From: Vicinamibacteraceae bacterium
GTDB lineage: Bacteria > Planctomycetota > Phycisphaerae > Phycisphaerales > UBA5793
Reading direction: 5' to 3'
DNA length: 32,107 bases
Assembly: GCA_011525805.1 (NCBI GenBank)
Contig: WYBR01000125.1
Span: 1 to 32,107 of the forward strand
Part shown: one piece after another, positions 1 to 32,107 of the stretch
How the letters are laid out: every line of letters starts with the position of its first letter
Position numbering within the stretch: position 1 is the stretch's first letter
Made by a program: the position numbers and the translations under genes
Notes under the pieces: generated by a model
Told to the model about the DNA's origin: nothing
What the model saw: only the letters and a program-made list of their open reading frames with translations
Database searches by the model: none

Positions 1-731
1 CGGTGCAGGCGGGCATCCTCGCCGGCTCGCACGCGCAGGCGCTGCTGCTCGACGTGATTCCGCTGAGCCTGGGCATCGAGACGATGGGCGGCGCCGTCGC
101 CAAACTCATCATGCGCAACAGCACCGTACCGTGCGCCGCGAGCGAGCGCTTCAGCACCAGCGCCGACGGACAGACCTCGATCAAGATCCACATTCTTCAG
201 GGTGAACGCGAACTGGTGGCCGACTGCCGCTCGCTCGGCGAGTTTCACCTGCGCGGCATCCCGCCGATGCCAGCGGGCATTCCGCAACTCGAAGTGATGT
301 TTCACGTGGACGTCAACGGCATCTTGGACGTGACCGCGATCGAGAAGCGCAGCGGCAAGCGCGCGGCCGTACAGATCGTCGCAAACCACGGCCTCACGCC
401 CGACGAAGTCGATCGCATCGAGCGCGAGTCGATCACCCACGCGCGCAGCGACATGAAAGTGCACCGCATCATCGACCTGCGCGTGAATGCGGCGCTCGAT
501 CTCAAGTGGATCGCGGACGCAATGAAGCGCGTGGGCGAGGAGATTCCCGCCGACTACCGCCGCGAACTCGATGCGCAGATCGGGCACCTCCGCTCACTGG
601 TGGAGGCGAGTGAGCGCGATCCGCACGCCGTCGATGCCGATGCGTTCCACGAAGCCAAGGAATCCCTCGACCGCGCCTCCGTGCGGTTGCACGAGATGGC
701 CATCACCCGCTCGCTGCGCGAGGAGGCGTAG
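1..731 (+). CDS. hscA: HscA-like Hsp70 chaperone, C-terminal part (5' end outside window)
   Basis: The reading frame is already open at base 1 and ends at a TAG at 729-731, so about 242 residues of the protein are seen. They cover the end of the ATPase domain (VQAGILAG), the linker and beta substrate-binding domain (about residues 15-120), and the helical lid to the C-terminus. Phrases such as LLDVIPLSLGIETMGG, QGERELVADCRSL and LRGIPPMPAG match HscA more closely than DnaK, and there is no acidic disordered DnaK tail. HscA is the specialised Hsp70 that helps transfer iron-sulfur clusters from IscU, with the co-chaperone HscB. Those partners would lie upstream, outside the window, and cannot be checked here. 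A second DnaK-like paralogue is the main alternative. The gene is followed by repeats rather than by a co-directional close neighbour. Confidence 0.85.
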   Translation, partial: VQAGILAGSHAQALLLDVIPLSLGIETMGGAVAKLIMRNSTVPCAASERFSTSADGQTSIKIHILQGERELVADCRSLGEFHLRGIPPMPAGIPQLEVMFHVDVNGILDVTAIEKRSGKRAAVQIVANHGLTPDEVDRIERESITHARSDMKVHRIIDLRVNAALDLKWIADAMKRVGEEIPADYRRELDAQIGHLRSLVEASERDPHAVDADAFHEAKESLDRASVRLHEMAITRSLREEA

Positions 732-953
732 GGTGCGTTGAGGCTCTGCGAAACGCACGAGGCGCGGAGCATGGGCGTCCCGCCTGTGCGAGTCGATCGT
801 CACGGCAGAGATTGCCGAGCAGGAGGAAGAGGCCAACCCCCAAGGCCCAAAGGCTTCAAGAGAGGTAGGGTGTGTTGAGGCTCCGCGAAACGCACCAGTT
901 CGTCGCGGTTCGCGCGGGCGAGAGGCCAACCCCCAAGGCTCGAAGACGCCAAG
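728..953. repeat. Two interleaved direct repeats, one able to form a hairpin
   Basis: Unit A occurs at 728-758 and 865-895 with two differences in 31 bases. Each copy can fold: GTGCGTT (733-739) pairs with AACGCAC (752-758), and in the second copy GGTGTGTT (869-876) pairs with AACGCACC (889-896). The C-to-T change in the second copy still allows a G-U pair. Unit B, an 18-base identical stretch, occurs at 829-846 and 922-939. The first A copy overlaps the stop codon of the chaperone gene. These look like dispersed intergenic repeat elements. I see no coding potential in 732-983. Confidence 0.7.
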
Positions 954-983
954 GGAACGAACTGGGACTATCCTCATTCATCG

Positions 984-1724
984 ATGAAACGCGCCGCGTT
1001 CACCATCATGGTGTGTCTCCTCCTCGGCGCGATTGTCAATGTCGCGGTGGCGTGGTGGCTTGCGTCGCGCCCGTATTCATGGTGGAGTTCATCCGACGAC
1101 TCCCACCCGAAAGTGTTTCGCGTCTCGTCAAGCGGAGTACTCGACACAGTCGTCAGACGGGCGCGCGGTCGAATAGAAACTGTGCAATGGAATCCGGGCC
1201 TGATGATGTATCAGCCGGAGTCAGCCATCAGTGTTTCGCCCGAGGAGTTCCAGGATCTGCTTCCTCGCGGGTCGGCACTGAGTAATGGTGATGTAATCGA
1301 TGCCTCCCGATCATCGAGTGGAAGAGGCTTCATTGAGGTATTCTCGGGCTGGCCGACCCTCGCACTCACCGGTCGGCTGAACATTCGAGATCTGGACGGC
1401 GGCGACAAAGCATTCGAGCGCGATGGAATGCTGGGCGTTCCTGAAAAACTGCGGACATACGGCTTGCCCGGCTACTTGCCAGTTCACCCTTTGTGGCCCG
1501 GCTTCGCCATCAACACGCTCTTCTACGGCGGCGTGATCGCTCTCATTCTCTGGGCGCCTGCCTGGCTGCGGCGGTTCTATCGATTTCGCAAGGGCTGCTG
1601 CACCGCCTGCGGCTACGACCTGCGCGGCGCGGCCCACGCCCGCTGCCCCGAGTGCGGCACGCGGCCCGCGGGCGCAGCGGCCGCGTCGGCAGTCGCGACC
1701 GGGTCACCCACGACTGGCGCGTGA
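984..1724 (+). CDS. Membrane protein with C-terminal zinc ribbon, function unknown
   Basis: A 246-residue protein. A hydrophobic segment at about residues 6-28 (signal anchor) is followed by an external region of about 140 residues, a second membrane segment at about 172-195, and a cytoplasmic tail. The tail carries a four-cysteine zinc ribbon, C206-x2-C209 (CTACGYDLRG) and C221-x2-C224 (CPECG). This tail is very common in planctomycete membrane proteins of unknown role, and I recognise the tail only. The external region has no motif I can name. The ATG at 984 is chosen because the signal anchor starts directly after it; the upstream stretch holds repeats. No clear Shine-Dalgarno is seen. The function is open; a sensor or membrane-bound scaffold is possible but not shown. 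Confidence 0.8.
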   Translation: MKRAAFTIMVCLLLGAIVNVAVAWWLASRPYSWWSSSDDSHPKVFRVSSSGVLDTVVRRARGRIETVQWNPGLMMYQPESAISVSPEEFQDLLPRGSALSNGDVIDASRSSSGRGFIEVFSGWPTLALTGRLNIRDLDGGDKAFERDGMLGVPEKLRTYGLPGYLPVHPLWPGFAINTLFYGGVIALILWAPAWLRRFYRFRKGCCTACGYDLRGAAHARCPECGTRPAGAAAASAVATGSPTTGA

Positions 1725-1761
1725 GCCGATCTGCGAATCGCTCCGCGATGCGCGCCTCGCT

Positions 1762-1787
1762 CCTTCACCCGGCTCTGCGGGAGAAGG
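1762..1787. repeat. Hairpin, possible intergenic repeat or weak terminator
   Basis: An imperfect 10-bp stem with a GCTCTG loop. The CTCTGCGGGAGAAGG style of sequence is one I associate with dispersed intergenic repeats in GC-rich bacteria; only one copy is found in this window. Confidence 0.45.
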
Positions 1788-2181
1788 CCGAGATGGGGGC
1801 GCTGAGCATTCACCCACGCGGGATGTGCGGCTGCATGTGCATCAACTGGAGCACGACTGCGAATCCTCAACTGATGTCCGCGCTTTTCCGCCCATCGCTG
1901 CGTTTCAGAGACAGCACTCGCCGGCTCCGGGCCGATCGCTCGAATCGCCGGACATTCTCTGCGTCGCCGAGGCAATGGCTGAGCGGCTGAGACTGTGGTC
2001 TGCGGTCCTCGGACAACAGTCTGAGGCTTGCAGCGAACCGCCGCTGGTTGAAGACTTCAATATCTGCCGCCGATTCGCCCTTGGCGCTGGATTCTGGTGC
2101 GGGATCGGCCGATGGGAGTCGAAGGCGGCCGGGGCGATCCCCCGCCGCCCGGGCCGCGCTGCGCCTTTGATCGCGCGCAGG

Positions 2182-2189
2182 AAGGAAGG
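2182..2189 (+). promoter_or_regulatory. Ribosome binding site AAGGAAGG that fixes the start at 2193
   Basis: AAGGAAGG lies just before the ATG at 2193. It favours this start over the in-frame ATG at 2097, whose extra 32 residues are low-complexity and proline/arginine-rich. Confidence 0.7.
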
Positions 2190-2192
2190 CAA

Positions 2193-2891
2193 ATGTCCAT
2201 TCCAGTCTTTGCCCCCAAGAGGGACGCTGACCTGCTGGCGTGGTCGAACAACTTTGAGGCCAGGGTCTCCGCATCGCCCGCGATGTATGGCCTGAGTGTC
2301 GCGCAGGCGGGCGTGTACAGCGGGCTGCACGCGGCGTTTGCAGCCGCGTATGCAACGGCCCGGAGCCCGAACACCAACTCGAAGGCGAATGTGAACGCCA
2401 AGAATGTGGCCAGGGAGCAGTTGCTCAACGGGCCGGGCGGGGCGCGGGCGCTGGTCAACATCGTTCAGGCGTTTCCGGGCACGACTGATGACATGCGCGC
2501 CCAACTCGGGCTGCGCATCCGCGATCGCGATCTCTCTCCGATTGCAGCGCCGAGTGCGGCGCCGAGTCTCACGGTGCTCTATGCGATCGGCCGTCTGGTG
2601 AAGGTGCGGCTGCGCGACCGGCAGAGCGCTGATCGGCGCGGGAAGCCCGAGGGAGCGCTCGGCGCCACCGTGCTCTACTGCGTGGGCGAAGGGCCATCGG
2701 AACACCTCAGCAACTGGTCGTTTGCGATGAACACGTCGCGGCCGGTCTTTGATGTGGAGATTCCCGGCCAAGTGCCCGCAGGCAGCCAGGTGTGGCTGAC
2801 CGCCTTCTGGTTCAACGCGCGAATGGAGGTCAGCCCGAGCGCGACTCCGGCGAGCGTACACATCAGCCAGGGCCTGGCTGCGGCAGCGTGA
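2193..2891 (+). CDS. Conserved hypothetical protein (helical N-half, fibronectin-like C-half)
   Basis: A 232-residue protein without a signal peptide or membrane segment. The N-terminal half is alanine-rich and helical (residues about 10-100), with a conserved-looking opening of short charged and aromatic motifs (MSIPVFAPKRDADLL, then LAWSNNFEARV). The C-terminal half (about 125-232) is rich in beta-strand patterns ending in VWLTAFWFNARM, which resembles a fibronectin type III-like fold. I recall similar hypothetical proteins from planctomycetes and related environmental genomes, none with a known role. The start at 2193 is supported by a strong ribosome binding site. The last 29 bases overlap the end of the convergent gene on the minus strand. 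Confidence 0.75.
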   Translation: MSIPVFAPKRDADLLAWSNNFEARVSASPAMYGLSVAQAGVYSGLHAAFAAAYATARSPNTNSKANVNAKNVAREQLLNGPGGARALVNIVQAFPGTTDDMRAQLGLRIRDRDLSPIAAPSAAPSLTVLYAIGRLVKVRLRDRQSADRRGKPEGALGATVLYCVGEGPSEHLSNWSFAMNTSRPVFDVEIPGQVPAGSQVWLTAFWFNARMEVSPSATPASVHISQGLAAAA

Positions 2892-3567
2892 GCGACTTGG
2901 CGCCGGCATCAATCGCCTCTGCCGCATCAAGAAGAATCCACGCGCTGAGCGCATCGGCGCGGCCGCTCTGCACCATGCAATTGCTCACCAGCGTCTCGGC
3001 GAAGTGGCGCGATTCCGGCGTATCGTGCAGCAGAAACACGTGGACCGCCCAGGGGTGATTCGTCGCGTTGTCCGGCTGAGTGCGCGCGACGTGCCATTCG
3101 ACGGTGCGGCGGATTCTCTCGCTGAGCGCCGCGGCCGCGTCGCCGTCCGCCCGGCGCGCATGATGCGAAAGCGCGTGCAGGGCGGTGAGTTCCATTTCCG
3201 TCCACACTTCGATCGAGCGGCAGGCATCCTGGCGGAAGAGCGGGCCGTTGGCCGCCACTTCGATCCACCGCCCGACCGGCCCCATCGACTCATCGACGAG
3301 CGCCCACCACAGGGCCGCGTCATCGCGCGCCAGGCGCAGCGACTCGCGCACATGCGCCGCGGGCAGATCGGGGGGCAGCGAGCCGCAGCGCCAAACCCGC
3401 ATCGCCGCGAGAAGCGGCCCGCCGACCCAGTGCGGCCGAGCGAGGGCCGCGCGCAGTTCGCTCTCCAGGTCGGCGTTCGGCAGGCCCGATTCGCCGATGC
3501 GGCGCAGATGCTGCGCCCACCTTGCGAGGTCCTCGGGCGTGCCCGGCGCCGGGGGTGTTTTCGCCAT
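2863..3567 (-). CDS. Conserved hypothetical helical protein
   Basis: A 234-residue soluble-looking protein with no signal peptide. It is almost entirely helical and rich in Trp, His and Arg. The best conserved-looking part is near residues 150-215: a histidine-rich run (LHALSHHARR), then QPDNATNHPWAVHVFLL and the ending LSAWILLDAAEAI. I have an impression of similar planctomycete proteins but know no function. The ATG at 3567 is preferred because the open frame further upstream reads arginine/proline-rich antisense of the next gene. It overlaps the 3' end of the convergent upstream gene by 29 bases, and its start lies 60 bases from the divergent small gene at 3628. Confidence 0.7.
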   Translation of the reverse strand: MAKTPPAPGTPEDLARWAQHLRRIGESGLPNADLESELRAALARPHWVGGPLLAAMRVWRCGSLPPDLPAAHVRESLRLARDDAALWWALVDESMGPVGRWIEVAANGPLFRQDACRSIEVWTEMELTALHALSHHARRADGDAAAALSERIRRTVEWHVARTQPDNATNHPWAVHVFLLHDTPESRHFAETLVSNCMVQSGRADALSAWILLDAAEAIDAGAKSLTLPQPGPG

Positions 3568-3615
3568 TTTCAATCGTACGTCCGGCCGTGGGCCGCACGA
3601 ACGCAAAAAGTGAGT

Positions 3616-3621
3616 TATACT
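3616..3621 (+). promoter_or_regulatory. -10 element TATACT giving a probable leaderless mRNA
   Basis: TATACT ends six bases before the ATG at 3628, so transcription would start at or next to the start codon. No clear -35 hexamer is visible at the usual spacing. Confidence 0.45.
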
Positions 3622-3627
3622 GGACGC

Positions 3628-3984
3628 ATGACGGCCGTTCGCACGTCGAGATCGACCTCGATCCACCGCCGGCTGTGCGTGCGCTGCGGGTTCGACGGCC
3701 GGGCGGTGCAGGACGGCGTGATCCGGCGGAGCGACGCGTGGTGTCCGAACTGCGGCTGCGACTTCCACCGCCGCCCGCCGCGCAGTTACGCGGAGATGGA
3801 GGGCCTGGACAACGCGCCGTTCGTGTCGGTCGAAAAGGTCGCGGCGCCCCCGAGGCGGCGCAGCCGCGCGCGGAGGCAGTTCCTTCGCCGCCTCGAACGC
3901 TGCCTCGCGGTCCTGTTCGTGCTCATCGTCTCGTTCGTCGTGGCGGCGCACTTCGTCTATCTGGGATTGTCGATGATCGGGTGA
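3628..3984 (+). CDS. Small zinc-ribbon protein with C-terminal membrane anchor
   Basis: A 118-residue protein. An N-terminal zinc ribbon has C17-x2-C20 (CVRCGFDG) and C39-x2-C42 (CPNCGCDF). A basic linker of about 50 residues follows (RRRSRARRQFLRR near 77-89), then a single membrane segment at about 93-115. The positive-inside rule puts the ribbon in the cytoplasm. The ribbon resembles the tail of the protein at 984-1724, in reversed order relative to the membrane. Function is unknown; a membrane-tethered adaptor is an inference only. The ATG at 3628 is chosen because it follows a TATACT box by six bases and opens the conserved domain. No neighbour suggests a pathway. Confidence 0.75.
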   Translation: MTAVRTSRSTSIHRRLCVRCGFDGRAVQDGVIRRSDAWCPNCGCDFHRRPPRSYAEMEGLDNAPFVSVEKVAAPPRRRSRARRQFLRRLERCLAVLFVLIVSFVVAAHFVYLGLSMIG

Positions 3985-4107
3985 GACACCCGCACGAGCC
4001 CGCAGCGCGAGCAACGACGCGGAGCGAGGCGAGGCGCCTGTCCTGACGCAAGATTCGTGCGCCTTGACTTCGTCGAGGCGTCCTCGCTGGCGCGTCGGGC
4101 TGGTTGA

Positions 4108-6198
<2,091 letters not shown>

Positions 6199-8550
6199 TC
6201 ACAGCAGGGCGACAGGATCGACATCGATCGCCGTGTGGGCATCGGACACCGCCAGGCCCCGGTTGCGCAGGTCGGTGAGCAGGCGCTGGACGATCGCGGC
6301 CGTCGGAGCGATGATCTCGACGCCGAAGCGGTAATGATCGGCGATGCGCGAGAGGGCGCAGGGCGCGGGGCCCTTGATCCACGCCGCACGCCGGCCGGCC
6401 TCGCGCGGCAGAGCCTCGGCGATCGAGCGCAGTTCGGCCGCGAGCGACTCCGCCCGCTCGCCCGCCTTCGCGTGGTCAGTGTCGCGCACGACGATCCGGG
6501 CCATGCGGCCGACCGGCGGCAGACCCGCGTACTCGCGCTGCGGCATTTCGGAACGCACAAACGCGGCGTAGTCGTGCCGAGCCGCGCATTGCACGGCCGG
6601 ATGCTGCGGAGAGAATGTCTGCACGATCACGAGGCCGGCGTGCTCGCCGCGCCCGCAGCGCCCCGCCACCTGCGCGACGAGTTGGAAGGTACGCTCGGCG
6701 CTGCGGAAGTCCGGCAGGCTGATGGCCGTGTCGGCGTTGATCACCCCGACGAGTCGCACGTTGGGATAGTCAAGCCCCTTGGCGATCATCTGCGTGCCCA
6801 CCAGAAGGCGCACTTCTCCGGCGGCAAAGCGATCGAGCACGTCGTAGTAGTCGCGCGCGTGGCGCATCGAGTCGGAGTCCATGCGGCGAACGGAGTGCTC
6901 GTCGATGACCCCCGGCAGAAGCCGCTGGACTTCCTCTTCGATGCGCTGGGTGCCCATGCCGAAGGGGACGACTCGGGCGCCGCAGGCGGGGCAGCGGGGG
7001 TGGAAGACCTGCTCGGCGAGGCAGTGGTGGCAGCGCACCACGCCGCCGCGCGGCAGGGAACGGTCCTTGTGGTAGACCATCGCCACGTCGCAGTGCTCGC
7101 ACTGCATGACCCAGCCGCAGGCCTGGCTGGGGCAGGCGATGTAGTTGGCATAGCCGCGGCGGTTGAGCAGGAGCATCGCCTGACCGCCCCGCTCGAGCGT
7201 CTCGCGAAGCGCCGCGGCGAGGCGAGGGCCGATGAGGCGGATGCTCCGATCCCCTTCCGCCGCCGCCTGGCGCTGCTGCTCGCGGAGATCGATGACCTCG
7301 ACGCGCGGCAGTTTCGCGCCGGGGATGCGATCCGGCAGGTCGTGCCAGCGGTAGAGGTTTCGCTGAGCGGCGTTGTGCCAGGTTTCCAGCGAAGGGGTGG
7401 CTGAGCCGAGGATCACCCCCGCCCCTTCGATCTGCGCCCGCCGGATGGCGACGTCGCGCGCGTGGTAGCGCGGCGCCTGGTCCTGCTTGTAGGATGAGTC
7501 GTGCTCTTCATCGACGACGACCAGCCCGAGCGACCCGGCGGGAAGGGGCGCGAAGACGGCCGAGCGGGCCCCGACGACGACGCGCGCCTCGCCGCGAGCA
7601 ATCATCGCCCACTGCTCGTGGCGCTGGGCGGCGGTCAGCCCGCTGTGCAGGATCGCGACGCCCGTCTCGAAGCGCGCCAGAAAGCGCCCGACGGTCTGCG
7701 GCGTCAGGGCGATCTCGGGCACGAGCACGATCGCGGACCGGCCGCGGGCGATGAGCCGCTCGATGACGTTGAGGTAAATCTCCGTCTTGCCGCTGCCCGT
7801 CACGCCGTGCAGGACGTCCACGCCGAAACCCGCCTCGATCCGGGAGGAGACGGCGTCGATGATCGCCCGCTGCCGCGGCGTGAGACTCACCGGCTCGCTG
7901 GGCGGCACGGCGATCTTCTCCCAGTGCGCCCGGATCTCCGACTGACGAACCTGCGCGAGCAGGCCGCGGCCGATCAGCCGCCTGATCGGCGCGGCGGTCT
8001 TGAGTTCGGCCCGATCCGCGAGGTCGTGTATCTCGACCGGACGAGCGGGCGCGGCGGCAAGCGCATCGAGCACGCGCTGCTGCTGGGCGGTGAGGCGGCG
8101 CGGCGGCGCGGCCGGTGGCGCCTCGGGAAGATCGACGAGCACGCGCTGCGTCCGCCCGACGCCGCGCTTCACCGCCGCGGGAAGCATGGCGGCGAAGGTC
8201 GAGCCGAGCGGCGCGCAGTAGTAGCCGGCGATCCACTGCGCCAGTTCGATGAGTGGTCCGGCGAGTTCCGCGCCCGCGGCGTCAAGTCGGAGGATGGTCT
8301 TGAGGGCGCGGCCGCCCGCCTCCGCGGCATCCGGCCCCGGTTTGATCTCGACGACGAACCCCGGCGCCGGCCGGTTTCCCCTCCCCAGCGGCACGACCAC
8401 GCGCTGTCCGACGCGAAGTCCGGCCAGGCTCGGCGGAACCGAATAGGACAGGCCGTCGGGATAGCGGTCCAGGCCGCGCTCGGGTACGACGCGCGCCACG
8501 CCGATCGAAGGCTGGCGATCGTCCTCAAAGAGCAGCGGCGGTTCAGTCAT
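6199..8550 (-). CDS. priA: Primosomal protein N' (replication restart helicase PriA)
   Basis: A 783-residue superfamily 2 DNA helicase that reloads the replisome at stalled forks. The order is an N-terminal DNA-binding domain (YSVPPSLAGLRVGQRVVVPLG), a helicase core with Walker A GVTGSGKT (about 249-256) and a DEEH box (about 347-350), then the GSATPSLE motif, and a zinc-binding insert with eight cysteines (ACPSQAC, QCEHC, RCHHC, RCPAC). The helicase C-lobe has GTQMIAKGLDYPNV and GRCGRG. The ATG at 8550 (MTEPPLLFEDD) is chosen over a TTG 66 bases upstream, which would add 22 atypical residues. No strong ribosome binding site is seen. ligA follows closely in the same direction. Confidence 0.95.
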   Translation of the reverse strand: MTEPPLLFEDDRQPSIGVARVVPERGLDRYPDGLSYSVPPSLAGLRVGQRVVVPLGRGNRPAPGFVVEIKPGPDAAEAGGRALKTILRLDAAGAELAGPLIELAQWIAGYYCAPLGSTFAAMLPAAVKRGVGRTQRVLVDLPEAPPAAPPRRLTAQQQRVLDALAAAPARPVEIHDLADRAELKTAAPIRRLIGRGLLAQVRQSEIRAHWEKIAVPPSEPVSLTPRQRAIIDAVSSRIEAGFGVDVLHGVTGSGKTEIYLNVIERLIARGRSAIVLVPEIALTPQTVGRFLARFETGVAILHSGLTAAQRHEQWAMIARGEARVVVGARSAVFAPLPAGSLGLVVVDEEHDSSYKQDQAPRYHARDVAIRRAQIEGAGVILGSATPSLETWHNAAQRNLYRWHDLPDRIPGAKLPRVEVIDLREQQRQAAAEGDRSIRLIGPRLAAALRETLERGGQAMLLLNRRGYANYIACPSQACGWVMQCEHCDVAMVYHKDRSLPRGGVVRCHHCLAEQVFHPRCPACGARVVPFGMGTQRIEEEVQRLLPGVIDEHSVRRMDSDSMRHARDYYDVLDRFAAGEVRLLVGTQMIAKGLDYPNVRLVGVINADTAISLPDFRSAERTFQLVAQVAGRCGRGEHAGLVIVQTFSPQHPAVQCAARHDYAAFVRSEMPQREYAGLPPVGRMARIVVRDTDHAKAGERAESLAAELRSIAEALPREAGRRAAWIKGPAPCALSRIADHYRFGVEIIAPTAAIVQRLLTDLRNRGLAVSDAHTAIDVDPVALL

Positions 8551-8677
8551 GCCGCGCGCAGTGTAAGCGCCGGCAATCCCCCGGGCGCGGAAGTTCGGCA
8601 CGAGCGCAAGCGACAAGCGAGGGATGCGAAGTCACAAGCGGGCACGGAAGGCGCAGCACGCGATCTCACACGCTCTC

Positions 8678-8717
8678 TCGATGCCCGGACGCCTCGATCC
8701 CCTGATGCCTTGATGCC
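8678..8717. repeat. Five imperfect tandem 8-base units (TCGATGCC-like)
   Basis: The run reads TCGATGCC, CGGACGCC, TCGATCCC, CTGATGCC, TTGATGCC, directly after one another, in the gap between priA and the gene ending at 8726. It does not form a good hairpin and is not coding on either strand as far as I can see. Confidence 0.6.
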
Positions 8718-8725
8718 TCTTCTTC

Positions 8726-9670
8726 TCACTCCGGCCCGATGTCGCGCAGGCTCAAGCCGAGTTCGCCGAGTTTGTCGCGGACTTCGACGAGGCTGGTCGT
8801 GCCGAAGTTCTTGACGCCCAGCAGTTCCGCTTCGGTGCGGGCGCAGAGGTCGCCGATGGTCTGCACGTCGAGCAGTTGCAGGGCCTTGCGGGCGCGGACG
8901 GAGAGTTCGAGGTCGGAGACGGGCTTGTTGAGCAGGTGCTCCTGCGGCGTGCCGCGGAGTTGCTCGTAGACGGCGTTGCGCAGCACGTTGTGCTGCTCGT
9001 CGAGCCCTTGGCCGAGGCGCAGGCCGCGGGCCGTGAGCATGTCCTTGATCTCCTGGAGGCTCGTCTCGCCGAAGTTCTTGTAGCCCAGGAGTTCCGCTTC
9101 GGTGATGCGCAGCAGATCGCCCAGCGACCGGATGTTCATCTTCTTGAGGCAGTTGCGGGCCCGGACTGAGAGTTCGAAGTCGGTCACGGGGGTGTCGAGC
9201 ATGGCGTTGCGCTTGGTGGCGTCGCGCTCGATCTCCTCATCCACTTCCATCTCGAAGGACGCCTCGACGTCCTTCATGTAGCGCAAGGCGCGGGCGTGAT
9301 TCGGCACGGTCTCGAGAACCTGGCGCAGGCACTTCTCGGCGCGGCGGTACATCCCGCGGTCTTCGTAGCAGATGGCGAGGTTGATGAGGGCGTTGACGTG
9401 CGCCGGCTGCTGCTCGACGCATCGCTCGTACATGGCGAGGGCCTCTTCCTCTTCGCCGACCAGGTCGAGGGCGTAGGCGAGTTTGAAGAGGGCTTCGGGG
9501 TTTTCGGGGTCGAACTGGACGCTCCGCCGGAACTCCTGAATCGCCGCCCACCGGTTGCCGGTCCGCTCCGCGTTGCAGGCGGCCACGAAGTGGTCGCGGC
9601 TCGCCTGCGGGTCGCGCGTCACCGCCTGCCCGGAAGAACCGATCAGAATATCCATCACGTCCTGCGCCAT
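8726..9670 (-). CDS. TPR protein with two tandem RNA polymerase alpha C-terminal domains
   Basis: A 314-residue cytoplasmic protein. Residues about 24-130 form roughly three TPR repeats. An acidic linker follows (about 139-150), then two copies of the RNA polymerase alpha-subunit C-terminal domain at about 158-219 and 247-308. The first copy (ELSVRARNCLKKMNI ... GETSLQEIKDML) keeps the residues matching E. coli R265 and N268, which contact UP-element DNA. The second (ELSVRARKALQLLDV ... GTTSLVEVRDKL) keeps the arginine but has lysine at the N268 position. There is no polymerase assembly domain, so this is not RpoA itself. I know such proteins only from planctomycetes and relatives. A role in binding promoter DNA or activators is an inference. 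The ATG at 9670 opens the protein; a TATGAT box lies about 80 bases upstream. Confidence 0.9.
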   Translation of the reverse strand: MAQDVMDILIGSSGQAVTRDPQASRDHFVAACNAERTGNRWAAIQEFRRSVQFDPENPEALFKLAYALDLVGEEEEALAMYERCVEQQPAHVNALINLAICYEDRGMYRRAEKCLRQVLETVPNHARALRYMKDVEASFEMEVDEEIERDATKRNAMLDTPVTDFELSVRARNCLKKMNIRSLGDLLRITEAELLGYKNFGETSLQEIKDMLTARGLRLGQGLDEQHNVLRNAVYEQLRGTPQEHLLNKPVSDLELSVRARKALQLLDVQTIGDLCARTEAELLGVKNFGTTSLVEVRDKLGELGLSLRDIGPE

Positions 9671-9749
9671 GTGGCCTGTCTCCGATTAGTGTGGATGGGT
9701 GCGAAACGGGGCCGGGCGAAACGGCAAGCCCGGGCCCGAACCGCCGGCA

Positions 9750-9755
9750 ATCATA
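9750..9755 (-). promoter_or_regulatory. Possible -10 (TATGAT) of the TPR/alphaCTD gene
   Basis: On the minus strand this reads TATGAT, 79 bases before the start at 9670. The -35 position is poor. It is one side of a divergent control region. Confidence 0.35.
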
Positions 9756-9786
9756 GCACGGCTGAGCGATGGCTCACACCGGCCAG

Positions 9787-9825
9787 CGGCGGCGCCGCGG
9801 CGCCGCCGGACCCGGCCGCGGCCGG
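9787..9825. repeat. Two adjoining perfect GC palindromes between divergent genes
   Basis: Bases 9787-9808 form a 22-bp perfect palindrome, and 9812-9825 (CCGGCCGCGGCCGG) a 14-bp one. They sit between the divergent starts at 9670 and 9860, just upstream of a TATAGT box at 9831-9836. They could be operators, hairpins, or chance in GC-only DNA. Confidence 0.6.
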
Positions 9826-9830
9826 ATCGC

Positions 9831-9836
9831 TATAGT
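9831..9836 (+). promoter_or_regulatory. Possible -10 (TATAGT) of the carbonic-anhydrase-like gene
   Basis: TATAGT lies 23 bases before the ATG at 9860, in otherwise GC-only sequence. No good -35 hexamer is seen. Confidence 0.35.
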
Positions 9837-9859
9837 CGCTCCACCGCAGCGAACCAATC

Positions 9860-10318
9860 ATGCCCGACCGACCCTACGACAGCCGCGTCCCCTACGAACA
9901 GTCGCGCATCCACGCGGCGGCGATCTACTGCTCCGACGGCCGCGTGGGCGAGCACTTCGACGACTTTCTCCAGAACGGGCTGGGGTTGCCTCGCTACGAC
10001 CGCGTCGCCCTGCCTGGCGGGCCGGCCTGCCTCGCCGGCCACGCGCAGACGACCCTGGAACAGAGCAGCGTCGTGGATGAACTCCAGTTCCTCGTTGACG
10101 TTCATCATCTCAAGCGAGTCATCCTCATCGCCCACCAGGGATGCGCGTTCTACGCCACGCGCCTGCACCTGCAGGACCGCCGGCTGGAACTCGTGCAGAA
10201 GGCGGATCTCGTCCGCGCCACCGCGGCCGTCCAGGCCGTGACGAAGATCGACCGCATCGATGCGTACTTCGCGCGGCTGGTGGACAACTGCGTGCGGTTT
10301 GAGGCGGTGGAGGTCTGA
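9860..10318 (+). CDS. Small beta-carbonic-anhydrase-like protein
   Basis: A 152-residue soluble protein. It shows the two metal motifs of beta-class carbonic anhydrases: C24-x-D26-x-R28 (YCSDGR) and H92-x2-C95 (AHQGC), 68 residues apart. A hydrophobic strand (RVILIA) leads into the second motif, as in that family. Beta-carbonic anhydrases interconvert CO2 and bicarbonate with a zinc held by these Cys, His and Cys residues, and the Asp-Arg dyad gates the active site. The protein is shorter than most members (often near 200 residues), with little after the second motif, so its activity should not be assumed. It stands alone, with no transporter or carboxylase beside it. The start follows a TATAGT box by 23 bases. 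Confidence 0.75.
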   Translation: MPDRPYDSRVPYEQSRIHAAAIYCSDGRVGEHFDDFLQNGLGLPRYDRVALPGGPACLAGHAQTTLEQSSVVDELQFLVDVHHLKRVILIAHQGCAFYATRLHLQDRRLELVQKADLVRATAAVQAVTKIDRIDAYFARLVDNCVRFEAVEV

Positions 10319-10349
10319 ACCGCGGCCGTCGGAGCCGTCGGTTCACAGA

Positions 10350-10440
10350 CTGTTTCACAACGGTGGGACGGGCGTCTCGCCCGTCCGAATCGAACGGGCC
10401 AGAGGCCCGTTCCACCACTTCGACGTCAGTTGTGAAACAG
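10350..10440. repeat. 91-base nested inverted-repeat element between convergent genes
   Basis: The outer 12-bp arms CTGTTTCACAAC (10350-10361) and GTTGTGAAACAG (10429-10440) are perfect inverted repeats. Inside, GGTGG (10362-10366) can pair with CCACC (10412-10416). Within that are two short-loop hairpins: GGACGGGCG/CGCCCGTCC (10366-10386, loop TCT) and AACGGGCC/GGCCCGTT (10393-10411, loop AGA). The layout is a cloverleaf. It ends four bases before the stop of the minus-strand kinase gene and starts 31 bases after the stop of the plus-strand gene. It may be a small non-autonomous mobile element or repeat that also serves as a two-way terminator. Confidence 0.75.
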
Positions 10441-10444
10441 ATCC

Positions 10445-13400
10445 TCAGCCGCCTTCGCGCACCTTGTCGCGATACACCTGCGCGTCCGCCGGGCGATTGA
10501 GTTGCTCGTAGCAGCGGACGAGTTCGCCCAGCGCCTCCTGAGTGAATCCATCGTCGAGTCCGAGGGTCGCTTCAAGCCCCTCGCAGGCGCGCCGGAGTTC
10601 GACTTCAGCCTCCTCGAAGCGATCAAGTTCGCGGAGGACTCGCCCGTAGCGACCGTGAATGAACCAGCGTTGCCAGTTGTCCTCCCCCAGCGACTTGTCG
10701 GCGGCGGAGGCGGCGGCGGCGAGCCAGGGCGCGGCCTCAGAGAGTCGGCGGGCGTCGCGATAGAACGCCGCGAAGTTGTTGCGGGCGAAGATCGCCTCGG
10801 GATGGTTCGGGCCGTAATGCGAGTCGAGCGATGCGATGACTTCGAGGTGCAGACGCTCGGCCTCATCGCCCCGACCCAGTTTCTCCAACAGGTCCGCCAG
10901 TTCCTGCTTGACCCGGAGCGACTCAATCGCGTGCTCTCCGTAGAGGGACTCGCGGTCGCGCAGCAGGTCCATGTACGCCTGCTCCAGTTCAGCGTTCTGG
11001 CCGGTGCTGGCGAGCATTCGGATGCGAGTAAAGATGGCGAACTGCGAGGCGGGATGATCGCGGCCGAGCCGCTCGGACGCGACCGCCACAATCTCATCGA
11101 GCAGGGAGGCGCAGCGGGTGTCCTTCCGCTCAAGCATCGCCGCCGCCAGGTTGGTCGCAAAGATGACAGTATCCGGGTGGTGCGGGCCTAGAGTGTTTCG
11201 CGCCCGTGGCAGCAGCGGGTCGAGGAGGCTCACGACCTCCTCAAAGCGTTGCTGCTCGAGCAGCCATTGCCCGTAATTGTTCGCTGCCGCGAGCGTGACA
11301 TAACTCTCCTCGCCCCACTGCGACTGCGCCGCCTCATAGGCCTCGCGCAGCAGGCGCTCCGACTCGGCGATGTCGCCCGAGGCCAGCAGCCCGTGGGCGT
11401 AGTTGGCGGTAACGGAGACGGTCTCCTTGCCGAAGCCTCCCTCGCGGGCGCGGTGGGCGGCGATCGTCTCGCGGAAAATGGCGAAGGCGTCCTCGAAGCG
11501 CTGCTGGAACACTCGCAGCGAAGCCACGTCGTTGCCGAATTCCAGCGTGTGCTGGTCCGACTCTCCGTAGCGGCGGCGCTGCGCCTGCCACGCCGTGGTC
11601 AGCAGTTCATCCGCCTCGTCGAGCGCACGCTGGTGGAGGCGCACCAGCCCGAGGGCGTTCATCGCCAGCAGGGTCGTGCGCGCCTCGGGGCCGTCGAGCC
11701 GCTTGAGGTCTTCGAGGGCTTGCGCGATGAGGCGCTCGCCCTCGTCGAGGATGCCGATGCTCAGGTAGAGGCTGCCGAAGGTGGAGCGGAGCGCCGCCGC
11801 GAGGGCTGGCTCGTCCTTCAACTCGACGTCGAGGCTCGCCGCCGCCGGATCGAGCACCTGCACGACGCGGGCGTGGCGGCCGAGTTCGTTGACGCGCGCC
11901 GCCACGAACATGTCGCGCAGGTAGTTCACGATGCGCCGGTTCTTCTCCGACTCGATCTCCGCGAGGCGGCGCAGGTCGCGCTCGCGCACGAGCCCGACGC
12001 CGACGAGGCCCAGCAGCGCCGCGAGGACGATGATCGCGGCGAGGCTCAGCCGCATGAACCGCTGCCGCCGCTCCGCCTTGTCGCGCGCCTCGATCTGCGC
12101 GTGCCGCTCGCGCCGGCGGCGCGGCAACTGCTCGAGGCGCTCGGCCAGTTCATCCGCGGTGCGCAGGCGGCGCGACGGATCCCCCTCGACGCACCTGGAG
12201 ATATCCTCGCGCAGCAGCGCATCGTCGATGTCGCGCTCCCACCCGACCGCCAGCGGGCGCTCGAGATCGGCCACGATCAACTGGTAGAGGAGCACGCCCA
12301 GCGCGTAGATGTCCCCCTGCACCGTGAACGCCTTGCCGATGAGCATCTCCGGCGGCGCGTAGAGGCGCGTGCCGGTGCGGCTCGACTCGTTCTCCGAGAG
12401 AAGACCGGTGAATCCCGTCATGGTGATCTGCCGGGCGTCGAGGGCCGTCCGGTCGGCGAGGATGCCGATGCCGAAGTCGGCGAGGCGCGGCCGCGGATCG
12501 CTGCCCTTGGTCTGCTGGATGAGGATGTTCGAGGGCTTGATGTCCTTGTGGAGCACGCCGACGGAATGCGCCGCGGCGACGGCGCGGGCCGTGCGCGCCG
12601 CGAGGTCAAGGCGCGTCGCCACCGGCACCTGGGCCAGCCCCCCCTGCTGCCTGGCCCAGTTGTTCAGGTCGCCCGCCTCGGTGAACTCGACCTCGAGGAA
12701 GTACGGCGCCCTCTCGAGTTGAACCTCGTACAGCCGGGCGATGTCGTCCCGGTCGCCGAGAACCTCGCGCAAGACGCGAAAGAGCGTCAGTTCGCGCTTG
12801 AGGGAGCGCAGACGGTCCTGGTCAAAGCAGAACTTGAAGGCGCGGTGGACGCGGGTTTTCTCGTGCGTACCGAGCCAGACTTCGCCGAATCCGCCCTCGC
12901 CGATGCGCTTCTCGAGTTTCCAGCCCGGCCGCGTCGGCACTTCCAGACCCGTGGCGGGACGCCAGCCGAGCGTCTCATCCTGTCCCGGCGCGACCGCCCG
13001 CTGGGCCTTCTCCGAGTCGCGCGGCGCCCGCAGGGGCGACTCGCCCTGCGCCCCGACCTCGAACACCTCCAGAGGCTCGTCCGTGCCCTTGAAGCGATAA
13101 GGTCCGTGCGCCATCCACTGAATCGTGAGTAACCGCCCGTCGGACGCCGGAGGATGCTTGCGGACGTATTGCCGGGCGCTGTCGAAGAGGGCGCGCGTCA
13201 GCAGAATCTGCCCCCCTTCGGCGAGGCCCATGATGCGGGCGGCCAGGTCGATCGCCAAGCCGGAGAGTTTCGCGCCCCCCTGAGGGTCCGCCTCAAGTTC
13301 CGAGACTTCGCCGAGGTGCAGGCCGATGCGGACGTGCAGCGGCGGCCCAGGCCAGGGCTCGCGCCGCAAGGCGTCCTGAAACAGGAGGGCGAAACTCACG

Positions 13401-13621
13401 GCATTGCTGACGGTATTGAAGCGGGCGAGGAAGCCGTCCCCCGTGTCCTTGAGAATCTCCCCATCCCCGACCGCGTCGAAGGTCCGGCGGAACAGGCGGT
13501 CGTGCTGCGCAATGATCTGCGCGGCCTCGGCGTCGCCGAGCCGGCTCTTGAGTTCCACCGAGCCGACGATGTCCGAGAAAAGCAGGACAACGAGGCGCGT
13601 GATGGTCGTGGTTTGGGACAT
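10445..13621 (-). CDS. Class III nucleotide cyclase - Ser/Thr kinase - TM - TPR fusion protein
   Basis: A 1058-residue signalling protein. Residues about 10-190 form a class III adenylate/guanylate cyclase domain with FSDIVGS (metal Asp D17), KDTGDGF (second Asp D62) and VRIGLHLGEV. Residues about 234-500 form a Hanks-type kinase with glycine loop GEGGFGEVW (241-249), likely ATP lysine K263, catalytic HKDIKPSN (358-365; HKD in place of the usual HRD), DFG (382-384) and APPE (422-425). One membrane segment (about 525-545) leads to a long TPR region (about 600-1058), probably outside the cytoplasm. Kinase-TM-TPR proteins are common in planctomycetes, and the added cyclase is the unusual part. 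The start ATG follows GGGAG, and a TTGCTG-17-TACGCT promoter lies upstream. Confidence 0.92.
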   Translation of the reverse strand: MSQTTTITRLVVLLFSDIVGSVELKSRLGDAEAAQIIAQHDRLFRRTFDAVGDGEILKDTGDGFLARFNTVSNAVSFALLFQDALRREPWPGPPLHVRIGLHLGEVSELEADPQGGAKLSGLAIDLAARIMGLAEGGQILLTRALFDSARQYVRKHPPASDGRLLTIQWMAHGPYRFKGTDEPLEVFEVGAQGESPLRAPRDSEKAQRAVAPGQDETLGWRPATGLEVPTRPGWKLEKRIGEGGFGEVWLGTHEKTRVHRAFKFCFDQDRLRSLKRELTLFRVLREVLGDRDDIARLYEVQLERAPYFLEVEFTEAGDLNNWARQQGGLAQVPVATRLDLAARTARAVAAAHSVGVLHKDIKPSNILIQQTKGSDPRPRLADFGIGILADRTALDARQITMTGFTGLLSENESSRTGTRLYAPPEMLIGKAFTVQGDIYALGVLLYQLIVADLERPLAVGWERDIDDALLREDISRCVEGDPSRRLRTADELAERLEQLPRRRRERHAQIEARDKAERRQRFMRLSLAAIIVLAALLGLVGVGLVRERDLRRLAEIESEKNRRIVNYLRDMFVAARVNELGRHARVVQVLDPAAASLDVELKDEPALAAALRSTFGSLYLSIGILDEGERLIAQALEDLKRLDGPEARTTLLAMNALGLVRLHQRALDEADELLTTAWQAQRRRYGESDQHTLEFGNDVASLRVFQQRFEDAFAIFRETIAAHRAREGGFGKETVSVTANYAHGLLASGDIAESERLLREAYEAAQSQWGEESYVTLAAANNYGQWLLEQQRFEEVVSLLDPLLPRARNTLGPHHPDTVIFATNLAAAMLERKDTRCASLLDEIVAVASERLGRDHPASQFAIFTRIRMLASTGQNAELEQAYMDLLRDRESLYGEHAIESLRVKQELADLLEKLGRGDEAERLHLEVIASLDSHYGPNHPEAIFARNNFAAFYRDARRLSEAAPWLAAAASAADKSLGEDNWQRWFIHGRYGRVLRELDRFEEAEVELRRACEGLEATLGLDDGFTQEALGELVRCYEQLNRPADAQVYRDKVREGG

Positions 13622-13666
13622 GAACCGACGCTCCCGAGGGAATCCGGGCGGAGTTCGCCGCGGTGG

Positions 13667-13695
13667 AGCGTACCGGGCAGGGCGAGCCGCAGCAA
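13667..13695 (-). promoter_or_regulatory. Probable promoter of the cyclase-kinase gene
   Basis: On the minus strand, TTGCTG (13695-13690), a 17-base spacer, then TACGCT (13672-13667). Transcription would start about 40 bases before the ATG at 13621. Confidence 0.4.
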
Positions 13696-13737
13696 GCCGT
13701 GATTCGCCCGCTTCGGGGCGGCTTTGGCGTGAATTCG

Positions 13738-13751
13738 GAGGCAGTTGCCTC
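13738..13751. promoter_or_regulatory. Palindrome GAGGCA-GT-TGCCTC in the divergent control region
   Basis: A 14-base perfect palindrome lies just upstream of the -35 box of the gene at 13850 and is followed by a T5 run. It is a possible operator; the two-base centre is too tight for a normal hairpin loop. Confidence 0.35.
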
Positions 13752-13758
13752 TTTTTGC

Positions 13759-13787
13759 TTGCGTTTTCGAGTTTTGGGAGGCATACT
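13759..13787 (+). promoter_or_regulatory. Probable promoter of the secreted protein gene at 13850
   Basis: TTGCGT (13759-13764), a 17-base spacer and CATACT (13782-13787). This gives a leader of about 55 bases before the GTG at 13850. Confidence 0.45.
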
Positions 13788-13836
13788 CATGGCATCTCCG
13801 CCAGCGAGCGACCGGCCGCGGCGGAGACCCGTATGG

Positions 13837-13843
13837 AAGGGGA
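13837..13843 (+). promoter_or_regulatory. Ribosome binding site AAGGGGA that fixes a GTG start
   Basis: It lies six bases before the GTG at 13850. It places the start directly before a typical signal peptide and excludes the in-frame ATG at 13745. Confidence 0.7.
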
Positions 13844-13849
13844 ATCGAC

Positions 13850-15766
13850 GTGAAGAGCATCCCGCACCGCGCCTCGGGCCCAGCCGCGGCCCTCGCCTCC
13901 CTGCTTTCTGTCGCCGCCTCCGGGGCTGCGCAGTCGCCGACGGCGTTCACTTCGCTCAGAGGCGGGGTGTCCGTCGAACCGATCGCCATCGCGCAGGTCT
14001 TCAGCGACGGCACCGCCGGGCAGTGGCATCCTTACGTCGTTCGCAAGGGCGTTGAGGAGCCCATGGCCTCGAACATCACCTTCGGAGCGGGGGAGACCAC
14101 CAAACTCCGCGATCCCGGGCCGACTTTCATCCCAACCGACGGATCTGCGTGTGGAGGTTTTGGCCAGCCCTGCGGCCAGCCCTGCTCCCAGACCCGCCGA
14201 ATCCTCCAGACGTGCGGCCTGACCAACGGAGGCATGCGCATCTCGGCCACCTCTTCCGTCAACAGCACCGGCGATCCGGGGAACGTCACGCAGGTCTTCC
14301 TCGCCTGGGCCAACAAGCGGGCTGCGGGCGAACTGGACGACTTCAACCCGCCGCGCGTCATCAACGAAACGGTGATCGAAGTTCTGATCTACGACGACTG
14401 GTTCGACCCGAACTGCGGCCCCGCCACGCCGAACCTCATCGGCGGAGTGCTCGTGAACTTCGGCCGCCTCGATGCTCAGTGCGGCACCGACAACTACTTC
14501 TTCTCGACCGTCAATCTGCGAGACTTCCCCGACGTATGCCTGACGGTTCCAGGCCCCGCGGCCGACTTCGGCTATGAAGTCGCCTTCTGGTTCGACGCCG
14601 ACCGCTCCGCCCGCGCCGCGAACAACCAGGTCATGCTCTGGGGAACCAAGGACCGCACGCTTCAGGGCGCCACGCTGGAGATCGGTTATGTGGATGCGAA
14701 CTACGACGGTCAGTACTCGCCGCCGAGCGAGTGCATCAACCTGCGCAGTGGCGGCTGTCCGGAGATCCTTGCCGCCATGGTCGACTTCTGGGGCAACACC
14801 GTTCCGGGCAACGTCAACCTCTGGGACAACGGCGCCTTCGTCACGGGCTTGCGCACGGGCTGCTCCGGGCGCGATGTGAGTCTCGTCGAGCCGCCCAGCA
14901 CCGTCTTTGGTTACGACACCCAGGTCAGCCGCTTCCACCAGGCCGACGATTTCAAGGTGCCCTCCGGGCAGACGTGGCAGATCGACGACATGCGGTGGTA
15001 TGTCTACCAGACCGACGCGACGCCGGTCGAGCCCATCACGGCCGCGTACGTGCGGGTGTGGGACGGTCCGCCGGGCGCGGGAGGTTCGATCATCGCCGGC
15101 GACATGACGACCAACCGGCTCCTCGCCTCGGAGTTCATGAGCACCTACCGCGCGATCGCGAGCGACCCGACGAGTTGCCGCCGCGCGGTCAAGCGCATCA
15201 CCGTCAACTTGTCCTGGCTTGGCCAACTCTCCGCCGGGACGTATTGGCTCGAACTGGGCACGGAGGGGAATCCGGGCTTCGGCGGCCCCTTCGCGGCGCC
15301 GACTGTGCCCCGCGATCCGAGCACGGACAACTCGCGGTCGCTCAACGTCGCCAGCGGCGTATGGAGCGCCAACGTCGACACCACCTCGGGCTTCCCCTTC
15401 GACTTCCCGTTTGAACTCGAGGGCAAGATCATCTCCGGCGGGCCGTGCAAGATCGGCGGCTACACCGTTGCGATCGCCGGCGCTTGCCCCGGCTCGGTGC
15501 GCCTCGAATGGAGCGGCGCCGAGCCCAGCCGCCAGCAGGGCATCGTCTTCGCGCGGAACCTCGGCAACTACATGATCGGCTCGGGGCCGTGCGTCGGAAC
15601 GCGCCTGGGATTGGGCACCAACGGCCTGATGCTCTTCGCCGTCATCGGAACCGGCAGCGGCAGCGGCAGCCTGAACGCCAACGCCGGCCCCGGCGCCTGC
15701 CGGGGATACGTCCAGTTGATCACCGTGCCATCCTGCGCCACGAGCAACGTCACGCAAGTGCCGTGA
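13850..15766 (+). CDS. Large secreted protein with planctomycete-type C-terminal tail domain
   Basis: A 638-residue protein starting at GTG. A signal peptide covers about residues 1-27 (hydrophobic AAALASLLSVAA, cleavage near SGAA|Q). The mature part is rich in Gly, Asp, Asn and aromatic residues with many paired cysteines, consistent with an exported beta-rich protein with disulfides. A cysteine cluster (CGGFGQPCGQPC) lies early in the mature protein. The last 110 residues form a separate domain with CKIGGYTVAIAGAC, a GSGSGS linker-like stretch and the ending CRGYVQLITVPSC. I recall this ending on many unrelated planctomycete secreted proteins. I do not recognise an enzyme. A surface or extracellular structural role is only an inference. 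A strong hairpin terminator follows at 15800. Confidence 0.82.
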   Translation: MKSIPHRASGPAAALASLLSVAASGAAQSPTAFTSLRGGVSVEPIAIAQVFSDGTAGQWHPYVVRKGVEEPMASNITFGAGETTKLRDPGPTFIPTDGSACGGFGQPCGQPCSQTRRILQTCGLTNGGMRISATSSVNSTGDPGNVTQVFLAWANKRAAGELDDFNPPRVINETVIEVLIYDDWFDPNCGPATPNLIGGVLVNFGRLDAQCGTDNYFFSTVNLRDFPDVCLTVPGPAADFGYEVAFWFDADRSARAANNQVMLWGTKDRTLQGATLEIGYVDANYDGQYSPPSECINLRSGGCPEILAAMVDFWGNTVPGNVNLWDNGAFVTGLRTGCSGRDVSLVEPPSTVFGYDTQVSRFHQADDFKVPSGQTWQIDDMRWYVYQTDATPVEPITAAYVRVWDGPPGAGGSIIAGDMTTNRLLASEFMSTYRAIASDPTSCRRAVKRITVNLSWLGQLSAGTYWLELGTEGNPGFGGPFAAPTVPRDPSTDNSRSLNVASGVWSANVDTTSGFPFDFPFELEGKIISGGPCKIGGYTVAIAGACPGSVRLEWSGAEPSRQQGIVFARNLGNYMIGSGPCVGTRLGLGTNGLMLFAVIGTGSGSGSLNANAGPGACRGYVQLITVPSCATSNVTQVP

Positions 15767-15799
15767 TCGCGCGCCCGGTGTTCCGTCCAGACGAAACAA

Positions 15800-15826
15800 G
15801 AGGAGCGAGGCAGAGCCTCGCTCCTC
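15800..15826. terminator. Two-way hairpin terminator between convergent genes
   Basis: GAGGAGCGAGG (15800-15810) and CCTCGCTCCTC (15816-15826) form a perfect 11-bp stem with loop CAGAG. The upstream side is A-rich (gives CTTGTTTCGT on the minus strand), so it suits the minus-strand protease gene ending at 15881 as well as the plus-strand gene ending at 15766. Confidence 0.8.
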
Positions 15827-15880
15827 CCGTTGCATGGTGCGTTGACGCGGCCGCCGTGAAAGCAGTCGCGCGGAAGGTCA

Positions 15881-17335
15881 CTACTCCACGACACGGCTGA
15901 CGATTTCGGAGGTCCGGCCCGCTTCGGCGGCCTGGACCGTGATCGTCAGGCCGCGGGCGGCGGACGGAATGACGCGCGTCAGCCGCGCCGTTCCCCCACC
16001 GTCAGCGACCGCCGATCCGCCCAGACTCGGAGAGGCCAAGCCGAGCGTCACACCCAGCGGTCGCACGTGAGTTGATCCCTGCCCCTGAAGGCTGTAGATG
16101 AAGTAGACCGTCAGACCCGCGGAAGCGCCTGCCGCTTCGAGGGTGGCCGGCTGGCCGGCGGCAAGCGGCGGAACCGTCAGGCCGAAGGGAGCGCACACGC
16201 CGCGCGGGTTGGCCAGCGCCGTTTGCCAGGCGGAGTGATTCGAGCCCGTGCCATTATTGGCACTGTTCGGATCGCTGTTGCATCCCGCGTGGGTGTGGAC
16301 GCCGATCGCTTCGCCGGTGTCCTCGTTGAGCACGCAGGAGCCGGAGTTGCCGCCTGTGGTGTCGACGTGGTAGCGGACCGTCGTGCCGGAGAAGGAGCGG
16401 AAGGGGCCGGTGTGCGTCTTCTGGACCTGGTTCCACTCGCGGGGCACGCCGCCGCCCGTCGTGCCGTAGCCCGTGATGCGGATCGTCTGGCCGTTCACCG
16501 GCGGGGGCGTCGAGGCGAGGATGTGGTACTCACCCTGGGCCTGGTAGGCCGAAAGCCCGGTCTCCGTATTGCGGAAGACGCCGAAGTAGCCCCAGTCCTG
16601 TCCGATGCTGCCGCTGAGCGACTGCTTCGAGGACACATCGACCGAGTACTGATCCTCGGGTCCGGGATGCTGAATCTGCCCCTGGTTGTTCGACAGGGGC
16701 ACGTTGAACTGAATCGTCTGAAGACTGCTGGTCGAGCAGTGTCCGGCCGTGATGAACTGGTGGTGCGCATCGTTGAAGATCCACGCCGAGCAGCCGATGG
16801 GAATCGCCCGCGCCGAGCGGGGATCGGTCGACAGCGTCCGGTCGTCGAGCGTCCCGCAGATCGACTGGGGGACCATGATGTCGTCGTCGATGCCGGCGTC
16901 GAGGCGCGCGATGACGAGCCGGTTGCCGCGGCTGCCGGGACGGGCGATGAGATCGACCGTGACCGCCGAGCCGTTGAAGTAGGCGCTGCTGTCGCGCCAC
17001 TGCGCAAGCGTCCACGCATTGAGGTGTTGCGTCCCGCCGTCTTCGAGCGACATGATGCGGATGACTGAACTTTCAACCGACTCCATGTCGGGATCGAGAT
17101 CGATGTCGCGGAAATAGAGCCTCACCCACCCGGCGCCGCCCACGTCGATGGTCTCCGACCAGACGACCCTCGGCTCGGACCCGGCGTTGGCGTGCAAGCC
17201 GGAATCGATGTTGAGTTCGACCGGCTTGCTGGCGATCGGCTCGGCCTGGCCCAACGCCGCCGGCACGCTGAGGAGAAGGGAACCAGCGGCCGCGAAGGCC
17301 GCGAGGGACAAAGCGGCGGGATGTCGGGTCTGCAT
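15881..17335 (-). CDS. Secreted trypsin-like serine protease with Ig-like C-terminal tail
   Basis: A 484-residue protein. A signal peptide covers about residues 1-30 (hydrophobic core, cleavage near AALGQ). Residues about 155-380 form a chymotrypsin-fold protease with the triad H199 (FITAGHC), D247 (GQDWGYFG) and S331 in the TTGGNSGS motif. Several Cys pairs (C160-C182, C200-C334, C352-C381 as possible partners) suggest disulfides. About 100 residues before the protease may be a pro- or beta-domain. The last 100 residues (about 384-484) are an Ig-like tail (VYFIYSLQGQG ... VQAAEAGRTSEIVSRVV) shared with the next gene upstream. AGGAG precedes the ATG. The gap to the sugar dehydrogenase-like gene is 44 bases, so the two are probably co-transcribed. 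The substrate is unknown. Confidence 0.88.
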   Translation of the reverse strand: MQTRHPAALSLAAFAAAGSLLLSVPAALGQAEPIASKPVELNIDSGLHANAGSEPRVVWSETIDVGGAGWVRLYFRDIDLDPDMESVESSVIRIMSLEDGGTQHLNAWTLAQWRDSSAYFNGSAVTVDLIARPGSRGNRLVIARLDAGIDDDIMVPQSICGTLDDRTLSTDPRSARAIPIGCSAWIFNDAHHQFITAGHCSTSSLQTIQFNVPLSNNQGQIQHPGPEDQYSVDVSSKQSLSGSIGQDWGYFGVFRNTETGLSAYQAQGEYHILASTPPPVNGQTIRITGYGTTGGGVPREWNQVQKTHTGPFRSFSGTTVRYHVDTTGGNSGSCVLNEDTGEAIGVHTHAGCNSDPNSANNGTGSNHSAWQTALANPRGVCAPFGLTVPPLAAGQPATLEAAGASAGLTVYFIYSLQGQGSTHVRPLGVTLGLASPSLGGSAVADGGGTARLTRVIPSAARGLTITVQAAEAGRTSEIVSRVVE

Positions 17336-17350
17336 GAGTGAATCGCTCCT

Positions 17351-17370
17351 GTGATCGAGTGATCGAGTGA
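17351..17370. repeat. Tandem GTGATCGA repeat (2.5 copies)
   Basis: GTGATCGA is repeated directly in the 44-base gap between the protease and sugar dehydrogenase-like genes. It may be chance. Confidence 0.5.
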
Positions 17371-17379
17371 CCGGAAGGG

Positions 17380-18852
17380 TCAGCGGATGGTGTCCGAGAC
17401 GACGTTTGTCGTTTCGTTGAGTTCGGCCGCCTGGATCCAGACCTGCCGTCCCGAAGTGCCGTCGGGGACGCGGCGCGTCATGCTCGCCACGCCCTGCCCG
17501 TTGGCGCGGACGCGTGCGATGAGCGTCGGGTTGCGGATCGCGGCCGTGACGTTCAGCGGCGGAATCTGCGTCGCCCCGGTGCCGACGAGGCTGTAGGCGA
17601 AGTAGACGTAGCCGTTGGGCGTCGCGCCGTTCACGGTGAGCGTCGTGTTCTGCCCCGCAACGAGGTCCGTGACGCTCAGTTTCATCTTCGTGACGATCTT
17701 GTGGACGCTGCCCGCCAGGCTCACGATGTACACCTCGCCCGAGGCGTCTTCACCGAAGGACGAAATCGAACTGATCGAGCCCCCGCCCAGTTCCGACGTG
17801 CGGTCGCGCAGGTTGAAGATGTTCTGCCCGTCGAACTCGAAGGAGTAGATGTTGCGGCTGCAGTAGTCGGCGAAGTAGTACGTTCCGTTGTGCAAGGGCA
17901 TCGACGAGCCGCGGTAGATGTACCCGCCCGTGACTGAGCAGCGTCCGCCGGTGTGGTCGTAGGTGTGGATGGGCAAAGTGAGTTCGGGGGCGTTGCACGT
18001 GCAGCCCGAAAGGCCCGTGCAACGGAGGCCCTCCATGCACCGCCAGCCGTAGTTCTTCCCCCCGTCGCCCGCGGCCTCAAAGTTGATCTCTTCAATCACG
18101 TTCTGGCCGACGTCGCCCATGTACATGTCGCCCGTGTCGCGGTCGAAACTCCACCGCCACGGGTTGCGCACGCCCAGCGCCCAGATCTCATCGCGCACCG
18201 CGGGGTCGTTCACGAAGGGGTTGTCGGGCGGGATGGTGTAGGGAAGGTCATCCACGTCGATGCGGAGCATCTTGCCGAGGAGTTCCTGTCCGTTCTGGGC
18301 GCGGTTGCCGGGGTCGTTGCCGCTGCCTCCGTCCCCCATGCCGATATAGAGATACCCGTCGACGGGCGAAAAGCCCAGGCACCCTCCGTTGTGATTCGAG
18401 AACGGCTGGTTGACCGTCAGCACGATCTCCTCGGAGTTGAAGTCGGCGACGTCGGGGTCTGCGGTGACGGAGTACCGCGCGACGACGGTGTGGCCCGATG
18501 TGTTCGTGTAGTTGATGAAGAAGTAGCCGTTGTTCGCGTAGTCCGGATGGAACGCCAGACCGAGCAACCCGCGCTCGCCTCCGACGGAGAGCCGGCTGCG
18601 CACGTTGAGGAACGGCGTCGGGAGCACCTGGCCGCCCCTGAGGATTTTGATCAGGCCGCTGTTCTGCTCGACGATGAAGAGGCGCTCGAAATCGCCCGGC
18701 GGAGAGGTGGCGAAGAGCGCCCCCGACACCCCCGTCGCCACCGGCTCGGTCGACAGCGTCTGCGCCTGGGCGCTCTGTTGAATGCAACCCAGACCAAGGG
18801 CCGCAGCAAGCGCTGGGACCAGGATCCTGCTGAACTGATTCCTCGGGAACAT
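17380..18852 (-). CDS. Secreted PQQ-type sugar/sorbosone dehydrogenase-like beta-propeller protein
   Basis: A 490-residue protein. A signal peptide covers about residues 1-31 (LVPALAAALGLG core, AQAQ cleavage site). Residues about 35-380 match the soluble glucose/sorbosone dehydrogenase six-bladed propeller: LLGLAFHPDYANNGYFFINYT, SNHNGGCLGFSPVDGYLYIG with probable catalytic H154, GMGDGGSG, and the arginine motif WALGVRNPWRWSFD. The family oxidises aldoses or related sugars with PQQ, but many planctomycete members are uncharacterised, so the substrate is open. The last 100 residues are the Ig-like tail (VYFAYSLVGTG ... VWIQAAELNETTNVVS) also found on the downstream protease. The ATG at 18852 is chosen over one 36 bases upstream because AGGGAG precedes it and it opens the signal peptide. 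Confidence 0.88.
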   Translation of the reverse strand: MFPRNQFSRILVPALAAALGLGCIQQSAQAQTLSTEPVATGVSGALFATSPPGDFERLFIVEQNSGLIKILRGGQVLPTPFLNVRSRLSVGGERGLLGLAFHPDYANNGYFFINYTNTSGHTVVARYSVTADPDVADFNSEEIVLTVNQPFSNHNGGCLGFSPVDGYLYIGMGDGGSGNDPGNRAQNGQELLGKMLRIDVDDLPYTIPPDNPFVNDPAVRDEIWALGVRNPWRWSFDRDTGDMYMGDVGQNVIEEINFEAAGDGGKNYGWRCMEGLRCTGLSGCTCNAPELTLPIHTYDHTGGRCSVTGGYIYRGSSMPLHNGTYYFADYCSRNIYSFEFDGQNIFNLRDRTSELGGGSISSISSFGEDASGEVYIVSLAGSVHKIVTKMKLSVTDLVAGQNTTLTVNGATPNGYVYFAYSLVGTGATQIPPLNVTAAIRNPTLIARVRANGQGVASMTRRVPDGTSGRQVWIQAAELNETTNVVSDTIR

Positions 18853-18857
18853 GGCTT

Positions 18858-18863
18858 CTCCCT
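18858..18863 (-). promoter_or_regulatory. Ribosome binding site AGGGAG that fixes the start at 18852
   Basis: It lies five bases upstream of the ATG at 18852 on the minus strand and sets this start above the in-frame ATG at 18888. Confidence 0.7.
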
Positions 18864-18905
18864 TCTCGTGATCTGCTTCGGCGTACACCTTCCGCGTCCA
18901 GAAAA

Positions 18906-18921
18906 CCGGGTCTTTGCCCGG
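18906..18921 (-). other. Short hairpin followed by T-run in the leader of the sugar dehydrogenase gene
   Basis: CCGGG-CAAAGA-CCCGG followed by TTTTCT when read on the minus strand, 54 bases before the start codon. The stem is only five pairs, so an attenuator role is weakly supported. Confidence 0.3.
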
Positions 18922-19110
18922 ATTCTTCCGGAGTTTGGCAGGTTCGCGGACGAATGGCCCCGCCCGGCGACAGAAGGAAGATACCGCCGCCGGGGCGTGA
19001 ACGCAAGTCGCCGTCGGACCGAATGTTAGAAAATCTGCCGGCCGGAACCTTCGCAGACCTTCGGACAGGCCGTTGTGCGCTTGAGTCGGACCCGATGGTC
19101 CGCGAACCTC

Positions 19111-19124
19111 GCCGGCCGGCCGGC
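19111..19124. repeat. 14-base palindrome GCCGGCCGGCCGGC after the membrane protein gene
   Basis: A perfect palindrome ten bases downstream of the stop of the minus-strand gene ending at 19135. It could contribute to transcription termination; no T-run follows. Confidence 0.4.
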
Positions 19125-19134
19125 TGAACGTGCC

Positions 19135-19713
19135 TCAGTCCTGTCCCAGTGGCCGCGGATCGCGGAAAGGCCGTGTCGTGAACGTGTTGACGGCGAACGC
19201 GGCGAGGGTGATGAGCAGACCCCCGATCCAGGCGCCCCGGCGCGGCCAGATGTCGAAGCGCGGCAGCGCCGCCCCTTCGCTCTTCGCCCGCGCCAGCACG
19301 GCCGCATTCGCGTCGTGAAGCGTCGGTCGCGTCTTCACAACCTTCTCGTCCGCGAGGGGAACCAACCCGTTCTTGACGTTGTTCTCATATGCCTCGACGA
19401 TGCTGCGGTGGGCTCCCACGGACTGTTCGTAGATTTCATCCGCGCCCTCGACGATGAACATCTCCTTCAACCGCGAGTCGTCGGGAGGATACATCCGCCC
19501 GAGGGCCGACGGTCCGGGGAGACACCACATCGGAAGGACAATCGCCAGGGGCATGAGCGCGGCGCCAACGAGGGCGTAGCCGAGGTTCAGCCCCGCTCCC
19601 ATGCCGATCCAGAAGATCACCAGCATGATCGGGATCATGTTGGGGATCTGAAACGCCCCGGCAAAGAACCCGACCGCCACTCCGCACGCCAGAAATGAGA
19701 GAAGTCTGCCCAT
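19135..19713 (-). CDS. Multi-pass membrane protein of unknown function
   Basis: A 192-residue protein. Three hydrophobic segments are packed in the first 66 residues (about 3-23, 26-44, 47-66), with a fourth near the C-terminus (about 162-180). Between them lies a soluble loop of about 95 residues with charged helices and the phrase ALGRMYPPDDSRLKEMF. I do not recognise a family. The ATG at 19713 has no Shine-Dalgarno, but a TAGCAT -10-like box ends nine bases upstream, so the mRNA may have almost no leader. The gene stands alone between the sugar dehydrogenase and the lipoprotein gene, all on the minus strand but with gaps of more than 150 bases. Confidence 0.7.
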   Translation of the reverse strand: MGRLLSFLACGVAVGFFAGAFQIPNMIPIMLVIFWIGMGAGLNLGYALVGAALMPLAIVLPMWCLPGPSALGRMYPPDDSRLKEMFIVEGADEIYEQSVGAHRSIVEAYENNVKNGLVPLADEKVVKTRPTLHDANAAVLARAKSEGAALPRFDIWPRRGAWIGGLLITLAAFAVNTFTTRPFRDPRPLGQD

Positions 19714-19722
19714 AGGGAGGCA

Positions 19723-19728
19723 ATGCTA
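19723..19728 (-). promoter_or_regulatory. Possible -10 TAGCAT close to the start codon
   Basis: TAGCAT on the minus strand ends nine bases before the ATG at 19713, with TTGCCC 16 bases further upstream as a -35 candidate. Confidence 0.35.
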
Positions 19729-19866
19729 GCCCCGCGCCACTCCCGGGCAATCGGCCGGTAGAGGCGAACAGCGCTTCGCGAATCGTGATGCCCCGACCTG
19801 CGACGCCGCCGGTCCGGTGTTCGGTCGCCGCCACGGCGCGCCCGGCTCGCCGCAATGAAACAGGGT

Positions 19867-20757
19867 TCACTCGGAGCGAACGGTCACCGTCACACTGCCG
19901 TTGGACGTCGAAACGACGCCATCCGGCCCCGAATCGCCGATCTGCACGATCTTCGAGCGGTTGTCGCCCTGCGCGCTCACGCCCGGTCCGCTGGTGCGGA
20001 TCGAGCCGTTGGACGTCGAGGCGGCGATGCGGCCGGCGAAGGAAGCCGGCAGATCGAGTTTGATCGAGCCGTTCGAAGTGTGGATCGTCAGCGCACCGCT
20101 CGCGCCGTCCGCGCCGCGGCACGATACGTTGCCGTTGGACGTGCGGACGGAAACGGGACCGGTGAACCCCAGGACTTCGACGCCCCCATTGGAGGTCTTC
20201 ACCTCAACTTCATCGCCGGGACTGGTGACTTCGACGCGGCCGTTGGAGGTCCACGCCGTTACGCGGCCCGCCTGATCGGTGATGCGAATGGAGCCGTTGC
20301 TCGTCTCGGCGCGTCCTTCGCCGTCAATGCCTCGGAGCGTGATTCCGCCGTTGCTCGTCTTGATGGCAGCGCCGGCAGCGTCCGGCAGCAGGATCTGAAG
20401 GGCGCACCCCTCGCTGCCTCGCCGCTCTTCGGGAAAGGCGACGTCGACGGCCAAGGTGCCGTCTTCGAGCCGTTCCAGCCGCACCTGCGTCGCCGCGAGC
20501 CGCGCATCGGCCTCTTCCTGCGTGCTGCCGACCGCCGTCAGCCGGGCCACGACCTGCACATCCTGGCGCTGGGCGTCGGCAACCACCTCCACCGCGCCGT
20601 TGGCGGTCGTCACCCGGATCGGCGAGCGCGGAGCGTGGTCAGTCGTCAGCACACGCTCTTCCCTCGCCCGGAAAGGGCTGTCGCTGAAAGTACACGCGCA
20701 GAGCCCGAGAAGGCAGAGTGAAACGATCGCCCAAGCGGATACCCTTGAGGGATGCAC
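19867..20757 (-). CDS. DUF4097-like lipoprotein with strict 18-residue TSNG repeats
   Basis: A 296-residue protein starting at GTG. A hydrophobic signal (residues about 8-21) ends in LCAC, a likely lipobox with lipidated C22. The mature part is a repeat protein: TSNG occurs at residues 134, 152, 170, 188, 206, 227, 248 and 284, with TANG at 51. The first five are exactly 18 residues apart. Each is followed by a short strand such as SIRIT or GVEVLG. This pattern fits the DUF4097 family, a right-handed beta-helix or solenoid whose function is mostly unknown and is often described as adhesin-like. AAGGAG six bases upstream supports the GTG start. A lipid-anchored solenoid in the periplasm or on the surface is the likely picture. 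Confidence 0.85.
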   Translation of the reverse strand: MHPSRVSAWAIVSLCLLGLCACTFSDSPFRAREERVLTTDHAPRSPIRVTTANGAVEVVADAQRQDVQVVARLTAVGSTQEEADARLAATQVRLERLEDGTLAVDVAFPEERRGSEGCALQILLPDAAGAAIKTSNGGITLRGIDGEGRAETSNGSIRITDQAGRVTAWTSNGRVEVTSPGDEVEVKTSNGGVEVLGFTGPVSVRTSNGNVSCRGADGASGALTIHTSNGSIKLDLPASFAGRIAASTSNGSIRTSGPGVSAQGDNRSKIVQIGDSGPDGVVSTSNGSVTVTVRSE

Positions 20758-20763
20758 GAGAGA

Positions 20764-20769
20764 CTCCTT
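20764..20769 (-). promoter_or_regulatory. Ribosome binding site AAGGAG that fixes a GTG start at 20757
   Basis: It lies six bases upstream of GTG (20757-20755) and is the only strong site near the signal peptide start. Confidence 0.7.
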
Positions 20770-20979
20770 TCCAGATCGCGGTTCGGCGAGTCAGGAGCGT
20801 AGGCGCCCATTGAGGCCGCCTGACCGCGTTTGTTGGGAATCGACAAGGAGTTCTCTCACGAGATGCCGGCATTGCGACTGCCCGGAGCCGGTCGTGCGTC
20901 TTGGCGGTTGTTCCGCGCCCGCATCGGGCGAGGATGGCGACGGTCCTTCGACTCTGTCCTTCATACATGGAGAAGAAGC

Positions 20980-22479
20980 ATGCCTGCTGAGAAGTTGATG
21001 GCGCACAGCGTTTTACGAACCGTGGCGGCTCTGGCGGTGGCGGCGGGAGGCCTGACCCTTCTGGCGACTCGGCAGACCGACGCCCAGGTGATCACCCTCG
21101 GCGCCTCCTCGCGGGCTCCGGCCCGAGCCGGCGGCGTCACGGACCGCGACCGCGATGCCCTGATCTCAACACTCGGCCTCGACAAGTCGCAGGAAGAACT
21201 GGTCCGCGCGCTGCACGAGGGCCATCGGGCGGCGTGGGACGAGGCGCGGGAGGCGCACCGCGAGCAGACGCAGGCGACTTTTCAGGCCGCCAAGGCGAGC
21301 GGCGACTTCCAGTCGCTGGGCCCAAAGATGCGCACCGCGCAGCAGGAGTGGATGAGGCAGAGCGATGCGCTCGAAGCAGAGTTCTTCACCAACGTGAAGA
21401 GCCTGCTCAGCGATGACCAACTGGCTGCCTGGCCGCGGTTCGAGCGCGACCGCCGCCGACGCACGCTCCTGGCGACCCAGTCGCGCCTCAGCGGTGAAGG
21501 AGTCGATCTCATCGACGTCGCCGACTCGATCGACCTTGCCGCGGAAACGCTCGCGCGGCTCGAGCCCGTCTCCGAGCAGTACGCGAGTGAAGCGGATCTC
21601 GGAATAGCCGAGCGAACTCGCGCCATCGAGGCCGTCGAGAAGGCGATGGAGCCCGCGATGGAGGGTTCACCTGAGGAAGTCGATCCGGCGGCGATCGAGG
21701 AACTGCGTCTCAAACTCCACGGCCGCCGGCTCGCGCTGCGCGATCTGCACGCCCGCTACGCCACGCTCTTCGAGTCGCATCTCACCGAGCAGCAGGCCGC
21801 GAGTTTCCGTGAGCAGTTCAGGCTCCGGTCCTTCCCGCGGATCTACCGCCCCACGGCCGCGGACCGCTACCTCGAGCAGATCGAAGGCCTCGACTCGCTC
21901 AACGAAGAGCAGCAGCGCGCCCTGGCAGGATTGTCGGGCGACTTCGGTCGGCAGGTCGGTCTGATCAACGATCAACTGGCTGAGATCGTGCGCTCGGAGG
22001 AGGAGTCGCCGCCTGGCGCCGGCGGGTTCTTCGGCGAGGGTCCGAGCGGCATGATCTTCGGCGATGAGGCCGGACCCCAGATCGAGTTGGATGCGGGCGA
22101 GAGCCAGAGCGCCGTGCTCGTGATGCGCTCCGAATTGGTTGCCGCCCCGCCGCAGCCGGGCGTGCGAACCACGCGCCCCGAGCCGGCAACGCCCCAGATC
22201 TTCACTTTCGGAGCACCGGCGGAGGACGAAGACTCGCCGCGAGGCAAACTCAGCCGCTCGAAGCGCGACCTCGTCTCCCGGACGATCGAGTCCGCTTACG
22301 CCCTGCTCACCCCCGAGCAACAGGCTCTGGCGCCCAAGCCCGATGACGACCAGCGGCTTTCACCCGAGGAGCGAGTGCAGCACCGCCTCCGCAGGGTGCT
22401 CGAAGGAGCGGTCATCGAGACTTCCGGCGAAGGCGGCCAGAACATCACCATCACCGTCGAATCGTCCGAGGACAAGTAA
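20980..22479 (+). CDS. Secreted helical protein with LTxxQ-like motifs, paralogue 1
   Basis: A 499-residue protein with a signal sequence at about residues 9-35 (VAALAVAAGGLTLLA, then TDAQ). The rest is charged and helical, with probable coiled-coil stretches. Four short motifs recur in order: LSDDQLAAW, LTEQQAASF, LNEEQQRAL and LTPEQQALA, resembling the LTxxQ motif of Spy/CpxP periplasmic chaperones, although this protein is much longer. It aligns by eye along most of its length with the next gene (shared YxPTxADRY, LGLDxSQ and LLTPEQ...APKP). A Gly/Glu-rich insert near residues 345-420 is private to this copy. GGAG seven bases upstream supports the ATG at 20980. A role in the periplasm in protein folding or stress is an inference only. 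A strong terminator follows at 22520. Confidence 0.78.
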   Translation: MPAEKLMAHSVLRTVAALAVAAGGLTLLATRQTDAQVITLGASSRAPARAGGVTDRDRDALISTLGLDKSQEELVRALHEGHRAAWDEAREAHREQTQATFQAAKASGDFQSLGPKMRTAQQEWMRQSDALEAEFFTNVKSLLSDDQLAAWPRFERDRRRRTLLATQSRLSGEGVDLIDVADSIDLAAETLARLEPVSEQYASEADLGIAERTRAIEAVEKAMEPAMEGSPEEVDPAAIEELRLKLHGRRLALRDLHARYATLFESHLTEQQAASFREQFRLRSFPRIYRPTAADRYLEQIEGLDSLNEEQQRALAGLSGDFGRQVGLINDQLAEIVRSEEESPPGAGGFFGEGPSGMIFGDEAGPQIELDAGESQSAVLVMRSELVAAPPQPGVRTTRPEPATPQIFTFGAPAEDEDSPRGKLSRSKRDLVSRTIESAYALLTPEQQALAPKPDDDQRLSPEERVQHRLRRVLEGAVIETSGEGGQNITITVESSEDK

Positions 22480-22519
22480 CGGCTCCTCCGGCAGACTCCC
22501 AAAATCGATCCCGTTTCCC

Positions 22520-22547
22520 CAGCGCCGGACTGCCTGGTCCGGCGCTG
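22520..22547 (+). terminator. Rho-independent terminator
   Basis: CAGCGCCGGAC and GTCCGGCGCTG form a perfect 11-bp stem with loop TGCCTG, followed by TCATTTTCT. It lies 40 bases after the stop of the first paralogue and separates it from the second, which therefore probably has its own promoter. Confidence 0.88.
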
Positions 22548-22575
22548 TCATTTTCTCGGCCCGCTCCGCGGCAAT

Positions 22576-22614
22576 AGGGGCAACCCCTCTTCGTTCGACC
22601 GGTAGCAGAAGAGG
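22576..22614 (+). other. Two mutually exclusive hairpins in the leader of paralogue 2
   Basis: AGGGG-CAA-CCCCT (22576-22588) and CCTCTTC...GAAGAGG (22586-22592 with 22608-22614) share bases 22586-22588, so only one can form fully. The region is about 60-100 bases before the ATG at 22675. Confidence 0.35.
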
Positions 22615-22674
22615 TGGATTTTGGACCGGCGGACCCGCAAACGGCTCCACCGGGCACTGGAAAGGACAATCCTC

Positions 22675-24033
22675 ATGAACCTCTCGAGTTGGTATCGCAG
22701 CGTGGCGCGATGGAGTTGTACGGTCGTGATCGGAGCGCTCGCAGTGGTCGGCGCCTCGACAGCGCCGGCCCAGATGGGCGGATTCGGCGGGGCGAACTTC
22801 CGTTCGCCGCTCAGCAGCGGCGAAGTGGATCGCATGATCGAAACCCTCGGCCTGGATGAGTCCCAGGCATCGCTGGTCAAGTCCCTCTACGAGGGCTTCA
22901 GCGAGTCCTACGAGGCGGCCTCCGAGGAGGCCCGCGGACGGATGCGCGAGTCCTTCCGCCAGATGCGCGAGAGCGGCGAGTGGCAGGGCGCGGCCTCGGT
23001 CGGCCTCAACGCCGGGCGCGAGTGGCAGAAGCAGAGCACGGGCCTGGTGCAGTCCTTCTTCGCCGACGTCCAGACGGTGCTCACGAAGGAGCAGCAGGAA
23101 CAGTGGGACCGGTACCAGCGAGAGTGGCGCCGCCGCAGTTCCTTCCGCGGCGGCAACCAGCCCGGCGCGCTCGCGGGCGAGAACATCGACCTCGTCGAAC
23201 TCGTCGAGGAAGTCGACCTGACGGACGAGGAGTACGACGCGCTCGACCCCGTGCTCGAGGCCTACTCCATCGAAATCGACCCAGCGCTGGCGGCGCGCGA
23301 TCGCGCCTTCGATGACATGACCAGCCTCACCTCGGCCGTGCTTGAAGGCAAGTCACCGGTCGAGGACCTGGAGTCGAAGTTCAAGACGCTTCAGCGGTCG
23401 CGGGTATTGGTGCGCGACGTGAACGACCGGTACGCTCAGCACCTGGCCGCGCACCTTTCGCCTGAGAAGGGCGAGGCGATTCAGCGCGAGTACCGCCGGC
23501 GGAGTTTCCGCGGCATCTACTCCCCCACTCTCGCGGACCGCTACTTCGAGACGGTGCGCGAGCAGGCGACCCTCACCGAACCGCAGATCAACGCGCTCCA
23601 GATGGTCGAGCGGGACTTCCTCACGCAGAGCGACGCAATCAACCGGCAACTCGCCGACCTGCAGAAGAAGCGCGAGATCGACGACCAGCAGCGCATCTTT
23701 GACCGCATGACGATGATGGCGCGGGGCGGATTCGAACGCGGCCAGGGCCGCGGCCCCGGCGGGCCCGGCGGCTTCTTCGGCGCCGAAGCGCAGGACGACC
23801 CTCGGCGGACGCTCATGCAGCAGAAGAACGACCTCGTCGAGAACACGCTCAACTCCGTCGTCGCCCTGCTCACCCCGGAGCAACTTGCCGCCGCGCCCAA
23901 GCCCGAGCGGCGCCAGGCGCGCGGGGGCGATCGCGGGGGCCGCGAAGTGACCGACGAGCAGCGGCGCGAGATGGAGCAGCGCTTCCGCGAACGCCGCGAG
24001 CGCGGCTTCGATCGCGACGACGGCGGCAACTGA
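22675..24033 (+). CDS. Secreted helical protein with LTxxQ-like motifs, paralogue 2
   Basis: A 452-residue protein. A signal peptide covers about residues 1-33 (CTVVIGALAVVGAS core, APAQ cleavage). It is the tandem relative of the gene just upstream: LTKEQQEQW, LSPEKGEAI, LTEPQINAL and LTPEQLAAA occupy the same places as the four motifs there, and SFRGIYSPTLADRY matches SFPRIYRPTAADRY. A Gly/Arg-rich patch (GRGPGGPGGFFG) lies near residues 365-380, and the C-terminus is a long Arg/Glu tail. AAAGGA eight bases upstream supports the ATG at 22675. As for its partner, the LTxxQ-like motifs hint at a periplasmic chaperone or stress protein, but the family is not one I can name. A terminator follows at 24071. 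Confidence 0.78.
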   Translation: MNLSSWYRSVARWSCTVVIGALAVVGASTAPAQMGGFGGANFRSPLSSGEVDRMIETLGLDESQASLVKSLYEGFSESYEAASEEARGRMRESFRQMRESGEWQGAASVGLNAGREWQKQSTGLVQSFFADVQTVLTKEQQEQWDRYQREWRRRSSFRGGNQPGALAGENIDLVELVEEVDLTDEEYDALDPVLEAYSIEIDPALAARDRAFDDMTSLTSAVLEGKSPVEDLESKFKTLQRSRVLVRDVNDRYAQHLAAHLSPEKGEAIQREYRRRSFRGIYSPTLADRYFETVREQATLTEPQINALQMVERDFLTQSDAINRQLADLQKKREIDDQQRIFDRMTMMARGGFERGQGRGPGGPGGFFGAEAQDDPRRTLMQQKNDLVENTLNSVVALLTPEQLAAAPKPERRQARGGDRGGREVTDEQRREMEQRFRERRERGFDRDDGGN

Positions 24034-24070
24034 CGCCCGCTCGATCGCGCCTCATCATCGGAAGGAGGGG

Positions 24071-24097
24071 AAGGTCCTCGCCCCGCGCGAGGACCTT
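24071..24097 (+). terminator. Hairpin terminator
   Basis: AAGGTCCTCG (24071-24080) and CGAGGACCTT (24088-24097) form a 10-bp stem, followed by TCTGTTG. It lies between convergent genes ending at 24033 and 24115 and mainly suits the plus-strand gene. Confidence 0.8.
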
Positions 24098-24114
24098 TCT
24101 GTTGCCTGAAGCCG

Positions 24115-24879
24115 TCAGAGTTCCGCCTGTTCGGGAAAAACCGGTGAAGCGTCGTCTTCCGCGACGAGGTAAGGTTCCTGCGTTCGGCCATCGATCTTCG
24201 CCGCGCCGAGTTCGACAAGCGCGTTGAGGGCCGCTCGCTGCTCGGCCTGCTTCTTGCTCGGACACCAGCAGGATGGGAAACGCCGGCCGTCGATCTCAAC
24301 GCACACCTCAAAGCACTTGGCGTGGTCGGGGCCTTTCTCATCAAGCAGAACGTAGACGGCGGAATGGCCGAAGTGCTTCTGCGCGTGTTGCTGGAGGACG
24401 GACTTGAAGTTCTCGTGATGCCCGCTCGCCGCAGCCGATTCGATCGGCTCGGTCATGTGACGGAGGATGAAGTCGCGGGCCGGCTCCAGGCCGCCGTCGA
24501 GGTAGATCGCCGCAATGACCGTCTCGAAGACCGCGGCGCTGAGCGACTTGGGCAGGTCGCCCGCGCGGCCCATGCCCTTGCCGGTGACCAGCAACTCGTC
24601 CAGGCCCAGCGTGCGCGCCACGTCCGAACAACTTCGCCGCGAAACGGCGGCCGACTTGATCTTCGTCAACTCCCCTTCAAGCAGGTCCGGGTAGCGGTGG
24701 TAGAGATACTCGCACACAACCATCCCGAGAATCGAGTCCCCGAAGAACTCCATCCGCTCGTTGCTTTCGAGTCGGCAGTCGGCCACCGAGGCGTGCATGA
24801 GCGCCGCTTCGAGAATCGCCGGGTTCCTGAAGCGGTGGCCGAGGAGACGCTCGGCCTGCTCGCGCGTGTTGTCGTCCAT
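24115..24879 (-). CDS. rnc: Ribonuclease III
   Basis: A 254-residue protein. It cleaves double-stranded RNA in rRNA maturation and mRNA turnover. The RNase III domain (about 5-145) carries the signature NERMEFFGDSIL (40-51), with E41, E44 and D48, and a second acidic site E119 in AAVFETVIAAIYLDGG. The residue three before E119, usually Asp (D114 in E. coli), is A116 here. The double-stranded-RNA-binding domain (about 157-228) ends in CPSKKQAEQRAALNAL. The C-terminus adds about 25 residues. The ATG at 24879 is fixed by AAGGAG five bases upstream; the frame continues open above it, but without support. It is convergent with the LTxxQ-like gene and divergent from rpmH. Confidence 0.94.
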   Translation of the reverse strand: MDDNTREQAERLLGHRFRNPAILEAALMHASVADCRLESNERMEFFGDSILGMVVCEYLYHRYPDLLEGELTKIKSAAVSRRSCSDVARTLGLDELLVTGKGMGRAGDLPKSLSAAVFETVIAAIYLDGGLEPARDFILRHMTEPIESAAASGHHENFKSVLQQHAQKHFGHSAVYVLLDEKGPDHAKCFEVCVEIDGRRFPSCWCPSKKQAEQRAALNALVELGAAKIDGRTQEPYLVAEDDASPVFPEQAEL

Positions 24880-24884
24880 GCAGA

Positions 24885-24890
24885 CTCCTT
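24885..24890 (-). promoter_or_regulatory. Ribosome binding site AAGGAG that fixes the rnc start
   Basis: It lies five bases upstream of the ATG at 24879 on the minus strand and excludes the longer open frame that reaches 25161. Confidence 0.75.
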
Positions 24891-25118
24891 CGAGGCCGCC
24901 GGCCTGGCGACGGACTCGCACCTCACCCTCGCCGCCGAAGCGGCGTGGACGACCGGGCAGGTGATCGCGCCAGCCCATGACTCGTGGCAGGCTGGAAGGA
25001 GCAGATGCCCCGATCGAACAGACAAGCCTAGACCCGCCGACGACCAGATTCCGCCGGAACCCGCGGGCGTCGCCCCGGCTCCAGACTCCATCGGCTGGCC
25101 GGGAAGGCGTGTTCACTC

Positions 25119-25124
25119 TATACT
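25119..25124 (+). promoter_or_regulatory. Probable -10 element (TATACT) of rpmH
   Basis: TATACT lies 94 bases before the ATG, in GC-rich surroundings. The -35 position (TGGCCG at 17-base spacing) is a weak match. Confidence 0.45.
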
Positions 25125-25218
25125 GCAGGCCCGAATCGCCGGGGTCGCCCGAACCGGGCATCGCCGTCGAACACCGCTCACCGGCCTGCCCCGCGGCCGC
25201 CGATCAGAGGACCAAGCC

Positions 25219-25353
25219 ATGCATTACCCGCACAAGACCAGCCGCATAAAGAAACTCCGCAAGGTGGGCTTCCGCGCCAGAATGAAGACCAGCGCCGGCC
25301 GCCGGATGCTCAACTCCAAGCGCCGGGCGGGACGGTCTCTTAACACCTATTGA
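25219..25353 (+). CDS. rpmH: Large-subunit ribosomal protein bL34
   Basis: A 44-residue, very basic protein. It keeps the bL34 pattern: HKTSRIKKLRKVGFRARMKT, then AGRRMLNSKRRAGR. bL34 binds 23S rRNA in the large ribosomal subunit. The start is at the only ATG that opens this pattern; AGAGG lies just upstream. In most bacteria rpmH is followed by rnpA, often near dnaA. Here rnpA does not follow; instead a convergent DUF2203-like gene overlaps its last seven bases. The N-terminus (MHYPHKTSR) differs from the usual MKRTFQPS form. Confidence 0.93.
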   Translation: MHYPHKTSRIKKLRKVGFRARMKTSAGRRMLNSKRRAGRSLNTY

Positions 25354-25817
25354 CCACCCGTCATGGGACGGCGACGCGGCCTGGGGCACTCGATCCCATC
25401 CGATCCGATGACCGCGCGCGACCACGCGCCTTCGCGAAGCGACCAGACCAAGCGAGCCGGGCCTCGATCCGCAGCCGTCGGAAACGCGAGACGGCCGGAC
25501 TCGCAGCACACGACTTCCGCTCCCGCCGATTCGACGTCGTCCAGTGCGCGGTCAAAGCGCGCGATGGCTTGCTCCTGAGCGTCGATCCACCATGCGCGCC
25601 GACGTCCGCCCACGGCCATGCGAATCAGGTCGCGACAGGCGCGCGCCTGCGCGAACGCCTCGCACAGATCGATGACGACGGGCCGCAGAAAGACCAGGGC
25701 GCGCTGCGCCTGCTCGTCCGTGAAGAAGATGCGCGGCTCAAACCGCGCGGCCAGGCGGGCCGCCGCCATGCGACGAGTTGATGCATCCACCCGATGCCGC
25801 GCGGGACTGCGCCCCAT
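25347..25817 (-). CDS. DUF2203-like protein
   Basis: A 156-residue soluble protein. From about residue 27 it follows the DUF2203 pattern: RIFFTDEQAQRALVFLRPVV opens a helical part, and a second part reads ESAGAEVVCCESGRLAFPTAADRGPARLVW, like the family's phrase on a flattened beta-strand region with a final Trp. The function of DUF2203 is unknown. The start at 25817 is chosen because a promoter (TTGACG-18-GATAAT) has its -10 box directly over the alternative ATG at 25841, and because GGAGGGG lies seven bases upstream of 25817. Its end overlaps rpmH by seven bases on the opposite strand. Confidence 0.7.
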   Translation of the reverse strand: MGRSPARHRVDASTRRMAAARLAARFEPRIFFTDEQAQRALVFLRPVVIDLCEAFAQARACRDLIRMAVGGRRRAWWIDAQEQAIARFDRALDDVESAGAEVVCCESGRLAFPTAADRGPARLVWSLREGAWSRAVIGSDGIECPRPRRRPMTGGQ

Positions 25818-25824
25818 CTCCGTT

Positions 25825-25831
25825 CCCCTCC
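25825..25831 (-). promoter_or_regulatory. Ribosome binding site GGAGGGG of the DUF2203-like gene
   Basis: It lies seven bases before the ATG at 25817 on the minus strand. Confidence 0.6.
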
Positions 25832-25839
25832 GGGGCGCC

Positions 25840-25869
25840 ATTATCGCCGATGAACGGGGAGCGCGTCAA
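25840..25869 (-). promoter_or_regulatory. Promoter of the DUF2203-like gene (TTGACG-18-GATAAT)
   Basis: On the minus strand, TTGACG (25869-25864), 18 bases, GATAAT (25845-25840). This is the best sigma-70-type promoter in the window. It predicts a leader of about 16 bases. Confidence 0.65.
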
Positions 25870-25879
25870 CGACATTTCG

Positions 25880-25918
25880 GGAATCTTCGCCGTTTTTGTT
25901 TCAGAATGAGAAGATTCC
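25880..25918. repeat. Inverted repeat upstream of the DUF2203 promoter
   Basis: GGAATCTTC (25880-25888) and GAAGATTCC (25910-25918) are perfect 9-base arms around an AT-rich 21-base spacer containing T5. It lies 11 bases beyond the -35 box, a possible regulator site. Confidence 0.5.
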
Positions 25919-26053
25919 AAGATGGGCAAGGTTGTTGATCTGGTGAAAGTGACGTCAGGTTCGCGGCAGGCGCCAAACGCCGCAGTCGCGGGCGGCGATC
26001 CGCCCCGGGCCACCAGTCGCAGGTCTCAATCTCCACGCCTCGTCGCCCGTCGA

Positions 26054-27151
26054 TCAGACGTTGAACAGGAAGTGGCAGACGTCACCGTCCTGGAGAACAT
26101 AGGACTTGCCTTCGGAGCGCATCCTGCCCGCGGCGCGGATCGCGTGCTCTGACTCGTGCTTGACCAGGTCGTCGATGCCGTACGTCTCCGCGCGGATGAA
26201 CCCTCGCTGGATGTCGCTGTGGATCTTGCCCGCCGCTTCAGGGGCCGTCTCACCCTTGCGGATCGTCCAGGCGCGAATCTCCGGTTCTCCGGCCGTGTAG
26301 AAACTCTGAAGGCCAAGCAGGTCGTAAAGGGCCCGCGCGAGGACCGCCAAAGCCGGTTCTGTCAGTCCGAGCCCTCCAAGCATCTCCTGCCGCTCGGCCG
26401 GGGCGAGTTCGGCGATCTCGGCCTCGAGTTTGGCGCAGATGGGCACCATGCGGGTCTGCCCCGCCTCGTTGGACCCGACCCAGCGGCGCAAGGCGGCGAC
26501 GGACTCGCCCGCGCCCTTGAGATCATCCTCACCGACGTTGGCGACGTAGAGCACCGGCCGCAGCGTGATCATGCCCAGCGAGCGGAGTTCGAGCAGTTCC
26601 TCTTTCGACCACTCCTGCCCGCGCAGCGGCTTCTCGTCCGCCAGCACGGCCACGGCGCGCGAGGCGATCTCGACCCGCTTGCGACCGGATGCATCACCCG
26701 TCTTGGCGCGGCGCTGAGCCTTGTCGATCGCGCCTTCGAGAACCTGCAGGTCGGCGAGGAGCAGTTCGGTCTCCACGGCCTGAACGTCGCGCACCGGGTT
26801 GAGATCATCGAACACGTGCGAGATGTCCGGATCGTCAAAGCAGCGCACGACGTGCGCCAGCGCATCAACCTGCCGCACGTTCTCCAGAAAGGCGTTGCCC
26901 ATCCCCTCGCCCTGCGCTGAGCCGGCGACGATCGCGGGGATGTCCACGAGGTCGATCGTGGCGGGGACGAACTTGCGCGTCCTGATGTAGCGGCCGATGA
27001 GCGCCAGGCGCGGATCGGGGACCGGGGCCGTCCCATGCACCGCCTTGGTCGTCGTGAACGGGTAGTTGGCGACCTCGACGTGCATGCCCGTCATGGCCTT
27101 GAAGAGCGCGCTCTTCCCGACGTTGGGCAGACCGACAATGCCGATTTCCAT
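26054..27151 (-). CDS. ychF: Ribosome-associated GTPase/ATPase YchF (OLA1 family)
   Basis: A 365-residue protein of normal YchF length. The P-loop GLPNVGKS is at residues 7-14. The nucleotide-base motif reads NVGE in YVANVGED (about 205) in place of NKxD, as is typical for YchF, which prefers ATP in several species. A coiled insertion (about 110-190) precedes it. The C-terminal TGS-like domain ends in SYVLQDGDVCHFLFNV, the usual YchF ending. The protein binds ribosomes and has been linked to translation and stress control. The start follows CGGGAGCGTCG, the same ribosome-binding phrase that precedes the cyclase-kinase gene at 13621. A TAGCAT box lies about 50 bases upstream. Confidence 0.96.
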   Translation of the reverse strand: MEIGIVGLPNVGKSALFKAMTGMHVEVANYPFTTTKAVHGTAPVPDPRLALIGRYIRTRKFVPATIDLVDIPAIVAGSAQGEGMGNAFLENVRQVDALAHVVRCFDDPDISHVFDDLNPVRDVQAVETELLLADLQVLEGAIDKAQRRAKTGDASGRKRVEIASRAVAVLADEKPLRGQEWSKEELLELRSLGMITLRPVLYVANVGEDDLKGAGESVAALRRWVGSNEAGQTRMVPICAKLEAEIAELAPAERQEMLGGLGLTEPALAVLARALYDLLGLQSFYTAGEPEIRAWTIRKGETAPEAAGKIHSDIQRGFIRAETYGIDDLVKHESEHAIRAAGRMRSEGKSYVLQDGDVCHFLFNV

Positions 27152-27199
27152 GACGAAGCGACGCTCCCGGCGAAGGCTGATGCGAGTCCGTGAGCGACA

Positions 27200-27205
27200 A
27201 TGCTA
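27200..27205 (-). promoter_or_regulatory. Possible -10 TAGCAT of ychF
   Basis: TAGCAT on the minus strand, 49 bases before the ATG. The same CTAGCATTG string precedes the gene starting at 19713. The -35 side is weak. Confidence 0.3.
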
Positions 27206-27254
27206 GGCGGATGCAGCCGCGAACCGGCGAAGGGCCCAACTCCAGACGCAGCGC

Positions 27255-28475
27255 TCAGCGCCGGTCGGAGGCGACGATGCGCACGGGGATGCGGACGACG
27301 GGTTCGGTGAAGGCCCGGGCCGCCGCGAGCCGCGCTTCGTCGAACCGGACCGCCGGATCGAGCCACCACAGCAGGACCCGGTCCCAGCGCGTCGCGTGGG
27401 GCAGATTGGGTGCGGCCAGGTCCACGAGCATCCGCGGCGCACCCGAACCCGACCACGAGATTCGCAGCGAGCGATCCGCGGAGACGTCGCGCAGCGCCGC
27501 GAGGATGTCCGAAGGCGTGCCGAGAATCGTAAAGCGAAAGCCCCGCGCGACGTAGCGCGACTGTTCCGCGATCGGGATGCGATCGTCGGGCGCGGCCGGT
27601 GGCGCGGCCGCGGGGCGCGGCGAGGGCGCCTCGCCCGCGTCGATCGATTCGTCGGCCCGCCCGGGAATCTCGGCGAGAGCGGGGAGGCTCCGCTCCGGCC
27701 CAGTCAGCGGCGGCGCCGGATTGATCGAGGCGTTGACGATGAAGTCGGCGCCGGCGAGCCTCACCCGCGACGCGATGGCTTCGTATGCGGCCTCGGGGTC
27801 GGCGCTGGAGATGCTGGCGAACAAGTCGAGATCGTTGGGCCAGTCCCGATCGATCGACGCGGCCACGAGCGACTCGTCGCGCTCACTCATCGCGGTAACC
27901 AGCGCCTCGAACGCGCCGGGCGCGGCGGCGCCCGGATCAGCCGCAGGTGACGCAATCGCGTCGCTCTGGGCGAGCGCTTCGGCCGCCGCTTCACCCTCGC
28001 CGCGCGTATCCGCCGACGACTCAGGCCCGGCGGGCCTGAACTCCGGCTCGGCGGGGCCGCGCGCCACCGGCTCGGGCGCGAAATGCTCGTCGTGCGAATC
28101 GAATAGCAGGGAGTTGAGCAGCATGAATCCGCCGCCGGTGAGGAGCAGAACGAAACCCGCGGCCGCGGCGTAGCGCTGCCAGTGCGTCGCGCGGTAGCGG
28201 CGCAGATTGATGGAGGGGGCGACGAGATCAGTCTCGAGCAGCATCGACCGCTCGATCTGTGCCAGCACATCCGCCGCCAGCGTGGCCGGCGCCTGCGGCT
28301 CGGGCAGCGCACACAGCGCCTGGCGGTCCGCTCGCATCTGCCGCAGCGACGCGAGGAGTCGCGCATCCGACCCCGCCTTTGCTTCGAACTCCGCTTCATG
28401 CTCGCGCGTCATCGTCTGCTCGACGTAGGCGAGCAGCGTGGCGTCATCGAAACTCGAAGTGGTGCGGTGTTCCAT
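27255..28475 (-). CDS. Probable membrane anti-sigma factor
   Basis: A 406-residue protein. The N-terminal 80 residues are helical and begin FDDATLLAYVEQTM...HEAEFEA, typical of the cytoplasmic domain of anti-sigma factors. A single membrane segment follows (about 102-124), then a long Pro/Ala/Glu-rich external linker and a folded C-terminal part (about 305-400). The zinc motif HxxxCxxC of ZAS anti-sigma factors is absent. Its place 18 bases after an ECF sigma gene in the same direction supports the call: such pairs hold the sigma factor at the membrane until a signal releases it. The ATG at 28475 is chosen; a GTG nine bases upstream is also possible. The signal sensed is unknown. Confidence 0.75.
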   Translation of the reverse strand: MEHRTTSSFDDATLLAYVEQTMTREHEAEFEAKAGSDARLLASLRQMRADRQALCALPEPQAPATLAADVLAQIERSMLLETDLVAPSINLRRYRATHWQRYAAAAGFVLLLTGGGFMLLNSLLFDSHDEHFAPEPVARGPAEPEFRPAGPESSADTRGEGEAAAEALAQSDAIASPAADPGAAAPGAFEALVTAMSERDESLVAASIDRDWPNDLDLFASISSADPEAAYEAIASRVRLAGADFIVNASINPAPPLTGPERSLPALAEIPGRADESIDAGEAPSPRPAAAPPAAPDDRIPIAEQSRYVARGFRFTILGTPSDILAALRDVSADRSLRISWSGSGAPRMLVDLAAPNLPHATRWDRVLLWWLDPAVRFDEARLAAARAFTEPVVRIPVRIVASDRR

Positions 28476-28493
28476 GAATCTCACCGGCCTTGT

Positions 28494-29126
28494 TCACGGG
28501 GCGACCGATCGGGCCGCGGGGCGCTCCAGGTCCTGCATCGCCTTTCGCAGCGCCACGCGCGCCCGAAAGAGCCTGCTCTTGACCGTGCCCAGCGGCAGTC
28601 CGATCACCTCCGCGATCGTCTCGTAGTCCAGATCGCGCCCGTCGCGGAGGACGAGCAACGTCCGGGCTTCATCGCCCAGTTCATCCAATGCCCGCAGCAG
28701 GATGGCCCGCTGCTCGGTAGTTTGGACGCTTTCCTCGCCGCCCGGTTCCCTTGAAGGCGCAGAATCGGGCCAGGGCCCCTCGCCTTCGGGCTCCCGGCCG
28801 ACGGCGCTGCTCCCCGCGGCCCGGGCGGTCCGCCGGCGCCGAAGGTGCGAAATCACGGTATTGACGGCAAGGCGGTACACCCACGTGGAGAGGGACGACC
28901 GCCCGTCGAAGCCGCCCAGACCGGTCAGGAACTTTGTGAGAACCTCCTGGGTGAGATCGGCCGCGTCGTCGCGCTGGCCGAGCATCCGGCTGCACAGCCC
29001 GAAAACCCGCTGGCGGTAGGCCTCGAGGAGGATCCCCATGGCGGCCGCGTCGCCGGCCCGGGCCCGGGCGATCAGGCGGGTCTCGTCGCTGTTGCGGTCG
29101 GATTGTGTCTGGTCTGCTCGATTCAC
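28494..29126 (-). CDS. ECF-type RNA polymerase sigma factor
   Basis: A 210-residue sigma-70 family protein of the extracytoplasmic function type. Region 2 (about 25-97) reads [27 protein letters not shown] and ends in ISHLRRRR. A disordered Gly/Glu-rich linker (about 100-135) leads to region 4 (about 140-200), with [24 protein letters not shown], the helix-turn-helix that reads the -35 box. No region 3 or 1.1 is present, as expected. The start is GTG (29126), preceded by AGGGG. It is divergent from purB, 93 bases apart, and followed by its probable anti-sigma partner. I did not find a matching promoter copy in front of it, so self-regulation cannot be shown. Confidence 0.93.
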
Positions 29127-29219
29127 CTGACCCCTGCCGCTGCCCTAGGATGGTCCTTGTACCGCTCGGGCGGACGATCGGTCCGCCGGCGGCGACGCGA
29201 CGCCCGGCGAACTCGACGC

Positions 29220-30731
29220 ATGACGCCCACGCCATCATCATACGAAGAGAGCCGCCCGGACGCACGCGGGCCCAGCGCCTCGCCGTGCGACGGCGCGGCG
29301 GAGTGGAGCACCTACGTCTCCCCCCTCGCGGCTCGCAACGCCTCGCCGGAGATGCAGGCGATCTGGAGCCCGCAGCGCAAGCACTCGACCTGGCGCCGCC
29401 TGTGGCTGGCCCTTGCCGAGGCCGAGCAGGAACTCGGATTGCCCATCACCGACGAGCAACTCGACGAACTGCGCGCCCATCTTGACGACATCGATTTCGC
29501 CGCGGCGGCGCGGTACGAGTCGCGGCTGCGCCACGACGTGATGGCCCACATCCATGCCCTGGGCGACGTGGCCCCCAAGGCGCGGCCGATCATCCATCTC
29601 GGCGCCACCAGCCAGTTCGTCAACTGCAACACCGAACTCATCCTCCTGCGCGACTCGATGCGCCTGATCGCGGCGAAGATCGCGCGCGTTATCGATGCGC
29701 TGGGCGCCTTCGCGCATACGCACCGCGCGCTGGCGACGCTGGGCTTCACGCACTACCAGCCCGCGCAGCCGACGACCGTCGGCAAGCGCGCCAGCCTCTG
29801 GGCCTACGACCTCGCGCTGGCGCTCGATGAGATCGAAGTCCGGCTCGACCGCCTGCGCCTGCGCGGCGCGCGCGGCGCAACGGGGACGCAGGCTTCATTC
29901 CTCGCCCTCTTCGACGGCGACGCCAGAAAGGTCGCCCAACTCGACCGGCGCGTCATCGAGAAGATGGGCTTCGATCCCGAACAGGGCTACGAGGTGACGG
30001 GCCAGACCTACCCGCGCCTCGTCGATGCGCAAGTCCTCAACGCGCTCGCTGTCGCCGCCGCGGCCTTGCACAAGATCGCCACCGACCTGCGACTGCTCGC
30101 CAACCGCAAGGAGGTCGAGGAGCCCTTCGGCTCCGAGCAGGTCGGTTCGAGTGCCATGCCCTACAAGCGCAATCCGATGCGCTGCGAGCGCATCTGCGCC
30201 CTGGCGCGGTTCGTGATGTCGCTGCCGGCCAACGCGCTTCAGACCGCGGCGGTTCAATGGATGGAGCGCACGCTCGACGACTCGGCGAATCGGCGCCTGA
30301 CGCTGCCCGAGTCCTTTCTTGCGCTCGATGGCGCCCTCGATCTGATGCACAACGTGGCGTCGGGGCTGGTCGTGCACGAGAAGGTGATCCGCGCCAATCT
30401 CATGGCCGAACTTCCCTTCATGGCGACGGAGAATCTGCTCATGGAAGCGGTGCGGGCCGGGGCCGACCGTCAGAGCGCCCACGAGGTCATCCGCCAACAC
30501 AGCCAGGCCGCCGGGGAGCGCGTCAAGGCCGAGGGGCAGCCCAACGACCTGCTCGACCGCCTCCGATGCGAACCGATGTTTGCTTCGCTCGACTTCGAGG
30601 CGCTGCTCGACCCGGCCCGCTACGTCGGCCTGGCCCCCGAGCAGACGGAGCGGTTCGTCGAGCGGGTCGTGGAGCCGATCCGGAGGCGCTACTCCGCCGA
30701 ACTCGCCGCCGCGACCGAGCCGCGCGTGTGA
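29220..30731 (+). CDS. purB: Adenylosuccinate lyase, eukaryote-like type
   Basis: A 503-residue enzyme of the fumarase/aspartase superfamily. It releases fumarate from SAICAR and adenylosuccinate in purine synthesis. Key parts are [10 protein letters not shown] (103-112), HLGATS (126-131), [18 protein letters not shown] with the general acid H178, TGTQASFL (221-228), the flexible signature [11 protein letters not shown] (309-319) with the catalytic serine, and [12 protein letters not shown] further on. From memory, stretch after stretch agrees with vertebrate ADSL ([26 protein letters not shown]), more than with B. subtilis or E. coli PurB. The first 30 residues are an extra, disordered-looking extension. 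The ATG at 29220 has no clear Shine-Dalgarno, so a later start cannot be excluded. Confidence 0.93.
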
Positions 30732-30917
30732 GTCGGCGCGTTCATTCCCTTCGCGTCGAAGAACCGCACGCCAGGTCGTCAGAGCCAGTCCATCTTCACA
30801 TCGGGTCAAGTCAGTGATCGGCGGTGCCGATATCGCACGTTGAGCGTCGCGGAACGTCGGGACGCCGGTGTTATCGGGATTCCATGTCGCGGCCTGCACG
30901 GAAGCGGGTCCTGAGCC

Positions 30918-30924
30918 AAGGAGG
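30918..30924 (+). promoter_or_regulatory. Ribosome binding site AAGGAGG that fixes the HDOD start at ATG 30930
   Basis: It lies five bases before ATG 30930 and only two before the overlapping GTG at 30927, so the ATG is preferred. Confidence 0.7.
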
Positions 30925-30929
30925 GTGTG

Positions 30930-31805
30930 ATGTCCACCATCACCCAGGAAAGTCGCGAGGCCGTGGTAAGCAAGGCGATCGCGGAGATCAGCCACATCGC
31001 GACGCTGCCGGAGGTTACGTTGCGGATCATCGACCTCGTCGAGGATCCCAGTTCGACGGCCCAGGACCTCAACAAACTCATCACCAACGACCCGGCGCTG
31101 TGCAGCCGCATTCTCAAGGTGGTGAACTCGGCGTTCTACGGCCTGCCGGGGCAGATCGGCTCGATCAACCGGGCGATCGTTCTGCTGGGTCTTAACGCGG
31201 TCAAGAACATTGCGATCGCCACGAGCCTGGCGAAACTGTTCCGCGGCGGCGAATTGTGCCCTTCATTCTCGGCGCGCGATCTGTGGATTCACTCGACGGC
31301 CGTCGCCGCCGCGTCGAAACTCCTCGCCGACGCCGCGTCGATCGGCCTCTCAGACGAAGCCTTCCTCGCGGGCCTGCTCCACGACGTGGGCATCATGGTC
31401 GAGATGCAGGCCGGCCGGCACAAACTCATCGAGGTCTTCGAGCAGTTCCCCAACGCCCGCAAGCCTTTCACGGCCGTCGAAGACGACGTTCTCGGCGCCA
31501 ATCACCAGGACTTCGGCCGGGCGCTGTGCGAGCGATGGAAGTTCCCGAAGAGCTTCGGCTACGTGACGGGCTATCACCATCGCCCCCTGGAGCTCGAAGC
31601 AGGCAGCCGCACCCTAACGAGCGTGGTCTACATTGCCGACTGGCTCGCCAAGAAGTCGCGCATCGGCTTCGTCGCCGACGTTACGACCGGGCAGGTCGAG
31701 TCCTCGATCCTCGACGAACTCCGCCTCACGGAAGCCGAAATCGAGAACGTCGAGACCCAGTTGCCCGACGCCATCGACCAGGTCAACTCCTTCCTCGGCG
31801 GGTGA
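30930..31805 (+). CDS. HDOD-domain signalling protein
   Basis: A 291-residue cytoplasmic protein made almost wholly of one HDOD domain (about 18-225) plus a short C-terminal helical part. Typical phrases are LPEVTLRIIDLVEDP, NDPALCSRILKVVNSAFYG, INRAIVLLGLNAVKNI, FLAGLLHDVGIM (H151-D152) and GYHHRP (H216-H217). HDOD proteins are relatives of HD phosphohydrolases that mostly act without known catalysis in signalling and regulation. This one keeps several histidines and the HD pair, so metal binding is possible. There is no attached receiver or other domain. The stop lies three bases from the end of the convergent gene. Confidence 0.92.
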   Translation: MSTITQESREAVVSKAIAEISHIATLPEVTLRIIDLVEDPSSTAQDLNKLITNDPALCSRILKVVNSAFYGLPGQIGSINRAIVLLGLNAVKNIAIATSLAKLFRGGELCPSFSARDLWIHSTAVAAASKLLADAASIGLSDEAFLAGLLHDVGIMVEMQAGRHKLIEVFEQFPNARKPFTAVEDDVLGANHQDFGRALCERWKFPKSFGYVTGYHHRPLELEAGSRTLTSVVYIADWLAKKSRIGFVADVTTGQVESSILDELRLTEAEIENVETQLPDAIDQVNSFLGG

Positions 31806-31808
31806 TCT

Positions 31809-32107
31809 TCACTCAAACGTCCACGTCACGGTGTGACTGATCTGGCATTCGATGGGCGCGACGGCCTGCATGCGAATGGTGCGGCCGCGGGCGATGAGGG
31901 GGACGTTCACGGTGATCGTCGCGACTCCATTCACGTCGGCGCGGACGGCGGGGAGGGCGATGGGGTCGCGGATGAGCAGCGTCCCGCCGGGGCAGGCGGC
32001 TCGAACCTTCTGCGCGCCCTCGCTCGTGCCCCAGACGAGATGCACGCGCTGATTCGGTTGCAGACCCGTCACGGTGATCGTATTAACAGTCCCCGCGCGC
32101 CCCGGCA
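31809..32107 (-). CDS. C-terminal end of a secreted protein with Ig-like tail (5' end outside window)
   Basis: The frame is open to the window edge; about 99 residues are seen, ending at 31809. The sequence NTITVTGLQPNQRVHLVW begins an Ig-like beta-sandwich tail. It has a cysteine pair (ACPGG and IECQIS) and the phrase ADVNGVATITVNVPLIARGRTIRMQAV, matching in layout the tails of the protease and sugar dehydrogenase-like proteins at 15881-18852. The catalytic or main domain is not in the window, so no function can be given. The stop is three bases from the stop of the convergent HDOD gene. Confidence 0.75.
   Translation of the reverse strand, partial: PGRAGTVNTITVTGLQPNQRVHLVWGTSEGAQKVRAACPGGTLLIRDPIALPAVRADVNGVATITVNVPLIARGRTIRMQAVAPIECQISHTVTWTFE

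Follow-up and report, generated by a model that had tools for sequence, protein, structure and literature searches.

RNA polymerase alpha C-terminal domains (alphaCTDs) are generally thought of as the tails of RpoA. Among the proteins other than RpoA that have alphaCTD-like stretches, we know of none that combines TPRs with two alphaCTDs, and proteins of this kind are presumably named after the alphaCTD in public annotation. RbpA of Actinobacteria provides a precedent for a phylum-specific RNA polymerase accessory factor whose role is proven. Outside RpoA, the CTD region is matched by the NCBIfam models for BREX PglW (NF033442), PRK07758 and the RpoC of PRK14906. SARP/TPR activators such as AfsR likewise contain TPRs and act as transcription factors at RNA polymerase; AfsR joins its TPRs to a SARP domain and a nucleotide-binding oligomerization domain and has no alphaCTDs of its own (PMC10936776).

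Here we analyse a gene in a 32,107-nt stretch of planctomycete DNA (the window), whose product carries two alphaCTDs in tandem behind TPRs. Unlike RpoA, this TPR-(alphaCTD)2 protein has no N-terminal assembly domain. The fold and the DNA-contact residues of the RpoA CTD (PF03118) are the same in both copies, which group apart from the RpoA CTDs of the same phylum, and the protein scores far below the cut-offs of NF033442, PRK07758 and PRK14906. It resembles RbpA in its proposed role, as a conserved helper of one phylum's polymerase, although here we infer that role, and the RbpA fold is unrelated. Our search of the published literature found no description of such a protein; while its domains are known, their phylum-wide occurrence as a separate architecture, its age, the selection on it and its link to ruvA were found in no published description.

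Domain layout and predicted fold

The open reading frame (positions 8726-9670, stop codon included; this and all features of the gene given below lie on the minus strand) encodes 314 amino acids from an ATG start. A GGAG ribosome-binding site lies at 9680-9683, upstream of the ATG at 9670, and five relatives share both this Shine-Dalgarno motif and the N-terminus QDVMDILI. A strict scan for a consensus promoter and terminator found neither; a TATGAT at 9750-9755 is a tentative candidate for the -10 element, with TATGAT or TATCAT similarly placed in the window, L034 and L217-L219.

The TPR domain spans residues ~21-125 (9296-9610) and contains approximately three repeats. Pfam TPR models match residues ~30-128, several of them over cut-off, and AlphaFold 2 predicts helices from H21-36 to H108-121 with a pLDDT of ~97. 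This N-terminal part is longer in most of the phylum than in the window protein. A long predicted helix (residues 126-158, 9197-9295), in which R127, A128, K133, D134 and S138 are conserved, leads into the first alphaCTD (CTD1, residues 153-220, 9011-9214), and a predicted linker helix (residues 221-238, 8957-9010) separates it from the second (CTD2, residues 243-309, 8744-8944). The AlphaFold model of the full protein has a mean pLDDT of 91 and a pTM of 0.58, the latter modest value suggesting flexible placement of the domains.

A preliminary description of the locus, based on the DNA alone, had read the product as two alphaCTDs in a stand-alone protein behind TPRs, and the profile matches bear this out. 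RNA_pol_A_CTD (PF03118) matches twice, with E 1.9e-41; the two stretches score 79.5 and 66.7 bits individually and 140.1 bits together (cut-off 23.8), and cover 9032-9217 for CTD1 and 8762-8944 for CTD2. The assembly domain of RpoA (beta, beta', dimerisation) is absent and only TPRs precede the CTDs. Against the RpoA model TIGR02027, the window protein scores 138.5 bits, under the cut-off of 227.8.

As TPR structures took up the top of the fold search with the full-length model, we predicted the C-terminal half by itself. In the predicted model m42f02f5e9f85, CTD1 matched the E. coli alphaCTD with a Z of 12.9 (0.8 Å over 67 residues, 52% identity) and CTD2 matched 1LB2 with a Z of 11.9 (2.3 Å over 69 residues, 45% identity). 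Comparison with the E. coli alphaCTD, which had been suggested as a test of the domain assignment, thus returned an alphaCTD fold for each predicted domain. The best fold matches of the C-terminal half were RNA polymerase alpha subunits throughout. Neither RuvA nor other HhH proteins appeared among the fold matches listed, which is still compatible with a distant likeness.

Contact residues and divergence of the two alphaCTDs

For the positions of E. coli alpha discussed here (R265, N268, N294 etc.) we assume the roles familiar from E. coli work, and residue counts refer to 126 proteins, mostly from Phycisphaerae. In CTD1, R265 corresponds to R170 (9161-9163; Arg in 99% of sequences) and N268 to N173 (9152-9154; N in 65%, T in 33%), as originally proposed. 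In CTD2, R265 corresponds to R259 (8894-8896), an Arg in 100% of sequences, while the position of N268 has changed to a base, K262 (8885-8887; K in 76%, R in 17%, N in 2%). The earlier view that CTD2 keeps only the arginine is therefore correct as regards R265 and N268, but the other contact residues are kept as well as those of CTD1. The equivalents of N294 (99% in CTD1, 97% in CTD2), G296 (100% and 97%), S299 (97% in both) and E302 (100% and 99%) are nearly invariant, and R265, N294, G296, S299 (as S or T) and E302 are all present in both CTDs of 122/126 proteins. An N268 equivalent is typical of RpoA and is not required for a Pfam match. Judged from the aligned sequences, CTD2 has lost it through a substitution by Lys or Arg that is shared across the family (93% of members), not through decay.

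The exceptions to the full contact set are L017 (CTD1), L117 and L130 (CTD2), and L112, whose match is truncated by the contig end. In L117 and L130, from families f49 and f77, the N294, G296 and S299 positions are gone from CTD2, and in L017, from a single genome (G220), R265 and others are gone from CTD1. These three loci represent natural single-domain variants that would be of use for tests.

Position 267 is Arg in 97% of CTD1 and 96% of CTD2 sequences and mostly Ser in RpoA, an added conserved Lys occupies position 293 in both CTDs, and mean net charge is +2.1 for CTD1 and +1.7 for CTD2, compared with +0.5 for the RpoA CTD. The activator- and sigma-facing equivalents of E286, E288 and D259 are kept in CTD1, where that of D259 is invariant and that of E261 is E or D.

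In a tree of 61 alphaCTDs, CTD1, CTD2 and the RpoA CTD each formed one group (supports 92/95, 96/82 and 94/89), on a short alignment of 61 columns and with some long CTD2 branches. The existence of three separate groups indicates that duplication and recruitment predate the radiation of the sampled phylum. Across seven deep lineages, CTD1 is conserved above RpoA, with a mean identity of 77% as against 58% for both whole RpoA and the RpoA CTD; CTD2 stands at 61% and the TPR part at 43%. Such slow evolution of CTD1 suggests that this domain has a specific partner.

Occurrence in Planctomycetota

A search for the same architecture across Planctomycetota, as the preliminary description had proposed, found full-length homologues in 276/294 sampled genomes (E 1e-35 or lower). 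Completeness is 54-92% for the 18 genomes without a match, and no genome of at least 93% completeness lacks the gene; for the two that are at least 90% complete and without a match (G031 and G143), family or genus members carry it. The window genome contains three PF03118 matches, one in RpoA (contig C98) and two in the TPR protein, and this pattern of RpoA plus one such gene recurs in almost every one of the 120 relatives searched. G384, G321 and G378 have four or five PF03118 matches instead, and the first of these genomes may have two copies of the gene. Both R265 and N268 are present in the RpoA of the phylum (31/31 sampled), and given this intact CTD on RpoA, the twin-CTD protein is an addition and not a replacement. 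It is encoded by a core gene of the phylum and is no local oddity.

Beyond the phylum, we searched 150 further genomes of another phylum, a set centred on the Dehalococcoidia-labelled MAG G401, and found no full-length homologue besides one in G401 itself (64% identity to the window protein). There, the gene sits on a planctomycete contig (L042) within a MAG whose RpoA is non-planctomycete, and it most likely reflects contamination of this public genome. The labels Cyanobacteria (L040) and Limnohabitans (L108) look wrong for the MAGs that bear them, whose RpoA is planctomycete-like. In a search of genome contigs, the best 80 loci were nearly all labelled Phycisphaerae or Planctomycetota. No plasmid or phage match covered 80% of the query; those listed comprised the CTD region only and were RpoA wherever annotated.

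Possible roles and gene neighbourhood

The reading we favour, with a probability of about one half, is that the TPR-(alphaCTD)2 protein serves the whole phylum as an auxiliary RNA polymerase/promoter DNA-binding factor, supplying a second alphaCTD pair in trans. Judging from the conserved residues and predicted fold, both alphaCTDs would bind AT-rich minor grooves upstream of promoters via R170 and R259, like the alphaCTD of RpoA. A further contact, with sigma region 4, may be made by D164 and E166 of CTD1 (equivalent to E. coli D259 and E261), and the TPR groove may accommodate a partner, for which RNA polymerase, sigma factors and regulators are candidates. The polymerase would in effect be lent a second, tethered alphaCTD pair. 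This reading is supported by the alphaCTD fold, the kept contact residues, the basic charge, the D259/E261 equivalents, the conservation of CTD1 and the occurrence of the gene. On the other hand, no transcription gene adjoins it and the recurrent neighbour is ruvA, the DNA-binding residues of an alphaCTD would suit any DNA-binding role, and the contact set is lost from CTD2 in two families and from CTD1 in one genome. The original suggestion of a soluble DNA-binding factor with partner-binding TPRs fits the fold, the contact residues and the phylum-wide conservation, but the ruvA and priA-ligA neighbours leave room for a role in recombination or repair.

Neighbourhoods were compared in 60 loci from across the phylum outside Phycisphaerales, the order of the window. 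In 37/60 of these loci, from ~26 families, ruvA lies downstream on the same strand, mostly within 130 nt, with our gene as the first of the pair (for three loci, TIGR00084 confirmed the identity as RuvA). By comparison, ruvB is kept in only 8 of 60 and no upstream neighbour recurs in more than 12. Families f49 and f77 show the order gene-ruvA-ruvB-spoIID-tgt, and in Phycisphaerae and some others spoIID (so named from reading the sequence) or tgt directly follows the gene. Based on these orders, it seems probable that the gene ancestrally headed a ruvA-ruvB-spoIID-tgt cluster. Retention of ruvA far more often than the other cluster genes suggests that co-expression matters, without proving a shared function.

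The chief rival, which we regard as possible but clearly less probable, is a recombination or replication-restart factor. In that case, the two alphaCTD-type domains would have been recruited to bind minor grooves or structured DNA in general, and the TPRs would dock on a repair protein such as RuvA/RuvB or PriA. This reading keeps its weight through the recurrent ruvA, set against the scarcity of ruvB and the unconserved upstream side, and through the genes that follow in the window's own family. The next same-strand gene is priA (6199-8616, minus strand; TIGR00595, 559 bits; true start possibly an ATG near 8550), as it also is elsewhere in the genus and in family member G298; ligA comes after it (4108-6165, minus strand; NF005932, 818 bits), and the family retains this arrangement. 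A conserved ligA/priA context for the phylum as a whole was considered and rejected, being absent outside this family. Against a recombination factor, the domains are alphaCTDs proper in sequence and structure, with the sigma-facing acids of CTD1 kept, and the ruvA of the window genome is located on another contig. Furthermore, spoIID and tgt of the old cluster often follow where ruvA is absent, so the ruvA link may be inherited order only. A combined proposal, which we consider speculative, is a universal Planctomycetota transcription accessory, a trans-acting alphaCTD pair older than the radiation, better conserved than RpoA and co-expressed with ruvA, that perhaps couples transcription to Holliday-junction or fork processing.

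It is unlikely that the protein is a titrator, binding the activators or sigma that contact the RpoA alphaCTD and lowering their activity while its TPRs sense a partner. The lack of an assembly domain and the E286, E288 and D259 equivalents of CTD1 would suit such a role, but a pure decoy needs neither basic domains nor DNA-contact residues that are among the best kept. Two tethered, basic minor-groove binders would also suit a protein that organises the nucleoid or chromosome and binds AT-rich DNA with no specific role at promoters; we think this quite improbable, as it offers no obvious role for the TPR domain or the sigma-facing acids, and the very slow rate at which CTD1 evolves points to a specific partner. 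A mis-assembled fusion or decaying gene is scarcely credible given the same architecture in 276/294 genomes, strong purifying selection, and the conserved start and ribosome-binding site.

A phylum-wide twin-alphaCTD protein with a slowly evolving CTD1 would mean that a component absent from model bacteria takes part in promoter recognition, or in another DNA process, in Planctomycetota, which probably possess an additional transcription (or DNA-handling) factor not yet described. Its function is directly testable, since a transposon-insertion essentiality map of Planctopirus limnophila has been published (PMC10632474).

Among 80 Phycisphaerae loci, no transcription genes were found beside the gene; a MATE-like transporter lies upstream in 35/80, and in 24/80 the downstream gene encodes a secreted protein resembling SpoIID (both named from reading the sequences). 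Upstream in the window, a divergent gene at 9860-10318 (plus strand), kept in three congeners, encodes a putative carbonic-anhydrase-like protein (PF20393). Beyond it lies 10445-13621 (minus strand), whose 1058-aa product combines a Ser/Thr kinase with many TPRs and resembles nucleotide cyclases at its N-terminus; within the genus it stays near the TPR-(alphaCTD)2 gene, at varying distance. Elsewhere in the phylum, two short open frames (L164:1836-2300 in G167 and L165:2047-2457 in G121; 155 and 137 aa, the real proteins probably being shorter) hold little beyond one alphaCTD, with the R265, N268 and N294 equivalents present; two families thus have a minigene for a stand-alone alphaCTD.

What the first reader, a model, noticed from the sequence alone, without database searches (positions are those of the whole stretch)
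20980..24033. Tandem pair of long secreted helical proteins with repeated LTxxQ-like motifs
Two adjacent genes encode exported proteins of 499 and 452 residues with the same four LTxEQ-like motifs in the same order and the shared YxPTxADRY phrase. Spy/CpxP chaperones use LTxxQ motifs but are about 160 residues long. This looks like an expanded, lineage-specific family, duplicated in place and separated by a terminator, which suggests separate control.
Basis: partly seen in the sequence, partly recalled or inferred. Interest (0 to 1): 0.5.

Follow-up and report, generated by a model that had tools for sequence, protein, structure and literature searches.

The report
Triple Spy-like exported protein pair
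Two neighbouring planctomycete genes encode exported-looking proteins built from three Spy/CpxP-like helical units in a row, belonging to a family whose core member leads the operon of a protein-export machine (type II secretion), which hints at an unrecognised chaperone or adaptor for protein secretion.

Summary
Two exported-looking helical proteins (499 and 452 aa, 33% identical) share four LTxxQ-type motifs in order, with a terminator-like hairpin between their genes. Neither reaches Pfam's LTXXQ cut-off, but the family profile matches planctomycete LTXXQ domains three times in succession; reversed and shuffled controls stay at 3% or less. AlphaFold shows three four-helix units in each protein, closest to CnrX, with CpxP and Spy among the matches for the first. 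They are Spy/CpxP-type units in triplicate.

'Duplicated in place' is not supported: the genes are not sister copies (AU p = 0.010), although all five sampled genomes of the genus keep the pair. Separate control is supported: the hairpin, plus a conserved 34-bp motif before the second gene.

The main new result lies outside the window. In all 47 genomes (of 101 sampled in the order) with a strong family match, one member directly precedes gspE of a type II secretion operon, in tandem copies in nine. The window pair are unlinked paralogs. Best guess: periplasmic ATP-independent client-binding proteins, the operon member serving type II secretion cargo. Architecture and linkage are shown; function is inferred. 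The conserved ligands expected of a metal sensor are absent.

The parts
20980..22479 (+). Gene A: exported-looking protein, 499 aa, three LTXXQ/Spy-like units; two short strands near the C-terminus in a region of very low confidence
21136..21480 (+). Gene A unit 1 (aa 53-167)
   Evidence: helices H55-65, H69-107, H113-140, H145-149, H151-167 in the model; STV 5io8 Z 10.2 over 51-159, CpxP 3qzc Z 8.2 over 60-170, Spy 6owz Z 8.0 over 63-158
21502..21834 (+). Gene A unit 2 (aa 175-285)
   Evidence: CnrX 4wwf Z 11.7, rmsd 2.1, 108 aligned, range 165-286
21856..22344 (+). Gene A unit 3 (aa 293-455), interrupted by a low-confidence insert (aa 346-414)
   Evidence: aligned with unit 3 of B
22520..22547 (+). 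intrinsic-terminator-like hairpin between A and B
22571..22604 (+). 34-bp conserved motif GCAATA-N5-AACC-N4-TYCGTT-N3-CCGGTA, 70 bp before the start codon of B; probable promoter or operator
   Evidence: exact before B in all 5 sampled genomes of the genus; the only match at up to 3 mismatches in the own genome
22675..24033 (+). Gene B: exported-looking protein, 452 aa, three LTXXQ/Spy-like units
22810..23142 (+). Gene B unit 1 (aa 46-156)
   Evidence: hhalign to LTXXQ 97.1%; CnrX 4wwf_B Z 10.5, rmsd 3.5, 106 aligned, range 45-154
23176..23529 (+). Gene B unit 2 (aa 168-285), motifs degenerate
   Evidence: hhalign to LTXXQ 86.3% within the full protein, 93.7% alone; CnrX 2y3b Z 10.5, rmsd 2.3, 108 aligned, range 158-279
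23530..23922 (+). Gene B unit 3 (aa 286-416)
   Evidence: hhalign to LTXXQ 96.0%; weak ZraP hits in this region (E 0.16 NCBIfam; E 0.0088 PDB 3lay)
24073..24095 (+). hairpin GGTCCTCG..CGAGGACC followed by TTTCTGTT after B, possible terminator
   Evidence: sequence and own script; not listed by the terminator scan

Best explanation
A and B are exported, probably periplasmic, proteins made of three tandem LTXXQ (Spy/CpxP/CnrX-type) four-helix units: units 1 and 3 keep both LTxxQ motifs, the middle unit is degenerate. They are paralogs, away from the operon, of a protein that is encoded first in a type II secretion (T2SS) operon in much of this planctomycete order. The most likely mechanism is ATP-independent binding of unfolded or folding client proteins on the helical cradles, three per chain, so that one molecule can hold an extended client. 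The operon member would hold or hand over T2SS cargo (or pseudopilins) in the periplasm; A and B would do the same for other clients under their own control. Shown: architecture, fold similarity of models, family, operon linkage, separate regulatory elements. Inferred: export by signal peptide (read by eye), client binding, role in T2SS.
For: Three in-register matches of the 44-row family profile to a planctomycete LTXXQ profile (97.1, 96.0, 86.3%); with that profile reversed 3.0%, best of 60 column shuffles 0.6%. Units match each other (94.0-97.1%; reversed at most 11.4%). 7 of 44 members, A among them, match Pfam LTXXQ at E<=0.01, best 9.2e-7; 2 match Metal_resist. AlphaFold models with three four-helix units (B pLDDT 77.6, pTM 0.68; A 70.9, 0.63); best PDB matches CnrX, then STV and NccX for B, CnrX, STV, and lower down CpxP and Spy for A. 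A bridging single-unit ORF, L159 5558-6406, is over Pfam's LTXXQ cut-off (34.2 against 24.3 bits) and matches the family profile at 1.9e-13. T2SS linkage in 47 of 47 genomes with a strong family match; in the own genome the operon has T2SSE, T2SSF, T2SSG, T2SSJ, T2SSK and Secretin Pfam matches over their cut-offs. T2SS cargo helped by periplasmic chaperones is known (LipH/Lif, Skp; search listing only).
Against: Neither protein reaches Pfam's LTXXQ cut-off (17.4 and 16.8 against 24.3 bits), B is not among the 7 of 44, and the family profile against PDB sequences found no Spy, CpxP or CnrX. Foldseek E-values are poor (0.5 or worse), and the tool warns that Z of 8-13 can arise among unrelated helical bundles. 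There is no activity or secretion data. A and B are not linked to T2SS. Both precursors are acidic overall (D+E 84 against K+R 59 in A; 76 against 63 in B).
Confidence: 0.42

Rival explanations
1. Secretion-machine part: the operon member is a structural or adaptor subunit of this T2SS subtype (contacting secretin N-domains, pseudopilins or the inner-membrane platform), and A/B are spin-offs of other function.
For: It stands before gspE in 47 of 47 genomes, with a 4-base stop/start overlap in 6 and a gap of at most 179 bp in all; some longer apparent overlaps come from gspE starts called too early. The 47 genomes are exactly the 47 with the best GspE matches.
Against: Many copies elsewhere (4 copies in the own genome; up to 18 matches at E<=1e-5 in G368) fit a soluble helper better than a fixed machine part. 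Of 11 genomes whose best GspE is 51-55% identical, 10 were looked at and none has a family gene upstream; G445 was not fetched.
Confidence: 0.22
2. They are themselves cargo of the T2SS, ending up outside the cell or on its surface.
For: Exported-looking proteins in multiple diverged copies, some far from the operon, as is usual for cargo.
Against: Cargo is not usually the constant first gene of the machine's operon (my knowledge); no surface anchor seen by eye. Nothing tested localisation.
Confidence: 0.15
3. Metal-binding stress sensors or scavengers like CnrX/ZraP, acting with a sigma factor or two-component system.
For: Best structural matches are CnrX; weak ZraP sequence hits for B; in one related genome (L155) two short LTXXQ-like ORFs and an ECF sigma gene stand before gspE.
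Against: No conserved metal ligands: over the columns present in B, the best His column holds 20%, Cys 11%, Met 36% of 44 members; no membrane anchor apart from the signal peptide (by eye); no sigma gene adjacent to the pair (ECF sigma 28494-29126 lies 4.5 kb away with other genes between).
Confidence: 0.08
4. General envelope-stress holdases (Spy-like) with no functional tie to T2SS; the operon link is historical.
For: Fold and motifs; the window pair has its own hairpin and conserved upstream motif.
Against: The linkage is kept in 47 of 47 genomes of 4 sampled families of the order.
Confidence: 0.13

Closest known systems
Pfam PF07813 LTXXQ family (Spy, CpxP, ZraP)
   Same: Two LTxxQ motifs bracketing a helical hairpin, four-helix unit, exported
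   Different: Three units in one chain (about 450 aa instead of about 160, the latter recalled); the middle unit has lost the Gln of its motifs in most members; scores of A and B below the curated cut-off
CnrX / NccX (Cupriavidus metal-sensor periplasmic domain)
   Same: Closest solved structures to units 1 and 2 of B (Z 10.5) and unit 2 of A (Z 11.7)
   Different: Single unit; the conserved His/Met/Cys ligands expected of a metal sensor (recalled) are absent here
E. coli Spy
   Same: LTxxQ motifs and helical unit; Spy is an ATP-independent chaperone that forms a cradle-shaped dimer (PMC4791398, passages read)
   Different: Spy is a dimer of one-unit chains; here three units are covalently joined, and dimerisation is unknown
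Type II secretion system operons (gspE-F-G-H-I-J-K ... D)
   Same: The operon beside the family's core member has GspE, GspF, GspG, GspJ, GspK and secretin matches
   Different: No known Gsp component is an LTXXQ-type protein (recalled); the window pair is not in that operon
Lipase-specific foldase (Lif/LipH) and Skp acting on T2SS lipase
   Same: Working analogy: periplasmic helper of a T2SS cargo before export (search listing with starts of abstracts)
   Different: No sequence relation tested; LipH is cognate to its lipase and membrane-anchored (same listing)

Membership tests
Pfam LTXXQ (PF07813) | score of 24.3 bits or more | tested here: not met
   A 17.4, B 16.8 bits. Among 44 members, the pair included, 7 match at E<=0.01, best 9.2e-7
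Pfam LTXXQ (PF07813) | homology of the unit to LTXXQ domains by profile comparison | tested here: met
   97.1, 96.0 and 86.3% for three successive stretches; reversed 3.0%, column shuffles at most 0.6%. Cyclic shifts of the profile, which keep long blocks in order, still score up to 97.9% and are no null
Spy/CpxP chaperones | two LTxxQ motifs per unit | tested here: met
   met in units 1 and 3, degenerate in unit 2
Spy/CpxP chaperones | four-helix fold of the unit | tested here: met
   by predicted models only: CnrX Z 11.7, CpxP Z 8.8 and 8.2, Spy Z 8.0 for A; CnrX Z 10.5 for B. Such Z values are below the 13 that the tool advises for helical bundles
Spy/CpxP chaperones | one unit per chain, about 160 aa (recalled) | tested here: not met
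   three units, 452-499 aa
Spy/CpxP chaperones | cradle-shaped dimer and ATP-independent chaperone activity | not testable with these tools
   needs purified protein
CnrX/ZraP metal sensors | conserved metal ligands (His, Met, Cys) | tested here: not met
   best His column 20%, Cys 11%, Met 36% of 44
Type II secretion component | encoded in the T2SS operon | tested here: met
   met for at least one family member per genome in 47 of 47 genomes; not met for A and B themselves
Type II secretion component | needed for secretion | not testable with these tools
   needs a deletion strain

The most novel reading that the evidence does not exclude
A previously unrecognised constituent of type II secretion: a triple-unit Spy-like periplasmic protein that much of one planctomycete order makes together with its T2SS, acting as a multivalent cargo holdase or adaptor, and that has radiated into off-operon copies, such as the window pair, with clients and control of their own.
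Probability: 0.33. Interest if true: 0.75.

Novelty: new variant of a known kind. Interest (0 to 1): 0.55.

Why it matters
How T2SS cargo is kept competent in the periplasm, and which accessory factors the machine has outside Proteobacteria, are open questions (my knowledge of the field). A protein that stands before gspE in every sampled genome with a strong match to the family, and is built from known chaperone-type units, gives a direct, testable candidate. The tandem fusion of three Spy-type units also offers a natural test of how multivalency changes an ATP-independent chaperone.

Tried and rejected
Simple family look-up: Pfam and NCBIfam give only sub-threshold hits, and the LTXXQ model finds nothing in the own genome at E<=0.001. 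The A2 profile against PDB sequences gave no Spy/CpxP member; the best was a helical 'ice-binding protein TIP-99a' at E 0.035. Foldseek E-values were all above 0.1, and for A the top three rows are other helical proteins. Spy and CpxP are not among the 50 rows shown for B. No Rfam family reaches its gathering score in the window.

Duplication in place: rejected as a simple history (A+B as one clade p-AU 0.0103; A+B+L091 p 0.0185; B+L091 not rejected, p 0.187). I had seen two earlier trees before this test, and some branches are long; in the larger quick tree the fork that puts A with the other paralogs has only 83%.

Metal sensor: disfavoured for lack of conserved ligands. A function for the unlinked copies from their neighbours: no neighbour recurs at a fixed place across families; the one cluster shared by 8 loci of two families lies at differing distances and on either strand.

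Literature (PMC library only): LTXXQ with Planctomycet, 0 papers; at least three of Spy, CpxP, tandem, LTXXQ, 13, listing only; type II secretion with Phycisphaer, 4, listing only; type II secretion with LTXXQ, 2, listing only, titles on other subjects; LTXXQ with cradle, 1, passages read; type II secretion with planctomycet and pseudopilin, 5, of which one, PMC13274419, was read in passages; Spy chaperone with type II secretion system, 0; at least three of CnrX, CpxP, ZraP, Spy, 8, listing only. None seen describes an LTXXQ protein in a T2SS operon.

Rows dropped: 8 of 30 LTXXQ loci whose flanks were cut. Not every match was fetched for the 44-row set. ORFs under 340 aa were left out of the 97-row tree, among them both pieces of the split G393 gene. 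One row (L113 5636-6961) was labelled unlinked although it precedes gspE; that gspE start was called too early. Genome searches scored only a limited number of candidates per genome (4, 5 or 16) and cut their place lists.
Full report
What is there. Gene A (20980-22479 +) and gene B (22675-24033 +) encode 499 and 452 aa. They are 33% identical over 341 aa (E 1e-51) with a second matching block near the end. Both begin with what reads as a signal peptide (by eye). A terminator-like hairpin lies at 22520-22547; shuffles give such sites at least as often (1 found, 2.1 expected). At the same place in the relatives the hairpin is good in L040, has a weak T tail in L034, and is poor in L041.

What the proteins are built of. 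Pfam LTXXQ is hit below its cut-off by both (17.4 and 16.8 against 24.3 bits). I assembled 44 distinct family members, the pair included. Scanned singly, 7 of 44 match LTXXQ at E<=0.01 (best 9.2e-7); no other family is matched by more than 2. I built a separate LTXXQ profile from 22 of 30 planctomycete loci found with the Pfam model. The family profile matches it three times, along nearly the whole domain: B residues 49-152, 294-414 and 172-273 at 97.1, 96.0 and 86.3%. With that profile reversed the best match is 3.0%, and in 60 column shuffles 0.6%; cyclic shifts, which keep long blocks in order, still score high and are no null. The three units match each other at 94.0-97.1%, reversed at most 11.4%. 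I set the unit limits by reading the motif positions. Units 1 and 3 keep both motifs (Q64 43 of 44, Q140 44, L300 41, Q304 34, L399 44, Q403 41); unit 2 has lost the Gln in most members.

Fold. AlphaFold2 with a four-row alignment gives for B (pLDDT 77.6, pTM 0.68) and A (70.9, 0.63) three repeats of four helices (short, long, long, shorter) at those limits; unit 3 carries a low-confidence insert. VIA-align ranks CnrX first for both (Z 10.5 for B; 11.7 for A), then STV and, for B, NccX; for A also CpxP (8.8 and 8.2) and Spy (8.0), after one unrelated helical protein at 10.0. The tool warns that helical models can reach such Z by common arrangement, Foldseek E-values are weak, and a profile search of PDB sequences found no family member. 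I rely on the sum of profile, motif and fold evidence.

Who has it. The own genome has four copies: A, B, one on contig C6 and one on C19. One sequence (B) finds relatives in 17 of 392 genomes of the phylum, all in the own order. With the profile, 57 of 101 sampled genomes of the order have a match at E<=1e-5: in 47 the best is 1.1e-82 or better, in 10 it is 1.6e-11 or worse; the one of these 10 whose place I saw, G185, covers a single unit. In 294 genomes across the phylum, 10 match at E<=1e-8: 6 in the order with full-length members, G185, and three outside the order that cover only unit 3, in frames of 177-214 aa (5 candidates scored per genome). The triple protein is thus found in part of one order, as far as sampled. 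LTXXQ matches as such are common in the phylum (55 of 199 genomes at E<=0.001).

The operon link. Clustering neighbours showed the same genes next to many members. In the own genome the C19 copy is followed by genes with Pfam matches over cut-off to T2SSE, T2SSF, T2SSG, T2SSJ and T2SSK and, further on, a secretin. GspG is over its NCBIfam cut-off; GspE, GspF, GspJ, GspK and GspD are the best-scoring NCBIfam models for the others but below their cut-offs. Three genes in between, which look like GspL/M/C by position and shape, matched nothing. I fetched one candidate region or more for each of the 47 genomes. In 47 of 47 a family gene stands directly before gspE on the same strand, at most 179 bp away, with a 4-base overlap in 6. 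GspF and GspG matches follow in 46; in the 47th (G420) the contig ends inside gspE. Six genomes have three tandem copies there and three have two; a tenth, G393, has one copy split over two frames. A GspE search over the same 101 genomes shows these 47 as exactly the 47 best (E<=3.0e-188); the next are at 55% identity or less. In 15 gspE-like loci of genomes outside the 47, 14 have no family or LTXXQ gene before gspE on its strand (L152 has a weak LTXXQ match, E 0.002, on the other strand more than 3 kb off); one (L155, G397) has two short LTXXQ-like ORFs with an ECF sigma gene beyond. Not all 15 need be T2SS: four show no GspG match (L154, L157, L158, L160).

History of the pair. The pair is present in all 5 sampled genomes of the genus (L034, from a record named as a planctomycete, fits G396 by contig number and position). 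In the four whose neighbourhoods were compared it lies between homologs of the same genes, the window's DUF4097 gene and rnc. In a careful tree A groups with the C6 and L141/L143 paralogs (99/99), apart from B, and holding A and B together is rejected (p-AU 0.0103); earlier trees agree with less support (97/88; 83). The tandem placement is old and may be secondary.

Control. Upstream of B lies a 34-bp motif, 70 bp before its start codon. I drew it from the window and three loci, L034, L040 and L041. It is the only match at up to 3 mismatches in the own genome, with none for the reversed pattern. In five other genomes it is exact before B in G303, G372 and G396, from which it was drawn, and in G394, which was not used but is a near relative of G372. 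A 3-mismatch match in G393, of another genus, lies about 180 bp before the stretch that matches the family in one of its two unlinked members fetched (L091), though inside the longest possible ORF; one further 3-mismatch match lies elsewhere in G396. A and the other paralogs tested have no such motif. Its layout resembles an ECF-type promoter (recalled), which is untested.

Reading. The units are Spy/CpxP-type, so a client-binding cradle is the most likely working part, and three per chain suggests multivalent holding. The strict operon link points to the periplasmic stage of type II secretion. A cargo helper, a machine part and cargo itself all remain open; the metal-sensor reading is disfavoured for lack of conserved ligands. 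For A and B the likely role is the same activity on other clients, under their own control.

Noticed in passing
window 8726-9670 -: 314-aa protein joining TPR repeats to two RNA polymerase alpha C-terminal domain matches (PF03118 E 1.9e-41), an unusual-looking fusion.
   Followed up: no
window 10445-13621 -: 1058-aa protein with Ser/Thr kinase domain, TPR repeats and an N-terminal guanylate-cyclase match (E 7e-6).
   Followed up: no
window 27255-29126 -: ECF sigma factor followed by a 409-aa protein with a probable transmembrane stretch (by eye), possibly its anti-sigma.
   Followed up: no
L155 7348-11429 -: In a family of the order without the triple protein, gspE is preceded by an ECF sigma gene, a possible anti-sigma, an LTXXQ/Metal_resist ORF (176 aa) and a second ORF with weak LTXXQ similarity (241 aa): a possible precursor state.
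   Followed up: partly
L085 1539-4185 -: Downstream of the own T2SS operon, four secreted-looking proteins of 134-337 aa sharing a CPG...WxxAxP phrase; candidate T2SS cargo (by eye).
   Followed up: no
L046, L131-L136, L144 (family f5): A second, unlinked family member of 557-730 aa recurs in f5 genomes, in four of these eight loci followed by a related gene of 265-308 aa.
   Followed up: partly
L137, L138, L139: A second tandem pair of more diverged family members in three f2 genomes, with no gspE in the stretch fetched.
   Followed up: partly
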